A stretch of DNA of 64,000 nt from Alphaproteobacteria bacterium (GTDB lineage Bacteria > Pseudomonadota > Alphaproteobacteria > Ferrovibrionales > Ferrovibrionaceae). Shown piece after piece: positions 1 to 64,000 of the stretch. Location of the stretch: NCBI GenBank assembly GCA_017307375.1, contig JAFKFH010000008.1, positions 1 through 64,000 on the forward strand, given 5' to 3'. Both the position numbers and the translations under genes were made by a program. Position 1 is the first letter of the stretch, and each line of letters begins with the position of its first letter. The notes under the pieces are model-generated. The model was not told the DNA's origin, did no database searches, and worked only from the letters and a program-made list of their open reading frames with translations.

Positions 1-3000
1 GCGGTCAGCGTGCCGCTGCAGGTCAGCCCCGACAGCGTGCAGAACCCGGCCAGCCACTGGCTGCGCCCCTGCCCGTCATAGGCCAGCCCGCCGACATAGG
101 CCCGGCTGCCCCAGCGTTCCATCACCCAGCCCTGGCCGCCGCCGATCCCCGCCAGGTACCAGTAGCCGGTCTTCGCCGGCAGCGGCAGCGGGTTGGCCGC
201 CAGATAGGCCTGGCCCGGAACCGGGTTGCCGTTGACCAGGTCGCGTGCGTCCGACCCGAAGGCGATCGTGCCGCCGTCTCCCGACAGCGCCGGGCTCCAG
301 CTCGCCCCGTTGCCGGGGCCGCCCGTCGCCGTCTGCGTCACCAGGGCCGTCACCCCGCGCTCGACGTCACGCACGAAGACCTGCGCCAGCCCGTTGCCCG
401 CGAAGCCGGCCACCAGGTCGGTCGCCGCCGACCGGAACGCCACGAACCGGCCGTCGGCCGAGATCGCCGGATCGTCGCTGACCCCGTTCCCCGCCGTCAC
501 CGCCCGCAACGCCCCCGTCGCCACCTCGGCCAGCATCACCTGTCCGCCCGACACGAAGGCGATCCGGTCGGCCCGCGCCGTCAGCCGCGGCTTCGTGCCC
601 TGCCCGATCGTCCGGACCGAACTCGTGGTCATGTCGCGCAGCTGGACCTGGATTCCGTCGTCGAAGGCGACATAGCGGCCGTCCCAGGAGATCGACGGGT
701 TCTGGCCACTGCCGCTCGACACCGCCTCCAGCGCCCCGGTCTGCTCGTCCTTCCGCCAGATCCGCCTCTGCCCGGGGACCCCGAGGCCGAAGTTGGTCGC
801 CGCGCTCTCGAACGCCACGTAGCGGCCGTCCTGCGACAGCACCGGGTTGTCCGATGCGGCATTGCCGGCCACACCCGACGCGGTCACCGAGACCAGGTCG
901 GGTGCCGGCGTCACCGACGGGTTCAACGCCACCCGCGGATAGCCGAGGCCGGTCCGGTAAACCTGCCGCACCCCGCCGTTCGGCGTCGCACTCACCGCCG
1001 GCGCCTCCGAGGCGAAGGCGGCATGACGCCCGTCCGACGACACCGCCGGGCTCGTCGACGCGCCATCGGCGGCATTGGCCACCCCGCCGCCGGGGATCGC
1101 CGTCTGGCTCAGCCGGTCGCGATTACCCGACAGCGCCTGATAGCGCACGATGTCGCTGAAACCGTTGGCCGAGGCCGGGAAGATGTTCGTCGCCGCCGTC
1201 TCGAACACCATCTGACCGCCGTCCCACGACAGCGCCGAGCGGCCCGACCGCCCGTTGCCGCGCGCCCCATCCAGGCTCAACGATATCGCCGAGATCGCCA
1301 CCGGCGACCGCGGTGCATAGAAATCCATCCGGATAGCCGAGACATAACTCTGCCCGCCGCCGGTCGCGGTCAACATGACCGGCACCTGCGCCGCCCGCAC
1401 CAGCAGCGGGTAGATCGTATTCGACCAAGCCGCCCGTGAATCGACGCGAGCGTCGGCCGCAAGCGGCTGGACCGGCAGGTCCGGCGGCAGCGGCACGTCA
1501 TAGGCGAACGACACTGTCGCCGGATTGAAGGTCAGCCAGGACGGCAACGGCGCCCCGCTGGTCTGCGTCGCCGTGAACGTCAGGTTCTGCGGATCGGTGA
1601 AAGACGCGGCAAGCGACAGCGTGCCCGTACCGGAACCAACAGTCGCGGCGTTCTGGACCGATGTCACCGGCGTCGTCACGAAGGCCGGCGGCGGGGCTGG
1701 CGGAAGCATCGTGCCGCCGCCGCTGCCACCGTTGGCGGTAAAGCTGGCCGTGCATGAAATGCTATCCGACAGGGTCACCGTCAGCGGGCTGGACGTGCCC
1801 GAGCAGGAACCGCCCCATCCGGCAAATCCATAGCCTGCCGCAGGTGTGGCGGTAAGCACCATCGACTGGCCGGCAACCGCCTGCGCCGAACAGGTCGACC
1901 CGCAGTTCAGGCCGCCCACATTGCTGGTCACCGTCCCATTCGCCGGCGCGGTCATCGACAGGGTGTAGACGGCGCCAAAGAAGCGCGCCAGACGCCCATA
2001 AGTCGCATTCGATGCCCCGGCCGTGGTGGAGGAACCCGTGACCAGAATCTTGCCGTCCGTCAGCAAAGCCAATGCATAACCGCCCTGGTTGAGAAACGGA
2101 TTCGGCAGCGTCGGATCGATTGCGCCAGCGCTGGTCAGCCGTATCAGCCCGCCATAGGGCGTGTTCGTGGCACCCGCCGTCGAGAACCAGCCAGTGACCA
2201 ATATCCGGCCGTCACCCTGGACAACGAGGCCCTTGACCGTCGAGTTGAAGCTCGGATTGGCAAAACCGGTATCGAGCGCACCGTTCGCTTCGAGCCTCGC
2301 CATCCGGCCCCGCGCGGTCGACGCGACATTGGCAAAGGTTCCTCCGACCAGAATCTTGCCGTCGCCCTGGACGGCCAGCGTGTTGACGGCACCGTCGAAG
2401 GCGGGGTTGGAGAATCCGGTGTCCAACGTGCCGTCGGCATTCAGCCGGGCAAGATTGACATACGGCGAATTCGACGGCCCGGCGGTCGAGAACGTGCCGC
2501 CGACAAGCAGCTTGCCGCTGCTGGTGACGGCAATGCTGTTCACGTTGCCGCCGAAACCGCCGCCGAGATTGGGATTGGTGAACGTCGTGTCGACGGTGCC
2601 ACTGCTCGAATATCGGGCAACACCCTTGTAGGTCTGTCCACCGGCGGTCGTGAAACGGCCGCCGAACAGGATCGAGCCGTTGTCGTTGATCACGATCGTA
2701 TTGGTCGCATCGCCGAGCAGCGGATTGGCGAACCCGGTGTCGATCGATCCGTCGCTGTTCAGCCGCACCGCCCGGCTATAGCTGCTGCTCCCGACAGAGG
2801 AAAATTCACCGACGACAATGATCTTGCCGTCGGACTGAACGGCGATGGCGTAGACGCTGTTGTTGAAGGCGGGATTGGCAAATGTCGTGTCGAGCGACCC
2901 ATCGGCATTGAAGCGCGCGAGGCGGCCATAGGGCGTGTTGTTCGGGCCCGCCGTCGTGAAGGTACCGCCAACGAGGATCTTGCCGTCCGACTGCACGGCC

Positions 3001-3152
3001 ATCGACATCGCAAAACTGCCGACGTTCGGATTGTTGAAGCTGGTGTCGACCAGATCGATCGCGGCCACGGCCGGTGCAGGCACACCACCGGCCAGGAGGC
3101 CGGCGACAAAGGCCGAAACCACGACGCAAAGAAGGCGACCGATTTTCAGCAT
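1..3152 (-). CDS. Secreted multi-repeat beta-propeller protein (C-terminus outside window)
   Basis: One uninterrupted frame runs from ATG 3152 to the window edge, at least 1050 codons, so the C-terminus is missing. Residues 1-31 are a signal peptide (basic start, hydrophobic core, Ala-rich cleavage region). Residues about 35-395 hold about seven repeats with the core AVQSDGKILVGGTF followed by ADGSLDTTF, the delta-60 repeat (DUF5122) pattern. Residues about 400-465 match the divergent InlB-type B-repeat (APANGTV, cysteine pair, GYGFAGWGGSC). A short Ig-like stretch (GAPLPSWLTFNPATV) follows. Residues about 610-975 contain at least six copies of an SxDGRxVAFxS motif typical of TolB/PD40 propeller blades. 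It is probably an exported surface or secreted binding protein, function unknown. No good ribosome site precedes the start, so the exact start is less sure than the frame. Confidence 0.8.
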   Translation of the reverse strand, partial: MLKIGRLLCVVVSAFVAGLLAGGVPAPAVAAIDLVDTSFNNPNVGSFAMSMAVQSDGKILVGGTFTTAGPNNTPYGRLARFNADGSLDTTFANPAFNNSVYAIAVQSDGKIIVVGEFSSVGSSSYSRAVRLNSDGSIDTGFANPLLGDATNTIVINDNGSILFGGRFTTAGGQTYKGVARYSSSGTVDTTFTNPNLGGGFGGNVNSIAVTSSGKLLVGGTFSTAGPSNSPYVNLARLNADGTLDTGFSNPAFDGAVNTLAVQGDGKILVGGTFANVASTARGRMARLEANGALDTGFANPSFNSTVKGLVVQGDGRILVTGWFSTAGATNTPYGGLIRLTSAGAIDPTLPNPFLNQGGYALALLTDGKILVTGSSTTAGASNATYGRLARFFGAVYTLSMTAPANGTVTSNVGGLNCGSTCSAQAVAGQSMVLTATPAAGYGFAGWGGSCSGTSSPLTVTLSDSISCTASFTANGGSGGGTMLPPAPPPAFVTTPVTSVQNAATVGSGTGTLSLAASFTDPQNLTFTATQTSGAPLPSWLTFNPATVSFAYDVPLPPDLPVQPLAADARVDSRAAWSNTIYPLLVRAAQVPVMLTATGGGQSYVSAIRMDFYAPRSPVAISAISLSLDGARGNGRSGRSALSWDGGQMVFETAATNIFPASANGFSDIVRYQALSGNRDRLSQTAIPGGGVANAADGASTSPAVSSDGRHAAFASEAPAVSATPNGGVRQVYRTGLGYPRVALNPSVTPAPDLVSVTASGVAGNAASDNPVLSQDGRYVAFESAATNFGLGVPGQRRIWRKDEQTGALEAVSSGSGQNPSISWDGRYVAFDDGIQVQLRDMTTSSVRTIGQGTKPRLTARADRIAFVSGGQVMLAEVATGALRAVTAGNGVSDDPAISADGRFVAFRSAATDLVAGFAGNGLAQVFVRDVERGVTALVTQTATGGPGNGASWSPALSGDGGTIAFGSDARDLVNGNPVPGQAYLAANPLPLPAKTGYWYLAGIGGGQGWVMERWGSRAYVGGLAYDGQGRSQWLAGFCTLSGLTCSGTLT

Positions 3153-3294
3153 GGGGCCCGGGCCAAAGTTGCAACTGCCGGGCGCCGACGGTAGGCGGAT
3201 ATCGAAAATGCCTCAAAAAGATTCTAATTAAATGCTACGTAATAATATTGTTCTCCCGCCGATTGATGTGGAGCAGCGCAAGTCGTTCCCGACC
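3153..3294 (-). promoter_or_regulatory. AT-rich gap, possible promoter of the secreted propeller gene
   Basis: The gap between the efflux channel gene and the propeller gene contains a clearly AT-rich patch (about 3200-3255) in an otherwise GC-rich window. That fits a promoter reading leftward into the propeller gene. I could not define convincing -35/-10 boxes. Confidence 0.3.
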
Positions 3295-4704
3295 TCAGCT
3301 CCCGGCCCATCCGCCCCCCAAAGCCTCGATCAGTTGCACCGAGGCGACCAGCCGGCGGTTCTGTACCGCCAGCGCCGCGCGTTCGTTCGACAGGGTCTGG
3401 GCCTGGATGACCAGGACGTTCAGATAGCTGACGGTGCCGGCCCGGTACTGGTTGATCGTCAGTTCTTCCGACCGCCGCGCCGAGGTCACCGCCAGATTCT
3501 GCACTACCGCCTCGCGCTCCAGCACGGTCAGCGTCGACAAGGCGGTCTCGACCTCCTGGAACGCAGTCAGCACCGTATTGCGATAGGTCGCGATCGTCGC
3601 GTCGTAGTTTGCCCTGGCCTGGGCGGTCTGGGCGGCGGTCGCCCCGCCGTTGAACAGGGTCTGCGACAGCGCGGCGCCGACCGACCAGACGCGGGCCGGC
3701 AGGTCCCACCAGGTCGCCAGGCTGGTGCCGACCAGCGCACCGCTGGCGCTGAGCGAGATCTGCGGATAGTAGCCGGCCAGCGCCACCCCGATCTGGGCAT
3801 TGGCGGCCGCCATCCGTCGCTCGGCGGCCCCGACATCGGGTCGCCGTTCCAGCAGCGACGAAGGGACGTCGACCGGCAGCCGCGCCGGCACGTCTGGAAG
3901 CGTGCCGGGCCCCAGGCTGAAGGTCGAGGCCGGTTCGCCCAGCAGCAGCGCGATCGCATGTTCGAGCTGGGCGCGCGTCGCCTGCATGTCGATCGCCTGC
4001 GCCTCGGTCGAGCGCAACTGGGTCTCGGCCTGCGCGATGTCGGCGGGCGACGCGGTGCCCACCGCGTACTGGTTCTGCACCAGTTGCACCTGGCGGCGAT
4101 AGGCATCCGCGGTTGAACTCAGCAGGTCGTAGGTCGCCTCGGCATAGCGCAACGACAGGTAGTTCTGCACCAGCGCCGACTGGGCCGACAGCGTCGCCGC
4201 GGCCAGGTCGGCGGCACTCGCCTCCGTCGTCGCATCCGCCGCCTCGATCGAGCGGCGCACGTCCCCCCAGATGTCGGGTACCCAGGAGGCGCTCAGCGAT
4301 CCCTGGCTTGCCGAGGTGCGGCCGGCCCGGCTGGCGGCACTGTTGCCGCCGCTGGTCTGTCCGGTCGAGGTATTGGCCCCGGCCCCGAGGACCGGATAGA
4401 GGTTGGCGCGGGCGCCGGCCGCCGCCGCTTCGGCAGCCCGATAGCGCGCTTCGAAGATCTTGAGGTTCTGGTTCGATGCGACGACCCGCGGCATCAGCCG
4501 GTTCAGCGTCTCGTCGCCATAGAGTTCCCACCAGGCCCCGCGGTCCTTCAGGTCCTGCGGCTCCGCCGGCTTCCACGGCCCCATCTCCTTGAACTCGGAC
4601 GGGGTTGCGACCGGCGGGCGGCTGTAATCGGGTCCGATCGTGCAGGCCGACAGGGCCAGCAGCAGCAGCAGGCCCGGACCGGTGGGCAGATCAACGCGCG
4701 GCAT
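3295..4704 (-). CDS. Outer-membrane efflux channel lipoprotein (NodT/OprM family)
   Basis: 469-residue TolC-like outer-membrane factor that completes the RND pump encoded just upstream. The N-terminus has a lipoprotein signal with lipobox LSAC, followed by [10 protein letters not shown], a hallmark of the NodT/OprM family. Two OEP repeats follow, and the length is normal for the family. The ATG at 4704 is preferred because GGGAG lies just upstream; a TTG at 4716 in the same frame is an alternative. The start lies inside the 3' end of the preceding RND gene (14-nt overlap), so the two are translationally coupled. It is the last gene of the four-gene efflux operon. Confidence 0.92.
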
Positions 4705-7700
4705 CGGCACTCCCAAGATGATGGCGGCTGCGGCCGTGCCAGCGCTGGCGCAGACGTTCGAGCTGCAGGTAGATCACCGGCGTGGTGTAGAGGGTGAGGA
4801 TCTGGCTGACGATCAGGCCGCCGACGATGGTGATGCCGAGCGGGTGGCGCAGTTCGGCCCCCTCGCCGCCCCCAATCGCCAGCGGGACGGCACCGAGCAG
4901 GGCGGCCAGCGTCGTCATCATGATCGGGCGGAAGCGCAGCAGGCAGGCCTGGGTGATCGCATCCCGTGGCGTCATGCCGTGTTCGCGTTCGGCCACCAGC
5001 GCGAAATCGATCATCATGATCGCGTTCTTCTTGACGATGCCGATCAGCAGGAACACGCCGATCAGCGCGATGATCGAGAATTCGTAGCCGGTCAGCAGCA
5101 GGCCGAGGATCGCACCCACCCCGGCCGAGGGCAGCGTCGACAGGATGGTCAGCGGATGGATGTAGCTTTCATAGAGGATGCCCAGCACCAGATACATCGT
5201 GACCAGGGCGGCCAGGATCAGCCATGGCTGGCTGGACAGCGACTGCTGATAGGTTCGCGCGGTGCCCTGGAAGCCGCCATGGATCGAAACCGGCACGCCG
5301 ATGCGCGTCATCGTCTCGTCGATCGCCCGCACCGCGTCGGACAGCACGTAGCCCGGCGCCAGGTTGAACGAGAAGGTCGTCGCCGCGAACTGCGACTGGT
5401 GGTTCACCGACAGGGCCGCCGGGGTCTGCACCACCCTGGTGAAGGCCGCGAGCGGCACGGTCGTGCCCGACGCGGTCTTGACCCGGATGTCGTTGAGCCC
5501 GTCGGGTGACTGCCAGTATTGCGGCGCCACCTCCATGACCACGCGGTACTGGTTGATCGGGGTGAAGATGGTCGAGACCTGGCGCTGGCCGAAGGCATCG
5601 TAGAGCGCCTGGTCGAGCAGCCGCGGCGTCACGCCCAGGCGGGCCGCCGTCGCCCGGTCGATATCGAGCGACACCTGGAGTCCGCGGTCCTGCTGGTCAG
5701 ACGACACGTCGGCGATCTCGGGCAGCGTGCCCAGCGCCTCGACGACCCGCGGGCCCCAGGTCCGCAATTCGTTCAGGTCGTCGCCGAGCAGGGTGTACTG
5801 GTACTGGGCGTTGCCCTGTCGGCCGCCGATGCGCAGGTCCTGTTGCGCGACCAGGTAGGCCGAGGCGCCCGGCACGGCCTGAAGCTTGGGGCGCAGGCGG
5901 GCGATCACCTGGTCGGCGCTTTCCTTGCGCTCGGACAACGGCTTGAGATCGATGAACATCGAACCGGAGTTGCGCTGCCCGCCACCGGTAAAGCCGGAAA
6001 CTTCGGCCACGGCGGGATCCCGGCGGACGATATCGACATAGACGGCAAGCTTCTGCTGCATCGCCTGGAACGAAATGCCCTGGCCACCGACGATGAACCC
6101 CGAAAGCCGACCAGTATCCTGCTGGGGTGCCAGCGATTTCGGGACGATGGTGTAGAGATGGACGTTGAGGCCGATGGTCGCAACCAGCATCACCAGCATC
6201 AGCCAGCCATGGCGCAAGGCCCAGCCCAGGGTGATCTCGTAGCCACGCAGCATCCGCTCGAAGATCCAGGCCCCGAAACGCGCCAGCCGGCCCTGGCTGC
6301 GCGGCTCGGTCCGGCGCAGCAGCCTGGCGCACATCATCGGCGTGGTGGTCAGCGAGACCACGAGCGAGACGAGGATCGCCACCGACAGGGTCACGGCGAA
6401 TTCGCGAAACAGCCGCCCGACGATGCCGCCCATCAGCAGGATCGGGATGAACACCGCGATCAGCGACAGGCTCATCGCCAGCACGGTGAAGCCGACCTCG
6501 CGGGCGCCGAGCAACGCGGCCTTGGCGGGCTTCATGCCGTTCTCGACATGGCGGATGACGTTCTCGAGCACGACGATCGCGTCGTCGACGACGAAGCCGG
6601 TGGCGACCGTCAATGCCATCAGCGACAGGTTGTTCAGGCTGTAGCCGAGCAGGTACATCGCCGCGAACGTGCCGATCAGCGAGATCATCACCGCGACCGA
6701 GGGGATCAGCGCGGCGCGCGGCTCGCGCAGGAAGGCGAAGACGACGAGGATGACGAGGCCGATGGCGATGGCCAGGGTATGGCCGAGATCGGTGATCGAG
6801 GCACGGATCGTCGTCGTCCGGTCCATCAGCACGCGCACGTCGATAGACGCTGGCAGGGCCGCCTGCAGTTCGGGCAGCAGGGCGCGCACCCGGTCGACCG
6901 TCTCGATGATGTTGGCGCCGGGGGCACGGTTGATCTGCACCAGCACCGACGGCTTGCCGTTCGACATGCCGGCGTTGCGCAGGTCCTGAACCGAATCCTG
7001 GACGTCGGCAACATCGGACAGCCGCACCGGCGCGCCGTTGCGATAGGCGACGACCAGCGGCCGATATTCCGCGGCCCGCGTCATCTGGTCGTTCGAATAG
7101 ATCTGCCAGCGGCGGTCGGAGCGTTCGACGACGCCTTTCGGGCGGTTCGAGTTCGAATTCGTGATCGCCGTGCGGACATCGGCCAGCCCGATGCCGTACT
7201 GGGCCAGGGCACGCGGGTTCAGTTCGACCCGCACCGCCGGCGAGGACGAGCCCGAGACCGAGACCTGGCCCACCCCGGAGATCTGCGACAGCGTCTGCAC
7301 CAGGATGTTGGAGGCGGCGTCGTAGATCTGGCCCTTGTCCAGGATGTCCGAGGTCAGCGACAGGATCAGCACCGGGGCATCGGCCGGGTTGACCTTGCGA
7401 TAGCTCGGGTTGTTGGGCAGGTTCGACGGCAGGTCGACACGGGCGGCGTTGATCGCCGCCTGCACGTCGCGGGCCGCGCCGTCGATATCGCGCGACAGGT
7501 CGAACTGCAGGATGATCCGGGTCGAGCCGAGCGAGGAGGACGACGTCATCTCGCTGACGCCGGCGATGCGGCCGAGCTGGCGTTCGAGCGGCGTGGCCAC
7601 CGTCGCCGCCATGGTTTCCGGCGCCGCCCCGGCCAGCGAGGCGGAGACGACGATCGTCGGGAAGTCGACCTGCGGCAGCGGCGAGACCGCCAGCAGCCGC

Positions 7701-7786
7701 AGCGCGGCGAGGCCGGCCAACACCAGCCCGAGCGACAGCAGGGTGGTCGCCACCGGCCGGCGGATGAAGGGACCGGAAAGGTTCAC
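4691..7786 (-). CDS. mdtC: RND efflux pump inner-membrane subunit, MdtC-like
   Basis: 1031-residue proton-driven RND exporter of the HAE1 family. The first transmembrane helix is followed by a large periplasmic loop, and this pattern repeats in the second half. The proton-relay aspartates lie in [13 protein letters not shown] near residue 400, and the relay lysine in [13 protein letters not shown] near residue 918. The start ATG overlaps the stop of the preceding RND gene as ATGA. Two different RND subunits in a row, preceded by one adaptor, is the MdtABC arrangement (heteromeric pump for bile salts, novobiocin and metals in enterobacteria). The substrate here is unknown, and the B/C assignment follows gene order only. 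Confidence 0.9.
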
Positions 7787-10700
7787 GGCATCGCCTCCGC
7801 CTCGTCCGGGTCGTCCTCGTCCGGCCGCCGGAACCGCGCAGCCAGGCGGTCGAAGCCGAGATAGATCACCGGCGTCGTGAACAGCGTCAGCAGCTGGCTG
7901 ACGATCAGGCCGCCGATGATCGTCACCCCGAGCGGCTGGCGCAGTTCCGCACCGACCCCGCCGGACATGACCAGCGGCAGCGCGCCGAACATCGCGGCGA
8001 AGGTCGTCATCAGGATCGGCCGCAGGCGCAGCAGGCAGGCCTGGTGGATCGCCTCGCGCGGGCTTCTGCCTTCGTTGCGTTCGGCATCCAGCGCGAAGTC
8101 GATCATCATGATCGCATTCTTTTTGACGATGCCGATCAGCAGCACGATGCCGATCAGGCCGATCACGTCGAGATCCATGCCGACGATCTCGAGCGCGAGC
8201 AGCGCGCCGACGCCTGCCGAAGGCAGGGTCGACAGGATGGTCACCGGATGGATGAAGCTTTCGTAGAGCACGCCCAGCACGATGTACATGGTGACGATCG
8301 CGGCGACGATCAGCCAGACCTCGTTCGACAGCGAGGTCTCGAACGCGGCCGCGGTACCCTGCATGCGGATCTGGGTGGTGATCGGCATGTTGAGTTCGGC
8401 CGCCGTCTCGCGGATCGCCTTCACCGCGGCGCCAAGCGACGAATGCGCGGCGACGTCGAACGAGACCGTCGTCGCCGTCAGCTGGCTGAAATGGTCGATG
8501 GTCAGCGGCGCCGCCCGCTCGGAAATCGTCGCGATGGTCGACAGCTTGACCTGCGCCCCCCCGGTGCCGGGTACATAGATCTGCTGGAACGAGTCGAGGC
8601 CCAGCTGCTGGCCGGGATCGGCCTCGAGGATCACGCGATACTGGCTGGCCTGGGTGAAGATCGTCGAGACGATGCGCTGGCCGAAGGCGTTGTAGAGCGC
8701 ATTGTTGACCGCCGCCGGGGTGACGCCGAGCCGCGCCGCCGTGGTCCGGTCGACCTCGACATAGGCGGCGAGGCCATTGGGGCGCAGTTCGCTCGAGACA
8801 TGCGCCAGCTCATGCCGATGCGACAGCCGTTCGACCAGTCGCGGCACCCAGTCGTTCAACCTGACGGGGTCGCCGTCGACGACGATGAACTGATAGGCGG
8901 CGCGCCCGATATGGTCGTCGATCGTCAGGTCCTGGACCGGCTGCAAGGCCAGGGCGATCCCCTCGACCTGCGCCGTGCTGCGCTGTAGCCGCGCGATGAC
9001 GGCCTCGGCGCCGTCGCGCTGGCCGAACGGCTTCAGGTTGATCAGCATGCGGCCGGAATTGAGGGTCGGGTTGGTGCCGTCGACGCCGATGAACGAGGTC
9101 AGGCTGTCGACCGCCGGATCCTGCAGCACCACGTCGGCCAGCGCCTGCTGGCGTTCGGCCATCGCCGTGAACGAGATCGACTGGCGCGCATCCGATAGCC
9201 CCTGGATCAGGCCGGTGTCCTGTTGGGGAAAGAAGCCCTTCGGCACGAGGATGTAAAGGAACACCGACAGCGCCAGCGTCGCCACCGCGATGACCAGCAT
9301 CAGCGGCTGGCGGTCGAGCACCCAGACCAGCGAGCGGTCGTAGCCCCGGATCACCGCATCCCAGCCGCGCTCGGTGGCGCGGCCGATTGCGCCCAGCCGG
9401 CGATGGCTGTCGTTCTTCAGCAGCTTGGCGCACATCATCGGCGTCAGCGTCAGCGAGACGACCGCAGACACCAGGATCGTCACCGCCAGCGTGATGGCGA
9501 ACTCGCGGAACAGCCGGCCGACCACGTCGGCCATGAACAACAGCGGGATCAGCACCGCGATCAGCGACACCGTCAGCGAGATGATGGTGAAGCCGATCTG
9601 CCCCGCGCCCTTGAGCGCCGCATCGAGGGGCTTCTCGCCCTCCTCGATATAGCGGGCGATGTTCTCGATCATCACGATCGCGTCGTCGACGACGAAGCCG
9701 GTCGCGATGGTCAGGGCCATCAGGCTGAGGTTGTTCAGGCTGAAACCCGCGAGATACATGATGCCGAAGGTGCCGACCAGCGACAGCGGCACCGCGACCG
9801 ACGGGATGATCGTCGCCGTCAGGTTGCGCAGGAAGATGAACATCACCAGCACCACCAGGCCGACGGCCAGCACCAGTTCGAACTGCGTATCCTTGATCGC
9901 GGCCCGGATGGTGGTGGTACGGTCGGTCAGCACCTTGATCTCGACCGAGGCCGGCAGCGATTGCCGCAGCTGCGGCAGCAGTTGCTGGATCCGGTCGACC
10001 ACCTCGATCACATTGGCGCGCGGCTGGCGCTGGACGTTGAGGATGACGGCCGGCTCGCGGTTGGCCCAGGCGGCCAGCCGATTGTTCTCCCCGCCCTCGA
10101 TCACCTGGGCCACGTCGCTCAGCACGATCGGGGCGCCGTTGCGATAGGCGACGATCATCGCCGCGTAGTCGGCGGCCGAGCGCAACTGGTCGTTGGCGTC
10201 GATGGTGAAGGCCCGGTTCGGCCCGTCGAAACCGCCCTTGGCCTGGTTGACGTTGTTGTTGGTGATCGCCGTACGCAGATCTTCGAGGCTGAGGCCATAG
10301 GAGGCCAGCGCGGTCATGTTGGCCTGGATCCTGACGGCAGGTCGCTGGCCGCCGCTGATCGATACCAGCCCGACGCCGGTCACCTGGGCGATCTTCTGGG
10401 CGACGCGGGTGTCGGCGAGGTCCTGGATCTGGGGCAGCGTCAGGCTGCGCGAGGTCAGCGCCAGGGTCAGGATCGGCGCATCGGCCGGGTTGACCTTGTT
10501 GTAGATCGGCGGCGACGGCAGATCGGACGGCAGGAAGGTGCCCGCGGCATTGATCGCGGCCTGGACCTGCTGCTCGGCAATGTCGATGGCGAGGTCGAGA
10601 TTGAACTGCAGCGTCACGACCGATGCGCCGCCCGAGGACGTCGACGTCATCTGGTTCAATCCGGGCATCTGGCCGAGCTGGCGTTCGAGCGGCGCGGTCA

Positions 10701-10887
10701 CCGTCGTCGCCATCACGTCGGGGCTGGCTCCCGGATACAGTGTGACGATCTGGATCGTCGGGTAGTCCACCTCCGGCAGCGCCGACAGCGGCAGCATGCG
10801 ATAGGCGATACCGCCGGTCAGGAGGATCGCGAGCATCATCAGCGTCGTCGCGACCGGCCGAAGGATGAAGAGGCGCGACGGGTTCAT
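7783..10887 (-). CDS. mdtB: RND efflux pump inner-membrane subunit, MdtB-like
   Basis: 1034-residue RND transporter, clearly paralogous to the next gene (same IRRPVATT-like start, same domain order) but not identical to it. The relay motifs are complete: [13 protein letters not shown] near residue 400 and [13 protein letters not shown] near residue 922. The start overlaps the adaptor gene's stop by 4 nt (ATGA), and its own stop overlaps the start of the following RND gene. The C-terminus is short and acidic ([13 protein letters not shown]). It is expected to form a mixed trimer with the MdtC-like protein. Confidence 0.9.
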
Positions 10888-12284
10888 CCGCCGCTGTTCC
10901 CGCTGCCGGCCTGGTTCTGGCGCGGGCGCTGCGGCTGTTGCTGGTTGCCGGGCGGCGGCCCCTGCCCGTCCGGGGCGCGGCGCGGGCGCTGCGGGTTGGC
11001 CAACTGTTCGCCGGCTGCGGCGGCGGGTGCCTCGCCCGGCGGTGCGGCAACCGTCACCGGCGTGCCTTCGCGCAGCCGGTCGCCGCCATCGGTGACGACC
11101 TGGTCGCCCGGTTGCAAGCCGGTCTCGATGATCGTGCGGTTGCCCTCGAGCGGACCGAGCGTAACCTGGCGGACCGCGATGCGGCTCTCCGGCGTGATCG
11201 CATAGACGAAGGCGTTCTGCCCCGCGCGCTGGATTGCCGCCGTCGGGATGACCGTGGCGCCCCGGCGGACGTCGAGCAACAGGCGAATGTTGACGAACTG
11301 GTTGGGGAAAAGCGCCCCGTCGTCATTGGGAAACTCGGCCTTCAGCTTGACCGTGCCGGTGGTGGCATCGATCTGGTTGTCGATGGTCACGAGCCTGCCC
11401 GAGGCGAGCTTGTTGGCCTGCGACCGGTCGAATGCCTGGACCGGCACCTCGGTCCCCTCGCGCATGCGCCGGGTGACGGCCGGCAGGCTGTCTTCCGGGA
11501 TGGTGAAGATGACGCTGATCGGGGTCACCTGGGTGATCGTCGCCAGACCGTTGGTATCGCCGGCCTTGACGATGTTGCCGGCGTCGACCGCGCGCAGGCC
11601 GATGCGGCCGGTGATCGGCGCGGTGATCCGGGCATAGCTCAGCTGCAGCTTCGCATTGTCGACCTGGCCCTTGTCGACCTTGACCGTGCCCTCGTACTGG
11701 CGGACCAGCGCCTCCTGGGTGTCGACCTGCTGCTTGGCGATCGAATCCTGCTTGAACAGCGTGCGGTAACGCTGCAGGTCGATCCGGGCATTGTCGAGCA
11801 GGGCCGAATCCCGGGCCAGTTGTCCTTCGGCCTGTTCCAGCTGGGCCTGATAGGGTCGGGGGTCGATCTCGGCCAGCAGGTCACCGGCCTTGACCACCTG
11901 GCCTTCCGAGAACAGGACACGCATCAACTGCCCGTCGACGCGCGAGCGCACCGTCACGGTGTTTGCCGCCGCGACCGAGCCGATCGCCTTCAGCCAGATC
12001 TGCATATCGGCGGTCTGCGCCCTTGTCGCGACCACGGGGGTCGGCCGGGCCGGGCCGGCGGCGCCCGGTCCTCCCGGTCCGCCGGCACGCGGCGGCCCCC
12101 CGGTCGGCGGCGCTGCTGCACCCGCCGCCGGCGGCACCGCGTCGGTTCGCATGCGATAGTAGTAGTAGCCGCCGGCCGCGAGTCCGGCGAAGCAGATGAT
12201 CCACAGCAGGATCGCCCATGGCCGCCACCTGCGGCGGACCGGACTCGGGCCGGACTTCGGATCGGGATCGGACAGACCGGCCAT
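10884..12284 (-). CDS. mdtA: RND periplasmic adaptor (membrane fusion protein), MdtA-like
   Basis: 466-residue adaptor that bridges the RND subunits and the outer-membrane channel. One transmembrane anchor spans residues 23-43, followed by a long Pro/Gly/Ala linker (about 50-85). The lipoyl/hairpin region includes [33 protein letters not shown]-type sequence, and a beta-barrel and membrane-proximal domain ending in [18 protein letters not shown] follow. The last 40 residues are a Gln/Pro/Arg-rich tail not needed for the fold. I chose ATG 12284 because the residues before it in the same frame are unlike the family and AGCGAG lies upstream. The frame is open to 12458, so a longer form cannot be excluded. 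First gene of the efflux operon. Confidence 0.88.
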
Positions 12285-12730
12285 GTCGGGCAATCTCGCT
12301 CGTTGATACTGGCACACGATGCGACCGGCCGTCGGCCATGTCATGGAACCGACTATAAATTTGCCGGTCGGCGCTGTGGGTGACGAAGTGTAAGCGGGCA
12401 GACGAAATTGGTTACGCTGTGTATCATAACCGGCGATCTGCCACAGGCGTTGCAACAATCCCCAGTAGTGCGACCTTACGGTCGACGACAGTCTTTTGCG
12501 ATGTATCCCGCGGCTGCCTTGGGATATTCAGCGGCAGTACGTGTCCCGCGTCACAGGCTGGCGGGCGGCCGGACGCTAAGGTCCGGGCATCGCCAATGAT
12601 GCCTGGAAGGCCGAGTACGTGTGATGTGGGGTTCAGTGGGTACCGTATTGTCCATCGCCCGCCGCGGGCAGGTCGTCAGTCTGGGTCGCCGTGGCACCGT
12701 CCGGCGGCCGGTTCCGTCCGAGGATCGATC
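12285..12730. promoter_or_regulatory. 446-nt divergent intergenic region with small inverted repeats
   Basis: This lies between the leftward efflux operon and the rightward methyltransferase gene, and must hold promoters for both. A long frame on the plus strand continues through it, but its translation is low-complexity and unlike any family, so I do not call it coding. Two compact inverted repeats are visible: CGACC-TTAC-GGTCG at 12471-12484 and CCGGAC-GCTAAG-GTCCGG at 12569-12586. Either could be an operator or an RNA hairpin; nothing further is supported. Confidence 0.4.
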
Positions 12731-13558
12731 ATGACCATCTCCCCAGCCCTGCAGCGTTATGCCGGTGGCGCCCACGTCCAGGTCGATGGCTGGCTGTCCC
12801 AGCTCGATGCCGACATCGCGGTGCAGGTGGCGCAGGAACAGCAGCGGCTGGGGCTCACCGGGTCGGTCGGCGAGATCGGCATCCATCACGGCCGCCTGTT
12901 CATCCTACTGGCGCTGACGCTGCAGGCCGGCGAGACCGCGTTCGCGGTCGACATCTTCGGCGATCAGGAAGCCAACCTCGACGGCTCGGGCTATGGTGAC
13001 GAGGCAATCTTTCGCCAGAACATGAAGCGTTTCGGCGTGGCGGACGGCCAGGTGGCCGTCATCCGCTCGTCCTCGACCGCGATCGGCTGGCCCGACATCG
13101 CCGCCCGGGTCAAGGCCCCTGCCCGCTTCTTCTCGATCGATGGCGGTCACACGTCCGAAGTGACCGCCAACGACATGGCGATTGCCGACGAAGGCCTCGA
13201 CGATCGCGGCGTCGTCATCCTCGACGACTGGTTCAACCCGGAATTTCCGGCGGTATCGGAAGGCGCCTGCCGCCATCTGATCGCCCATCCCGGGCGGCTG
13301 GTGCCCTTTGCCATCGGCGACAACAAAGTGCTGTTCTGCCGGCCCGGCCAGGCCGATGGCTATCGCGCCGCGCTCCGGCGCGGCCTGCCGGAACGGCTGC
13401 ACATGCGCACGACGCTGATGTTCGGCAGCGAGGTCGAGGTCTATCGCACCCCGCATTCGATGCTCGACCGGATCCGCCAGTCGGACCTGGCCGACCAGCT
13501 GCGCGACCATCCGCTCGGCCGCAAGCTGAAGCCGATCGTGCGCCGGATCTTCGGATAG
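12731..13558 (+). CDS. Class I SAM-dependent methyltransferase (Methyltransf_24 type)
   Basis: 275 residues. Rossmann methyltransferase motifs appear in order: GEIGIHHGR (48-56, SAM-binding glycine loop), FAVDIFGDQ (71-79, acidic residue for the ribose), FFSIDGGHT (133-141) and VILDDWFN (162-169). This pattern is found in methyltransferases next to polysaccharide or rhamnose-modifying genes and in cephalosporin-hydroxylase-like enzymes. ATG 12731 has AGGA about 9 nt upstream and begins where family similarity begins. It sits at the edge of the exopolysaccharide locus, so modification of a surface sugar is a reasonable inference; the acceptor is unknown. Confidence 0.75.
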   Translation: MTISPALQRYAGGAHVQVDGWLSQLDADIAVQVAQEQQRLGLTGSVGEIGIHHGRLFILLALTLQAGETAFAVDIFGDQEANLDGSGYGDEAIFRQNMKRFGVADGQVAVIRSSSTAIGWPDIAARVKAPARFFSIDGGHTSEVTANDMAIADEGLDDRGVVILDDWFNPEFPAVSEGACRHLIAHPGRLVPFAIGDNKVLFCRPGQADGYRAALRRGLPERLHMRTTLMFGSEVEVYRTPHSMLDRIRQSDLADQLRDHPLGRKLKPIVRRIFG

Positions 13559-13576
13559 TCGGCTGCGGGTGCGCCC

Positions 13577-14389
13577 TCAGACGCCGCGGGCGAGATCGGC
13601 CAGCGCCTCGGGCCTGGCGGCGAAGATGAAATTGTTGACGTAGACCTTGCCCGGCACGCGATGGGTGCCGGCCTCGTTCAGGGCAGCACGGTCCTGCAGA
13701 ACCGCCGGATCGAAGCCGGCGACCGGGTTCAACCGCCCCTGATGCAGATAGAAGCCCTGGTAGCCCAACGGCTCGAGCAGCGCGCGAAGCTGCGGCACCG
13801 CCCCGGCGTGGTGGCGTTCCTCGGCCTCGACCAGGATGGTCGGCCGGTCGCGGGCGATGAGCGTCAGCCCGCCTTCCACCGCCGCCACCTCGTGGCCCTC
13901 GACGTCGATCTTGATGAAGCCGACCCGACGCGTGTCGTAGTCGTCGAGTCGCACTGTCGGCACCCGCAGCACCTCGCCGCCATGCACCGCCGCCGGGGGC
14001 CGATGATTGGCCTCGACCGAGGCCAGCGCTTCGAAACCCGGTTCGACGAACAGCTCGGCCTGGCCGCGCCGGTTCGAGACGGCGACCGCCTCGACCTGCA
14101 TCCTGCCGCTCGCGATGGCGCGGGCAAAACGCTGACGCAGGATCGCGCAGAGCCGGGCATTCGGCTCGAACGAGGTCAGATGCGCCGCACTGCGCAGCAG
14201 CCAGAAGGAGTACATGCCGGTGTTCGCGCCGACATCGAACGCGGCCTCGCCGGCCGGGACCAGTCTCGGCACCAGCGACAGTTCGGCCTCGCCATAGCGC
14301 GGGGCGACGCGGTCGCGCAGATCGGCCAGCGGCACGAACAGCCAGGGAAGATGATTTTGGATGAGGGTCTTGATCGCGCCGAGCAGCAT
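13577..14389 (-). CDS. FkbM family methyltransferase
   Basis: 270 residues. FDVGANTGMYSFW (51-63) is the characteristic FkbM SAM-binding loop, FEPN (74-77) the second motif, and FIKIDVEGHE (158-167) the diagnostic FkbM motif. These enzymes O-methylate sugars or polyketides, and many lie in capsule and O-antigen loci. It is convergent with the preceding methyltransferase gene (18-nt gap). Together they suggest a methylated surface polysaccharide. Confidence 0.85.
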   Translation of the reverse strand: MLLGAIKTLIQNHLPWLFVPLADLRDRVAPRYGEAELSLVPRLVPAGEAAFDVGANTGMYSFWLLRSAAHLTSFEPNARLCAILRQRFARAIASGRMQVEAVAVSNRRGQAELFVEPGFEALASVEANHRPPAAVHGGEVLRVPTVRLDDYDTRRVGFIKIDVEGHEVAAVEGGLTLIARDRPTILVEAEERHHAGAVPQLRALLEPLGYQGFYLHQGRLNPVAGFDPAVLQDRAALNEAGTHRVPGKVYVNNFIFAARPEALADLARGV

Positions 14390-14406
14390 GGCTGGACCCT
14401 AGCCGC

Positions 14407-14421
14407 CCGCGCGACGCGCGG
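14407..14421. terminator. 15-bp GC palindrome between two leftward genes
   Basis: CCGCGCG-A-CGCGCGG is a perfect inverted repeat in the 41-nt gap between the small secreted protein gene and the FkbM gene, both leftward. The position fits a hairpin that ends or attenuates transcription, but no T-run follows, and a DNA-binding site is equally possible. Confidence 0.3.
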
Positions 14422-14430
14422 CAAGATTTC

Positions 14431-14808
14431 CTAGATGCGACATTCGTATCCGGCCCAGGGCAGTTTTTTGTAGAACGGCTGGAGGAAGAGGTATTTCGCT
14501 TCGGTCCAGATGCGATTGCGCCGATCCGGGCACAGGGCGATCATCGCCGCGGCCGGATTGCCTTCCCACCAGACCGGCATGTTGATCACGATGCGGAAAC
14601 CCTGGCCCTGTTTCTCCGGCGGGTCGGCCCACCAGCCATAAGGCAGTCGGTCGACGAAATAGTCGTTTATCGCCTTGCGGACGTCGAACTCTTCGACCTC
14701 GGCCCGTGGGGCGTCATCGGTGATGCCCTGCGCCGCGACGCCGCGCGGCATGCCGGCAAGCATTACGGCAAGCGACAGCATAATGGTGCGATAGGCGATA
14801 CCGTTCAT
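14431..14808 (-). CDS. Small secreted protein of unknown function
   Basis: 125 residues. Residues 1-26 form a signal peptide (basic/polar start, hydrophobic core LSLAVMLAG, cleavage after VAA or VAAQ). The mature part has a Trp/Tyr-rich middle (DRLPYGWWADPPEK, MPVWWEGNPAAAM) and two cysteines near the end (ALCPDR, YECRI) that could form a disulphide. I recognise no family. It sits between the FkbM methyltransferase and the flippase gene, so a periplasmic role in polysaccharide export is possible but unproven. Confidence 0.6.
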   Translation of the reverse strand: MNGIAYRTIMLSLAVMLAGMPRGVAAQGITDDAPRAEVEEFDVRKAINDYFVDRLPYGWWADPPEKQGQGFRIVINMPVWWEGNPAAAMIALCPDRRNRIWTEAKYLFLQPFYKKLPWAGYECRI

Positions 14809-14854
14809 GGCGGAAAACCGGTAGCGTCAGACTTTGTTCCCCGTCAAGCATCCG

Positions 14855-16168
14855 ATGTCCGAACGCCCGCAGGCCGCTCCCGCCGAACAGACCCGATCGA
14901 CCTTGCTGCGCTATGTGCTCGGCCTTGCCGTGCGCGGCGCCGAGACGCTCGGCAAGCTCGGCCTCTACATCCTCGTCGGCCACCGGCTGGGCGCGCATGA
15001 TGCGGGGTTGTTCTTCCTCTGCCTGACCTGGGCCGCCCTGGTCGCCACCGGCGCCCGGCTCGGCCTGGACAAGGCGCTGACCCGCCACATCGCCGCCGAG
15101 GTCGCCGTCGGCGCCGGCGGCGCCGCCCGGCGCGCGATGCGCATGGGCTTCGGCTGGACGACGCTTGCCGGCATCGTGGCGGCCGGCATCACCTGGGCCC
15201 TGGCCGGCCCGGCGGCAACATACGCCTTCCGCATGCCCGATCTGGCCGCGCCACTCGCCCTGACGGCGGTGGTCATGCTGCCCCAGACGTTGATCTTCAC
15301 GCTGGGCTCGGCCATGTCCGGGTTCAAGCAGACGATCGCCGCCCAGGTCGTGCAGAACGCGTTGTGGCCGAATCTGACCCTGGCGGCACTGTTCGTCGGT
15401 GCCGATACGCTGGATCGCCTGATCCTGGCCCTGGCCGGGTCGATGGCCGTTTCCTGTGCGCTGGCCGTGTTCTTCCTGTGGCGGGCGCGCGGCATGCTGG
15501 CCGATCGCCCGGCGCCGACCGCCGAACCGGTCGAGCCCCTGCCCGGCATGTGGCATACGGCCATGCCGCTGCTGGCCGTCGAGCTGACGCAGGTCGGCCT
15601 GTCGTCGCTGCCGGTCCTGGTCCTGGGCCTCGTCGCCGATGCCGCCGTTGTCGGGGCGTTCTCGATGGCCAACCGGATCTCGATGCTGGTCTGGGTGATC
15701 ATCATCGCCGCCGGCACGGTCGCCGCCCCGCATTTCGCCGAGCTGTTCCGGCTCGGCGCCATCGACCGGCTGAGACGCTACAACACCATGATCCGGCGCG
15801 GGGTGGCCGCGGTCGGCGTCCCGGCGACGCTGGTGATGCTGGCCGTGCCGGAGATGCTGTTGCGGCTCATCGCCCCGGAGTTCGATGCGGCGGCAACCGC
15901 GCTGCGGATCATGGCGATCGGCCAGATGATCAACTGCCTGCTGCCGGTTCAGGACGTGCTGCTCGGCATGACCGGCAATGGCGGCGTGCTGCGGCGGCTC
16001 AACATGCTGCAGCTGGCGGTCGGGCTTGTCGCGTCGGCGGCGCTGATCCCCATCTTCGGCATCGTCGGCGCGGCGTCGGTGGCCGCGCTGGTCACCGCGC
16101 AGGGCGCGATCGGAACCACGCTGGCGACCCGGCGATTGTTGCTTGCCGAGAACACTCGTTACACCTGA
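14855..16168 (+). CDS. Polysaccharide flippase, Wzx/MOP superfamily
   Basis: 437 residues, almost entirely alternating hydrophobic helices (about 12-14), with the MOP-flippase feel throughout: LGLYILVGHRLGAHDAGLFF near the start, and paired helices with AGTVAAPHFAELF in the middle. It should flip undecaprenyl-linked repeat units across the inner membrane for Wzy polymerisation. ATG 14855 is chosen; an in-frame TTG at 14834 is an alternative. Head-to-head with the leftward small secreted gene (46-nt gap), so the promoters overlap. Confidence 0.85.
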   Translation: MSERPQAAPAEQTRSTLLRYVLGLAVRGAETLGKLGLYILVGHRLGAHDAGLFFLCLTWAALVATGARLGLDKALTRHIAAEVAVGAGGAARRAMRMGFGWTTLAGIVAAGITWALAGPAATYAFRMPDLAAPLALTAVVMLPQTLIFTLGSAMSGFKQTIAAQVVQNALWPNLTLAALFVGADTLDRLILALAGSMAVSCALAVFFLWRARGMLADRPAPTAEPVEPLPGMWHTAMPLLAVELTQVGLSSLPVLVLGLVADAAVVGAFSMANRISMLVWVIIIAAGTVAAPHFAELFRLGAIDRLRRYNTMIRRGVAAVGVPATLVMLAVPEMLLRLIAPEFDAAATALRIMAIGQMINCLLPVQDVLLGMTGNGGVLRRLNMLQLAVGLVASAALIPIFGIVGAASVAALVTAQGAIGTTLATRRLLLAENTRYT

Positions 16169-16203
16169 TTGCTTCCATTTCGCAGCGTTGCTGCTAGGGT
16201 CGA

Positions 16204-16298
16204 CCGGAATTGGAAGTTCCGGATAAAATGCTGATTCGTAACATTAATTCGGTGCAAGGTAGCCGCATTTACTTACCGCAACCGAAAGCGGTCGGCTG
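16204..16298 (+). promoter_or_regulatory. Palindrome and structured leader before the glycosyltransferase operon
   Basis: The 130-nt gap after the flippase holds a perfect palindrome, CCGGAA-N7-TTCCGG (16204-16222), followed by an AT-rich patch (ATAAAATG to ACATTAATTC). A hairpin follows in which ACCGC (16275-16279) pairs with GCGGT (16288-16292), and AGCCG (16261-16265) can pair with CGGCT (16293-16297). The second stem ends two bases before the ATG at 16299 and covers the place where a ribosome site would be. Confidence 0.4.
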
Positions 16299-17708
16299 AT
16301 GCGCTGGACCCATGGCCTCGTCAACCGGCTGGTGATGGCATGGGATGGCGGGCTGCTGCTCGCCGCACTCGCCTGTGCCTGGTTCTTCGAACTGCATCCG
16401 CAGGGTCCCAATCCGAAGGGCCAGGCGATGATCCTGGCCGTGGTCGGCATCCACGTCTTCCTGTCGGCGATGACGATGGTCGACGCCTACCGGCTCGAGA
16501 ATTACCGCAAGCTGCTCAAGCAGATCTTCACCATCGCCTTCGGCATCGTCGCCGCGCTCGCCATCGCGCTGATCCTGGTCTGGGCTTTCGCGCCGAACGA
16601 ACTGGCCAATCCGCGCTGGCTGTTCCAGTGGGCGGCATCGTCCTTCGTCGTCCTGGTGCTCGGCCGGCTGGTGGTCGGCCCGCTGAGCAGCCGGGCGCGT
16701 CGCCGCGGCCTGCTGCGGCGCGAGGTCGTCATCGTCGGTGCGACCGATATCGCGCGCGACGTCATCCGCCATGTCAACGACCCCGGCCGGCGCGACCTCT
16801 ATCGTCTCGCCGCCGTCTTCGACGACCGGGTCACCCGCCATGCCCTGGACCTCGGCGCCGACATCCCGGTCACCGGCCGGATCGAGGCGTTGCACGCCTA
16901 TGTGCGTGACAACAAGGTCGACATCATCGTGATGGCACTGCCCTGGGAAGCCGCCGACCGGATCTTCCAGCTGCTCGGCCAGTTGCAGATGATCGCGGCC
17001 GACATCGTCCTGCCGCTGAAGCACAACCCGCTCGACCTGCGCCTGCCCCATGGTGGCGACCTTGCCGGCCTGCCGGTCCTGCAACTGATGCAGGCGCCGC
17101 TGCGCGGCACCCATGCGCTGATGAAGCTGATCGAGGATTATGTCGTCGCCACCATCGGCATCATCGTCGCGGCGCCGGTCATCGCCATCGCGGCGATCGC
17201 CATCCGCCTCGATTCTCCCGGACCGGTCTTCTTCCGCCAGCCGCGCCTCGGCCTGAACAACACGATCTTCCCGATGTTCAAGCTGCGCACGATGACGGTC
17301 GACGAATCCGACGACGGCTCGCTCGGCACCAAGCGCGACAATCCGCGCATCACCCGCGTCGGTGCCTTCCTCAGGCGCACCAGCCTGGACGAGCTGCCGC
17401 AACTGCTCAACGTGCTGCGCGGCGAGATGTCCGTCGTGGGGCCGCGGGCGCATGTCCCGAACATGGTCGTGTCCGACGGCCCCTATTACGAAGTGGTCAA
17501 GCGCTACGCAACCCGCAGCCGGATCAAGCCGGGCATTACCGGCTGGGCTCAGATCAACGGCATGCGCGGCGGCATCGACACCATCGAGAAGGCACGCCGC
17601 GGCGTCGAACTGGATACCTACTACGTCGAGAACTGGTCGCTATGGTTCGACTTCAAGATCATGCTCAGAACGCTGGTCCTCGGCATGGTGGGCCGGGACG
17701 TCTTCTAG
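16299..17708 (+). CDS. Undecaprenyl-phosphate sugar phosphotransferase (initiating PGT, WcaJ/ExoY-like)
   Basis: 469 residues. It starts exopolysaccharide repeat synthesis by moving a sugar-1-phosphate to undecaprenyl phosphate at the inner membrane. Residues 1-120 contain four to five membrane helices. A CoA-binding-like Rossmann region begins at VVIVGATDIARDVI (about 144-157). The C-terminal bacterial sugar transferase domain (from about residue 275) has the expected membrane dip, DSPGPVFFRQPRLG, FKLRTM, the catalytic-region signature RTSLDELPQLLNVLRGEMS and VGPR, and ends FWL-like (WFDFKIMLRTLVLGM). Full length for the WbaP/WcaJ class. No canonical ribosome site is exposed (see leader). 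The next gene begins inside its 3' end. Confidence 0.9.
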   Translation: MRWTHGLVNRLVMAWDGGLLLAALACAWFFELHPQGPNPKGQAMILAVVGIHVFLSAMTMVDAYRLENYRKLLKQIFTIAFGIVAALAIALILVWAFAPNELANPRWLFQWAASSFVVLVLGRLVVGPLSSRARRRGLLRREVVIVGATDIARDVIRHVNDPGRRDLYRLAAVFDDRVTRHALDLGADIPVTGRIEALHAYVRDNKVDIIVMALPWEAADRIFQLLGQLQMIAADIVLPLKHNPLDLRLPHGGDLAGLPVLQLMQAPLRGTHALMKLIEDYVVATIGIIVAAPVIAIAAIAIRLDSPGPVFFRQPRLGLNNTIFPMFKLRTMTVDESDDGSLGTKRDNPRITRVGAFLRRTSLDELPQLLNVLRGEMSVVGPRAHVPNMVVSDGPYYEVVKRYATRSRIKPGITGWAQINGMRGGIDTIEKARRGVELDTYYVENWSLWFDFKIMLRTLVLGMVGRDVF

Positions 17709-18697
17709 GCGTCCTGCTGGTCCTGCTGACCGCCACGCTGCTCTGCCCGCCGTCGCTCACCCGCGCGGGGAACCTGCCCGAGCGTCCGTTCCTCGGCTAC
17801 CACGAAAGCTGGTGGGAAGTGCCTGCGACCGGCCCGGCGGCGACGCGGCTGGCGGCGATCCCGGGCTATGTCAACATCGTCGCGCTCTCTTTCGCCCGGC
17901 CCGACATGACCTATGCGGGGGCGCTCGAACTCGGCGGGACGGGCCTGCAATATCCCTACGATGGCCGGGTCCTGAAGGGGGCTGTTGCCTTGCTGCGGCA
18001 GCGCCAGCCGGGAACCCGGATCATTCTTTCCATCGGCGGATCGGCTTATCCTGCCTGGCATCGCCTGAACGCCGATGCCGTGGCGCGGCTGGTCGGCGAT
18101 CTCGGGCTCGACGGCATCGACATCGATTTCGAACCGGCCGAACCCGGCTGCCGAACCGAAGGCGGCCGCATCCGCTGCGCCAGCGACCGCGACTTTGCCG
18201 ACATCGTCTCGCGCCTGCGCCGCGTTCTGCCCCGTCCCGCCATCATCGCCGTTGCCGGCTGGTCGGTCGCGGCCTTTGGGGAAGGTCCCTGGATCGATGC
18301 CCAGCCGCGCAGCCGCTATACCGGCATGATGCTGAACCTGCTGCGCGGCCCCGCCGCGGCCGACATCGATCTGGTGTCGATCATGGCCTACGAGGCCGGC
18401 CCGTCGTTCAAGCCGTGGGAGGCTTTCCAGGCCTACCGCGCGGTCTGGCGAGGCCCGCTCGCCCTGGGTTTCCATGTCCCGCCGCAGCGTCAGCCGAACG
18501 AACCTGTCCATACCCAATCATTCATTGCGGATATGACGGCAAGGGTGAGGCAGGATCCGGCGGGCGGGGTTATGCTCTACTCGTTGTCCGCAATGCCGCC
18601 GGGGCAGATAACGCCGGACAATCCGGACGCCAGAACCGCCGCGGCCGCCATTTGTCGCACCCTGCAATTGCCGGGCTGCGGCAAGCCGCTGCCGTGA
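17642..18697 (+). CDS. Exported glycosyl hydrolase family 18 (chitinase-like) protein
   Basis: 351 residues in frame from ATG 17642, which overlaps the phosphotransferase gene by 67 nt. No closer ATG/GTG/TTG exists before the signal-like segment LLGVLLVLLTATLL (22-35), so this start or a rare CTG must be used. The GH18 catalytic signature DGIDIDFE (D157-E164) is intact, with the acid glutamate as residue 164; substrate-side motifs IILSIGGSAYPAW and VSIMAYEAGP are also family-like. It is probably a periplasmic hydrolase acting on an N-acetylhexosamine-containing glycan. Its position inside the EPS operon suggests trimming or processing of the polymer, not chitin use. Confidence 0.78.
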   Translation: MVRLQDHAQNAGPRHGGPGRLLGVLLVLLTATLLCPPSLTRAGNLPERPFLGYHESWWEVPATGPAATRLAAIPGYVNIVALSFARPDMTYAGALELGGTGLQYPYDGRVLKGAVALLRQRQPGTRIILSIGGSAYPAWHRLNADAVARLVGDLGLDGIDIDFEPAEPGCRTEGGRIRCASDRDFADIVSRLRRVLPRPAIIAVAGWSVAAFGEGPWIDAQPRSRYTGMMLNLLRGPAAADIDLVSIMAYEAGPSFKPWEAFQAYRAVWRGPLALGFHVPPQRQPNEPVHTQSFIADMTARVRQDPAGGVMLYSLSAMPPGQITPDNPDARTAAAAICRTLQLPGCGKPLP

Positions 18698-18793
18698 GGT
18701 AACGTAAAATGAACAATTTGACGCAAATATCCGCGAATGTGTATGAGTGACGTGCTTATCAGCCCCTTCTCCCACCGATCGGCTGCCTGAAAG
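18698..18793 (+). promoter_or_regulatory. Candidate sigma-70 promoter for the co-polymerase/export genes
   Basis: TTGACG (18718-18723) and TATGAG (18742-18747) are separated by 18 nt in an AT-rich stretch, about 47 nt before the next start codon. This is the best promoter-like pair in the EPS locus. A small GCGGC-AA-GCCGC hairpin lies at the end of the preceding gene. Confidence 0.4.
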
Positions 18794-20917
18794 ATGGCCA
18801 TGGCCCAGACACCGGCGGATGCCCGCCAGCTGGCGGCATCACGCACGACCGGCTACACGATGCGCGACCTGGCCGTGCTCGGCTTCTACGGGTGGAAGGC
18901 GATCACCTTCGGCTTCCTGCTGATCGTTGCCATCGGCGTCGTCGCCGCGCTCAACGCCCGCACCCAATACCGCGCGGAAGGCCGCCTGCTCGTGATGGTC
19001 TCGCGGGAACACGTCGACAACCAGGGTATCGGCGCACAATTGCCGACCGTCGTCTCGGTCGACGGGCTGAAGGCGGTCGAGTCCGAGATCAACATCCTGA
19101 TCAGTCCCGCGGTCATCAAGCAGATGGTCGACGCGATCGGGCCGCAGACCCTGTTCCCGGAACTGGCGCAGCGCCGCTATCTCGGCTTCCTGCCCGCCTA
19201 TCCCGAGGACAGCTGGCCCGGCCGGGCGGTCGAGATGGTCCAGTCGCGCCTGCGCGCCGAGCCCGCCTCCGACTCCAATATCGTGCGGCTTACCTTCAAC
19301 CATCCCGTGCCGGAAATGGCCGCCAAGGCGGTCAACGAACTGTTCGAAGCCTATCTGACGCAGCGCCGGCAGATCTACGACCGCCCGCGCCTGCCCTTCC
19401 TGTCGGGCGAACTGGCGCGGTTCGCCGACCAGTTGCGCCGCATCGAGACCGAGATCCAGGGGGTCAAGAGCCGGTACGGCGTGATCGACATCCGGCAGGA
19501 AGTGCTGCTTTCCGTCAATCAGATCGATTCGATCGTGGCCAGGCGCCGCCAGACCCAGGAGCGGCGTGAAGGCCTGAAGTCCGAAGTGGCCGAGGCGACG
19601 GCCAAGTTGGCCAAGACGCCGCCGACCGTCTTCGATTTCTCGGAGACCACGAACCAGTCGCAGAACGACGACGATCGCAACGTGCTCCTGCGGCTGCAAT
19701 TGCAGCGCGACAAGCTGATGCAGCATTACCAGCCGGACTATCCGCCGCTGAAGGATGTCGAGCGGCAGATCGAGGTGGTGCGCCGCTCGCTCAGGTCGCA
19801 GGACAAGCCACAATTCTCGGCCCGGCGCGAAGTCCGCAACCCGGCGCTGGCATTCCTGATCAACCATCTGACGCAGCTCGAGATCGAGGCCAGCGCCATC
19901 CAGCGCCAGCTGGACGAACTCGAGCGCCAGCAGAAGGATGCCGAGCAGCGCGTGGCGATGCTGCGCGAAGCCGAAGCGCAGCTCAATGACCTCGAACGCA
20001 CCCGCGGCATCGTCGAGCAGATCCACAAGGATTACGCGATGCGGACCGAGGCCGCCCGCATCGACGAGAGCCAGGCGCGCACCGACGATGCCAGCGTGCG
20101 TGTCACCCAATGGGCGGTCGACCCGGTGGTGGGCGAGACGATGGTTCCCTCGTTCATCGTTGCCGGCATCCTGGGGGGCCTGCTGTTCGGTGCCGCGGTC
20201 GGGGTTGCTGCCGCGTGGATCCGCCAGGTGTTCATCCTGCCGGGCGAGGCCGAGCGCGGCTTGGCCCTGCCCGCCTTGGCGAGCCTGTCGGATGCTTCCA
20301 CCCGCCAGGTGCGCGAGGAAATGATGCTGCTCGCCGCCCGGCTGGCCGAATTCAACATCGACGGCCGCCCGATGAAACGGCTGCAGGTGCTGGCCGACAG
20401 CGAGGCAGCGGATACGGTTTCGACCGTGCGTTCGCTCGCCATCGAACTGGCGCAGGGCCACGGGCGCAATATTGTCGTCGTCGACCTGATCGGCGACGGA
20501 CGCGGTGTCCTCTCCGAATTGGGCGTGGCCGGCGGCGGCGGCGGCGCGCGCCACGACGACGGCGTCGAGATCGTCGCCACCGACATCGAGGGCCTCTCCG
20601 TCGCGGTCGGGTCGACCGAGACGGTGATCGCCTCGCTGCGCACGTCCTTGCCGCGAATCCGCGCCTTCCTCAACCGGCGCAACGAGGAAGCCGATATCGT
20701 GCTGATCGCCGCGCCGCCGATGCGACAGAGCCACCTCGGCCAGCGCCTTGCCGTGCTGGTCGATGCGAGCATCCTGGTCGTCCGCGCCGAGCAGACGCGC
20801 GCCCTCGCCGCGATCCGCCTGCGCGACGCCATCCTGGAAGCCGGCGGCGACCTGCTCGGCATGATCTTCACCGGCCGGCGCTTCCACGTGCCGAAGGCAA
20901 TCTATCGATGGATCTGA
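18794..20917 (+). CDS. Polysaccharide co-polymerase (Wzc/GumC type) with degenerate kinase-like domain
   Basis: 707 residues. The first membrane helix (about 35-55) leads into a Wzz domain. A long coiled coil follows (about 190-420; FADQLRRIETEIQGVKSRYG, IEASAIQRQLDELERQQK), then the GNVR-type region and a second helix (about 450-475; VAGILGGLLFGAAVGVAAAW). Residues about 526-707 align with the tyrosine-kinase domain of Wzc. However, the Walker A site reads LADSEAADTVSTVRS, with no GxxGxGKS. VVVDLIGD and DIVLIAAPPM remain as A'- and B-like strands. There is no tyrosine-rich tail. It should control chain length with Wza/Wzy, but cannot be an ordinary autokinase. It starts with ATGGCCATGGCC, so either ATG could be used. 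Confidence 0.85.
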   Translation: MAMAQTPADARQLAASRTTGYTMRDLAVLGFYGWKAITFGFLLIVAIGVVAALNARTQYRAEGRLLVMVSREHVDNQGIGAQLPTVVSVDGLKAVESEINILISPAVIKQMVDAIGPQTLFPELAQRRYLGFLPAYPEDSWPGRAVEMVQSRLRAEPASDSNIVRLTFNHPVPEMAAKAVNELFEAYLTQRRQIYDRPRLPFLSGELARFADQLRRIETEIQGVKSRYGVIDIRQEVLLSVNQIDSIVARRRQTQERREGLKSEVAEATAKLAKTPPTVFDFSETTNQSQNDDDRNVLLRLQLQRDKLMQHYQPDYPPLKDVERQIEVVRRSLRSQDKPQFSARREVRNPALAFLINHLTQLEIEASAIQRQLDELERQQKDAEQRVAMLREAEAQLNDLERTRGIVEQIHKDYAMRTEAARIDESQARTDDASVRVTQWAVDPVVGETMVPSFIVAGILGGLLFGAAVGVAAAWIRQVFILPGEAERGLALPALASLSDASTRQVREEMMLLAARLAEFNIDGRPMKRLQVLADSEAADTVSTVRSLAIELAQGHGRNIVVVDLIGDGRGVLSELGVAGGGGGARHDDGVEIVATDIEGLSVAVGSTETVIASLRTSLPRIRAFLNRRNEEADIVLIAAPPMRQSHLGQRLAVLVDASILVVRAEQTRALAAIRLRDAILEAGGDLLGMIFTGRRFHVPKAIYRWI

Positions 20918-21675
20918 AATTCCTTGCCCGGATCTGTGGCCTGGCCGCGGCGTTGCTGCTGTCCGCCGGTTGCGAGTCCAACAACTTCACCCTGAAGCCG
21001 GTACCGACCAAGAGCACACCGGCGGACATGCAGCCCCAGGGGTTCGCCGGTTGGACCGACCAGCTGCCGGCCTATCGCCTCGGCCCCGGCGACCGCGTAC
21101 AGATCCGCTACCTCGACACGCCGGAGCTTGACGAGGAGGCGCTGGTCGCGCCGGATGGCACGGTTTCGCTGCGTCCCGCGCCGCAGGTGATGGCGGCGGG
21201 CTACACGCTACCCGAACTGTCCACCCAGGTGGCCATCCAGTCGCGCAGCTGGCTCAAGGACCCCAAGGTGTCGGTCGCGCTGAAGGAGTCGGCTTCGGGC
21301 CGGATCTATGTCGGCGGGCAGGTGGCGCGTGCCGGCACATTTAGTGTCAACGGCCGCATCGGGGTCCTCGAATCGATCCTGATGGCCGGCGGGTTCGCCG
21401 ACGATGCACGTATCGGCGAGGTCGTGCTGATCCGCCGCAGCCCGGAAAACCGGCCGATGCTGCGCACCGTCGACGTGAAGGAATTCCTGCAGACCGGCAC
21501 GACCGCCAATGACGTGCCGCTCGTCTCGGGCGACATCGTCTTCGTCCCGCGCTCGACCATCGGCGAAGTCAATCTGTGGATTGATCAGTTCATCAACCGC
21601 GTGCTGCCGTTCCAGCGCAGCGCCAACTTCACCTATTCGATCTATCGCCAGCAGAACCCGGTGCTGAACCCATGA
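20908..21675 (+). CDS. Polysaccharide export outer-membrane lipoprotein (Wza family)
   Basis: 255 residues. Lipoprotein signal with lipobox LLSAGC. The Poly_export domain starts at YRLGPGDRVQIRYLDTPEL (about 52-70), and SLBB-like repeats follow (GRIYVGGQVARAGTFSVNGRIGVLESILMAGGF). It forms the outer-membrane exit pore for the polymer. The ATG at 20908 overlaps the co-polymerase gene by 10 nt. The same frame is open far upstream, but the lipobox fixes the start. The end of the gene overlaps the glycosyltransferase start (ATGA). Confidence 0.9.
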   Translation: MDLKFLARICGLAAALLLSAGCESNNFTLKPVPTKSTPADMQPQGFAGWTDQLPAYRLGPGDRVQIRYLDTPELDEEALVAPDGTVSLRPAPQVMAAGYTLPELSTQVAIQSRSWLKDPKVSVALKESASGRIYVGGQVARAGTFSVNGRIGVLESILMAGGFADDARIGEVVLIRRSPENRPMLRTVDVKEFLQTGTTANDVPLVSGDIVFVPRSTIGEVNLWIDQFINRVLPFQRSANFTYSIYRQQNPVLNP

Positions 21676-22460
21676 CCGCGGCGCCGGTGGCCCAGGATCT
21701 CTTTCTCGGCGTCGAGATCGCCCATCTCGACACGGTGGAAGCCGCGGCCGTCATTGCCGCGCGCGATCCGGCCCTGCCCTTCGCCTATGTGGTCACGCCC
21801 AACGCCCAGCACATGGTTATCCTCGACAGCGGCAGCGACCCTGCGTTCGCAAGGGCCTACGATGCGGCCTGGCTGCGGCTCTGCGACAGCCAGATCATGC
21901 GCATCCTGGGACGGATGCTGTTCGATCGCGACCTGCCGCACGCCACCGGTGCCGACGTGACGGCGCGGCTGTTCGCCGCCCATGTCCGTCCCGACGATGC
22001 GATCACGGTGATCGGGGGCGACGACGAACTGGCCGCCCGACTGCGCCGGCGCTATGGCCTGACGCGGCTGGCGCTGCATCAGCCGCCGATGGGGTTCATC
22101 AAGGATCCGGCCGCCGTCGAAGCCTGCATCCGCTTCGTGCTTGACCATCCGGCGCGCTACGTCTTCTTTGCGGTTGGCGCGCCGCGATCCGAATTGCTGG
22201 CCCATCGCATCGCCGAGCGGGGCGGGGCGACCGGTGTCGGGCTTTGTATCGGGTCTTCCCTGCACTTCCTGACCGGGATGGTGCCGCGGGCTCCGCGCTG
22301 GATGCGCCGGTCCGCGCTGGAATGGCTCTATCGCCTCGTCCGCGACCCGCGCAACCATGCCCGGCGCGTCTTCGTCGAATCGCTGCCGCTGGTCGCCATC
22401 GCGGTGCGGGCCCGGCTGACCGATCCGGCACGGCGCCATCAGCCGCGCCGGCCGGGCTGA
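21672..22460 (+). CDS. WecG/TagA/CpsF family glycosyltransferase
   Basis: 262 residues. The family pattern is clear: VVTPNAQHMVIL near residue 41, the DSQIMR acceptor-side segment, VIGGDDELAARL, the conserved substrate-site stretch YVFFAVGAPRSELLAHR, GVGLCIGSSLHFLTG, and RAPRWMRRSALEWLYRLVRDPRN, the signature of WecG/TagA enzymes. Such enzymes add an N-acetylmannosamine-type sugar to undecaprenyl-linked intermediates on the inner face of the membrane. Its start overlaps the export gene stop (ATGA). It is the only non-initiating glycosyltransferase in this locus. Confidence 0.9.
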   Translation: MTAAPVAQDLFLGVEIAHLDTVEAAAVIAARDPALPFAYVVTPNAQHMVILDSGSDPAFARAYDAAWLRLCDSQIMRILGRMLFDRDLPHATGADVTARLFAAHVRPDDAITVIGGDDELAARLRRRYGLTRLALHQPPMGFIKDPAAVEACIRFVLDHPARYVFFAVGAPRSELLAHRIAERGGATGVGLCIGSSLHFLTGMVPRAPRWMRRSALEWLYRLVRDPRNHARRVFVESLPLVAIAVRARLTDPARRHQPRRPG

Positions 22461-22461
22461 C

Positions 22462-23757
22462 GTGCCGACGATCTCCGCCCGTCGCGGGCGGATCCTGGGG
22501 CTCGGTCCCCAGCCATGGTCGATCACCCAGGATCCCCCGCGCACGCTCACCTTCCTGATCCTGCTGGTGGCATTGCCGCTGTTCGGGCAGAGCTTTCACT
22601 ACGTCATCGACCTGCCACCGACCTATTACCTGTCCAAGGCTTGGCCGATCCTGACGCTGCCGCTTGCGATCTACGCGCTGGTGACGGTGCGGCTGCCTTG
22701 GGGCTGGCTCTACGGCGTCCTGATCGCCTATGTCCTCGGCCTGACGCCGCTGCTGTCGATGATCTATCTGGGCAATGGCCTGGTCGACGCCTTGGTGACC
22801 ACGGCAAAATCGCTGCCCTTCCTCTATTACTTCGCAGCGGCCGGACTGCTTGCCCTGCTGCAGCCGTCCCAGGATCAGCTCCGCCGCGCCCTGGTCGGAC
22901 TGGGGATCGGAACTTTCCTGCTGATGGCTTTCCTGTGGCTCGTGGTTCCCGCGACCGCCTATCGGATCGACGCGGCCGAATCCAAGCTGTTCCTCTACGA
23001 GACCGAACGCGGCTATCGCATCTTCATGCCGATGTTCTTCGGCATCCTGACGATGTTCTATCTGGCCCGGCGCCTGGTCATGCGGCGCGACCTGCTGGCC
23101 GGGCTTGGCGTGCTGATCGGGTTCGTGCTGCTGATCCTGATCTTCAAGCAGCGCACGGTCATCCTGTCCGTCGCGTTGACGATCGGCTGGATCATGTTCC
23201 GCAGCAGCCGCGGCTGGGTGAGGGCGCTACTGCTCGCCGGCGGGGTTGCCGCCGCCATCGCCGTCGGCATCCTGGTATTTGGCCCGCTGCTGGCGCGCGT
23301 CGAAGCCGCGCTGGGCGCCTCGCTGTCGATCCGCCAGGCATCGATCCGCCTGGCCGTCGACTATATCCAGGGCCATCCGCTGGTGATGATGTTCGGTGCC
23401 GGATCGATCACCCGGCTGAGCCAGACGACACTTGCCAACCTGCTCGGCTACGCCCACTTCTACCTGGCCGACATCGGCTGGCTCGGCATCGTCTTCGAGT
23501 ACGGCCTGACCGGCGCCGCGCTGATCATCGCCGTCTATCTCGCCACCCTGCGTCAGGCCTCGATCACGCCGCCGCGCGACGAGCCGCTGGTGCGGGCGAT
23601 GGGCGACTACGTCATCTACCAGATCCTCACCTCGGCGGTGCAGTCGCTGGTGTTCACGCCGGGCGAGGTGGCGCTACTGATGGCGCTGGTGGTCTACTGG
23701 CCGCGTGCCTTGCCGGATCACGCACATCACCGATTCAGCCTGACCACCCGCTGCTAG
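22462..23757 (+). CDS. O-antigen polymerase/ligase-like membrane protein (Wzy-like)
   Basis: 431 residues with about 10-12 hydrophobic helices and a larger periplasmic loop (about 265-330) containing ASLSIRQASIRLAVDYIQGHPLVMMFGAGSI, like the H-x-x-x-GxG loop seen in Wzy/WaaL proteins. It is probably the polymerase of the Wzx/Wzy pathway encoded here. The start is GTG at 22462, one base after the preceding stop, so translation is coupled. The stop codon is shared with the converging GntR gene through a CTAG palindrome. Confidence 0.8.
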   Translation: MPTISARRGRILGLGPQPWSITQDPPRTLTFLILLVALPLFGQSFHYVIDLPPTYYLSKAWPILTLPLAIYALVTVRLPWGWLYGVLIAYVLGLTPLLSMIYLGNGLVDALVTTAKSLPFLYYFAAAGLLALLQPSQDQLRRALVGLGIGTFLLMAFLWLVVPATAYRIDAAESKLFLYETERGYRIFMPMFFGILTMFYLARRLVMRRDLLAGLGVLIGFVLLILIFKQRTVILSVALTIGWIMFRSSRGWVRALLLAGGVAAAIAVGILVFGPLLARVEAALGASLSIRQASIRLAVDYIQGHPLVMMFGAGSITRLSQTTLANLLGYAHFYLADIGWLGIVFEYGLTGAALIIAVYLATLRQASITPPRDEPLVRAMGDYVIYQILTSAVQSLVFTPGEVALLMALVVYWPRALPDHAHHRFSLTTRC

Positions 23758-24659
23758 GGAACGTCGACGGCATCCTCGAGATGACGGCGCATCAGCACCG
23801 CGGCGATCTCGTTGTCGCCTTTCTCCAGGGCGTCGAGGATTGCCATATGTTCGCGGCAATTGACCTCGACCCGGCTGAAACCGCTGATCCAGTGATAGTT
23901 CGACAGCCGCCGCAGCTGGTTCTGGCGGGCGACGGCATCGCTGAAATGACGATTGCCGGATGCCTGGGCGATCCCCAGATGAAACTCGGCGTTCATCTCG
24001 AAGAAACCGACGCTCGAATGCTCGCCCCATTCCTCGACCAGGGCTTTTGCATGGCGGGCGCGCATCTCCGCGGCCCAGCCGGGCGGCAGGGCAAAGTCGG
24101 GCTCCAGGATCGCGGCCGTTTCGATCACGATGCGGAACCGGTAGCTCGCCCGGTTTTCGCGCCCGTCCCGGATCGCTTCGACGAACGACCAGCCATAGCC
24201 CGGCCGGCGCTCGACGCTGCCGAGGTCCAGCAGACGCTCCAGGACGCGCCGCACGGCCTGCCGGCTGCAACCGTAGGCCCGCATCAGCTCGGCTTCCGAT
24301 ACCTGTTCGGCCAGTTGCCCGCGCGACCAATCGCGGGCGATCGCGGAGAGCAGGCTGTCATCCTCGACCGCCGCCGCTTCGTGGTCGGGTACCGCCGGGA
24401 GGGGTGGCAGCGTGCGCAGCACTGCACCGCGATTGGGCTCACGCGACACGAAACCCATTTCGCAAAGCGTATCCAGCGCCGCCCGCACGGGCGTGCGCGA
24501 AACGTTGAGCCGATCGGCCAGGCGACTCTCGTTGAGGCGATCGCCGATCCCGAGGCCCTCGGCATGGATCAGGCCGATGATCCGGCCCACGAGATCACGC
24601 TGCAACAGCGTGTGGCTCGCACCGCGTTTCGGATCCTCATTTCCGGCCGACGGAGACAT
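23754..24659 (-). CDS. GntR/FCD family regulator with two winged-helix domains
   Basis: 301 residues, about 60-70 longer than a usual FadR/FCD regulator. The first winged helix is at about 20-82 (LNESRLADRLNVSRTPVRAAL, then FVSREPNRGAVL). A second, separate one is at about 102-161 (VSEAELMRAYGCSRQAVRRVL, then SVERRPGYGWSF). The FCD ligand domain spans 172-296 with metal-site-type histidines H227 (NAEFHLGIAQASGN), H271 and H293. It probably controls the cupin/oxidase pair transcribed behind it or the divergent binding-protein gene. TAG stop shared with the polymerase gene. Confidence 0.82.
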   Translation of the reverse strand: MSPSAGNEDPKRGASHTLLQRDLVGRIIGLIHAEGLGIGDRLNESRLADRLNVSRTPVRAALDTLCEMGFVSREPNRGAVLRTLPPLPAVPDHEAAAVEDDSLLSAIARDWSRGQLAEQVSEAELMRAYGCSRQAVRRVLERLLDLGSVERRPGYGWSFVEAIRDGRENRASYRFRIVIETAAILEPDFALPPGWAAEMRARHAKALVEEWGEHSSVGFFEMNAEFHLGIAQASGNRHFSDAVARQNQLRRLSNYHWISGFSRVEVNCREHMAILDALEKGDNEIAAVLMRRHLEDAVDVP

Positions 24660-24727
24660 GGCCCATCGAAATACAATACCGGGGGTGGGTTTACAACCTG
24701 GCCCGGAGGCCCCTGCCCCGCGACAAA
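24660..24727 (-). promoter_or_regulatory. Short gap, likely promoter/operator of the GntR gene
   Basis: A 68-nt region upstream of the GntR start, containing AT-rich AAATACAATAC next to a GC-rich stretch. The length and base change suit a promoter with possible autoregulation. No clear dyad is visible. Confidence 0.25.
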
Positions 24728-25126
24728 CTAGCGCTGTCGGTCGCCGCCCTCCGGCCCATGGAGAACATAGAATTTTGTCACCGCGACCGGCATGAGCCAG
24801 ACTCCGGTAAAGCCCGCCGGCACGACGAAAGCGTCGCCTGCCCGATAGACCTCGGTATGCCCGGCCGCGTCGGTCAGGTGTACCTCGCCCTCGATGATCT
24901 GGCAGAATTCGTCACGCTTGTAGGCGACATCCAGGCGGTCGGGCTTCGAGCGCCAGACGCCGGCCACCAATGCGCCCGACGGATCGACATAGGCTTTCGT
25001 GGCGGCAGCCTGCTTGCCGGCCGGCGGCATCGGGCAATCGGCCGGGCTGACCCGGACCGATCCCCGCCGCATCGCTTGTTCGTCATTCTTCATCGCCGAG
25101 GATACCTTGATGCGAGACCGGGTCAT
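24728..25126 (-). CDS. Cupin-domain protein (EutQ/DUF861-like)
   Basis: 132 residues. A single small beta-barrel cupin covers about residues 55-125: VAYKRDEFCQIIEGEVHLTDAAGH, then the second motif AGDAFVVPAGFTGVWLMP. The family is often linked to amine or ethanolamine use but has no assigned reaction. The ATG at 25126 overlaps the oxidase stop as ATGA, so the gene is co-translated with the amine oxidase; an internal ATG at 25093 is the alternative start. Confidence 0.8.
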   Translation of the reverse strand: MTRSRIKVSSAMKNDEQAMRRGSVRVSPADCPMPPAGKQAAATKAYVDPSGALVAGVWRSKPDRLDVAYKRDEFCQIIEGEVHLTDAAGHTEVYRAGDAFVVPAGFTGVWLMPVAVTKFYVLHGPEGGDRQR

Positions 25127-26412
25127 GTCCGGACAGGCGTCTGCCGCTCGATCATGTCGCGCAGACGCAGCCAGGTACTGCCTGCGGCGGCGTAGACCCG
25201 CTTCAGGCGGTGGAAGGGAATCGGTGCAGGCGGCCGTGCGGGGGGCAGGGGCAGGCTGTCCGGATCCACCCCGCTCAGGGCGGCCGCGAGCACCGGGCCA
25301 AGCGCCAGGTTCCAGGCAACGCCCTTGCCGTTGCAGGCGAGCGTCGCGAACAAGCCGTCATCCAGCACGAAGAACCGCGGCAGGCGGTCGATCGTCACCG
25401 AGACCTGCCCGCCCCAGTAGTAAGTCGGTTCTATGGAGGCCAGTGCGGGATAAAGCCTCGCGAGGGTCAGGCGCTGCAGGTTGAACGAACCAGGCCCCTT
25501 GGGGCCGCCCGACGTGCCCTTGCCGCCGACGATGACGCGGCCCTGGCGATCACGGCGGAAATAGCGAAGCACGCGGCGTGAGTCCGAGATCGCCGCGCCG
25601 GTTCTTATCGGCGTGATTGCATCGGGAAGCGGACCGGTGGCGATCTGGTAGCTCCAGACCGGCAGGAAGCTCCGCGCCAAGGGCGGGTTGAGCGGTCCCG
25701 TCAGCGCATTGGTCGCGAGCAGCACGCGCCGGGCAACGATCGAGCCGGCACCGGTACTGACGCGCCAGTCCCGCCCGGCGCGCGCAATGTCGACCACGCG
25801 CGAATGCACGAAGACCTCGGCGCCTGCCCCCCTTGCCGCGCGCGCCAGTTCGCGCACCAGGCTCAGCGGCTGGACCGTGCCACCCCTCGGGTCGATCCAG
25901 CCGCCGAGATAGGCGTCCGTGCCAATCAGCTCGCGCAATTCCGCCCGGCTCAGCTCGCGCGCCGGCGCACCATGGGCCCGCCAGGCCGCAACCCGGCGAC
26001 GAACCATGTCGAGGCCCGAGGGCGCATCCGTGACGTTGATCCAGCCCTCCTGCGCCGCTTCGCAATCCAGCCGATGCCGGGCGATCAGCGCGAAGGCGTC
26101 ATCGGCAGTCCGCGCACCGAACTCGTAGAGTCGCCGTCCCCGATCGCGGCCGTAGGTTTCAACCAGTTCCTCGGGAAAATGGCGCAATCCTGCGATGACC
26201 TGGCCACCATTGCGGCCGGACGCCGCGTCGCCGATCTCGCCGGCCTCGAGCACGACGACGGACGAGCCCTGCTCGGCAAGCGTGAGCGCCGTCGACAAAC
26301 CGGCGAAGCCTGCCCCGACGATGGCAACGTCGGCATCGCGAGGACCTGCCAGAATTGGCAGATCAGGCCCGGCAACGGCTGTATCGTTCCAAAGACATGC
26401 TTGTGCGCGCAC
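25123..26412 (-). CDS. FAD-dependent amine oxidase (DadA/PuuB-like)
   Basis: 429 residues. The FAD-binding Rossmann motif VAIVGAGFAGLSTAL is at 29-43, followed by VVVLEAGEIGDAASGRNGGQV; the NGGQ part is typical of the gamma-glutamylputrescine oxidase/glycine oxidase branch of the DAO family. The C-terminal half contains VSVTIDRLPRFFVLDDGLFATLACNGKGVAW, the FAD-closing segment. It should oxidatively deaminate an amine or amino acid and make H2O2; the substrate is unknown. The start is GTG 26412; no later start precedes the FAD motif. Coupled to the cupin gene. Confidence 0.85.
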   Translation of the reverse strand: MRAQACLWNDTAVAGPDLPILAGPRDADVAIVGAGFAGLSTALTLAEQGSSVVVLEAGEIGDAASGRNGGQVIAGLRHFPEELVETYGRDRGRRLYEFGARTADDAFALIARHRLDCEAAQEGWINVTDAPSGLDMVRRRVAAWRAHGAPARELSRAELRELIGTDAYLGGWIDPRGGTVQPLSLVRELARAARGAGAEVFVHSRVVDIARAGRDWRVSTGAGSIVARRVLLATNALTGPLNPPLARSFLPVWSYQIATGPLPDAITPIRTGAAISDSRRVLRYFRRDRQGRVIVGGKGTSGGPKGPGSFNLQRLTLARLYPALASIEPTYYWGGQVSVTIDRLPRFFVLDDGLFATLACNGKGVAWNLALGPVLAAALSGVDPDSLPLPPARPPAPIPFHRLKRVYAAAGSTWLRLRDMIERQTPVRT

Positions 26413-26662
26413 CGACCGTCATCCAGCTGATTACAACAATGGACAAATCGCATTTTGTAATTCTAAATGCAATATGGTTCTGCCACCCAAGCCCGGATAC
26501 GCCCGTCATGACCGCGTTTGAGACCTCGGTTGGGATACTGGTTCTAGAAGAACGGATGCGCGTGACTTTGGGTTTACCCATATTGCATATTGTGCGCGAA
26601 AATGCAGAATATGCCAGGATTGACCTCCATCCAGGCCAACCTCGACAGCAAGGGGAGCATTC
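26413..26662. promoter_or_regulatory. Divergent control region with paired ATTGCAT boxes and a TTGTAAT dyad
   Basis: AT-rich 250-nt region between the amine oxidase and the binding-protein gene. ATTACAA (26430-26436) and TTGTAAT (26455-26461) form an inverted pair. ATGCAATATGG (26467-26477) and CCATATTGCAT (26578-26588) are a perfect 11-bp inverted pair about 111 nt apart centre to centre, which suggests looping by one regulator. The same ATTGCAT core recurs before the MocR gene. Confidence 0.5.
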
Positions 26663-28225
26663 ATGATCCGCACGCTTTCGTCAGCCTGCGTCGTCGCCGC
26701 CATGGCATACGTCGCCCCGGCGGCGCACGCGCAGGAAGATATTCTTCGGGTGCGGCTCAATGCCGATATCAGGTCGACCGACCCCGGAATGAACCGCGAC
26801 GCCAACACCGACGCCGTCGTGCTGCATGTCGTCGAAGGCCTGGTGGCCTATCGGGAAGACACCTCCGTCGGTCCGATGCTGGCCAAGTCGATCGCGTTGT
26901 CGCCGGACGGCACGGTTTATACCTTCACGCTGCGGGACGGGGTCACGTTCCACAACGGTGCGCCGCTGACCGCCGACGACGTCCTCTACGCCTGGAAGCG
27001 CTACACCAACCCGGCAAACAACTGGCGCTGCCTGCCCGATGTCGACGGTCGCGGGCTGATGAAGGTGGTAAGCGTCGAGGCGCCCGACGCCAGCACCGTC
27101 CGCTTCACGCTCGAAAAACCCTCGGCCCTGTTCCTGACGCTGCTGGCTCGCCCCGATTGCGGCAGCACCGCCATCTACCATCGGTCGTCGCTCGATGCCG
27201 ACGGCAAGTGGAAGAGCCCGGTCGGAACCGGTCCGTTCAAGCTGGCCGAATGGAAACAGGGGCAATACGTCGACCTTGTCCGCAACGACGCCTATGCCGC
27301 GCTTCCAGGCCAGCGCGACGGGAATGGCGGCAACAAGACACCGCTGGTACCCCGGGTACGCTTCGACGTTATCCCGGATTCCTCGGCCGCCAAGGCCGGA
27401 CTGCTGTCGGGGGCGCTTCACATCGTTCCCGACATCCTCAATGTCGATGCGGCCGAATACAAGACGCGCACCGACGTCAAGATGCAGACGGTTTCGACGA
27501 TGGATATCCAGGGCATCCTGTTCCAGACGCGCGATCCGCTGCTTCAGGACTTCCGCCTGCGCAAGGCGCTGGCAACCGCGCTGGACATGTCTCAGCTTGT
27601 CGAGACCGTGACCGAGGGCGAAGCCCGCGCCAGCCTTTCGGTCGTTCCGGTCTCCAGCGGATTCTACGGCAAGGCACAGGCCGACCTGCCCCGGCGCGAC
27701 ATCCCCGCCGCGAAGAAGCTGCTTGCCGAGGCCGGCTACAGGGGGCAGCCGATCAAGTTGCTGACGACCAAGCGCTATGCCTCGCTGTTCGACATCGCCG
27801 TCGTGACGCAATCGATGGCACAGGAAGCCGGCATCAAGGTCGACATCGAGGTCCTCGACTGGGCGACGCTGCTCGATCGTTATACCAAGGGCGATTACCA
27901 AGCGATGACCTTCACCTATTCCTCGCGGCTCGACGCATCGCTTTCCTTCGAAATGATCAGCGGCGACAAGGACAAGCAGCCGCGCAAGGTATGGGACAAT
28001 CCCGAAGCACGGGCATTGCTGGCCCGCAGCATGGAGGTCAGCGATCGCGCCCGGCGCCAGGCGATATTCGACGACATGGAGGCGATGTTCCGGACCGATC
28101 TGCCGATGATCCCGATGTATTCGAACGTCGAGACCAACGCGGTTCGCGCCAATGTGCGGAACTATTCCGGATGGGCACTCGGCCAGCCGCGGGCCTGGGG
28201 CGTCTCGCTGACGCCCGGCCGCTGA
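26663..28225 (+). CDS. Peptide/oligopeptide ABC-type substrate-binding protein (SBP_bac_5), orphan
   Basis: 520 residues. Signal peptide 1-23 (cleavage AHA-QE). Family 5 features: SIALSPDGTVYTFTLRDGVTFHNGAPLTADDVLYAWKR (the classic OppA/DppA stretch), KSPVGTGPFKLAEW, and the C-terminal MIPMYSNVETNAVRANVRNYSGW. ATG 26663 has AGGGGAG 6-7 nt upstream. No permease or ATPase gene of the Opp/Dpp type is in this window, so either it shares a distant transporter or it acts on its own. Neighbouring amine oxidase and MocR genes suggest amine, amino acid or peptide ligands. Confidence 0.88.
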   Translation: MIRTLSSACVVAAMAYVAPAAHAQEDILRVRLNADIRSTDPGMNRDANTDAVVLHVVEGLVAYREDTSVGPMLAKSIALSPDGTVYTFTLRDGVTFHNGAPLTADDVLYAWKRYTNPANNWRCLPDVDGRGLMKVVSVEAPDASTVRFTLEKPSALFLTLLARPDCGSTAIYHRSSLDADGKWKSPVGTGPFKLAEWKQGQYVDLVRNDAYAALPGQRDGNGGNKTPLVPRVRFDVIPDSSAAKAGLLSGALHIVPDILNVDAAEYKTRTDVKMQTVSTMDIQGILFQTRDPLLQDFRLRKALATALDMSQLVETVTEGEARASLSVVPVSSGFYGKAQADLPRRDIPAAKKLLAEAGYRGQPIKLLTTKRYASLFDIAVVTQSMAQEAGIKVDIEVLDWATLLDRYTKGDYQAMTFTYSSRLDASLSFEMISGDKDKQPRKVWDNPEARALLARSMEVSDRARRQAIFDDMEAMFRTDLPMIPMYSNVETNAVRANVRNYSGWALGQPRAWGVSLTPGR

Positions 28226-28255
28226 TCGGCGCCACCCGGCGGCACGGGATCGACG

Positions 28256-29611
28256 TCAGATGACGGTCGCCCCCGGTGCGGGCCGGGCCAGCGCTGCCCC
28301 CAGAAGATCGAGGACGTCGGCCAGTTCCCGGCGATCGGCTGCCGCCCCCAGGCAGACCCGTACCGCCTCCGGCGCCGCGCCGCCGATGGCGAAGGCATCG
28401 GCGGTGGCGAGCATGATGCCCTGGGCGCGGAGATGGGCGGCAAATGCCCCGCGCGTCCAGTCCGGCCCGACGTCGAGCCACAGGTGGAAAGCTTCCGGCC
28501 GGCTTGCCGCATATGACCCGGCCGGCAGGCGGCTCGCCGCCATGGCCTGGCGGGCAAGCGCCTCGCCACGCAGCGCCGCCAGCATCAGGGCCGCCGTGCC
28601 ATCGTTGATCCAGGCCGTGGCAAGCCGCGCGGTCAGCGGCGCCGGCATCAGCGCCGTGGCGCGCAAGGCCTGGGCAAGCCGCCCGGCCCGACGCGCATCC
28701 GGCGCAATCAGATAGGCGAGCCGCAGGGCGGGACTGACGCATTTGGACAGCCCGGCGATGTGATAGACGATGTCGGGGGCCAGCGCGGCCAGCGGTGGCG
28801 GACCGTCGGTCAGCAGGGGACCGTAAATGTCATCCTCGACGATGGCGATGCCGTGCCGGCGGGAGACGGCGACCAGGGCCTGGCGCCGCGCCGCGGGCAT
28901 CGTCGCCGCCGTCGGGTTGTGCAAGGTCGGCGTGCAATAGAGCAATCGCGGCATCTCGCGCGCGCAGATGTCGGCAAAGGCATCGGGGTCGATGCCGTCC
29001 CGATCGATCGGCACCCCCTTGAGCCGCAGGCCGAACTGGCCCGCCGCAGCGATGATGCCGGGATAGGTCAGGTCCTCCGCGCAGATCAGATCGCCGGGCC
29101 GGGCCAGCGTGGTCAGCAGCGCGGTCAATGCGCCCTGAACCCCGGGGCAGACCACCAGCCGGTCGGCGGTGGCGCCGGCCAGGCGACCGGCCAGCCAGCG
29201 CAACCCCGCCGCGCGATCGGCCTCGGCCTCCGCCGCGCCGGGATAGCGCATCCAGCCGAGCGGCGTCGGCGCGAGGTCGAGCCGCTCGAACAGCGCGGGA
29301 TCGTCGGGCGGCGGCGGCTGGTTCATGGTCATGTCGACCTGCCGTCCGACCGGTCCGCGGGGTGACGGTTGCGCATCGCCCCGCACGAACGTGCCCTGCC
29401 CGACCCGCGCCTCGACGAGGTTGCGACGCCGCGCTTCGCCATAGGCGCGCGTTACTGTCGTATGATCGATCCCGAGCCGTTCGGCCAGCAGGCGCTGGGG
29501 CGGCAGGCGATCACCCGCCCTGAGCCGGCCGGCGGCGACATCCGCCGCGATCGCCGCCACGATTGCGAGATAGACCGGCCCGGCGCCAGGCTGGATCATC
29601 GGCCGCCACAT
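28256..29611 (-). CDS. MocR-type regulator (GntR DNA-binding domain fused to aminotransferase-like domain)
   Basis: 451 residues. The N-terminal GntR winged helix (about 10-80; GDRLPPQRLLAERLGIDHTTVTRAYGEARRRNLVEARVGQGTFV) is followed by a fold-type I PLP aminotransferase domain with the family motifs VCPGVQGALTALL, PTLHNPTAATMP, IVEDDIYGPLL and the PLP lysine in AGLSKCVSPALRLAYL. MocR proteins sense PLP with amines or amino acids. I chose ATG 29611, because GGACGGAG lies 8 nt upstream; an upstream ATG at 29647 lies inside a likely operator and lacks a ribosome site. Divergent from a small membrane-protein gene. Confidence 0.87.
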   Translation of the reverse strand: MWRPMIQPGAGPVYLAIVAAIAADVAAGRLRAGDRLPPQRLLAERLGIDHTTVTRAYGEARRRNLVEARVGQGTFVRGDAQPSPRGPVGRQVDMTMNQPPPPDDPALFERLDLAPTPLGWMRYPGAAEAEADRAAGLRWLAGRLAGATADRLVVCPGVQGALTALLTTLARPGDLICAEDLTYPGIIAAAGQFGLRLKGVPIDRDGIDPDAFADICAREMPRLLYCTPTLHNPTAATMPAARRQALVAVSRRHGIAIVEDDIYGPLLTDGPPPLAALAPDIVYHIAGLSKCVSPALRLAYLIAPDARRAGRLAQALRATALMPAPLTARLATAWINDGTAALMLAALRGEALARQAMAASRLPAGSYAASRPEAFHLWLDVGPDWTRGAFAAHLRAQGIMLATADAFAIGGAAPEAVRVCLGAAADRRELADVLDLLGAALARPAPGATVI

Positions 29612-29786
29612 GCATGCATCTCCGTCCTTCGTCGAAGGAGTATACATGCAATTTGCCCGGATTATTGCACGTCAAATCGTCTGACTGCGACATATCGCCT
29701 CTTGCTAGATTCACGAAATCAGCCAAAATCTGGCGCATGCAGATTGCATGTATAAACGGCAATATTGCATGGATAGGAAGTGCAGC
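29612..29786. promoter_or_regulatory. MocR control region: three copies of an ATTGCATGTATA box
   Basis: The AT-rich divergent region has box 1 inverted at 29641-29652 (TATACATGCAAT), box 2 at 29743-29754 (ATTGCATGTATA) and box 3 at 29764-29775 (ATTGCATGGATA). Boxes 2 and 3 are direct repeats exactly 21 nt apart, two turns of DNA, as expected for a MocR dimer that binds direct repeats. Box 1 is a perfect inverted copy of box 2. TGCATGCA (29611-29618) is a further partial match overlapping the MocR start. Confidence 0.6.
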
Positions 29787-30092
29787 ATGAACACCACGCC
29801 GACACCCAGCCTCGCCCCCAAGCCCACGCCGGAACGGGGCCACGCGCTCATCGACCACATCTTCGTTCTGCTTGCGACCGCGGTCGTCCTGGGCGGGCTC
29901 GGCTTCGCCGCCTATTTCGCGCTGAGCATCAACCGGTCGATGGACGGCGACCAGATCGCGGTTTCCGGACATGGCGACGTCGCCACGATTCTCGGGATCA
30001 TCCTTAGTCTGGCCCTCGGCATTCTCCTCACCGCCATCTTCGTCCGCGGACGCAAGCGCGAGGCCGAGGAGGATGCCCGGCGCCGTCGCTGA
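29787..30092 (+). CDS. Small two-helix membrane protein of unknown function
   Basis: 101 residues. A Pro/Thr-rich N-terminus, helix 1 at about 21-43 (HIFVLLATAVVLGGLGFAAYFAL), a short polar loop with a possible exposed SMDGDQIAVSGHGD, helix 2 at about 66-86 (ILGIILSLALGILLTAIFV) and a strongly charged cytoplasmic tail RGRKREAEEDARRRR. The loop is predicted periplasmic by the positive-inside rule. ATG 29787 is preferred because AGGA lies upstream; an upstream in-frame ATG (29748) falls in the operator boxes. Its promoter sits under the MocR boxes, so it is a likely MocR target. Confidence 0.65.
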   Translation: MNTTPTPSLAPKPTPERGHALIDHIFVLLATAVVLGGLGFAAYFALSINRSMDGDQIAVSGHGDVATILGIILSLALGILLTAIFVRGRKREAEEDARRRR

Positions 30093-30097
30093 GCTGA

Positions 30098-30919
30098 TCA
30101 GCGCGACAGCGCGGCGTAGGTGCCGGGCGTGATCCCGTAGGTTCGCTTGAACAGTCGGCACAGCTGGCTCTGGTCGTAAAAGCCCGCGGCGATCGCCGCC
30201 TCAGCCAGGCGATGGCCCGAGGCCAGCATCTGCTTGGCGGCGATCAGCCGGCATTGGTTCAGATAAGCGTGGGGGGGCAGGCCGAACTCGCGCCGAAAGC
30301 TGCGTATCAGGTGGAATCGGCTGAGGCCGACCATGCCGGCCAACTCGCCGATGCTGATGTCGCGTTCGAAATTTCCGGCGATGAACTCGCGTACGCGGGC
30401 AATCTTGCCCGCTTCCCGCCCGGCCTGGGGCAATGCGCGCCACTCGCCGTAGCGGACCATCATCATCGCGATGGCTTCGAGCCATGCGGTCTGCCTCTCT
30501 GCGACGTCCTGGCCCGCCTCCGCGCGGGCATGCGCGGCCAGCAGCCGGACGGCAAGCCCGGGGTCGTGATAGAGGCCCTGCCGCATCATCAGCCCGGCCT
30601 GGCCGAAGCTTTCGCAGATCGCCGACCGCGCCGCCTCATCGAGATAGATCGATCGATAGTGCCAGCGGGTCCCAGGCTCGACCGTACCGCCGTGGAAGTC
30701 GCCGGGCCGGCTGATCCAGATGGTGCCGGGACCGGACCGCTCGCGTCCCAGCCGGCTGCGGCATTCGGCACCACCAGCCTCGGTGACCGCGATGACGAGT
30801 TCATCGTGGACGTGATGCTCGAACTCATGGCCGCCATAGCGGGCGAGCGCCAGGCAGGCGCCTGACAATGCGGCGTCGCGACGATAGGTCAGCGGCGAGA
30901 CGGTTGCGGAACGAGGCAT
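30098..30919 (-). CDS. AraC family transcriptional regulator
   Basis: 273 residues. An N-terminal AraC-type cupin (about 10-120; CLALARYGGHEFEHHVHDELVIAVTEAG) leads to a C-terminal double helix-turn-helix (about 170-270), with ISIGELAGMVGLSRFHLIRSFRREFGLPPHAYL and AIAAGFYDQSQLCRLFKRTYGITPGTY. The frame is open upstream, but ATG 30919 is where family similarity starts. It faces away from the SDR/YciI genes across a 133-nt region with dyads, so it probably controls them. Confidence 0.88.
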   Translation of the reverse strand: MPRSATVSPLTYRRDAALSGACLALARYGGHEFEHHVHDELVIAVTEAGGAECRSRLGRERSGPGTIWISRPGDFHGGTVEPGTRWHYRSIYLDEAARSAICESFGQAGLMMRQGLYHDPGLAVRLLAAHARAEAGQDVAERQTAWLEAIAMMMVRYGEWRALPQAGREAGKIARVREFIAGNFERDISIGELAGMVGLSRFHLIRSFRREFGLPPHAYLNQCRLIAAKQMLASGHRLAEAAIAAGFYDQSQLCRLFKRTYGITPGTYAALSR

Positions 30920-31052
30920 GGTCCCCTTTTTGCCGATGCCCGCTCCTCGGCGTATTGGCAAAAATTGCGCGGGCGCACTCCCCGCCAATATTGTCGGGCG
31001 GCTACGGCCTAACCTTGGCGCCATCCACGGCATCAACTGGATGGAACGCATC
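30920..31052. promoter_or_regulatory. Divergent AraC/SDR control region with inverted repeats
   Basis: TTTTTGCC (30927-30934) and GGCAAAAA (30957-30964) form a perfect 8-bp inverted pair. TATTGGC (30953-30959) and GCCAATA (30984-30990) form a 7-bp inverted pair sharing the middle half-site. The overlap of two dyads on one half-site resembles alternative binding or looping by the AraC-type regulator. Confidence 0.45.
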
Positions 31053-31787
31053 ATGGATCTTGGTATTGAAGGACGGCGCGCCCTGGTCTGCGGGGCGTCG
31101 CGGGGACTGGGTTTTTCCTGCGCCGAGGCGCTGGCCGCCGAAGGTGTCGCAGTGACCCTGGTGGCGCGCGACGCATCGGCGCTGGCGGCTGCGGCCGAGC
31201 GGCTGAAAGGCGCCGACGTCACGATCGCCGTGGGCGATGTCGCCAGCCCCGCGGGGCGGGCAGCGGCTTTGGCCGCCTGCCCCGCGCCCGACATTCTGGT
31301 CAACAATGCCGGCGGCCCGCCGGGCGGCGACTTCCGCGGTCTCACGCCCGCCGACTGGGCTGCGGCGATGGATGCCAACTTCCTTGCCGCGGTCGAACTG
31401 ATCCGGGCAACGGCCGACGGCATGGTCGCGCGCGGCTTCGGCCGCATCGTCAACATCACCTCGCTGACAGTGCGCATGCCGGTTGCGAACCTCGACCTTT
31501 CGACCGCCAGTCGGCTCGCCCTCACCGGTTATGTCGCCGGCGTATCACGGCAACTGGCGCCTGCGGGGGTCACCGTCAACAACCTGCTGCCGGGCACCAT
31601 CGCCACTGAACGGATCAAGGCGCTGGGCGCCATGGCCGACAGGCTGGTGGCGCAAGTGCCGATGGCGCGGGCCGGCCGGCCCGAAGAATTCGGTGCCGCC
31701 TGCGCGTTCCTGTGCAGCAGGCCGGCCGCCTACATCACCGGCCAGAATCTGCTGGTCGATGGTGGGCTCTGCCCGATCACTGTCTGA
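31053..31787 (+). CDS. SDR-like protein lacking the catalytic Tyr/Lys
   Basis: 244 residues from ATG 31053 (GGAA 6 nt upstream, and the N-terminus then reads MDLGIEGRRALVCGASRGLG as in FabG-like proteins; ATG 31041 is an alternative). The Rossmann motif GASRGLG, NNAG and C-terminal ITGQNLLVDGG are intact. At the active site the usual YxxxK is replaced: the alignment of LDLSTASRLALTGY with YSASKAGLIGF puts Ser for Tyr and Arg for Lys. It resembles the FabG-like subgroup described as lacking the full tetrad. It may be a non-classical reductase or a binding protein. Probably cotranscribed with the YciI gene. Confidence 0.8.
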   Translation: MDLGIEGRRALVCGASRGLGFSCAEALAAEGVAVTLVARDASALAAAAERLKGADVTIAVGDVASPAGRAAALAACPAPDILVNNAGGPPGGDFRGLTPADWAAAMDANFLAAVELIRATADGMVARGFGRIVNITSLTVRMPVANLDLSTASRLALTGYVAGVSRQLAPAGVTVNNLLPGTIATERIKALGAMADRLVAQVPMARAGRPEEFGAACAFLCSRPAAYITGQNLLVDGGLCPITV

Positions 31788-31805
31788 AACTGGGAAGACC
31801 AGAAA

Positions 31806-32141
31806 ATGTACGTCCTGTTCTGCCTCGACAACCCGGTAACCGGCCCGGCGATCCGCCGCGAGATCCGTGCCGCGCACCTGCAATACGTCCTCGATCAACC
31901 GACGGTGTTCCACTACGGCGGCCCGTTGCAGGACGAAGCCGGCAAGACGGTCGGCAGCATCATGATCCTGGACCTGCCCGATCGCGCCGCCCTGGAAGGC
32001 TTTCTGGCCGAAGAACCTTACTCGCGATCGAAGCTCTACGAGGCGATGATCATCCGTCGCACCCGCCGGGTTGTGCCCGAGGTCGAGCCCGGAGCCCTGG
32101 CGGACGAACTCGCCCGCCAGCTCGCACTCACGGCGGGTTAG
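31806..32141 (+). CDS. YciI-like domain protein
   Basis: 111 residues. Small ferredoxin-like alpha/beta fold of the YCII superfamily: MYVLFCLDNP, R-x-x-H in IRAAHLQYV, GGPLQDEAGKTVGSIMILDL, and LEGFLAEEPYSRSKLYEAMIIRR. The conserved His-Asp pair places it with YciI-type proteins, whose reaction is generally unknown. It lies 18 nt after the SDR-like gene, so the pair is an operon. Its TAG stop overlaps the TAA stop of the converging acyl-CoA dehydrogenase in TTAG. Confidence 0.82.
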   Translation: MYVLFCLDNPVTGPAIRREIRAAHLQYVLDQPTVFHYGGPLQDEAGKTVGSIMILDLPDRAALEGFLAEEPYSRSKLYEAMIIRRTRRVVPEVEPGALADELARQLALTAG

Positions 32142-33292
32142 GCAACACCGATATAGCCGGGATCGGCCGCGATTTCGCGGCCGATCACCAGACGTTGGAT
32201 ATCGGACGTACCCTCGTAGATCTGGCAGACGCGGACATCGCGATAGATCCGCTCGACAGGGAAGTCCTCCAGGTAGCCGTAGCCGCCCAGGGTCTGGATC
32301 GCCCAGCGGCAGATCTCTTCCGCGGCCTCGGTCGCGAACAGCTTGGCCATCGACGCTTCCTTCAGACACGGCAGGCCCTGCGCGCGCAGGCCGGCGGCAT
32401 GCAGTACCATCAGTTCCGCCGCCTTCAGCCGGGTGGCCATGTCGGCCAGGCGAAAGGCGACCGCCTGATGTCCGATGATCGCCCGACCAAACGTCCGGCG
32501 CTCGCGCGCATAGGCCAGGGCGACATCATACGCAGCCCGCGCCATGCCGACCGACTGCGCGGCGACGCCGATCCGCCCGCCTTCGAGATTGGCAAGGGCG
32601 ATGCGATAACCCTCGCCCTCCTGCCCCAGCCGGTTGCCGGCCGGCACGATGCAATTGTCGAAGACCAGATGACAATGATCTGAACCGCGCTGGCCCATGG
32701 TTCGCTCGACGCGGGCGACGCGGAAACCCGGCGTCCGCGTCGGCACCAGGAATGCGGACAACCCTTTCTTCCCCGCCGCCGGGTTGGTCACGGCGAAGAC
32801 CAGGGCCAGATCGGCCGACTGGCCGGACGTGATGAATTGCTTGGTCCCGTCGATCACGTAGCCATCGCCCTCGCGCCGGGCCTGGGCGCGGAGTGCCGCA
32901 GCGTCCGAGCCGGCTTCGGGTTCGGTTAGGCAAAAGCACCCGAGCATGGCGCCGCGCGCCAGCGGCCGCAGGAAGCGTTCGCGTTGCGCCGGCACGCCAA
33001 ACCGCAGAAGCGGCATGCAGACCAGTGAATTGTGAACGGCGATCATTGTCGAACAGGCGCCATCGCCGGCCGCAATCTCGATGATGGCCAGCGCATAGGC
33101 AACGAAGTCTGCACCGGCACCGTCGAGGTCCTGCGGCACCATCATGCCCAGCAGGCCAAGTTCCGCCGCGCGCTTCAGGGCGTCGCGCGGGACGGCGTGC
33201 TCGCGGTCGCGCCGGGCGGCGCCAGGCGCAAGTTCGGCCTGGGCGAACTGGCGCGCGGTATCGCGGATCATCCGCTGTGCTTCGTTGAGCAT
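32138..33292 (-). CDS. Acyl-CoA dehydrogenase
   Basis: 384 residues, full length. Three-domain family: helical N-domain, middle beta-domain with CFCLTEPEAGSDAAAL (FAD/substrate signature), and C-terminal helices with GYGYLEDFPVERIYRDVRVCQIYEGTSDIQRL. The base glutamate (E360) in YEGTSDIQ is at the short/branched-chain position. It forms the alpha-beta double bond of an acyl-CoA and passes electrons to ETF; chain specificity cannot be read reliably. The stop overlaps the convergent YciI gene in TTAG; the start faces a GST gene across a 112-nt gap. Confidence 0.92.
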   Translation of the reverse strand: MLNEAQRMIRDTARQFAQAELAPGAARRDREHAVPRDALKRAAELGLLGMMVPQDLDGAGADFVAYALAIIEIAAGDGACSTMIAVHNSLVCMPLLRFGVPAQRERFLRPLARGAMLGCFCLTEPEAGSDAAALRAQARREGDGYVIDGTKQFITSGQSADLALVFAVTNPAAGKKGLSAFLVPTRTPGFRVARVERTMGQRGSDHCHLVFDNCIVPAGNRLGQEGEGYRIALANLEGGRIGVAAQSVGMARAAYDVALAYARERRTFGRAIIGHQAVAFRLADMATRLKAAELMVLHAAGLRAQGLPCLKEASMAKLFATEAAEEICRWAIQTLGGYGYLEDFPVERIYRDVRVCQIYEGTSDIQRLVIGREIAADPGYIGVA

Positions 33293-33404
33293 GTTTCCTC
33301 CGATATGCTACGGCTCATAGTATCGGGAGGCGTCCACCGGCGGGTCTTGGCGGAAAATGCCGAGCCTCGTATACACACCGATCCCGTCCAATCGGAGAGA
33401 TCGC

Positions 33405-34022
33405 ATGTTGAAGCTTTATTACGTCCCCGGCACCTGCGCCCTGGCCTCGCATATCGCGCTGGAGGAAGCGGGGGCCGACTACCAGGCGGTGCGCCTCAGC
33501 TTTGCCACCGAGGACCAGCGCAAGCCCGAGTACCTGGCGATCAACCCGAAGGGGCGCGTGCCCGCCCTGGCCACTGATCGAGGTGTGCTGAGCGAAACGC
33601 CGGCGATCCTGGCCTTCATCGCCCAGAGGTTCCCCGCCGCCGATCTCGCCCCGGTCGATCCCTTCGATTTCGCCGAGGTCCAGGCCTTCAACGCCTACCT
33701 CTGCTCGACCGTCCATATCGCCCATGCCCACCGGCCGCGCGCGTCGCGCTGGACCGACGACGAGGCCGCGATCAAGGCGATCCAGGCCAAGGTGCCGCAG
33801 AACATGACCGACTGCTTCGACATGATCGAAAACCGGATGTTCAGGGGCCCCTGGGTCATGGGCGACCGATATACGATCGCCGATCCCTACCTGTTCACGA
33901 TTACCCGCTGGCTCGAAGGCGACAGTGTCGAGCCGCGGCGCTTCGCCAAGGTCTGGGACCATCACGGACGCATGCTCGACCGGCCGGCAGTCGCACGGGT
34001 CCTGGCCGCACAGACGGCCTAG
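33405..34022 (+). CDS. Glutathione S-transferase
   Basis: 205 residues. Thioredoxin-like N-domain (MLKLYYVPGTCALASHIALEEAGADY) with the beta-class SCALASH-like start; the usual beta-class catalytic Cys/Tyr context is YYVPGTCALASH (C11). NPKGRVPALATDRGVLSETPAIL is the glutathione-binding loop with cis-Pro and the SNAIL/TRAP-like ETPAI. The helical C-domain ends RWLEGD..PAVARVL. ATG 33405 has GGAGAG 6 nt upstream. It is likely cotranscribed with the next methyltransferase gene (2-nt gap). Confidence 0.92.
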   Translation: MLKLYYVPGTCALASHIALEEAGADYQAVRLSFATEDQRKPEYLAINPKGRVPALATDRGVLSETPAILAFIAQRFPAADLAPVDPFDFAEVQAFNAYLCSTVHIAHAHRPRASRWTDDEAAIKAIQAKVPQNMTDCFDMIENRMFRGPWVMGDRYTIADPYLFTITRWLEGDSVEPRRFAKVWDHHGRMLDRPAVARVLAAQTA

Positions 34023-34024
34023 CG

Positions 34025-34795
34025 GTGAGCTTCAAGGATCACTTCTCGGGCCACGCCGCCGACTATGCGGCGGCGCGGCCCAGCTACCCGCCGGCACTGG
34101 CCGCCTTGCTGGCCCGGCATGCCGGCGGCCGCGCCCTTGCCCTCGACTGCGGTTGCGGATCCGGACAGTTGTCGGTTCTGCTGGCGGCGCATTTCGACCG
34201 GGTGGTGGCCACCGATGCGTCCGCCGAACAGATCGCGCACGCCATTGCCCATCAAGGCGTGACCTATCGGGTGGCACCGGCCGAGCGCAGCGGCCTCGAC
34301 GATCAGTCAGCCGACCTCGTGGTCGCCGCCCAGGCCGCGCACTGGTTCGACCTGCCGGCGTTCTGGCGGGAAGTCGCGCGGGTCGCCCGCCCCGGGGCCC
34401 TCGCGGCACTGGTTTCCTATGGCTCGATCGCGGTCTCGCCGGACCTCGATCCGCTCTTGCGCCATTTCCATGACGAGACGCTGCGCGACTACTGGCCGGC
34501 GGAACGCTGGCTGGTCACCAATGGGTATCGCGACGTGCTGTTCCCGCTCGACGATATCGTGTTGCCCGAAATCGCGATGACGCTCGACTGGACCTTCGGG
34601 CAGATGCTGGCCTATCTCGCGACATGGTCCGGCGTGAAAGCGGCCGACCGGGCTCTCGGCACCTCGGTCCTGGCGGGAATTGCCCCGGCACTGGAACGCG
34701 CCTGGGGCGATCCACAGGCGCGACGGACGATTTCCTGGCCACTCTCGATCCGGGCAGGCCGGGTCGACGTCGCCGCAATCGTCGCCAATACCTGA
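34025..34795 (+). CDS. Class I SAM-dependent methyltransferase (YcgJ/Crg1-like)
   Basis: 256 residues, GTG start two bases after the GST stop. FKDHFSGHAADYAAARPSYPP is the typical start of the trans-aconitate methyltransferase-like/Methyltransf_11 group. The SAM motif is ALDCGCGSGQLS (about 39-50), followed by VVATDAS, the AERSGLDDQSADLVVAAQAAHWFD motif and ARVARPGALAALVSY. The substrate is unknown. Confidence 0.85.
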   Translation: MSFKDHFSGHAADYAAARPSYPPALAALLARHAGGRALALDCGCGSGQLSVLLAAHFDRVVATDASAEQIAHAIAHQGVTYRVAPAERSGLDDQSADLVVAAQAAHWFDLPAFWREVARVARPGALAALVSYGSIAVSPDLDPLLRHFHDETLRDYWPAERWLVTNGYRDVLFPLDDIVLPEIAMTLDWTFGQMLAYLATWSGVKAADRALGTSVLAGIAPALERAWGDPQARRTISWPLSIRAGRVDVAAIVANT

Positions 34796-34843
34796 GGCCT
34801 CGATCGCGGCAGGCTGCCCGTTCTTCGTCGAACTGAGGAAGCC

Positions 34844-35560
34844 ATGACGCGTTATTTCTGCCACGACCATCCCGATGTCCTGACCCTCGAAACCGTGGTC
34901 GCCGACAGCCGGCCCGGTGCCGTGCGGCTGCAGACAAGCCCGTTCCACCCCGGTGGCGGCGGCCAGCTCGCCGATCGCGGGATCCTGCGCTGGCAGGGTG
35001 GAGAGGCCCGCGTCACCGGCTTCGAGGCCGGCGAAGACGGCTACTGGCACATTCTCGACACGCCGGCCGCGCCGCATGGACATGTCGAAGCCCTGGTCGA
35101 CGCGGGTTTTCGCGGCATGCAGACCGAGTTGCATACCGCAACCCATGTGCTGAACGCCCTGGTTTTCCAGAAGTTCGACGGCGCCCTGGTCACCTCGGCG
35201 CAGATGAACGACGACAATACGGCGCGGATGGATTTCGACCTGCCGGATGCCGACAACGACCGTCTTCGCGCGCTCGAAGCCGAGATGAACGAGATCGTCC
35301 GCCAGGACCTCGCCATCCGCTACCGCTATGTCGGAATCGACGAGGCCCGGGCCGAACCCGGTCTGATCCGCAGCCGATCGGTCGCCCCGCCGCCGGATGC
35401 CGAAGGGGGCATCCGCATCGTCGAGATCACGGGGCTGGACGCCCAGGCCTGCGGCGGCACCCATCTGGCGTCGACAGGGCTGAGCCGCCCGTTGAAAATC
35501 CTGAAGATCGAGAACAAGGGCCGGCACAATCGCCGGGTGCGGATCGGCCTGGTCGGCTAG
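34844..35560 (+). CDS. alaX: Alanyl-tRNA editing protein, AlaX family
   Basis: 238 residues. Stand-alone editing domain that hydrolyses mischarged Ser/Gly-tRNA(Ala). It has the zinc motif pair: HTATH (about 98-102) and CGGTH (about 202-206). FHPGGGGQLADRG near residue 30 is the conserved glycine-rich editing loop. The length matches the AlaX-S/M class without the C-Ala domain. The ATG at 34844 is near GAGG upstream. It follows the methyltransferase gene by 48 nt and ends just before a strong hairpin. Confidence 0.88.
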   Translation: MTRYFCHDHPDVLTLETVVADSRPGAVRLQTSPFHPGGGGQLADRGILRWQGGEARVTGFEAGEDGYWHILDTPAAPHGHVEALVDAGFRGMQTELHTATHVLNALVFQKFDGALVTSAQMNDDNTARMDFDLPDADNDRLRALEAEMNEIVRQDLAIRYRYVGIDEARAEPGLIRSRSVAPPPDAEGGIRIVEITGLDAQACGGTHLASTGLSRPLKILKIENKGRHNRRVRIGLVG

Positions 35561-35582
35561 GCTTGATGCCAAGGCCGGCTAT

Positions 35583-35604
35583 GGGGGCGCCCGACGGCGC
35601 CCCC
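35583..35604. terminator. Strong hairpin between convergent genes
   Basis: GGGGGCGCC-CGAC-GGCGCCCCC: a perfect 9-bp GC stem with a 4-nt loop in the 52-nt gap between the converging editing-protein and secreted-protein genes. It can fold on both strands. There is no T-run, so it is best read as a bidirectional hairpin-only terminator. Confidence 0.6.
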
Positions 35605-35612
35605 CGCCGCGA

Positions 35613-36170
35613 TCAGTTATCGATATTGGGCACGACTTCGAGGCGGATGTTGAAGCGCCGCCCTTCGATCTGGTAGCTGTCCAAGACCGTCTTGCCGGCC
35701 ATCACCGCCTGGAAACGGGCGATTTCCCAGGGTTGCTGGGGATAGAGCTTGGTCTTCAGCGCGACCGGATCGCCCTGCGCGGTATCGTCAGACGTCTCGA
35801 TCGACTGCTGCTGCTCGAACCCGGTCAGGGCGCGATGGTTGGCCAGCACCTCGACCGTCTTGTTGTCGGAATCGAGCCGCGCCAGCACCGTCAGACCCGC
35901 CGAGCCGGAATCGAGGGTAATGAAGTCGCCCTTTTCCTTCTCCTTGAACTTGCGGCTGTAGACGAACGGCGTCAGATCGGTGCCCAGCCGCTCCTGGCCG
36001 GTCGGCACATAGAGGTCGACCCGGCGCGGCGGGCTCTGGTCCTTGTTGCCGATCGTCTCGGTGGTCAGCACCACATGCAGGAAGTCGGCACGGGCTTCCG
36101 GCGCCGCTGCAAACGCGGCCACGCCCAGCACGGCGGCGCCGAACATGGCGCGGGACAGGAATCTTTTCAT
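35613..36170 (-). CDS. Secreted protein of unknown function
   Basis: 185 residues from ATG 36170. Signal peptide 1-28 (MKRFLSRAMFGAAVLG core, cleavage after EARA). The mature part is charged with no cysteines: RRVDLYVPTGQERLGTD, SRKFKEKEKGDFITL, QQQSIETSDD and a C-terminal beta-rich segment ending RRFNIRLEVVPNIDN. I recognise no family. Probably periplasmic. Divergent from the binding-protein trio across about 300 nt. Confidence 0.65.
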   Translation of the reverse strand: MKRFLSRAMFGAAVLGVAAFAAAPEARADFLHVVLTTETIGNKDQSPPRRVDLYVPTGQERLGTDLTPFVYSRKFKEKEKGDFITLDSGSAGLTVLARLDSDNKTVEVLANHRALTGFEQQQSIETSDDTAQGDPVALKTKLYPQQPWEIARFQAVMAGKTVLDSYQIEGRRFNIRLEVVPNIDN

Positions 36171-36467
36171 GGGGTACCCCTCTTCTGTAAGAAACGCCGA
36201 TCGGCAGGCGGTGACCCGCGTTCGACCTGAAGACCATAGGCCCGGCCTCGCGCGCGAACTATGACGGCCGTCGCATCCGGCCCCTTCCCCGCCACCTCGG
36301 CCGTATCCTAGCGGCTCGGCGGATGCCATCAAAGCCCTGGTTGCCGGATGATCCTGTGCAAATCAACCGGCCTGGCGCCGGCTTGCCGGCAAACCGGCGC
36401 GATTGCGGGCTTACGCTCGCGCCCTCCCTGCACTACCGTCATGCGATTCCATCTTTCGGACGAATCG
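36171..36467. promoter_or_regulatory. 297-nt divergent gap with alternative hairpins
   Basis: It lies between the leftward secreted-protein gene and the rightward binding-protein trio. At 36375-36400 three CCGGC-type half sites occur: GCGCCGG, GCCGGC and CCGGCGC. The first can pair with either the second (GCCGGC-TT-GCCGGC, 36377-36390) or the third (GCGCCGG with CCGGCGC), so two hairpins exclude each other. No clear promoter boxes and no other gene are visible. Confidence 0.35.
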
Positions 36468-37292
36468 ATGACGCCGTCACGCCGGATCACGTTGCAGGGT
36501 TTGCTGTCGCTGCCGCTCGGGCTGGCAGCGCTGGGATCGGCGGCTGCCGACGAGATCAGTGCCGTCCAGATCGTCGGTACCGGGGCGATGGTCGGCGTAG
36601 TGCGCCGGATAGCGGAAAACTACATGCGCGAGATGCCGCGCAGCGTCGTGACCGTGGCGGAACGGGATTCGCGCCGGTCGCTGCGCGCGGTCCTCACCGG
36701 CTCGACCGATATCGGCCTGTTCACCGCACGGGAACTGCTGCCGCCCGGCGAACCGGGGAAAATCCTGGCGGTATCGACGCTCGGCTGGGATGCCGAGGTG
36801 GTCGTGGTCAACCGCGGCAATCCGGTCGACGGCATATCCCGCGACGACTTGCGACGGATTTATATGGGCGAGATTCGCAACTGGCAGGCGGTCGGCGGTG
36901 CCGATCAGGCAATCACCGTCTATGAAAACCTGCCCGACAGCGGCACTGCCGAGGTCTGGGAGACCCACGTGCTCAAAGGTCCGCGCTTTCTCACGCCCTC
37001 GGCCAAGGTCGTCGATCTGGAGCGCATGCAGGCCGCCGTGATCGCCGAACCCGGGGCAATCGGCCATGTCACCCATGCCCAGATGCACCGCCTGGTCAAG
37101 CCGCTCGGCATCGACGGCGTCACGCCCAGCCGGGCCACGATCCTCGCCGGCAGCTACCAGCCGATGATCGAATTGATGATGGCGACCGCGCAGAACCCGA
37201 GCGAGGCGACCGCTGCCTTCGTGGCCTACGCCCTCGACGCCGCGAAGGGCCAGCGGATCCTGGCCGAGGTCGGCCTGAAGGGCGCCCGATGA
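36468..37292 (+). CDS. PstS-like substrate-binding protein, first of a permease-less trio
   Basis: 274 residues from ATG 36468; earlier in-frame ATGs at 36441 and 36348 give unlikely N-termini. TPSRRITLQGLL followed by a hydrophobic stretch is a Tat-type signal. The mature protein has a PBP-like domain: IVGTGAMVGVVRRIAENY, GSTDIGLFTARELLPPGEPGKILAVSTLGWDAEVVVVNRGNPVDGISRDDLRRIYMGEIRNWQAVGG; the last segment is the classic PstS-superfamily signature. No phosphate-loop residues can be assigned with certainty. The stop overlaps the next start (ATGA). No PstC/A/B genes are nearby. Confidence 0.82.
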   Translation: MTPSRRITLQGLLSLPLGLAALGSAAADEISAVQIVGTGAMVGVVRRIAENYMREMPRSVVTVAERDSRRSLRAVLTGSTDIGLFTARELLPPGEPGKILAVSTLGWDAEVVVVNRGNPVDGISRDDLRRIYMGEIRNWQAVGGADQAITVYENLPDSGTAEVWETHVLKGPRFLTPSAKVVDLERMQAAVIAEPGAIGHVTHAQMHRLVKPLGIDGVTPSRATILAGSYQPMIELMMATAQNPSEATAAFVAYALDAAKGQRILAEVGLKGAR

Positions 37293-38110
37293 ACCGGCGC
37301 CGCGCCCTGGGCTTGGCCGCCGCCGCGCCGCTGATTGCCGGCTGGCGCTGGCCGTTCTCGCGCGACGTCGTGCACCGCGACGCGCTGATCGTCGCCGGAT
37401 CTGGCCGTATGCTGCCTTACAACCGCGACATCGAAGCGTTGTTCGAACAGGAAAACAGCGACATCGACGTGGTCTGCGAGGGGGGCGGCTCCTACCCCGC
37501 GCTGCTGGCGCTGAAGCGCGGGCTGATCGACATTGCCGCGATCAGCCAGGAGTTGAGCCGTCATGACGACGATCCACGGCTGCGGCTGCATCTCGTCGCC
37601 AAGGATGCGGTGGCCCTGATCGTCAATCCGAAGAATCCGATCCAGTCGGTCACCCGCGAAGACCTGCGTGAGATCATGGAAGGCCGGCAGGGCAACTGGG
37701 GCATGTTCGGCGGCGGCGACACCGAGATCGACCTGATCGACCGCCGCGGCGGCGACCCGACCGATCGCGCCGAAGCGGTCGAGACGGTTCTGGGCCATCA
37801 CGAACCCTTCAAGAACGTGGCGGCCTATGTCGGCTCGGATGAGGAAATGATCAAGGCGGTCGCGGCCAACCCCGACGCGCTGGGCTTTTGCGGCTGGGAG
37901 GATCTGACACCTGATGTCCGGCCGCTTGCCATCGCCGGCGTGCCGCTGTCGCGCGAAACGATGCTGTCCGGCAGTTATCCCTTCGCCTGGCCCTATTACT
38001 ACGTCACGCTCGGCCCACCCAATCCGACCATCGACCGTTTCCTGGCCTTCACCCGGACCGAACAGGTCCAGGCGATGCTGGCGAAGGGCGGTTTGCTGAG
38101 GGTCTACTGA
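37289..38110 (+). CDS. Second PstS-like substrate-binding protein
   Basis: 273 residues. NRRRALGLAAAAPLIAG is a likely Tat signal or N-terminal anchor. The PBP-like domain reads LIVAGSGRMLPYNRDIEALFEQENSDIDVVCEGGGSYPALLALKRGLIDIAAISQELS, VALIVNPKNPIQSVTREDLREIMEGRQGNWGMFGG, and LGFCGWEDLTPDVRPLAIAGVPLSRET, where conserved PstS-superfamily features are clear. It is only weakly similar to the preceding protein, so not a recent duplicate. ATGA overlap with the gene before and a TGATG overlap with the gene after give coupled translation. Confidence 0.8.
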   Translation: MNRRRALGLAAAAPLIAGWRWPFSRDVVHRDALIVAGSGRMLPYNRDIEALFEQENSDIDVVCEGGGSYPALLALKRGLIDIAAISQELSRHDDDPRLRLHLVAKDAVALIVNPKNPIQSVTREDLREIMEGRQGNWGMFGGGDTEIDLIDRRGGDPTDRAEAVETVLGHHEPFKNVAAYVGSDEEMIKAVAANPDALGFCGWEDLTPDVRPLAIAGVPLSRETMLSGSYPFAWPYYYVTLGPPNPTIDRFLAFTRTEQVQAMLAKGGLLRVY

Positions 38111-39468
38111 TGGCCGATGAATCCGATCGCCTGCTCAACCAGGCTCTCGACTGGGCCCAGCGTAACCGCTGGGTCCGGCAGGCTGCGGCCGGGCTGCTGG
38201 CCGTGGCCCTCGTCGTCGTCGCCGGCAATTTCGTCTACCAGCTGCTGCCGCGGCACTATCAGTTGACGATCAGTGGCGGCGAGTTCGTCTCCAACCGCCA
38301 CCAGCTCGCCCGCATCCTGCAGGACGAGGGGCATCATCACGGCCTCGACCTGAAGGTCGAGCCGACCTACGGCACGCTCGACGCGCTGGCTCGCGTCTCC
38401 AGGGGTGAGATCGACGCGGCGCTGGTCGTGGTCGGGGGCTATGACGAGACGTTCGACGATATCGTCCACGTCTCGAACGTATCGCCCGAGCTGCTGCACG
38501 CCCTGGTCCGGCCCGAAATCCAGGCGGTCAAGGATATCCGGGGCAAGGTCGTCAATCTCGGCCCCCCGAAGGGGGCGCTGCGCTCGATCGGCCTGACGGT
38601 GCTCAAGTTTTCCGGATTCGAGGCCGGCGTCGATTATTTCGCCACGACGATGGATGCCGAGGAGCTGATCACCACCCGGCCCGACAAGCTGCCCGATGTC
38701 GTTCTCGACAATTCGCTGCTGCCCTCCTACATCGCCGAATTCATGGTGAGCGAGCGGGGCTATCGCCTGCTGGAACTGCCCTTCCCGAATTCGCTGGCCC
38801 TGCGCATGGGCTGGGTCGCCCAGGGGACCATTCCCGGCTACACCTACCGGATTGAACCTGCGGTGCCGCCTGCCGACATTACCACGGTAGGGGTCCGTCT
38901 GCATCTCGTGGCCAACCGGCACGTCGATTCCCACGCCCTCTTCCAGTTGCTCGAAACCCTCTACAGCCCCAACGTCGCGACGCGGGCGCGCATCACGCTT
39001 GACGAGGCGCGGATCAACGAGGCCGCGGCCTATCCGGTATCGGCGGGCACCGTCGCCTATATCGACCGCAACGACCCGCTGCTGTCGTCGAAGACACTCG
39101 ACAAGTTGAAGAACTGGTTCGGTCTGGTCATGTCGGTGATGTCGACGGTGCTGGTCGTCTACAAGTGGCTCAAGGGACCGCCGGCCAAGCCGGAGGAACC
39201 GGAGACCGACGATGCCTTCTACCGCGACCGGATCAAGGATGTCGCGCTGATCGAGGTCGAGGCGCGCGATGCGGCCGCCGGCGACCGGCTGGATGCCAGC
39301 CTGCTGCATCAGCTGGGCGACCGGCTGTCGGCCATCCGCCAGGCAGCGCTTGACCATTTCCCCGACGCCAAGCTTGCCGACCCGAACCTGATCACCGTGC
39401 TGCTGCTGAGTGTCGAAGGCGCGCAGGGCCGGCTGGCCCTGCTCAACCGGCGACTGGGGTCAAGTTAG
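38110..39468 (+). CDS. Membrane-anchored TAXI-type binding protein with cytoplasmic tail
   Basis: 452 residues. TM1 is at about 24-46 (AAAGLLAVALVVVAGNFVY). A TAXI/NMT1-like periplasmic domain spans about 50-330 (LTISGGEFVSNRHQLARILQ, YGTLDALARVSRGEIDAALVVVGG, VKDIRGKVVNLGPPKGALRSIGLTVLKFSGF). TM2 is at about 335-354 (WFGLVMSVMSTVLVVYKWL). The tail, residues 356-452, is a charged helical cytoplasmic segment. Normal TAXI proteins are soluble periplasmic receptors for TRAP transporters. Two membrane helices plus a cytoplasmic tail is unusual and looks more like a receptor. The stop overlaps the phosphoesterase stop in TTAG. Confidence 0.8.
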   Translation: MADESDRLLNQALDWAQRNRWVRQAAAGLLAVALVVVAGNFVYQLLPRHYQLTISGGEFVSNRHQLARILQDEGHHHGLDLKVEPTYGTLDALARVSRGEIDAALVVVGGYDETFDDIVHVSNVSPELLHALVRPEIQAVKDIRGKVVNLGPPKGALRSIGLTVLKFSGFEAGVDYFATTMDAEELITTRPDKLPDVVLDNSLLPSYIAEFMVSERGYRLLELPFPNSLALRMGWVAQGTIPGYTYRIEPAVPPADITTVGVRLHLVANRHVDSHALFQLLETLYSPNVATRARITLDEARINEAAAYPVSAGTVAYIDRNDPLLSSKTLDKLKNWFGLVMSVMSTVLVVYKWLKGPPAKPEEPETDDAFYRDRIKDVALIEVEARDAAAGDRLDASLLHQLGDRLSAIRQAALDHFPDAKLADPNLITVLLLSVEGAQGRLALLNRRLGSS

Positions 39469-40199
39469 GCGCCGACCTGCAGCACCTCCATCTCGTCGCC
39501 GGCCAGGGCCAGCGCGGTCAGCACCCCGGTCGAATAGGCACCGGTATCGATACCGATGCGATTGCGGCGAATGACCGGCCGATCGTTGATCGAATGACCG
39601 TGGACGATCACCTTCTCGAACGGCGCAGGCCAGTCGAGGAAGGGTTCGCGGATCCAGACGAGATCGTCGCTGGTCTGGGCGTGCAGCGGAACACCCGGCC
39701 TGACGCCGGCATGAACGAAGGCATAGCCGCCATAGACGGTCATCGCCGCGAGGCCGCGATAGAAATCGAGATGCGCCACGGGCAGCGCCGCCAGCAGCGC
39801 ATCGCGCAAATCGCGCCGGCCCGCTTCGTCAGACACGGCTGCCGCCGCGCGGGGCAGGCCATAGCTCGATAGCGTCGCCGGGCTCCAGCGCACCCAGTGC
39901 TGGCCCGCCTCAGGATCGTCGAGGAAAGCGAGCATCGCCTGTTCGTGATTGCCGAGCAACGCATGGACGGCAAAGCCCCGCGGCGGATCAAGCACGAGAT
40001 CGACCGTCCCGCGGCTGTCGGGACCGCGATCGATATAGTCGCCAAGATAGATCAGCACCGGCCGGCGGCCCCGGGCATGCACGCCGGCATGGTCGACGAT
40101 CCGGTCGATCAGAACGCGGAGCAGGCCGCTGTGGCCGTGGATGTCGCCGATCGCATAGAGGATCATGTCGTCGGGCACGGCCGCGGGCGCGGCGATCAT
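39465..40199 (-). CDS. Metallophosphoesterase (Ser/Thr-phosphatase-like)
   Basis: 244 residues from ATG 40199 (GAGGGGGG just upstream); the frame is also open to a GTG at 40268. Dinuclear metal motifs in order: GDIHG (about 18-22), GDYIDRG (about 53-59), GNHE (about 83-86), and a histidine-rich C-terminus with VHAGVRP and VHGHS. The order GDxHG, GDxxDRG, GNHE matches the PPP/PrpA/ApaH-type superfamily. It acts on phosphoproteins or Ap4A-like molecules; the target is unknown. Convergent with the binding-protein trio. Confidence 0.88.
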   Translation of the reverse strand: MIAAPAAVPDDMILYAIGDIHGHSGLLRVLIDRIVDHAGVHARGRRPVLIYLGDYIDRGPDSRGTVDLVLDPPRGFAVHALLGNHEQAMLAFLDDPEAGQHWVRWSPATLSSYGLPRAAAAVSDEAGRRDLRDALLAALPVAHLDFYRGLAAMTVYGGYAFVHAGVRPGVPLHAQTSDDLVWIREPFLDWPAPFEKVIVHGHSINDRPVIRRNRIGIDTGAYSTGVLTALALAGDEMEVLQVGA

Positions 40200-40332
40200 G
40201 CCCCCCTCGCGCTTCTTCCTGGCGCTCACCCCCAGGCAGTCGAGCCATCCCGCAAGCGAGTACGCCACTGCATTCCGATCCTTGCACCGCCGATATCCAC
40301 CTACGGAAACTAGGCAGCCGGCAGTGCGTTGT

Positions 40333-41397
40333 CTATGCCGGGACGATCACGGCCGCGTCAGCCGCGATCGCCACCGCCACCGCGGCGCCGGCCGCCAGGG
40401 GGCGGGCGACGTCGGGATCGGAAACCAGGAGATCGCCGTCGACACCCTCCAGGCGGACCACGTATTCGATGTGGCTGCCGAGATAAGCGGCCTTGGCGAT
40501 GCGCCCGTCGATTTCGCCGTCGCCGGCCGGACGCCGGTACAAGCTGAACCCCTGCGGACGGATCGCCAGCTCGGCGCGTCCCGGTCCGAGGCCCCGATGG
40601 GCCAGATCGAGGGTCATGCTGCCCAGGCGCACGCGCGCATTCGGCCCTTCGACCTGCTCGATGACCACCGGCAGCAGGTTGGCATTGCCGATGAAGTCGG
40701 CGATGAACCGGCTTTGCGGCTGTTCGTAGAGTTCGCGTGGGCTTCCATCCTGGACGACCACCGCCGCATGCATGACGACGATGCGGTCGGAAACCGCCAG
40801 CGCCTCCTCCTGGTCGTGGGTGACATAGACCACCGTGAGGCCGAGGGCCTGCTGCAGGTCACGTATGTCTTCGCGGACCCGCCGGCGCAGCTTGGCATCG
40901 AGATTGGACAGCGGCTCGTCGAACAATAGCACCTTGGGCTCGAGGACGATGGCGCGGGCCACGGCGACGCGCTGCTGCTGGCCGCCGGAAAGTTCGCTGG
41001 GCAGGCGCCGCTCATAGCCGGCAAGGCCGACCAGGGCCAGTTTGTCGGCGGCCTGCGCCGCGGCGTCTGATCGACGCATGCCCGAGGCCACGAGGCCGTA
41101 GCAGACATTCTCCAGCACCGTCATGTGGGGAAACAGCGCGTAGGACTGGAACACCATGCTGACGTCGCGTTCCGCCGCCGAGGCCAGGGTGACATCCTGG
41201 CCGTCGATCAGGACCCGCCCCTCGCTCGGATGTTCGAGACCCGCGATCAGCCGCAGGGTCGAGGTCTTGCCGCAGCCAGAGGGCCCGAGCAGCGTCACCA
41301 GCGTGCCGCGCGCGATCGTGAAACTGACATCGGCGACGGCCGTAACCGCGCCGTAGCGCTTGGTGACATGCTGGAATTCGACGGCAGGAACGGTCAT
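40333..41397 (-). CDS. ABC importer ATPase (AfuC/FbpC-like)
   Basis: 354 residues from ATG 41397, which overlaps the permease stop (ATGA). Walker A LLGPSGCGKTST, Q-loop VFQSYALFPHM, signature LSGGQQQRVAVARAI, Walker B VLLFDEPLSNLDAKLR, H-loop YVTHDQEEAL, and a C-terminal TOBE domain. The frame stays open into the permease gene region, but the ATGA start and the domain boundary fix the gene. Last gene of a three-gene importer operon (binding protein, double permease, ATPase). Confidence 0.92.
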   Translation of the reverse strand: MTVPAVEFQHVTKRYGAVTAVADVSFTIARGTLVTLLGPSGCGKTSTLRLIAGLEHPSEGRVLIDGQDVTLASAAERDVSMVFQSYALFPHMTVLENVCYGLVASGMRRSDAAAQAADKLALVGLAGYERRLPSELSGGQQQRVAVARAIVLEPKVLLFDEPLSNLDAKLRRRVREDIRDLQQALGLTVVYVTHDQEEALAVSDRIVVMHAAVVVQDGSPRELYEQPQSRFIADFIGNANLLPVVIEQVEGPNARVRLGSMTLDLAHRGLGPGRAELAIRPQGFSLYRRPAGDGEIDGRIAKAAYLGSHIEYVVRLEGVDGDLLVSDPDVARPLAAGAAVAVAIAADAAVIVPA

Positions 41398-43487
41398 GCC
41401 TTCACCACCTGAGGGGCTGTGCGGCGGCCGATGCGGCGTTCGCCCACCAGCGCCTGGATCAGCAGCAGCGCACTTACCATGATCACGATCAGTACCGCCG
41501 AATAGACGATCGCGAGGCCGTATTCGCCGAACTCGGCGCGGCCGACGATGTAGACGGTCGCGAGGTTGTATTCGCCTGAGATCAGGAAGATGACCGCGCT
41601 GACCGAGGTTACCGCGCGGACGAAGGCATAGACCATCGAGGTCGCGATGGCCGGCCGCAGGATCGGCAGGATGACGCGACGCAGCGTCGTCGCCGACCGT
41701 GCCCCCAGCGTCAGCGAGGCTTCGTCGAGACTGCGATCGACCTGCGAGAGATTGGCGATGCCGGCGCGGATGCCGACCGGCATGTTGCGGAACACGAAGG
41801 CGATGATCAGGATCACCGCCGTGCCGGTCAGTTCGAACGGCGGCACGTTGAACGCGAGGATGTAGCTGACCCCGATCACCGTGCCGGGGATGGCAAAGGA
41901 CATCATCGTCAGGAATTCGAAGGTGGCCCGGCCGGCAAAGTTCTGACGGTTCAGCAGATAGGCAGTGAGGATGCCGAGCCCGGCGGTCAGCGGCATCGCC
42001 AGCAACGCCACCTGCAGCGTCGTCAGCAGCGACGACCAGGCCGAGCCGGCGAGGAACCAGCCACCGGCCCCCTGCTTGATGGCGAACGCGGTCATGACGT
42101 ATTCGAGCGTCGGGGTCGGGTCGGTGCCCACCGCCTTGACGAAGCCGCCGACCAGGATGACGCCGTAGACTGCGGCCGTCAGGGCAAGCCACGGCAGGAC
42201 GATGGCCAGGCAGGCGACATGAAGCGGCCGGGCCAGCGGCAGCGGCAGGCCGGAATCCCCCTTGCCCGCCACCGTCACGTAGCTGCGCCGGCCCAGCCAC
42301 AGCCGCTGGGCCAGGAAGGCGGTCAAGGTGAAGGCGAGCAACACGATGGCCAGCACGGCCGCCTTGCCCTGGTCATGGGCCGCCCCCACAACCGCGAAAT
42401 AGATCGATGTGGAGAGAACCCGGAAGTTGCCGCCGATCATCATCGGATTGCCGAAATCGGCGAGACTCTCGATGAAGGCGATCAGGAACGCGTTGGCAAG
42501 ACCAGGCCGGATCAACGGCCAGGTGACGCGCCGGAAAGTCATCCAGCGCCCGGCGCGCAAGGTCTGCGACGCTTCCTCCATGCTGGGGCTTACCCCCTGC
42601 AGGACACCGAGCAGGACGAGATAGGAAATCGGCGTGAAGGCCAGCAGCTGGGCAATGGTCAGGCCCGGCATGCCGTAGATCCAGCGGCTGGCCGGGATGC
42701 CGAGCCAGTCGCGCAGCGCCACCGTGACCATACCGACACGGCCGAACAGCAGGATCAGCGCAAGGCCGATGACAAACGGCGGCGTTATCACCGGCAGCAC
42801 GGACATGACCTTGAGGATCCGCGGGAACGGAAACCGGCTGCGCGCCGAGATCAGCGCGAAGGCGAGGCCCAACAGCGTCGAGAGCAAACCGACCACGACG
42901 GCCAGCGCCAGCGAATTCCAGGCAACCCCGCAGGCCCGCCCGCCGGACAGGCAGGCCAGACCCCAGATCGAACTGTCGGCGATCTGGTCGGCGAACCGCA
43001 GGAAATCGGCCTGACCGTCCGGGTCCTGGAAGGCCGATACCAGGATGGTGGCCACCGGAAACCCGACGAACACCAGGATCGAGCCGCAGACCAGGGCAAC
43101 GGCGCCAACGGTGAAGGCGTCGCCCTTGCACCATCCCTGCCGTGCCAGGCCATAGGCGGCAAGCATCGTCGCAGCCAGCGCATAGACCAGCGCGCCCCAG
43201 CCCAGCCCAGGCTGGCCGGCGATGGCGAAGCCCTGCACCAGAAGCCAAGCGAGGCCTGCGCCGCCGGCGGCGGTGAGCCAGCGCGGCCGGTTGCGTGCTG
43301 CAGTGGCGCCGATCAGCGGCACGACCAGCGGCAACAGCCAGAAGCGCCCGCCCAGGCCATGGGCGATCAGCGGCAGCGGGCCGCCGGCAGCATCCAGCCG
43401 GTACCAGGGCAGGGCCAGCACGGCGACCGCGCCGACTGCGATCCACGCCCAGATGCCGTGCGCCGACGTCCCGCGGGCGCGGATCAT
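41394..43487 (-). CDS. Double ABC permease (AfuB/FbpB-like)
   Basis: 697 residues. About 14 hydrophobic segments arranged as two permease halves on one chain. Two EAA loops are visible: EEASQTLRAGRWMTFRRVTWPLIRPG in the first half and DEASLTLGARSATTLRRVILPILRP in the second. This fused form is typical of AfuB and FbpB-type importers. An N-terminal extra region of about 200 residues contains three or four helices. It overlaps both neighbours by ATGA. The same frame runs on far upstream without stop, but this start matches the overlap. Confidence 0.9.
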   Translation of the reverse strand: MIRARGTSAHGIWAWIAVGAVAVLALPWYRLDAAGGPLPLIAHGLGGRFWLLPLVVPLIGATAARNRPRWLTAAGGAGLAWLLVQGFAIAGQPGLGWGALVYALAATMLAAYGLARQGWCKGDAFTVGAVALVCGSILVFVGFPVATILVSAFQDPDGQADFLRFADQIADSSIWGLACLSGGRACGVAWNSLALAVVVGLLSTLLGLAFALISARSRFPFPRILKVMSVLPVITPPFVIGLALILLFGRVGMVTVALRDWLGIPASRWIYGMPGLTIAQLLAFTPISYLVLLGVLQGVSPSMEEASQTLRAGRWMTFRRVTWPLIRPGLANAFLIAFIESLADFGNPMMIGGNFRVLSTSIYFAVVGAAHDQGKAAVLAIVLLAFTLTAFLAQRLWLGRRSYVTVAGKGDSGLPLPLARPLHVACLAIVLPWLALTAAVYGVILVGGFVKAVGTDPTPTLEYVMTAFAIKQGAGGWFLAGSAWSSLLTTLQVALLAMPLTAGLGILTAYLLNRQNFAGRATFEFLTMMSFAIPGTVIGVSYILAFNVPPFELTGTAVILIIAFVFRNMPVGIRAGIANLSQVDRSLDEASLTLGARSATTLRRVILPILRPAIATSMVYAFVRAVTSVSAVIFLISGEYNLATVYIVGRAEFGEYGLAIVYSAVLIVIMVSALLLIQALVGERRIGRRTAPQVVKA

Positions 43488-44515
43488 CCGCCTTGCTTGA
43501 CCTCCTTGGTCCAGCGCGACAGCAGCTTGGCGCGCTCGGCCGGCGAGCCGAAGCGGGCGAAGTCGTAGTTGATCAGCTTGATCTTGGAAATGTCGGGAGA
43601 TTCGGGCGGCACCGGCGTCGCGGTGTTCGACGGCATCTGGTAGCTGCCATTGGCCGCCGCCACCTTCTGCGCGTTCGGCGTCAGCGCCCATTCGTAGAAC
43701 TTCCTGGCCTCTTCGGGATGGCGCGCGCCCTGGATCAGGCTCATCGAGCCGATCTCGAAACCGGTGCCTTCGCAGGGCGAGACGACCTGGACAGTCTTCG
43801 TATTCTTTGCCGCATCGACCAGATCGTGCTGAAAGGCGATACCGACCATCGTCTCGCCGCGGCCGACCGCCTGGGCGGGCGCGGCACCGGCCGACGTATA
43901 TTGGTCGACGTTCTTGCCCAGCGCTTTCAGATAGTCGAAGCCCTTCTCCTCGCCCATCAGCTGGACCAGGGTCGCAAGCATCGTGTAGGTGGTGCCCGAG
44001 GAATTCGGGTCGGCCATCTGGACCTCGCCCTTGAACTCGGGCTTGATCAGATCGGCCCAGCAGGCTGGCGGCGCCAGCTTGCGGCGTTTCAGCTCCGGCT
44101 CGTTGTAGCCGAACCCGAGCGCGCCCATGTAGATGCCGACCGTACGCCAGCCCGACAGTTCCGCCTGGCCCCTGGCCCAATCGCGCAACTGGTCGAGCTG
44201 CGGTGACTTGTAGGGTTCGGTCAACTGGTCGGCCGCCGCCTGCAGATGCGGATCGCCGGTGCCGCCATACCAGATGTCGCCGCGCGGATTGGCCTTCTCG
44301 GCGCGCAGGCGGGCATAGATTTCGCCGGCGGACTGCCGCACCATGTCGACCTTGATGCCGGTTTCCTGGGTAAAGGCGGTGACCGCGGCGCGGCACCATT
44401 GCTCGTTGACCCCGCAATACAGTACCAGGGTCTCGGCGGCGCGCGCCTCGACGCCCGCGAATGTCGCGGCGCCGGCCAGCAGGCCCAGCGCCCATGCCTT
44501 CCTGACAGTCATCAT
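43484..44515 (-). CDS. Phosphorylated-sugar-type ABC binding protein (AfuA-like; SBP family 6)
   Basis: 343 residues, starting MM (ATG 44515 or 44512; GGGAG lies just upstream). Signal peptide to about residue 27. Family-6 fold: LVLYCGVNEQWCRAAVTAF, GDIWYGGTGDPHLQAA, SSGTTYTMLATLVQLMGEEKGFDYLK. The adjacent-tyrosine pair of ferric-binding FbpA is absent. Instead FQHD (H230, D231) and GFEIG (E254) keep the order and spacing I recall for the sugar-contact residues of AfuA, the hexose-6-phosphate receptor. I therefore infer a phosphorylated sugar or polyol ligand. First gene of the importer operon; its promoter region faces the RpiR regulator. Confidence 0.8.
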   Translation of the reverse strand: MMTVRKAWALGLLAGAATFAGVEARAAETLVLYCGVNEQWCRAAVTAFTQETGIKVDMVRQSAGEIYARLRAEKANPRGDIWYGGTGDPHLQAAADQLTEPYKSPQLDQLRDWARGQAELSGWRTVGIYMGALGFGYNEPELKRRKLAPPACWADLIKPEFKGEVQMADPNSSGTTYTMLATLVQLMGEEKGFDYLKALGKNVDQYTSAGAAPAQAVGRGETMVGIAFQHDLVDAAKNTKTVQVVSPCEGTGFEIGSMSLIQGARHPEEARKFYEWALTPNAQKVAAANGSYQMPSNTATPVPPESPDISKIKLINYDFARFGSPAERAKLLSRWTKEVKQGG

Positions 44516-44627
44516 TCGCTCCCAATTCGCATGCGACGATCATCGCCGTTCTGTATTTGCGCTGACTGTCGGACCGGCCCGATGAAATGTCAATTCTGAT
44601 TGGAAGCCATTCCAGAATGTTCATATC
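44516..44627. promoter_or_regulatory. Divergent importer/RpiR control region with TGGAA-N4-TTCCA box
   Basis: TGGAA-GCCA-TTCCA is at 44601-44614, followed at 44615-44622 by GAATGTTC. The same GAATGTTC 8-mer occurs between iolG and iolC (46514-46521). GGAA/TTCC dyads are what I recall for rhizobial IolR sites (there GGAA-N6-TTCC), so the RpiR-type regulator probably acts here on both itself and the importer. Confidence 0.5.
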
Positions 44628-45518
44628 ATGATCGACGGACGCAGCGGGAGCACCACGCCAGCCATGACCATCGGGGATCAGAGCCCGCCGAAGGATTTCG
44701 AGGGATTCAAGGCGCTGCTGGTGCAGAACGAGCCGCATATGCCCAAGCGGCTGAAGCAGGTTGCCGCATTCGCCCTGGATCATCTGGACGAGATCGCCTT
44801 CGGTACGGCGGCGAGCGTGGCGGCGCAGGCCCAGGTGCAGCCCTCCACGCTTGTCCGGTTCGCCCAGGCCCTCGGCTATTCCGGTTTCTCGGAGCTGCAG
44901 GCGGTGTTCCAGACCAGGCTGCGCGAACGCTGGCCGGATTATCGCGAGCGGCTCGATGCCGTGCAGCAGGATGCGCGCGCCAAGGCCGGGGTCGCCGGGC
45001 TGGTCGACGGCTTCGCCGAGGCCGCGATGACCTCGCTGCGCCAGTTGCGCGAACGGCTCGAGCCGGCGGCGCTGGAACAGGCAGCGAAGGTGCTGGCCCA
45101 GGCCGATACGATCTACCTGATCGGCCAGCGCCGCTCGTTCCCGATCGTCGCCTACCTGGCCTACGCTTTCGGCAAGCTCGGCCTGCGTCACATGCTGATG
45201 GACGGCGTCGGCGGGCTCGGCCCCGAGCAGGTCGCCTGCGCAACCGAAAGCGACGCGGTGCTGGCGATCTCGTTCAATCCCTATTCGCCGTCGACGGTCG
45301 AGCTGACCGCCCGCCTGTTCCAGCGCGGCGTGCCGGTCGTGGCCATGACCGACAGCGCGCTGAGCCCGCTGGCCAAGAACGCCACGACCTGGATCGAGGT
45401 GGCGGAGGCGGACTATGCCGCCTTCCGCTCAATGTCCGCCTCGCTCAGCGTGGGCATGGCGCTCGCCGTTGCCGTGGCCGAGCGCCGCGCCGCGATCAGG
45501 CGGAAAGGTCGAGGCTGA
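44628..45518 (+). CDS. iolR: RpiR family regulator (probable IolR)
   Basis: 296 residues. The N-terminal RpiR helix-turn-helix (about 30-105; LKQVAAFALDHLDEIAFGTAASVAAQAQVQPSTLVRFAQALGYSGFSELQAVFQ) is followed by a SIS sugar-isomerase domain (about 145-270; LAQADTIYLIGQRRSFPIVAYLAYAFGKLG, VLAISFNPYSPSTVELTA). IolR-type regulators sense a phosphorylated inositol-pathway intermediate. The start ATG 44628 lacks a clear ribosome site; ATG 44664 (GGGAG 13 nt upstream) is an alternative. The end overlaps the iolG 3' end by 23 nt (convergent). Confidence 0.85.
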   Translation: MIDGRSGSTTPAMTIGDQSPPKDFEGFKALLVQNEPHMPKRLKQVAAFALDHLDEIAFGTAASVAAQAQVQPSTLVRFAQALGYSGFSELQAVFQTRLRERWPDYRERLDAVQQDARAKAGVAGLVDGFAEAAMTSLRQLRERLEPAALEQAAKVLAQADTIYLIGQRRSFPIVAYLAYAFGKLGLRHMLMDGVGGLGPEQVACATESDAVLAISFNPYSPSTVELTARLFQRGVPVVAMTDSALSPLAKNATTWIEVAEADYAAFRSMSASLSVGMALAVAVAERRAAIRRKGRG

Positions 45519-46494
45519 CCGGCCGGCCCGACCGCGCCGATTCGTCGGCGGCATCGGCCAGTTGCAGCGCCTTGAGCCCGTCGATCCCGGTCGGCTGGGG
45601 CGGCTTGCCGGTACCGATCGCGTCGATGAAGGTCGCCAGCTCGGCGCGGTAGGCAGCATCATAGCGTTCGAGGAAGAAGGGCAGCGCCGGATCGCTGGTG
45701 AAGCCGCGACCATCGGCCAGTTCGACCGTCGTCGCCGTCATGTTGCCGGCTTTCAGCAGCCCCTTCGCGCCGTGGACCTCGATCCGCTGATCATAGCCGT
45801 AGGTCGCCCGCCGCGAATTGGAAATCTGGCACAGCTTGCCCGATGCAGTCTTCAGCGTGACGACCGCCGTGTCGACATCACCCGCCTGTCCGATCGCCGG
45901 ATCGACCAGCGCCGATGCCGCCGCATAGACGGTCACCGGCTCTTCGCCCAGCAGGAAGCGCGCCATGTCCAGGTCGTGAATCATCATGTCGCGGAAGAGT
46001 CCGCCGGAACGGGCGATGTAGGATACCGGCGGCGGCGCCGGATCGCGCGACAGGATCGTCACCAGCTCGACCTCGCCGACCTCGCCGTCGCCGATGCGGC
46101 GGCGGAGGGTCGCGAAGCTCGGGTCGAAGCGGCGGTTGAAGCCGATCATCAGCGGCACGCCGGCCTGCGCGACCACGCCCAGGCAGCCGCGCACGCGCTC
46201 GGCCGAGAGATCGACCGGCTTTTCGCAGAAGATTGCCTTGCCGGCGCGCGCCGCGTCCTCGATCAGGCCGGCATGGGTGTCGGTCGGGGTGCAGATGACG
46301 ACAGCGTCGACATCCTTGGCGGCCAGCGCCTCCTGGATGGTGCCGACCCGGGCCCCAGTCGCCCGGGCCAGCCTGTCCGCCGCGGCCTGGTCCGGATCGG
46401 CGACCAGCACCAGCTCGGCCTCGGCGCTGCGGGCGACATTGTGGCCGTGGATCTGACCGATGCGGCCGGCACCGAACAGGGCGAAGCGGGTCAT
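45496..46494 (-). CDS. iolG: Inositol 2-dehydrogenase
   Basis: 332 residues. myo-Inositol to scyllo-inosose with NAD. GFO/IDH/MocA fold: FGAGRIGQIHGHN (6-18), CEKPVDLS with catalytic Lys (about 88), and the IHDLDMARFLL motif with active-site His/Asp (about 175-185). ATG 46494 has GGAGAG 4-9 nt upstream; the frame is open further, but this start matches the family. Divergent from iolC and convergent with the regulator. Confidence 0.93.
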   Translation of the reverse strand: MTRFALFGAGRIGQIHGHNVARSAEAELVLVADPDQAAADRLARATGARVGTIQEALAAKDVDAVVICTPTDTHAGLIEDAARAGKAIFCEKPVDLSAERVRGCLGVVAQAGVPLMIGFNRRFDPSFATLRRRIGDGEVGEVELVTILSRDPAPPPVSYIARSGGLFRDMMIHDLDMARFLLGEEPVTVYAAASALVDPAIGQAGDVDTAVVTLKTASGKLCQISNSRRATYGYDQRIEVHGAKGLLKAGNMTATTVELADGRGFTSDPALPFFLERYDAAYRAELATFIDAIGTGKPPQPTGIDGLKALQLADAADESARSGRPVSLDLSA

Positions 46495-46578
46495 GACGCT
46501 CTCCAGAAAGAATGAATGTTCCACATTGACTTGATATCAGAACATGTGTTGCATTACAGCGCAAGCGCGCAGGTCGTC
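46495..46578. promoter_or_regulatory. iolG-iolC divergent promoter region with IolR-like box
   Basis: AGAA-TGAATG-TTCC at 46509-46522 is one mismatch from the GGAA-N6-TTCC pattern I recall for IolR. ATGTTC (46516-46521) and GAACAT (46540-46545) make an inverted pair 18 nt apart. GAATGTTC is shared with the importer/regulator promoter. Confidence 0.5.
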
Positions 46579-48495
46579 ATGTCAGATTCCATGCCCCACA
46601 CCCTCGACATCGTCACGCTCGGCCGCGCCTCGGTCGACCTCTACGGCCAGCAGATCGGCGGGCGGCTCGAAGACATGGCAAGCTTCGCCAAGTCGGTCGG
46701 CGGCTGCCCTGCCAATATCGCCATCGGCGCCGCCCGCCTCGGGTTGAAGGCCGGCTTCGTCACCCGCGTCGGCGACGAGGCGATGGGCCGCTTCATCCGC
46801 GAGCAGATGGCACGCGAAGGCGTCGCCACGGCCGGAATCGTCACCGACCCGCGGCGGCTGACCGCGCTGGTCCTGCTCGGCGTTCGCGACTCTCAGAACT
46901 TCCCCCTGATCTTCTACCGCGAAGATTGCGCTGACATGGCGCTGTGCGAGGCCGACATCGACCCGGCCTTCATCGCCTCGGCCGCCTGCCTCGTGGTCAC
47001 CGGCACACATTTCTCGACTGCCGGGGTCGATGCCGCCAGCCGCAAGGCGATCGCGGCGGCGCGTGCCGCCGGACGCAAGGTCGCCTTCGACATCGACTAC
47101 AGGCCGAATTTGTGGGGCTTGGCGGGTCACGATGCCGGCGACGCCCGCTACATGGCCTCGGGCCGGGTGAGCGAGCATCTGCAGACCATCCTGCCGCTCT
47201 GCGATCTCGTCGTCGGCACCGAGGAGGAGATTCACATAGCCGGGGGCGCAACCGACACGATGGCGGCGCTGCGTAGGATCCGCGGGCTGACGACGGCTAC
47301 CATCGTGGTCAAGCGCGGCCCCATGGGCTCGGTCGTCTTTACCGGGGAAATTCCGGCAAGCCTGGACGACGGCATTCGGGGCCGCGGCTTTCCGGTCGAG
47401 GTCTACAACGTGCTCGGCGCCGGCGATGCGTTCATGGCCGGCTTCCTGCGTGGCTGGCTGAAGGGCGAGACCGTGGAGACGGCGTCGGGCTGGGCCAATG
47501 CCTGCGGCGCCTTCGCCGTATCGCGCCTGCTATGCTCGCCCGAATATCCGACATCGGCCGAACTGACGCATTTCCTCCAGAACGGCAGCCGGACCCCGGC
47601 ACTGCGCAAGGATGCGGCGCTGACCCACCTGCATCGTGCGACGACCAGGCGGGGGCAGCCGACCCCGCTGTTCGCCCTCGCCATCGACCACCGCCAGCAG
47701 CTCGAGGTCGTCGCCGACCGCCTGGGTGTCGATCGCGATCGGATTGCGCGCTTCAAGCAGCTGGCCGTCGCCGCGACGGCCAAGGTGGCGGACGGGCGCC
47801 CCGGCTATGGCATGCTGCTCGACGACATCCACGGGCGCGAGGCGCTGTTCCGTGCGGCCGATCACGGCTTGTGGATCGCCCGGCCGGTCGAAAAGCCAGG
47901 CAGCCGGCCGCTTGCCTTCGAGGCGGGCGAAGACGTCGCGGCCAAGCTGGTCGAATGGCCGGCCGACCATGTCGTCAAGTGCCTGTGCTTCTACCATCCG
48001 GACGACCCGACGGACCTGAAGGCCGCACAGGAAGCGCGGCTCTTGCAGGTTCATGACTCCTGCCGGGGCATCGGGCGCGAACTGCTGGTCGAGATCATCG
48101 CCGGCCGGCATGGCGCGCTGTCGCCCGAGAGCGTGGCCCAGGTGCTCGACCGGCTCTACGCGCTCGGGATCAAGCCGGACTGGTGGAAGCTCGAGGCGCA
48201 GGACGACCCGGCGGCCTGGCGTCACATCGGCGCCGTGATCGAGGCGCACGATCCCTGGTGCCGGGGCATCCTGCTGCTCGGTCTGGAACAGCCGGCCGCA
48301 CAGCTTGCGGCCGGCTTCGCCGCGGCGGCGGCATCAGGCTGGGTCCGAGGTTTTGCCATCGGCCGGACGATCTTCGCCGACGTGGCAGAAGAGTGGCTGG
48401 CCGGCCGCACCGACGATGCCGCGGCAACGGAAACCATGGCCAACCGCTTTGCCCGGCTGGTACAAGCATGGCCGACGAGCCGTGAGGAGGGCTGA
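46579..48495 (+). CDS. iolC: 5-dehydro-2-deoxygluconokinase fused to DUF2090 aldolase-like domain
   Basis: 638 residues. Residues about 10-330 are a PfkB kinase: SVGGCPANIAIGAARLGLKAGFVTRVGDE, and catalytic D283 in NVLGAGDAF. From about 355 to the end is DUF2090 (FALAIDHRQQLEVVADR, GYGMLLDDIHGREALFRA, HVVKCLCFYHPDD, GIKPDWWKLEAQ), a TIM-barrel related to class I aldolases; the likely role is cleavage of the phosphorylated product to DHAP and malonate semialdehyde, replacing a separate IolJ. ATG 46579 is chosen; the frame opens at 46516. No clear ribosome site. Start of the iolC-D-E-B run. Confidence 0.9.
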   Translation: MSDSMPHTLDIVTLGRASVDLYGQQIGGRLEDMASFAKSVGGCPANIAIGAARLGLKAGFVTRVGDEAMGRFIREQMAREGVATAGIVTDPRRLTALVLLGVRDSQNFPLIFYREDCADMALCEADIDPAFIASAACLVVTGTHFSTAGVDAASRKAIAAARAAGRKVAFDIDYRPNLWGLAGHDAGDARYMASGRVSEHLQTILPLCDLVVGTEEEIHIAGGATDTMAALRRIRGLTTATIVVKRGPMGSVVFTGEIPASLDDGIRGRGFPVEVYNVLGAGDAFMAGFLRGWLKGETVETASGWANACGAFAVSRLLCSPEYPTSAELTHFLQNGSRTPALRKDAALTHLHRATTRRGQPTPLFALAIDHRQQLEVVADRLGVDRDRIARFKQLAVAATAKVADGRPGYGMLLDDIHGREALFRAADHGLWIARPVEKPGSRPLAFEAGEDVAAKLVEWPADHVVKCLCFYHPDDPTDLKAAQEARLLQVHDSCRGIGRELLVEIIAGRHGALSPESVAQVLDRLYALGIKPDWWKLEAQDDPAAWRHIGAVIEAHDPWCRGILLLGLEQPAAQLAAGFAAAAASGWVRGFAIGRTIFADVAEEWLAGRTDDAAATETMANRFARLVQAWPTSREEG

Positions 48496-48498
48496 CAG

Positions 48499-50331
48499 AT
48501 GACCGGCCGCATCCGCCTGACAATGGCACAGGCGCTTGTCCGCTATCTCGCCGCGCAGCGCACCGAGTACAAGGGCCGCGTCGAACCTCTGTTCGCCGGC
48601 GTCTTCGCGATCTTCGGCCACGGCAATGTCGCCGGCATGGGCGAGGCGCTGTATCACGCGCGCGACGAACTGCCGACCTACCGTGCCCATAACGAGCAGG
48701 CGATGGCCCATGCCGCGATCGCCTTCGCCAAGGCCAGCGCCCGGCGGCGCATGATGGCCTGCACCACCTCGATCGGCCCGGGCGCGACGAACATGGTCAC
48801 TGCGGCGGCAGTGGCCCACGTCAACCGGCTGCCGCTGCTGCTGCTGCCGGGCGATGTCTACGCCTCGCGCCGGCCCGACCCGGTGCTGCAGCAGATCGAG
48901 GATTTCGGCGACGCGACCGTATCGGCCAATGATTGCTTCCGGCCGGTTTCGCGCTTCTTCGACCGCATCACCCGGCCCGAGCAACTGCTGTCCAGCCTGC
49001 CGCGGGCGATGCAGATCCTGACCGATCCGGCCGAATGCGGCCCGGTCACCCTCGGTCTCTGCCAGGACGTGCAGGCCGAAGCCTTCGACTACCCCGAAAG
49101 CTTCTTTGCCGAGCGGCTGTGGTCGCCGCGCCGCCCGCCGCCAGACGAGCGCGAGCTTGCCGCGGCAATTGCGCTGTTGCGGGCGGCAAGGCGCCCGCTG
49201 ATCGTCGCCGGGGGCGGTGTGCACTACGCCGAGGCCTGCGAACGGCTCGGCGCCTTCGCCGAACGTTTCGGCATCCCGGTAGCCGAGACCCAGGCGGGCA
49301 AGAGCGCCCTGCCCCATGCGCACCGCCTCAACATGGGATCTGTCGGCGTCACCGGTACGGCGGCGGCCAACGAACTGGCCGCCGAGGCCGACATGATCCT
49401 GGCCGTGGGAACACGGCTGCAGGATTTCACCACCGGCTCGTGGGCGCTGTTCGGCAGCAGGGCCCGGCTGATCGGGCTGAACACCCAGGTCTTCGATGCG
49501 GGCAAGCACCAGGCCAGCCCGCTGGTCGCCGATGCCGGGGTCGGGCTCGCCGCACTGGAGCGCGGGCTGGAAGACTGGCAGGCGCCGGCAGCCTGGACCG
49601 CGCGGGCGCAGGTAGCGCAGGCAGCGTGGAACGAGACCTCGACCCGCGTCACGGCGCCCGGCAATGCGCCGCTGCCGTCGGATGCCCAGGTGATCGGTGC
49701 GGTGCAGGCGGCCGCAGGTCCCGATACGGTCGTGCTTTGTGCGGCGGGCGGCCTGCCGGGCGAATTGCACAAGCACTGGCAGTCGGCACAGCCGGGCGGC
49801 TATCACCTCGAATACGGCTATTCCTGCATGGGCTACGAGATCGCCGGCGGGATCGGCGTCAAGCTCGCCCGGCCGGAGGCCGAGGTGGTCGTGATGGTCG
49901 GCGACGGCAGCTACCTGATGATGAATTCCGAGCTGGCGACATCGGTGCAACTCGGCCTCAAGCTGACCGTCGTGCTGCTCGACAACAACGGCTTCGGCTG
50001 CATCGACCGGTTGCAGCGGGGCACCGGCGGCGCCTCGTTCAACAACCTGTGGCGGGACTGCCGGGGCGAGGCCGCGCCGCGGATCGATTTCCGTGCCCAT
50101 GCCGCAAGCCTCGGGGCCACCGCCGTCAAGGTCGAGACCCCGGCGGCGCTGACCGCGGCGATCAGGGCGGCCGAGGGGACGACGGTGATCGTCATCGACA
50201 CGGACCCGGCGATCTCTACCGCCGAAGGCGGTCACTGGTGGGATGTCGCGGTGCCGGCGGTGTCGGTCCGGTCCCAGGTGACCGAAGCGCGCAAGGCCTA
50301 TGACGCAGCACTGCAGAAGCTCGGAGAATAA
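48499..50331 (+). CDS. iolD: 3D-trihydroxycyclohexane-1,2-dione hydrolase (TPP-dependent)
   Basis: 610 residues. ThDP enzyme with three domains. The N-terminal pyrimidine domain has catalytic Glu in NEQAMAHAAIAFAKA (about 63-77). The ThDP site is at GDGSYLMMNSELATSVQLGLKLTVVLLDNN (about 469-498; GDG-N28-NN). YSCMGYEIAGGIGVKLARPEAEV precedes it. It opens the ring of the inosose-derived dione to 5-deoxyglucuronate. GAGGAGGG lies 8 nt upstream. Three bases after iolC. Confidence 0.95.
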   Translation: MTGRIRLTMAQALVRYLAAQRTEYKGRVEPLFAGVFAIFGHGNVAGMGEALYHARDELPTYRAHNEQAMAHAAIAFAKASARRRMMACTTSIGPGATNMVTAAAVAHVNRLPLLLLPGDVYASRRPDPVLQQIEDFGDATVSANDCFRPVSRFFDRITRPEQLLSSLPRAMQILTDPAECGPVTLGLCQDVQAEAFDYPESFFAERLWSPRRPPPDERELAAAIALLRAARRPLIVAGGGVHYAEACERLGAFAERFGIPVAETQAGKSALPHAHRLNMGSVGVTGTAAANELAAEADMILAVGTRLQDFTTGSWALFGSRARLIGLNTQVFDAGKHQASPLVADAGVGLAALERGLEDWQAPAAWTARAQVAQAAWNETSTRVTAPGNAPLPSDAQVIGAVQAAAGPDTVVLCAAGGLPGELHKHWQSAQPGGYHLEYGYSCMGYEIAGGIGVKLARPEAEVVVMVGDGSYLMMNSELATSVQLGLKLTVVLLDNNGFGCIDRLQRGTGGASFNNLWRDCRGEAAPRIDFRAHAASLGATAVKVETPAALTAAIRAAEGTTVIVIDTDPAISTAEGGHWWDVAVPAVSVRSQVTEARKAYDAALQKLGE

Positions 50332-50337
50332 AAGGTC

Positions 50338-51225
50338 ATGACGGTACGCATCGGCGCCAACCCGATCGGCTGGTCGAACGACGACATGCGCGAACTGGGC
50401 GGTGAAACGCCGCTCGCAACCTGCCTCGCCGAAGCGCGCGAAGCCGGCTTTACCGGCATGGAGCTCGGCCACAAGTTTCCGCGCGAGGCCGGCGCGCTGC
50501 GCGCCGCGCTGGCCCCGTTCGAGATGGCGCTGGTTTCAGGCTGGTACTCGACCGGCCTGGTCGAGCGCGACGTGGCCGCCGAGATGCTGGCCATGCGGCC
50601 GCATCTCGACCTGCTCAAGGCGATGGGCTGCCGGGTCGCGATCGTGGCCGAGACCACCGGCGCCGTACATGGCAACCGCGCCGTCCCACTGTCGCGGCGC
50701 CCGCAGCTCGGCCCTGCCGCGATTACCGAGCTGGCGGAACGCCTGACCGGCTTGGCCGAAGCGATCGCGGCCGAAGGCCTGACGCTGGTCTATCACCATC
50801 ACATGGGCACGGTGATCGAAAGCGAGGCGGAGATCGACGCGCTGATGGCCGCAACCGGCCCGGCCTTCCACCTGCTGCTCGACACGGGCCATGCAACCTT
50901 TGCCGGGGCCGATCCGGTGGCGCTCGCCCGCCGCTATCGGCACCGCATCGCCCATGTCCACTGCAAGGATGTCCGGGCCGCGGTGCTGGGCCAGGCGAAA
51001 ACCGGCGACTGGTCGTTCCTCGATGCCGTCGTCGCCGGCGTTTTCACCGTACCGGGCGACGGCATGGTCGACTTTCCGGCCGTGCTCGCCGAGCTGCCGG
51101 GCTATGCCGGCTGGCTGGTGGTCGAGGCCGAGCAGGACCCGGCCAAGGCCCATCCGCTGACCTATGCCAGGCTGGGCCATGCCAATCTCGCCCGCTACGC
51201 CCGCGCCGCGGGGTTGATGGCATGA
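50338..51225 (+). CDS. iolE: myo-Inosose-2 dehydratase
   Basis: 295 residues. Xylose-isomerase-like TIM barrel that dehydrates inosose. It begins VRIGANPIGWSNDDMRELGGETPL, the exact family start pattern. Metal ligands appear in LVYHHHMGTVIE and HLLLDTGHATFAGADPVALARRY, and in RIAHVHCKDVR. Ribosome site GGAGAA 8 nt upstream; six bases after iolD. Overlaps iolB by 4 nt (ATGA). Confidence 0.95.
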   Translation: MTVRIGANPIGWSNDDMRELGGETPLATCLAEAREAGFTGMELGHKFPREAGALRAALAPFEMALVSGWYSTGLVERDVAAEMLAMRPHLDLLKAMGCRVAIVAETTGAVHGNRAVPLSRRPQLGPAAITELAERLTGLAEAIAAEGLTLVYHHHMGTVIESEAEIDALMAATGPAFHLLLDTGHATFAGADPVALARRYRHRIAHVHCKDVRAAVLGQAKTGDWSFLDAVVAGVFTVPGDGMVDFPAVLAELPGYAGWLVVEAEQDPAKAHPLTYARLGHANLARYARAAGLMA

Positions 51226-52016
51226 ACCTGCTGGTCCGCCCCACTGCCCCGGATGCGTCCGGCCGCATCCTGTCGGTAACCCCGGAAAGCGCCGGGTGGA
51301 GCCATGTCGGGTTCGAGGTCTTCCGCCTTGGTCCGGGTCAGCATCTGGAACGCGACAGCGGCACCCGCGAGTTCTGTCTCGTCCCGCTGTCCGGCAGCTT
51401 CCGCGTCGACGTCGGCGGCACCAGCTTTGCAGACGTCGGCGGCCGCCGCAGCCCTTTCGATGCGGCGACCGATTCCGTCTACGTGCCCGCCGGTGCCCGG
51501 TTCACGGTGACGGCGGACAGCGAGCTCGAACTGGCGCTGTGCTCGGCGCCGGCCAAGGGCGCCCTGCCCGCGCGACGCATCAACTCGGGTGCCCAGCAGA
51601 CCGAAATTCGCGGCCAGGGCACCAATACGCGCCATGTTCGCGACATCCTGCCGGCGACGGACGCCGCCGAAAGCCTGCTGGTGGTCGAGGTCATCACCCC
51701 TGCCGGCCACTGGTCGTCCTACCCGCCGCACAAGCACGACCTCGATGCGCTGCCTGAAGAATCGGCGCTGGAGGAAACCTACTACCACCGCATCGATCCG
51801 CCGCAGGGCTTCGCCTTCCAGCGCGTCTACACCGACGATCGCAGCATCGACGAGACGATGGCGGTGGAGGATCGCTGCTGCGTGCTGGTCCCGCGGGGAT
51901 ATCATCCGGTCGGTGCCCCGCACGGCTACCGGCTCTATTATCTCAACGTGATGGCCGGCCCGCAGCGGATCTGGAAGTTCCGCAACGATCCGGCCCATGA
52001 CTGGATGCTGCGCTGA
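51222..52016 (+). CDS. iolB: 5-Deoxy-glucuronate isomerase
   Basis: 264 residues. Double-cupin isomerase (KduI/IolB). SAGWSHVGFEVFRLGPGQHLERDSGTREFCLVPLSGSF and YPPHKHDLDALPEESALEETYYHRI are strongly conserved, the latter with the metal-binding His and Glu residues; QRVYTDDRSIDETMAVED and VPRGYHPVGAPHGYRLYYLNVMAGP complete it. It makes 5-dehydro-2-deoxygluconate. Two bases before the phosphatase gene, so translation is probably coupled. Confidence 0.95.
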   Translation: MNLLVRPTAPDASGRILSVTPESAGWSHVGFEVFRLGPGQHLERDSGTREFCLVPLSGSFRVDVGGTSFADVGGRRSPFDAATDSVYVPAGARFTVTADSELELALCSAPAKGALPARRINSGAQQTEIRGQGTNTRHVRDILPATDAAESLLVVEVITPAGHWSSYPPHKHDLDALPEESALEETYYHRIDPPQGFAFQRVYTDDRSIDETMAVEDRCCVLVPRGYHPVGAPHGYRLYYLNVMAGPQRIWKFRNDPAHDWMLR

Positions 52017-52018
52017 CC

Positions 52019-52801
52019 ATGGGCGAACACGACATCGACGCCCGGCTCGACGCTGCCGTCGCCATCATCCAGGATGCCGGTGAACTGGCACTCGGCTACT
52101 TTCGCGCCCGCGACGAGCTGGTTATCGAGCAGAAGGGCGTGCAGGACCTGGTCAGCCGCGCCGACCGCGAGACCGAGGCGCTCATCCTGTCGCGGCTGCA
52201 GGCCGCCTTTCCCGGCGATGCGATATTGGGCGAGGAAACCGGGTTGCATGGCGAGGCCCCGATCGTCTGGGTCGTCGATCCGATCGACGGCACCGACAAC
52301 TACCTGCGGGGCAATCCCTATTGGTGCGTTGCCATCGCTTTGGTGGTCGACGGCCGGACCGAGTTTGGCCTGACCCTCGATCCGAATACCGGCGAACTCT
52401 ACCTGGCCCGCCGCGGCGAAGGCGCGTGGTGCAATCACCGCCGCCTGACGGTCAGCCAGGCCACCGCAGTCGAGCGCGCCAAGATCCTGCTGGGCTTCTC
52501 CTACCGCTGCCCGTACGAACCGCATGCCGAACTGGTCGGCAAGCTGCTCGCCCGGCGATGCGAGTACGGGCGTCACGGATCGGGTGCCCTGTCGCTCGCC
52601 CATGTGGCCGCCGGCCGCTACGAGGGTTACGTCGAACTGCACATGAACGCCTGGGATGCGCTGGGCGGCCTGCTGCTCGTCGAAGAGGCCGGCGGGGTGG
52701 TCAACGATTTCCTGGCCAATGACGGTCTGCGGCGCGGCAATCTCACCTACGCCGCGGCACCGGGCATCGACGCCTTCCTCCGCGACGTCGCCGGATGCTG
52801 A
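52019..52801 (+). CDS. Inositol monophosphatase family phosphatase (SuhB-like)
   Basis: 260 residues. Li-sensitive phosphatase fold with the three motifs: GEET (about 71-74), DPIDGTDN (about 86-93), and AWDALGG with metal aspartate (about 210-216). QKGVQDLVSRADRETEALI is the N-terminal conserved segment. No signal peptide, so it is cytoplasmic. Family members cleave inositol phosphates, histidinol phosphate or PAP. Its 2-nt distance from iolB makes an inositol-phosphate substrate the best guess. Overlaps the phosphodiesterase start by 7 nt. Confidence 0.9.
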   Translation: MGEHDIDARLDAAVAIIQDAGELALGYFRARDELVIEQKGVQDLVSRADRETEALILSRLQAAFPGDAILGEETGLHGEAPIVWVVDPIDGTDNYLRGNPYWCVAIALVVDGRTEFGLTLDPNTGELYLARRGEGAWCNHRRLTVSQATAVERAKILLGFSYRCPYEPHAELVGKLLARRCEYGRHGSGALSLAHVAAGRYEGYVELHMNAWDALGGLLLVEEAGGVVNDFLANDGLRRGNLTYAAAPGIDAFLRDVAGC

Positions 52802-53577
52802 TCGCCCAGCTCAGCGACCTGCATGTTATGGCGCCGGGCCGCCTGTTCCGCGGCGGCATCGACACGGCGGCGCGGCTGAAGCTCGCGATCGACGACTTGC
52901 TGGCCCAGCGGCGACAGCCCGATGCGATCCTGCTGACCGGCGACCTGGTCGACCGCGGCTCGGCCGAGGAATACGCCGCGCTGAAGACGCTGCTTGCCCC
53001 TCTCGCCGCGCCATTGCTGCCGATCCCCGGCAACCACGATGCACGCGACACGATGCGCGCCGCCTTCGCCGAATGTGCGCTGTTCGCTGACGACCAGTTC
53101 CTGCATTTTGCCGCCGATCTCGGCCCGGTCCGCATCATCGGCCTGGACAGCCTGGAGCCCGGCAGGGTCGAAGGCCGCCTGTGCGCCGAGCGGCTGGCGT
53201 GGCTCGACGCCCGGCTGGCAGAGGCGCCGGAACGGCCGACGATGATCGCGCTGCATCACCCACCCTGTCCGACCGGCATTCCGCATATGGAGACGATCAA
53301 CCTGCTTGAGCCCGAGGGCTTCGCCGCGATCGTCCGCCGCCATCCCCAGATCCGGCGCATCGTCGCCGGCCACGTGCATCGCCCGATCGAGAGCCGCTTT
53401 GCCGGCGTGCCCTGCGGCATCGCCCCGGCGACGGCACCGCAGCTGATGCTGGACCTGCGCGCGGAAAGCCAGTCGAACAATCGGGCAGAGCCGCCGGGTT
53501 ACGTCTTCCATTTATACCGGGACGGCGACTTCATCGCCCATACGGTCGCCTGCGGCGATTTTGGACAACCGGTATGA
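52795..53577 (+). CDS. Cyclic-nucleotide/glycerophosphodiester phosphodiesterase (GpdQ/CpdA-like)
   Basis: 260 residues. Class III phosphodiesterase motifs: QLSDLHVMAPGRL (5-17), LTGDLVDRGSAEEY (about 47-60), PIPGNHDARDTM (about 77-88), LHHPPCPTGIP (about 153-163) and AGHVHRP (about 190-196). The SDLH, GDLVD, GNHD, GHVH order is the GpdQ/CpdA family. No signal peptide. It starts 7 nt inside the phosphatase gene, so they are coupled. I infer cleavage of a glycerophospho-inositol-type diester or cAMP; the family does both. Confidence 0.88.
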   Translation: MLIAQLSDLHVMAPGRLFRGGIDTAARLKLAIDDLLAQRRQPDAILLTGDLVDRGSAEEYAALKTLLAPLAAPLLPIPGNHDARDTMRAAFAECALFADDQFLHFAADLGPVRIIGLDSLEPGRVEGRLCAERLAWLDARLAEAPERPTMIALHHPPCPTGIPHMETINLLEPEGFAAIVRRHPQIRRIVAGHVHRPIESRFAGVPCGIAPATAPQLMLDLRAESQSNNRAEPPGYVFHLYRDGDFIAHTVACGDFGQPV

Positions 53578-53640
53578 CAACTTAAATTGCATTGATTTAG
53601 ACGCCCGTATAGGATCCGGGTCCATGCTCCGGGGGATCGC
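53578..53640 (+). promoter_or_regulatory. Short gap with an ATTGCAT match before the membrane protein
   Basis: The gap contains ATTGCATTGATT at 53586-53597, one more copy of the seven-base core seen at the MocR and binding-protein promoters. It is followed by TATAGGAT and an imperfect GATCCGGG to CCGGGGGATC hairpin. One site alone is weak evidence. Confidence 0.25.
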
Positions 53641-54729
53641 ATGGACTGGATCGTCGCCTCGTTCAATCTGAGCCGGCCCTTTCACGCGGCGGCCCTGCTG
53701 CTGTTCACCGCGCTGATCCCGTTCTTCGCCATTGCAGCCGTGATCGGCATCCGCAAGGCCGCGGCAATCCGGTTGCAAGCGCTCCGCGACACTTATCCGG
53801 CCCTTGTCACCACGATCTCGTTTCAGTTTCAGGAACGGTCGGCCAGTCGCGTCGGAGGTGTGCGCTATGTCCTGCCGCTGGCGTTCCTGACCGTGCTCAA
53901 CATCTTCATGTCGATGCTGCTGCTGGACGGCAGCAAGTGGACCACCACCGGCATCGATGGCGGCACCTACTACCTGCTGTGCGGCGGGCAGTGCGCCGAT
54001 CCCGCCGGCGATCTGAACGCCTACCAGACCCAGACCATCATCGTGGCCGCCTTCGCCTTCCTGGGCTGGATGGTCTGGACTTTCACCGCGATCTTCGATC
54101 GTGCGACCTCGATGCAGCTCTTCCCCTCGACCTTCAATCGCCTGGTGATCCGCCTGGCCGTCGCCGTGCTGGTGGCGATCGTCATGCGCCACCTGGTCGC
54201 CGGCGATGCGACGATCACGGCCCTGGGACCGCTGCCGGTCCTCGCCTTCGTCATCGGCATGTTTCCCGAGCGCGGACTGTCCTTCATCGCGCAGAAGTTC
54301 GAAGCGGTGCTGCGCGCCCCTGCCCATTCCGAGGATTTCCCGCTCGACCTGATCGAAGGCATTTCGCCCGGTCTCGCCTTCCGCATGCGCGAACTTTCGG
54401 TCGACAGCGCCGCCGACCTCGCCCATGCCAACCCGATCGCCGTATTCGAGGCCGCAGCCCTGCCGCTCAGCGAAATCGTCGACTGGATCGGCCAGGCGCA
54501 GCTCCTGGTGCTGGTCAAGGCAGCGCGCTTTCAGGCGCTGCAGGCCGTCGGCTTCCGCACCATCTTCGACATCGTCCGCCTGCTGAAGCACGGCGACGGC
54601 AGCGCCACGCTGCAGCAGGTCTGCAATCTGCCGGGTCCGAACGGCATCACCCTGCCCGCCATCGAGGGCGACAGCGAGTATGTCCGCCTGCTGGAGGTCC
54701 ATGTCGCGCTGGGCGGCACGGCGCCGTAG
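53641..54729 (+). CDS. Uncharacterised membrane protein with C-terminal HhH-like domain
   Basis: 362 residues. Four or five membrane helices at about 15-36, 76-96, 130-152, 165-185 and 193-207. A periplasmic-looking loop 97-128 has GGTYYLLCGGQCADPAGD with two cysteines. The cytoplasmic C-terminus has a helix-hairpin-helix-like stretch at about 236-275 (IEGISPGLAFRMRELSVDSAADLAHANPIAVF) and a weaker second copy near 297-312. I recognise no family with a known function. It lies at the 3' end of the inositol cluster, converging on an ABC importer operon. Confidence 0.65.
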   Translation: MDWIVASFNLSRPFHAAALLLFTALIPFFAIAAVIGIRKAAAIRLQALRDTYPALVTTISFQFQERSASRVGGVRYVLPLAFLTVLNIFMSMLLLDGSKWTTTGIDGGTYYLLCGGQCADPAGDLNAYQTQTIIVAAFAFLGWMVWTFTAIFDRATSMQLFPSTFNRLVIRLAVAVLVAIVMRHLVAGDATITALGPLPVLAFVIGMFPERGLSFIAQKFEAVLRAPAHSEDFPLDLIEGISPGLAFRMRELSVDSAADLAHANPIAVFEAAALPLSEIVDWIGQAQLLVLVKAARFQALQAVGFRTIFDIVRLLKHGDGSATLQQVCNLPGPNGITLPAIEGDSEYVRLLEVHVALGGTAP

Positions 54730-54730
54730 G

Positions 54731-55534
54731 TCAGGCGCCGACCTTGGCCAGCACGTCGGCCTTCAGGAAGCGTTCGACCACCAGCATGAAGGCGATCGAG
54801 GGAACCAGCAGGATCAGCGCGGTGATCGAGGCGATCTGATAATTGCCCTGCATCGACGCGTTGAACATCAGCAGCGGCAGGGTCGTGACATCAGGCACGC
54901 CGACGAAATAGGTGCCGGTGAATTCGTCCAGCGATTCCAGGAACACGAAAATAGCCGAAGCGATGACCCCGGGGGCGGCCAGCGGCAGCGTCACCGTCAT
55001 GAACACGCGCAGCGGCGCGGCGCCCAGGTCGCGAGCGGCGCTCTCCAGGTCGCGATCGACGGCGGCGAACGCGGCGGTGGTGATCCACACCGAATAGACC
55101 AGCGCGTGGACGGTATGGACCAGCACCACGCCGGCGATCGTCCCGTTCAGCCCCAGCGAATAGAAGATGCGGGCGACATTGATGTAGACGGCAACCGAGG
55201 GAAAGGCCTGGGGCAGCAGGAAGGCCAGCATCAGCAGCGCCCGGAACGGCAGCGAGCGCCGCGCCAACGCATACCCTGCCGGGATCGAGACGGCCAGGCA
55301 GGCGACCACGGTCCACAACGCGATCAGGATCGAGGTGACCAGCGAGCCGACTGCGTTCCCGGTCGGGCGGAACACCGTCTCCCAATATTTGAACCCGTAG
55401 ACCAGCGGCAGCTTGTGGGGGAAGAACCACTGCTCGGCGACCGCCCACAGCGCCAGGTTGACCACAGGTCCGAGGATGAAGAAGGCGGCGATACCGAGAA
55501 TCAGGCCCTGCAGGCCGAGCCGGAGCGGCTTCAT
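54731..55534 (-). CDS. ABC permease 2 (PotC/UgpE-like)
   Basis: 267 residues from ATG 55534, which overlaps the preceding permease stop (ATGA). Six membrane helices. EAA loop DLESAARDLGAAPLRVFMTVTLPLAAPG (about 170-195). The C-terminus is LKADVLAKVGA. The frame is open further upstream, but the overlap and helix pattern fix the start. Last gene of the ATPase-binding protein-permease-permease operon. Confidence 0.88.
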   Translation of the reverse strand: MKPLRLGLQGLILGIAAFFILGPVVNLALWAVAEQWFFPHKLPLVYGFKYWETVFRPTGNAVGSLVTSILIALWTVVACLAVSIPAGYALARRSLPFRALLMLAFLLPQAFPSVAVYINVARIFYSLGLNGTIAGVVLVHTVHALVYSVWITTAAFAAVDRDLESAARDLGAAPLRVFMTVTLPLAAPGVIASAIFVFLESLDEFTGTYFVGVPDVTTLPLLMFNASMQGNYQIASITALILLVPSIAFMLVVERFLKADVLAKVGA

Positions 55535-56364
55535 CGCGGCTGTCCTTCCCGCAGGCTGTGGCGCAGGTAGATCCAGGCGACCGAGCCGGCCAGGACCATC
55601 GAAACCAGGCCCAGGGCGTTCGCGGTCGTGTAGTCGCCGTAGGAATTGATCCGGAAGGCCATGTCGACCGTGATCATCGTCGGCGTGCCCGACCCGACCA
55701 TCATCGGCACCGACAGCACCGACAGCATGGTGACGAACGACAGGACCAGCGTGACGGCAAGCGTCTGGCGGATCTGAGGCACGATGATCTCGACCAGGAT
55801 CCGCGGCCGCGAGGCCCCCATGTCCTGGGCCGCCTCGATCGTCGAGCGGTCGAGCGCGGCCATCGCGCCGGCCACCAGCAACGCGGCGAAGGCCGTCTGC
55901 TTCCAGACGAAGGCGATGATGACGCCGCGCCAGTCCAGCAGGCTCTGCGCCTGCAGCGGCTCGATCAGCCCGAGCGACACGAACGTATTGTTCATCAGCC
56001 CGTTCTTGGCCAGGAAGGCGCGCATGCACTGGCCTGCGACCACGAAGGGAATGAACAGCGGCCAGCGGTAGAGCCATTTCAGGAAGCCGACCAGCACCGG
56101 GCTGGTGCCCAGCACCAGGAACCCGCCGATCGCGACCGAGGCCAGCCCGACCAGGATCGTCGCGATGCCGATGATCACCACCGTGAACAGGATGTCGGTG
56201 GAATAAAGCTGGTAGACGTTGAGGAACCCCTCGAGCGTCCCGCGGCCGTCCTTGGTCAGGAAGGCACCCGCGACCGAGTAGCCCAGCGGGTAGAGGAACA
56301 GCCCGACCACCAGCAGCAGGGCCGGGGCGACGAGCAGCAGATTGGTCAGGCGATTCTCGGTCAT
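55531..56364 (-). CDS. ABC permease 1 (PotB/UgpA-like)
   Basis: 277 residues, six hydrophobic helices starting with LLLVAPALLLVVGLFLYPLGYS. The EAA loop is TIEAAQDMGASRPRILVEIIVPQIRQT (about 175-200). Typical partner of the next permease. It lies 52 nt after the binding-protein gene, and its stop overlaps the permease 2 start. Confidence 0.88.
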   Translation of the reverse strand: MTENRLTNLLLVAPALLLVVGLFLYPLGYSVAGAFLTKDGRGTLEGFLNVYQLYSTDILFTVVIIGIATILVGLASVAIGGFLVLGTSPVLVGFLKWLYRWPLFIPFVVAGQCMRAFLAKNGLMNNTFVSLGLIEPLQAQSLLDWRGVIIAFVWKQTAFAALLVAGAMAALDRSTIEAAQDMGASRPRILVEIIVPQIRQTLAVTLVLSFVTMLSVLSVPMMVGSGTPTMITVDMAFRINSYGDYTTANALGLVSMVLAGSVAWIYLRHSLREGQPR

Positions 56365-56416
56365 GGCGCTCGCTTGGAAAGGCCCGGCGGCCGCGACGGC
56401 CGCCGGGAACGGATGG

Positions 56417-57550
56417 TCAGTTGATGACCTTGGTCTCGTAGCCCTTCAGGATGCCGTTGAAATAGGCCTCGATCGGGAAGGGCTTGCCGCGCTCGGCCAA
56501 GTCGTTCGGGCTGACTTCCTTGAACAGCTTGCCCCAGGTCGCCGGCGGCAGCTGGGTGCGCACGTTGACCGCGTCGATGCCCGGGTACCAGTTGAACCGC
56601 TCGACGATGCCTTCGGCCTGGACCTGAGGGCTGGTCGCCAGTTCGATGAACTCGCGGGCAAGCTTCTCGTTGGCGGCCTTTTTCGGGATCACATAGTACA
56701 TCGGCTGGCCCGGCATGCCCGGCGCCGGCAGGATGATGCCGAGATTGGGCGGCAGCTTGCCGTCGGCCATCCAGGAATAGAACATGTCGACCCACACCGG
56801 CCCCATCGCGATCTCGCCGCGGCTGAGCAGGTCGAGCGTTCCGGCGTTGCCCGGGGTGAAGGTCACGTACTTGTTGAAATCCTTGAGCTTGGCGAAGGCC
56901 GGATCCCAGTTTGCCTCGACCTTCGGGTCGAACGGGCCGGTCATCAGCTGGCCGGCACCCGGCGAGAAGGCATAGACCCAGCCGACCACGAAGCTGACGC
57001 CGGACATGCCGCCCTTGATGCCGTTATAGCCGAAGGCCTTCGGGTTCTTGCGCGCCCAGGCGTCGAGCTCCTCGTAGCTCTTCGGCGGGTTGGGTACCAG
57101 CGCGGGGTTGTAGGCGATCGCGGTCTGGCTGTGGAACATCGGCATCACATAGCCACCGACGTCGTTGCCCAGTGCGTTCGACGCGGTGTCGCGGGTGACC
57201 AGCTTCGAGGTCGAGATCTTGTCGCGATAGGATTCGAGCATGCCTTCGCGCGCCATCACCCCGCCGATCTTCTGATGGATCACCGCGACGTCGATATCCC
57301 AGCTCGCGTTGTTCTCCTGGGCCTTCAGCTTCTCGTAGATCTTCTGCGAACCGGCATCGCCCTCGCCGGTACCGACCGACACGACCTTGACGCCCGGATG
57401 GGCCTTTTCGAACTTCGGCCCGAGATAGTCCTTCACATAGTCGACCATGTTCTGGCTGCCCGCGGTGATCACGTTCAGCGTCTGGGCATTTGCCGCCATG
57501 GCCGGCAGCAGGAACGCGGCGAGCGCCGCGAAGGTCAGGATGGGACGCAT
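56417..57550 (-). CDS. ABC binding protein, family 1 type, ligand unknown
   Basis: 377 residues from ATG 57550 (AAAGGA 9-10 nt upstream; a GTG at 57568 is unlikely). Signal peptide 1-23 (MRPILTFAALAAFLLPAMAANA). Mature part: LNVITAGSQNMVDYVKDYLGPKFEKAHPGVKV, VGTGEGDAGSQKIYEKLKAQ, LLSRGEIAMGPVWVDMFYSWMADG. PBP type 2 fold. It lies in the same operon as two PotBC-like permeases. Candidates are a polyol, polyamine or glycerophosphodiester; sequence alone does not decide. Confidence 0.85.
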   Translation of the reverse strand: MRPILTFAALAAFLLPAMAANAQTLNVITAGSQNMVDYVKDYLGPKFEKAHPGVKVVSVGTGEGDAGSQKIYEKLKAQENNASWDIDVAVIHQKIGGVMAREGMLESYRDKISTSKLVTRDTASNALGNDVGGYVMPMFHSQTAIAYNPALVPNPPKSYEELDAWARKNPKAFGYNGIKGGMSGVSFVVGWVYAFSPGAGQLMTGPFDPKVEANWDPAFAKLKDFNKYVTFTPGNAGTLDLLSRGEIAMGPVWVDMFYSWMADGKLPPNLGIILPAPGMPGQPMYYVIPKKAANEKLAREFIELATSPQVQAEGIVERFNWYPGIDAVNVRTQLPPATWGKLFKEVSPNDLAERGKPFPIEAYFNGILKGYETKVIN

Positions 57551-57564
57551 GGGAATATGTCCTT

Positions 57565-58629
57565 TCACGCCTCGGCTTGGGGTGGGAACAGGTAGAGCGC
57601 GTCGTCGGGGAGATGAACGGCCACCGCATCGCCTGGGCTGCGGCGGACGATATCGTCGATCAGGTACTGGTCGTCGCCGACGGCCACCGCATAGCGATAG
57701 GTGCCGCCGGGATAGCTCGACTGCACGATGCGGCCGGCGAGCAGGATGCCGTTGCGGGTCTCGTGGCCGAGATCCACCAAGGTGGCGGCCTCCGCCCTGA
57801 AGAAGGCGTCGACCACCCCCATCGCCAGCCCGGGACGGTCGGCGAGCATTGCCGGCCCATTGGCCGGGCCGGCCGCAACCGCAATGCCGCCATCGCCGCG
57901 ACGGGCGGTCATGCGCAGATGGTTCTCGGCCCCCATGAAACGGGCGACGAAGGCGCTGGCGGGACGCAGATAGACATCTTCCGGCGTCCCGATCTGACTG
58001 ATCCGGCCATCCGCCATCACGACGATCCGGTCGGCCATCACCATTGCTTCCTCGCGGTCATGGGTGACCATCACGGCGGTCAGGCCCAGTTCGCGCTGGA
58101 TCGCCTTGATCTCATGCCGCACCTTCAGCCGAATGCGGGCGTCGAGATTGGACAACGGCTCGTCGAGCAGCAGCAGCGACGGGTTGATCGCCAGCACCCG
58201 GCCGAGCGCGACACGCTGACGCTGCCCGCCGGAAAGCTGAGTGACCGGCCGCTGTTCGAGGCCCGCCAGGCCGAGCATGCCGGTCAGCCGCGTCACGGCG
58301 GCGGCAATGTCCGACTTCGACTTGCCCCGCAGCTTCAGCCCGTAGCCGATGTTCTGCGCCACCGTCATATGGGGCCACAAGGCATAGGACTGAAAGACCA
58401 TGCCGGTATCGCGCTTCTCCGGCGGCAGCTTGGTCACATCCCGGCCGGCCAGCCGGATGATGCCGCTTTCGACCGCGGTGAACCCCGAAATCGCCCGCAG
58501 CAGCGTCGTCTTGCCGCAGCCGGACGATCCGAGCAGGGCGATCATCTCGCCCTTCGGCACGCTGAGCGAGACGCCGTGCAGAACCCGGTTGGCGCCGTAG
58601 GCGACCGAAAGCGCCTCGACATCGAGCAT
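57565..58629 (-). CDS. ABC importer ATPase
   Basis: 354 residues from ATG 58629 (a TTG 5 codons earlier is possible). Walker A LLGSSGCGKTTL, Q-loop VFQSYALWPHMTV, signature LSGGQRQRVALGRVL, Walker B LLLLDEPLSNLDAR, H-loop VTHDREEAMVM, and a TOBE domain to about 340. First gene of the operon; its stop is 14 nt before the binding-protein start. Confidence 0.92.
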   Translation of the reverse strand: MLDVEALSVAYGANRVLHGVSLSVPKGEMIALLGSSGCGKTTLLRAISGFTAVESGIIRLAGRDVTKLPPEKRDTGMVFQSYALWPHMTVAQNIGYGLKLRGKSKSDIAAAVTRLTGMLGLAGLEQRPVTQLSGGQRQRVALGRVLAINPSLLLLDEPLSNLDARIRLKVRHEIKAIQRELGLTAVMVTHDREEAMVMADRIVVMADGRISQIGTPEDVYLRPASAFVARFMGAENHLRMTARRGDGGIAVAAGPANGPAMLADRPGLAMGVVDAFFRAEAATLVDLGHETRNGILLAGRIVQSSYPGGTYRYAVAVGDDQYLIDDIVRRSPGDAVAVHLPDDALYLFPPQAEA

Positions 58630-58745
58630 CTCAGGCAAAACCAACTCCCCCCAACTCCACGCGGCCCGCAGCCTACATGGAATTTATGTTCTATTTATGA
58701 CAGTTCATACAACGTCCTTTCCAATTTGTCCAGACGGCGGAACGG

Positions 58746-58768
58746 AACCGCCGCGTCTTTCGGCGGTT
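58746..58768. terminator. AACCGCCG hairpin near the importer/DUF883 border
   Basis: AACCGCCG-CGTCTTT-CGGCGGTT is a perfect 8-bp stem with a 7-nt loop, followed by TTTG on the plus strand. It lies between two divergent genes, so it may be part of the DUF883 leader rather than a terminator. Confidence 0.35.
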
Positions 58769-58807
58769 TGTGGAGGAGCTTCAATCCCATCCCGGAGAAC
58801 GATCGCC

Positions 58808-59050
58808 ATGTCCGTCGCCAGCACCGCCTCGTCCGCCTACAACACCGCCGCGGGCAAGATTTCCGCCGTTCGCGAAGAGCTGAACACAATCGGCGACGAG
58901 GTGCAGGCCCGCGCCGCCACGTTGCGCAAGGACGGCAAGAAGGCGGCCGACATCCTCGGCGAGAACATCAGGAAGCAGCCGGTGACCGCGGTTGCTGCGG
59001 CGTTCGTCGCCGGTGCGCTGGTGGCCAGCCTGTTCACCCGCCGCCACTGA
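58808..59050 (+). CDS. DUF883 (ElaB/YqjD-like) membrane-anchored protein
   Basis: 80 residues from ATG 58808 (GGAGAAC upstream; the frame is open from 58697 but that N-terminus is unlike the family). An amphipathic N-terminal helix (REELNTIGDEVQARAATLRKDGKKAADILGENIRKQ) is followed by a C-terminal membrane anchor (VTAVAAAFVAGALVASLF) and a short basic end. ElaB/YqjD relatives bind ribosomes at the membrane in stationary phase in E. coli; that role is inferred from the family. Just upstream of the TetR gene. Confidence 0.78.
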   Translation: MSVASTASSAYNTAAGKISAVREELNTIGDEVQARAATLRKDGKKAADILGENIRKQPVTAVAAAFVAGALVASLFTRRH

Positions 59051-59133
59051 GCCGACGGGCCATCGTCCCGATGATTTGACGCGGGGTCGAGCGACCGCTA
59101 AACCCGTAGGCGTCGAATCATCGAGGACGATGG
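59051..59133 (+). promoter_or_regulatory. Nested inverted repeats before the TetR gene
   Basis: CGATGATTTGACGC (59069-59082) and GCGTCGAATCATCG (59110-59123) are inverted 14-mers with one mismatch. CGTCC on one side and GGACG on the other extend the pairing with one unpaired base. Inside the 27-nt loop, GGTCG-AG-CGACC forms a second hairpin. Candidates are a terminator for the DUF883 gene or an autoregulatory operator of the TetR gene. Confidence 0.4.
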
Positions 59134-59853
59134 ATGCAGCAGCCCGCGCGGCGCCGTCAGGTCAACCGCCTACCCCGCGAACGGCGCGTGGCGGAAATAC
59201 TCGAAGCGGCGCGCGCCGTCTTTGCCCAGTCGGGCTACGAGAACGCGCTGATCTCCGACATTGCCGAGCGCGCCGGCGTCGTCGAAGGGTCGATCTATCG
59301 CTATTTCGAGAACAAGCGCGACCTGCTGACGAAGGTGGTCGAGCACTGGTACGGCGGATTTCTCGCCGACGACGAAAGCCAGTTCCCGTCGGTACGCGGC
59401 ACCTGGAACCGGCTGCGGTATATCATCTGGCATCACCTGTCGACGATTCACGGCGAACCGGCGCTGAGCCGCCTGGTCTTTACCGAATTCCGCCCCAACC
59501 CGGCTTATCGATCGACGACGCTGTTCGCCTTGAACCGGCGCTACACCTCGCGGGTGATCGCAGTGGTGAAGGAGGCGGTCGCCGCCGGCGAGTTCCGCGC
59601 CGATGTGCCCGCCAATCTGGTCCGCGACATGATCTACGGCTGCATCGAGCACTACACCTGGGCCTTCGTCCGCGGCGAAGGCGACTTCGAGGTCGATGCG
59701 ACGGCCGACCGCATTACCGACATCGTCTATCGCGGCCTGGCGGCGAAGCCCGAGGCTGCGCCCGACCCGATGATGAGCCCGATCGCCCGGCTGGAAAGGC
59801 TGGCCGACCGCCTGGAGGCGGCGGTCGCCGCTCAGAACCGGAAGACGCCGTAG
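59134..59853 (+). CDS. TetR family regulator
   Basis: 239 residues. N-terminal HTH (about 20-65: RRVAEILEAARAVFAQSGYENALISDIAERAGVVEGSIYRYFENKRDLL), and a C-terminal ligand domain with a helical FVRGEGDFEV region. ATG 59134 has GAGGA 8 nt upstream. It converges on the carboxylase genes with a 22-nt overlap. The likely target is the carboxylase/dehydrogenase promoter region, which has matching TetR-size palindromes. Confidence 0.9.
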   Translation: MQQPARRRQVNRLPRERRVAEILEAARAVFAQSGYENALISDIAERAGVVEGSIYRYFENKRDLLTKVVEHWYGGFLADDESQFPSVRGTWNRLRYIIWHHLSTIHGEPALSRLVFTEFRPNPAYRSTTLFALNRRYTSRVIAVVKEAVAAGEFRADVPANLVRDMIYGCIEHYTWAFVRGEGDFEVDATADRITDIVYRGLAAKPEAAPDPMMSPIARLERLADRLEAAVAAQNRKTP

Positions 59854-61445
59854 CCCGGCTCGGCGAACGGCGCGTTCAGCGACGCGGACAAGGCGATGCC
59901 AAGGGCGTTGCGGGTATCGACCGGGTCGAGGATGCCGTCGTCCCACAGTTCGGAGGTCGAGTAATAGGCCGAGACCTGGTCGTCGTAGGCCTTCAGCGTT
60001 TCCTCGCGCAACGCCCGCAGCTGATCTTCCGACGGATCGATCCCATTGCGTTCGAGCTGACGCAACTTGACCTCCAGCAGCGTGTTGGCCGCCTGCTCGC
60101 CGCCCATCACGCCGATCTGGTGGTTCGGCCAGGTGAACAGGAAACGCCCGTCGAAGGCGCGGCCGCACATGCCGTAGTTGCCGGCCCCGAACGAGGCGTG
60201 GCACATCACGGTGAACTTCGGCACATGGCTGCAGGCCTGGGCCATGATCATCTTGGCCCCGTCCTTGGTGATGCCCGCGGCCTCGTACTCGCGCCCGACC
60301 ATGTAGCCGGTAATGTTCTGCAGGAAGATCAGCGGCGTGTTGTTCTGGTTGCACAGCTCGATGAAATGGGCGCCCTTCAGGGCGCTGTCGTTGAACAGCA
60401 CGCCGTTGTTGGCGAGGATGCCGACGCGATAGCCCCAGAGATTGGCGTAGCCGCAGATCAGCGTCGTGCCGTAGGCAGGCTGGTATTCGTGAAAGCGGCT
60501 GCCGTCGACCAGCCGGGCGATCACCTCGCGGCTGTCATAGCCCTTCTTGATGCCGTCCGGAATGATGCCGTAGAGCTCGTCGGGATCGTAGAGCGGCGCC
60601 TCCGGCGTATCGCGCTCGAGGATCGTCTTGCGCGGCCGCTCCCATTGACCGACGATCTCGCGGCCGATCGCAATCGCCTCGTCCTCGGTCGCCGCCGGAT
60701 AGTCGCAGGTGCCGCTGGTGCGGGTATGCAGATCGGCCCCACCCAGGTCGTCGGCCGATACGATCGCGCCGGTCGCCGCCTTGACCAGCGGCGGTCCGGC
60801 CAGGAACACCGCACCGGTGCCACGGACGATGACGTTGTAGTCGCTCAGCGCGGGAATATAGGCGCCGCCCGCGGTGCAATGGCCGAAGACGAGGGCCAGT
60901 TGCTTGACCCCGGCCTTGCTCAACAGCGACTGCGTCCGGAAAATGCGTCCGGCCATGTGCTTGTCGGGGAAGACTTCCGACTGCAATTGCAGGAAGCCGC
61001 CTGCGGAATCGCAGAGATGAACGACCGGCAGCCGGTTCTCCAGCGCGATCTCCAGGCAGCGCACGATCTTCTTGACGGTCAGCGGGTACCAGGCGCCCCC
61101 CTTCACCGACGCGTCGTCGGCATGGATCATCACCTCGCGGCCGGAAACGATGCCGATGCCGGTGATGCAGCTTGCCCCCGGCGCCTCGCCGCCATAGGCC
61201 ATGTTTCCCGCCAGCGACGACAGTTCCAGGAACGGCGTGCCGGGATCGAGCAGCTTTTCCAGCCGCTCGCGCGGCAGCATCTTGCCGTGCTTGCGCAGCC
61301 GCTCGATGTCGCGGGCCGGGCGGTCCGAACGCGCCGCCTGCTGGCGGTCGCGGAATATCCCGACCAGCTTGCGGTTGTGGGCATAGCGCTGGCGGAATTC
61401 CTCCGACCCCGTATCGATCGCCGACCTGATGACGCCCATGGTCAT
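59832..61445 (-). CDS. Acyl-CoA carboxylase carboxyltransferase subunit (MCC/GCC beta-like)
   Basis: 537 residues. Crotonase-fold carboxyltransferase with N and C halves. GGEAPGASCITGIGIVSGREVMIHADDASVKGGAWYPLTVKK, FGHCTAGGAYIPALSDYNVIVRGTGAVFLAGPP and the C-half FLQNITGYMVGREYEAAGITKDGAKMIMA are the family hallmarks; AGxY and NITG are the oxyanion-type sites. The start ATG 61445 overlaps the carrier gene stop by ATGA. Branched acyl-CoA substrates such as methylcrotonyl- or geranyl-CoA fit better than acetyl-CoA, but the exact substrate is not certain. Confidence 0.92.
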   Translation of the reverse strand: MTMGVIRSAIDTGSEEFRQRYAHNRKLVGIFRDRQQAARSDRPARDIERLRKHGKMLPRERLEKLLDPGTPFLELSSLAGNMAYGGEAPGASCITGIGIVSGREVMIHADDASVKGGAWYPLTVKKIVRCLEIALENRLPVVHLCDSAGGFLQLQSEVFPDKHMAGRIFRTQSLLSKAGVKQLALVFGHCTAGGAYIPALSDYNVIVRGTGAVFLAGPPLVKAATGAIVSADDLGGADLHTRTSGTCDYPAATEDEAIAIGREIVGQWERPRKTILERDTPEAPLYDPDELYGIIPDGIKKGYDSREVIARLVDGSRFHEYQPAYGTTLICGYANLWGYRVGILANNGVLFNDSALKGAHFIELCNQNNTPLIFLQNITGYMVGREYEAAGITKDGAKMIMAQACSHVPKFTVMCHASFGAGNYGMCGRAFDGRFLFTWPNHQIGVMGGEQAANTLLEVKLRQLERNGIDPSEDQLRALREETLKAYDDQVSAYYSTSELWDDGILDPVDTRNALGIALSASLNAPFAEPGYGVFRF

Positions 61446-61939
61446 TCCCCCTCGGCCGGTGCCAGCGACACCAGCACCGCGCCCCGTTCGAAGGTCGCGT
61501 TCGCCTCGACATGCAGCGCGGCAATCCGTCCGGCCCGATGGGCCGCGATCGTCATTTGCAACTTCATGCTCTCGATCGTCAGCAGCCGCTGACCTTCCTC
61601 GACCGCATCGCCAACGGCGACATGGAGGGCAATGGTTGTGCCCGGCATGTCCGACCGGATGTCGTTGCCAGCCGCCCCGCCCCCACCCTCGGCAAAGTCG
61701 AGATCGGTGCGCCGCACCACGTAGCTGCGCCCATCGAGCCGCACATGGATGTCCTGGCCGACGATGCAGCGCCAGCCGCGGCGGACCCGGCCGTCGACGA
61801 CGAGTTCGAAGGCCGCGCCCTCCGCCGGCACCTCGGTGACGTCGGCGACGACATCGTCGATGGCCAGGCCGAGACGGGGAACACGATGCCGGATGTCGAG
61901 GGCCACCGGCTGGCCGTCCAGGTTGAAGCGATAGGCCAT
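61442..61939 (-). CDS. Biotin carboxyl carrier subunit, separate gene
   Basis: 165 residues from ATG 61939 (GAGG 9 nt upstream; a second in-frame ATG at 61963 overlaps the carboxylase stop). The C-terminal biotinyl domain has ESMKLQM with biotin lysine K126 (canonical form is EAMKM). The first 85 residues (DGQPVALDIRHRVPRLGLAIDDVVADVTEV) form the non-conserved BT-like linker domain. It is usually fused to the biotin carboxylase in MCC and PCC alpha chains. Confidence 0.86.
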   Translation of the reverse strand: MAYRFNLDGQPVALDIRHRVPRLGLAIDDVVADVTEVPAEGAAFELVVDGRVRRGWRCIVGQDIHVRLDGRSYVVRRTDLDFAEGGGGAAGNDIRSDMPGTTIALHVAVGDAVEEGQRLLTIESMKLQMTIAAHRAGRIAALHVEANATFERGAVLVSLAPAEGE

Positions 61940-61950
61940 GGGTCGGATCC

Positions 61951-63426
<1,476 letters not shown>

Positions 63427-63603
63427 GGCCGTGACCGGCTCCCCAGTTAATGAATTGACTTCATTACTGCCATATCCAGGAACGCTGTCAATGGTCAAAC
63501 TTTGGCCTGAACCGGTTTCGCAGCAGCGAAATGCGGCGACTCTGGACATAGTGAATTTCACTCACTACTGTACCGGCAACCGATCCGTGGGAGGAGATAT
63601 CAA
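63427..63603. promoter_or_regulatory. Divergent carboxylase/dehydrogenase promoter with two TetR-size operators
   Basis: Two 19-bp dyads match TARTGAA-N5-YTCAYTA. Site 1 is at 63448-63466: TAATGAA-TTGAC-TTCATTA, perfect arms. Site 2 is at 63549-63567: TAGTGAA-TTTCA-CTCACTA, one mismatch. A leftward -35 (TTGACA, complement of 63486-63491) with 17-nt spacing puts the -10 at 63463-63468, inside site 1. Centres are 101 bp apart. Confidence 0.65.
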
Positions 63604-64000
63604 GTGAGCCAGCAGTTCGACCTGACGAGCGATCAGCTCGAAATCCTGCATGCTGCCGACCGCTATGCCCGGGCCGAGCTCTATCCGCTGGCCGAGCGCA
63701 TGGACAATGAGGAATGGTGGCCGGCCGAAGCCTTCGCCAAGCTTGGCGGCGCCGGCTATTTCGGCATCACCGTCGATCCGGCCTATGGTGGCGTCGGGTC
63801 GGATCTGATGACCTCGGGCCTGATCCTCCAGGCGTTCTCGCGCTGGAACCATGCCCTCGGCCTGTGCTGGGTCGCGCACGAGAACCTGTGCCTGAACAAC
63901 ATCTTCCGCAATGCCGGCGAATCGTTGCGACGCAAGTACCTGCCCGACCTCTGCGCCGGCCGCACCGTCGGTGCTCTCGGCCTGACCGAACCGGGCGCGG
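63604..64000 (+). CDS. Acyl-CoA dehydrogenase, isovaleryl/citronellyl-type (C-terminus outside window)
   Basis: At least 132 residues; the frame continues past the window. GTG start with GGAGGAG 7 nt upstream. The helical N-domain and start of the beta-domain are present: YFGITVDPAYGGVGSDLM, SRWNHALGLCWVAHENLCLNNIFRNAGESLRRKYLPDLCAGRTVGALGLTEPGA. HENLCLNN followed by KYLPDLCAG matches the isovaleryl-CoA dehydrogenase branch (LiuA/AtuD type). It is divergent from the carboxylase operon; the pair suits leucine or terpene breakdown. Confidence 0.88.
   Translation, partial: MSQQFDLTSDQLEILHAADRYARAELYPLAERMDNEEWWPAEAFAKLGGAGYFGITVDPAYGGVGSDLMTSGLILQAFSRWNHALGLCWVAHENLCLNNIFRNAGESLRRKYLPDLCAGRTVGALGLTEPGA

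Follow-up and report, generated by a model that had tools for sequence, protein, structure and literature searches.

Solitary binding proteins are frequently encountered, and most have yet to be explained. The locus described here raises the question of what is accomplished by three adjacent genes (A, B and C) that encode three binding proteins and are accompanied by no shared transporter gene from one bacterium to the next. Since the members of this triplet belong together in spite of that, the role of transporter-free binding proteins becomes directly testable. The window referred to below is the whole stretch of DNA that was analysed, 64,000 nucleotides in length.

Gene organization

A preliminary description of the locus placed three start-stop-coupled genes at 36468-39468, and the coordinates as well as the ATGA and TGATG overlaps are correct (Table 1). 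Its interpretation of the products as two PstS-like proteins and a membrane-held TAXI-like receptor is also a fair reading; PF12849 and PF16868 score above their cut-offs, the corresponding NCBIfam models below theirs. The flanking genes specify an AlaX-like protein (34844-35560) and, both on the minus strand, a protein without a Pfam match (35613-36332) and a metallophosphoesterase (39465-40268). No TRAP membrane component (DctQM) is present among the annotated window neighbours of the triplet. The statement that there is no transporter on either side holds for these nearest genes, but not for the region as a whole: the opposite strand encodes a full ABC importer, binding protein included, which begins approximately 0.9 kb past C (40333-44515). 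The genome contains a single C gene, and a separate pst-like operon consisting of genes for a PF12849 protein, two permeases and an ATPase.

Table 1. Features of the triplet locus, numbered from the first nucleotide of the window
Feature	Position	Strand	Product or basis
Gene A	36468..37292	+	PstS-like binding protein, 274 aa; PF12849, 1.3e-21
Gene B	37289..38110	+	PstS-like, RR (Tat-type) N-terminus, 273 aa; PF12849, 1.1e-20
Gene C	38110..39468	+	TAXI/NMT1_3-like, 452 aa, two predicted membrane helices; PF16868, 6.4e-10
N-terminus of A, signal-peptide-like, with RR motif (SRRITLQ)	36468..36548	+	Sequence and hydrophobicity; inferred
First membrane helix of C, residues ~25-43	38182..38238	+	Hydrophobicity maximum, 18/18 C proteins
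TAXI-like domain of C, predicted periplasmic, residues 66-287	38305..38970	+	Pfam
Second membrane helix of C, residues ~336-354	39115..39171	+	Hydrophobicity maximum, 18/18 C proteins
Tail of C (residues 355-452), three-helix region, predicted cytoplasmic; not universal	39172..39465	+	
A/B stop-start overlap, ATGA	37289..37292	+	
B/C stop-start overlap, TGATG	38108..38112	+	

Conservation and distribution of the triplet

Strong homologues of C, defined as profile matches with E <1e-100 (the next best stand at ~1e-18), occur in 18 genomes representing seven genera, four families and two classes. At all 18 loci, the window copy included, A and B lie alongside C in the order A-B-C and on one strand, which bears out the conservation for which the preliminary description had suggested a neighbourhood search; the 18 are not independent, eight of them coming from one genus (g499). 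Chance adjacency of the three genes is ruled out by this uniform arrangement. The intergenic gaps within the triplet range from -4 to +22 bp across the 18 loci, and identity to the window proteins is 36-46% for C, 28-37% for B and 24-35% for A.

The triplet is rare. Among the 18 genomes of its own order (its own included), a strong C homologue is found solely in the genome of the window, with weak ones in nine others. The class sample yielded two in 385 genomes (its own and G060) and the phylum sample four in 398, those two among them. Strong homologues are present in nine of 297 genomes in the order of G060 and eight of 55 in its family; in eight of 249 in the family of G868, and one of 360, G868 itself, in its class; and in one of 73, again the genome itself, in the family of G633. 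These samples overlap, and in the large ones few candidates were scored per genome. The distribution is patchy even inside genera (one of three genomes of g368), and a search of plasmid records for relatives of C found none. Where the surroundings of weaker C matches (E ~1e-18 or worse) were read, none had an A or B match beside it; these loci (L012, L038-L045, L068-L070, L097-L104) are single genes of the TM-TAXI type or ordinary TAXI genes.

In genomes G633 and G684, which belong to different families (f165 and f44), the triplet adjoins the same block of genes, including those for a thioredoxin-TPR protein and a FAD monooxygenase together with a LON-like and a small gene, the latter two named by eye. 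This common block points to a placement that is old and has been kept vertically, with losses, at least in these lineages. The distance matrices of A, B and C correlate with r of 0.94-0.97 over all 18 loci and of 0.82-0.94 among the eight alphaproteobacterial-side loci, values obtainable from shared ancestry alone. For seven locus pairs, dN/dS (Nei-Gojobori) lies between 0.035 and 0.394 in 20 of 21 gene comparisons, the remaining one not being computable (dS saturated); since several g499 dS values exceed 1.5, the ratios for that genus are rough. By these comparisons the triplet is a real conserved unit, rare and patchy in occurrence and evidently under purifying selection.

Proteins A and B

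Both A and B match PF12849 (PBP_like_2) with scores of 78 and 75 bits, respectively, over the cut-off of 27, and both fall below the cut-off of 206.6 for the NCBIfam PstS model TIGR02136 (115.6 and 99.9). Their closest solved structures are small PstS proteins (PDB 4gd5, 1twy), matched by profile over the whole length with E of 2.4e-51 for A and 1.8e-49 for B. They differ from these relatives in that the triplet lies outside a pst operon and that A lacks the site arginine and often a signal peptide. The positions of the phosphate site were read off an alignment to PstS chain 4gd5, using the residues which we take, from PstS structures, to hold phosphate. In B, the arginine of the SREDGSGT loop and the S/T of the GSS loop are each present in 17 of the 18 proteins and D/E occupies the SRDL position in 16. 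The site arginine is absent from every A protein (18/18), the eight g499 sequences having H instead, and S/T is found at the phosphate-site position in all 18. Judged from the alignment, B appears to retain most of a phosphate-type site, with A as its degenerate partner.

Canonical phosphate import was considered and rejected: both triplet genomes examined have separate pst-like operons, and the sites of the triplet proteins are altered. The second of these genomes is G868, where a PF12849 protein, two permeases, an ATPase, PhoU and a response regulator are encoded in an operon of their own. The presence of such operons there and in the genome of the window excludes the simplest reading of the triplet as a phosphate importer.

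The N-termini of A and B were judged by motif, hydrophobicity and eye. In the window, A has the RR motif SRRITLQ and B has NRRRALG, and it is on these motifs that the predicted Tat export of both rests. The earlier picture of two exported soluble sensors does not hold as a rule, since 11 of the 18 A proteins have no recognisable signal peptide. Those with a signal-like N-terminus are the window protein (RR-type), L061-L065 and L067, whereas the signal-less set comprises L037, L060, L066 and the eight g499 loci. L066 is the least clear of these, its N-terminus being weakly hydrophobic; for g499, the longest possible open reading frame of A starts at, or not more than 5 bp from, the end of the upstream gene. 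Signal-less A has dN/dS values of 0.08-0.11 in g499 and 0.31 in g50. By comparison, 17 of the 18 B proteins have an N-terminus of the RR type; L067 is the exception, its A and B both having Sec-like N-termini.

All 11 signal-less A proteins are thus encoded beside an RR-bearing B, an arrangement that excludes the window, whose A has an RR motif too. As they come from three genera, they represent few independent events. The arrangement fits export of A by Tat hitchhiking, and would fit equally well with an A that is cytoplasmic in these lineages. Hitchhiking is known for hydrogenases and formate dehydrogenases (PMC10924467), and the hydrogenase-2 pair is similar in that a signal-less protein is encoded beside its twin-arginine partner. 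The cases described there are redox enzymes, whereas here both members are binding proteins and their co-export is putative. With signal-less A and its twin-arginine sister, Tat hitchhiking could be examined in a natural setting beyond redox enzymes.

Protein C

PF16868 (NMT1_3) is matched by C with 39.6 bits against a cut-off of 27, and TIGR02122 (TRAP_TAXI) with 32.6, below the cut-off of 84.35. Its closest solved relatives by profile are the TAXI proteins VcGluP and TtGluBP (PDB 8s4j, 1us4). C appears to be a divergent TAXI/NMT1_3 domain flanked by two predicted membrane helices. Membrane-anchored TAXI binding proteins have reportedly been treated by Roden et al. in 2023, which could bear on C. 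R23, which precedes the first helix, is invariant, and positions 352 and 355 at the second helix are basic in all 18 proteins; from these flanking residues we infer that both ends of C are probably cytoplasmic.

The ligand residues of VcGluP (PMC11574862) include Y45, S75, Q93 and E125, with Y45 and Q93 as key residues for glutamate. At the S75 position all 18 C proteins have S/T, a likeness to the TAXI-TRAP proteins; at the Q93 position 14 have Q, and the window protein differs in having V; and the E125 position is E in 12 and Q in six. Tyrosine is never found at the Y45 position (0/18, from an ungapped extension of the profile alignment), and C further departs from VcGluP and TtGluBP in that no TRAP membrane gene recurs beside it. 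H64 and R232 are invariant in C, which may be taken as a weak hint of an anionic ligand, weak because VcGluP itself makes no use of arginine.

For the TAXI domain, the structure model of C, based on three sequences, is of low quality (mean pLDDT 46). A Foldseek search with this model gave a best E of 3.8e-4, with a TAXI protein at rank 2 and the listed TM-scores all <0.4; given the quality of the model, the result counts no further than agreement with a binding-protein fold. The tail is modelled with three helices, the block-mean pLDDT being 73-89 for residues 371-420, 60 for residues 421-430 and 71-74 for residues 431-450. In the window protein 98 residues follow the second helix, and in nine of the 18 proteins there are 83-99. 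The eight g499 proteins have 39-61 residues here, mostly acidic, and the protein of L066 (genome G684) has 15. The preliminary description had considered that the tail might turn out to be disordered and dispensable; that of the window is modelled as helical and is probably folded, yet it is not universal and would be dispensable in half of the loci, nine of 18 C proteins having no long tail. It follows that the tail cannot be the general output, and signalling through it is not supported as a general rule.

Neighbouring genes

A comparison of the open reading frames around the 18 loci revealed nothing beyond the A/B and C clusters that is present in all seven genera; the other groups are frames antisense to A, B or C, genes of generic ABC or kinase similarity, and genes of two to three genera. 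Within the same comparison, no ABC or TRAP permease is common to the related loci, and around the 18 triplets there is no common pstC, pstA or pstB and no recurring case of gltS adjoining, or fused to, the TAXI gene. A linked sensor kinase, as expected of a sensor of the BctC or TorT type, is likewise not conserved. Directly upstream of A, locus L064 (genome G527) has a histidine kinase gene paired with one for a PstS-like protein, and G060 has other kinases near the triplet. A role as a defence system was rejected: neither the three triplet proteins nor three neighbours taken from other loci had a PADLOC match. The open-licence PMC literature yielded no description of such a system.

Proposed function

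Four readings are considered, in falling order of probability. The retention of the triplet in scattered, distant bacteria with no common transporter suggests that its products probably form one complex concerned with a charged small molecule. The reading that we favour, tentatively and at somewhat short of an even chance, is that A, B and C constitute a single three-receptor complex at the inner membrane, which senses or captures small anionic ligands independently of a transporter. C would be fixed in the inner membrane by its two helices, its TAXI-like cleft lying on the periplasmic side. Translational coupling would keep the production of A and B in step, and the two would pair up and dock on C; B would reach the periplasm by means of its RR (Tat-type) N-terminus and carry a signal-less A along as a hitchhiker. 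B would retain most of an oxyanion-binding site and A be its degenerate partner; C would bind a different and probably anionic ligand. Occupancy may then be relayed by protein contacts to lineage-specific partners, such as the helical tail of C or the bestrophin-like membrane protein of g499. Against such a complex stand the lack of a conserved partner kinase or effector and the existence of two lineages, g499 and g50, with a linked candidate transporter or channel; the rarity of the triplet even inside genera, and the chance that a signal-less A simply stays in the cytoplasm, count against it as well. The bolder proposition, that this is an undescribed kind of receptor in which three different Venus-flytrap proteins form one membrane-held complex that reads more than one anion at once, independently of ABC, TRAP and TTT systems, and in which, in several lineages, a folded signal-less member crosses the membrane with the help of its sister protein's Tat signal, seems to us rather unlikely.

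The two lineages just named lead to the second reading, which is possible though on the unlikely side: the triplet may supply the binding proteins for an uptake system with a carrier or channel that is encoded elsewhere or is lineage-specific, as for TAXI-GltS. The candidates would be the bestrophin-like protein in g499, the SulP protein in g50 and an unlinked carrier in the genome of the window. The bestrophin-like gene abuts A at all eight g499 loci, and both g50 genomes have a SulP gene, encoding a cNMP-binding domain as well, in divergent orientation to A. The expectation that relatives would have no linked permease holds in so far as none is common to them, and is weakened by these two cases. 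The precedent comes from Bordetella pertussis, where a TAXI protein (BP0403) serves a non-TRAP carrier (PMC12344293). It resembles C in having no TRAP membrane genes, an unusual domain layout, attachment to the membrane and a gene translationally coupled to its neighbour; it differs in working with a GltS symporter and in being a lipoprotein that has an additional N-terminal domain. The triplet, by comparison, has no common carrier, its C protein has two membrane helices, and its constant partners are two PstS-like proteins. The uptake reading is further weakened by the absence of any transporter common to the seven genera, or recurrently adjacent in the five besides g499 and g50, by the unusual requirement for three receptors per carrier, and by the many A proteins that have no recognisable signal peptide (11/18).

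The gene order in g499, two-partner-secretion (TPS) exoprotein - bestrophin-like - A - B - C at eight of eight loci, gives rise to a third reading, in which the complex serves the envelope or protein secretion, for instance in the handling of the TPS exoprotein, and the binding-protein folds now act as structural adaptors. Two of the eight exoprotein genes are cut, one at a contig end and one at the end of the examined stretch, and the neighbour calls rest on Pfam for two loci and on similarity for the others. A TpsB gene follows C at two of these eight loci, and the loss of the phosphate-site arginine from all 18 A proteins would suit an adaptor. This reading is improbable, since no TPS relative occurs among the shared neighbours of the other six genera and B has kept an anion-type site.

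Least probable of the four is the full signalling model of the preliminary description, in which two soluble sensors dock on C and the signal passes through its C-terminal tail: the two-helix topology, the three modelled helices of the window tail, the PstS-like and histidine kinase pair upstream of the L064 triplet and the precedent of BctC-BctE, a binding protein acting in signalling (PMC5812351), speak for it, but conservation of A, B and the remainder of C extends to the loci where the tail is 15 residues long (G684) or mostly acidic (8/18), and export is not evident for 11 of the 18 A proteins. BctC offers the parallel of a binding protein reporting to a regulatory system; it belongs to the TTT proteins and has a transporter of its own as well as a linked two-component system (PMC5812351), whereas the triplet has no conserved linked kinase.

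A lipoprotein-like family adjoins the triplet in G633 and G614 and in none of the other triplet genomes (18 compared). The g499 genomes are 1.7-2.1 Mb in size, with 46% GC at the loci measured.

TAXI proteins outside the triplet

Weaker matches to the TAXI-like member of the triplet include TAXI proteins that are encoded singly and measure roughly 420-490 residues (loci L012, L068-L070 and L097-L103); they are scattered across the Pseudomonadota. Many of these possess N-terminal hydrophobic segments, and no PstS-like partners are found beside them. The layout of the longer protein of genome G362 recalls that of BP0403, the elongated TAXI protein of the Bordetella pertussis TAXI-GltS system (PMC12344293).

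Features near the triplet, and one TAXI protein at a locus elsewhere, L042 (L, loci from other genomes, G)
Feature	Location	Strand	Remarks
505-residue protein	L042 (G362) 6643-8160		lipoprotein-like start; C-terminal NMT1_3 domain (residues 217-494)
PstS-like gene, then directly histidine-kinase-like membrane protein gene	L064 (G527) 4417-6543
Lipoprotein-like family	L061 (G633) 5522-7854; L067 (G614) 10477-11577		no Pfam match; adjoins triplet
Complete ABC importer	window 40333-44515	minus	binding protein, fused permease, ATPase with TOBE domain
CU044_2847-family protein and adjoining large ORF	L062 (G680) 5775-8617		downstream of triplet and thiE
SulP transporter gene (STAS and cNMP-binding domains) overlapping FixG-like ferredoxin-type gene	L037 (G060) 3331-7223		divergent from triplet

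Neighboring genes

The PstS-like/kinase pair of G527, a complete genome, lies just upstream of the triplet and possibly represents a two-gene sensor, thematically akin to it. The lipoprotein-like family adjoins the triplet in two genera, with no further copies in either genome; in G633, a gene for an arginine-kinase-type ATP:guanido phosphotransferase separates the lipoprotein-like gene from the triplet. In the window, the ABC importer is found one gene past the triplet and brings its own binding protein.

The CU044_2847-family gene and its neighboring large ORF, which by eye has a trypsin-like start, may constitute a system apart from the triplet. G628 likewise carries the SulP gene seen in G060.
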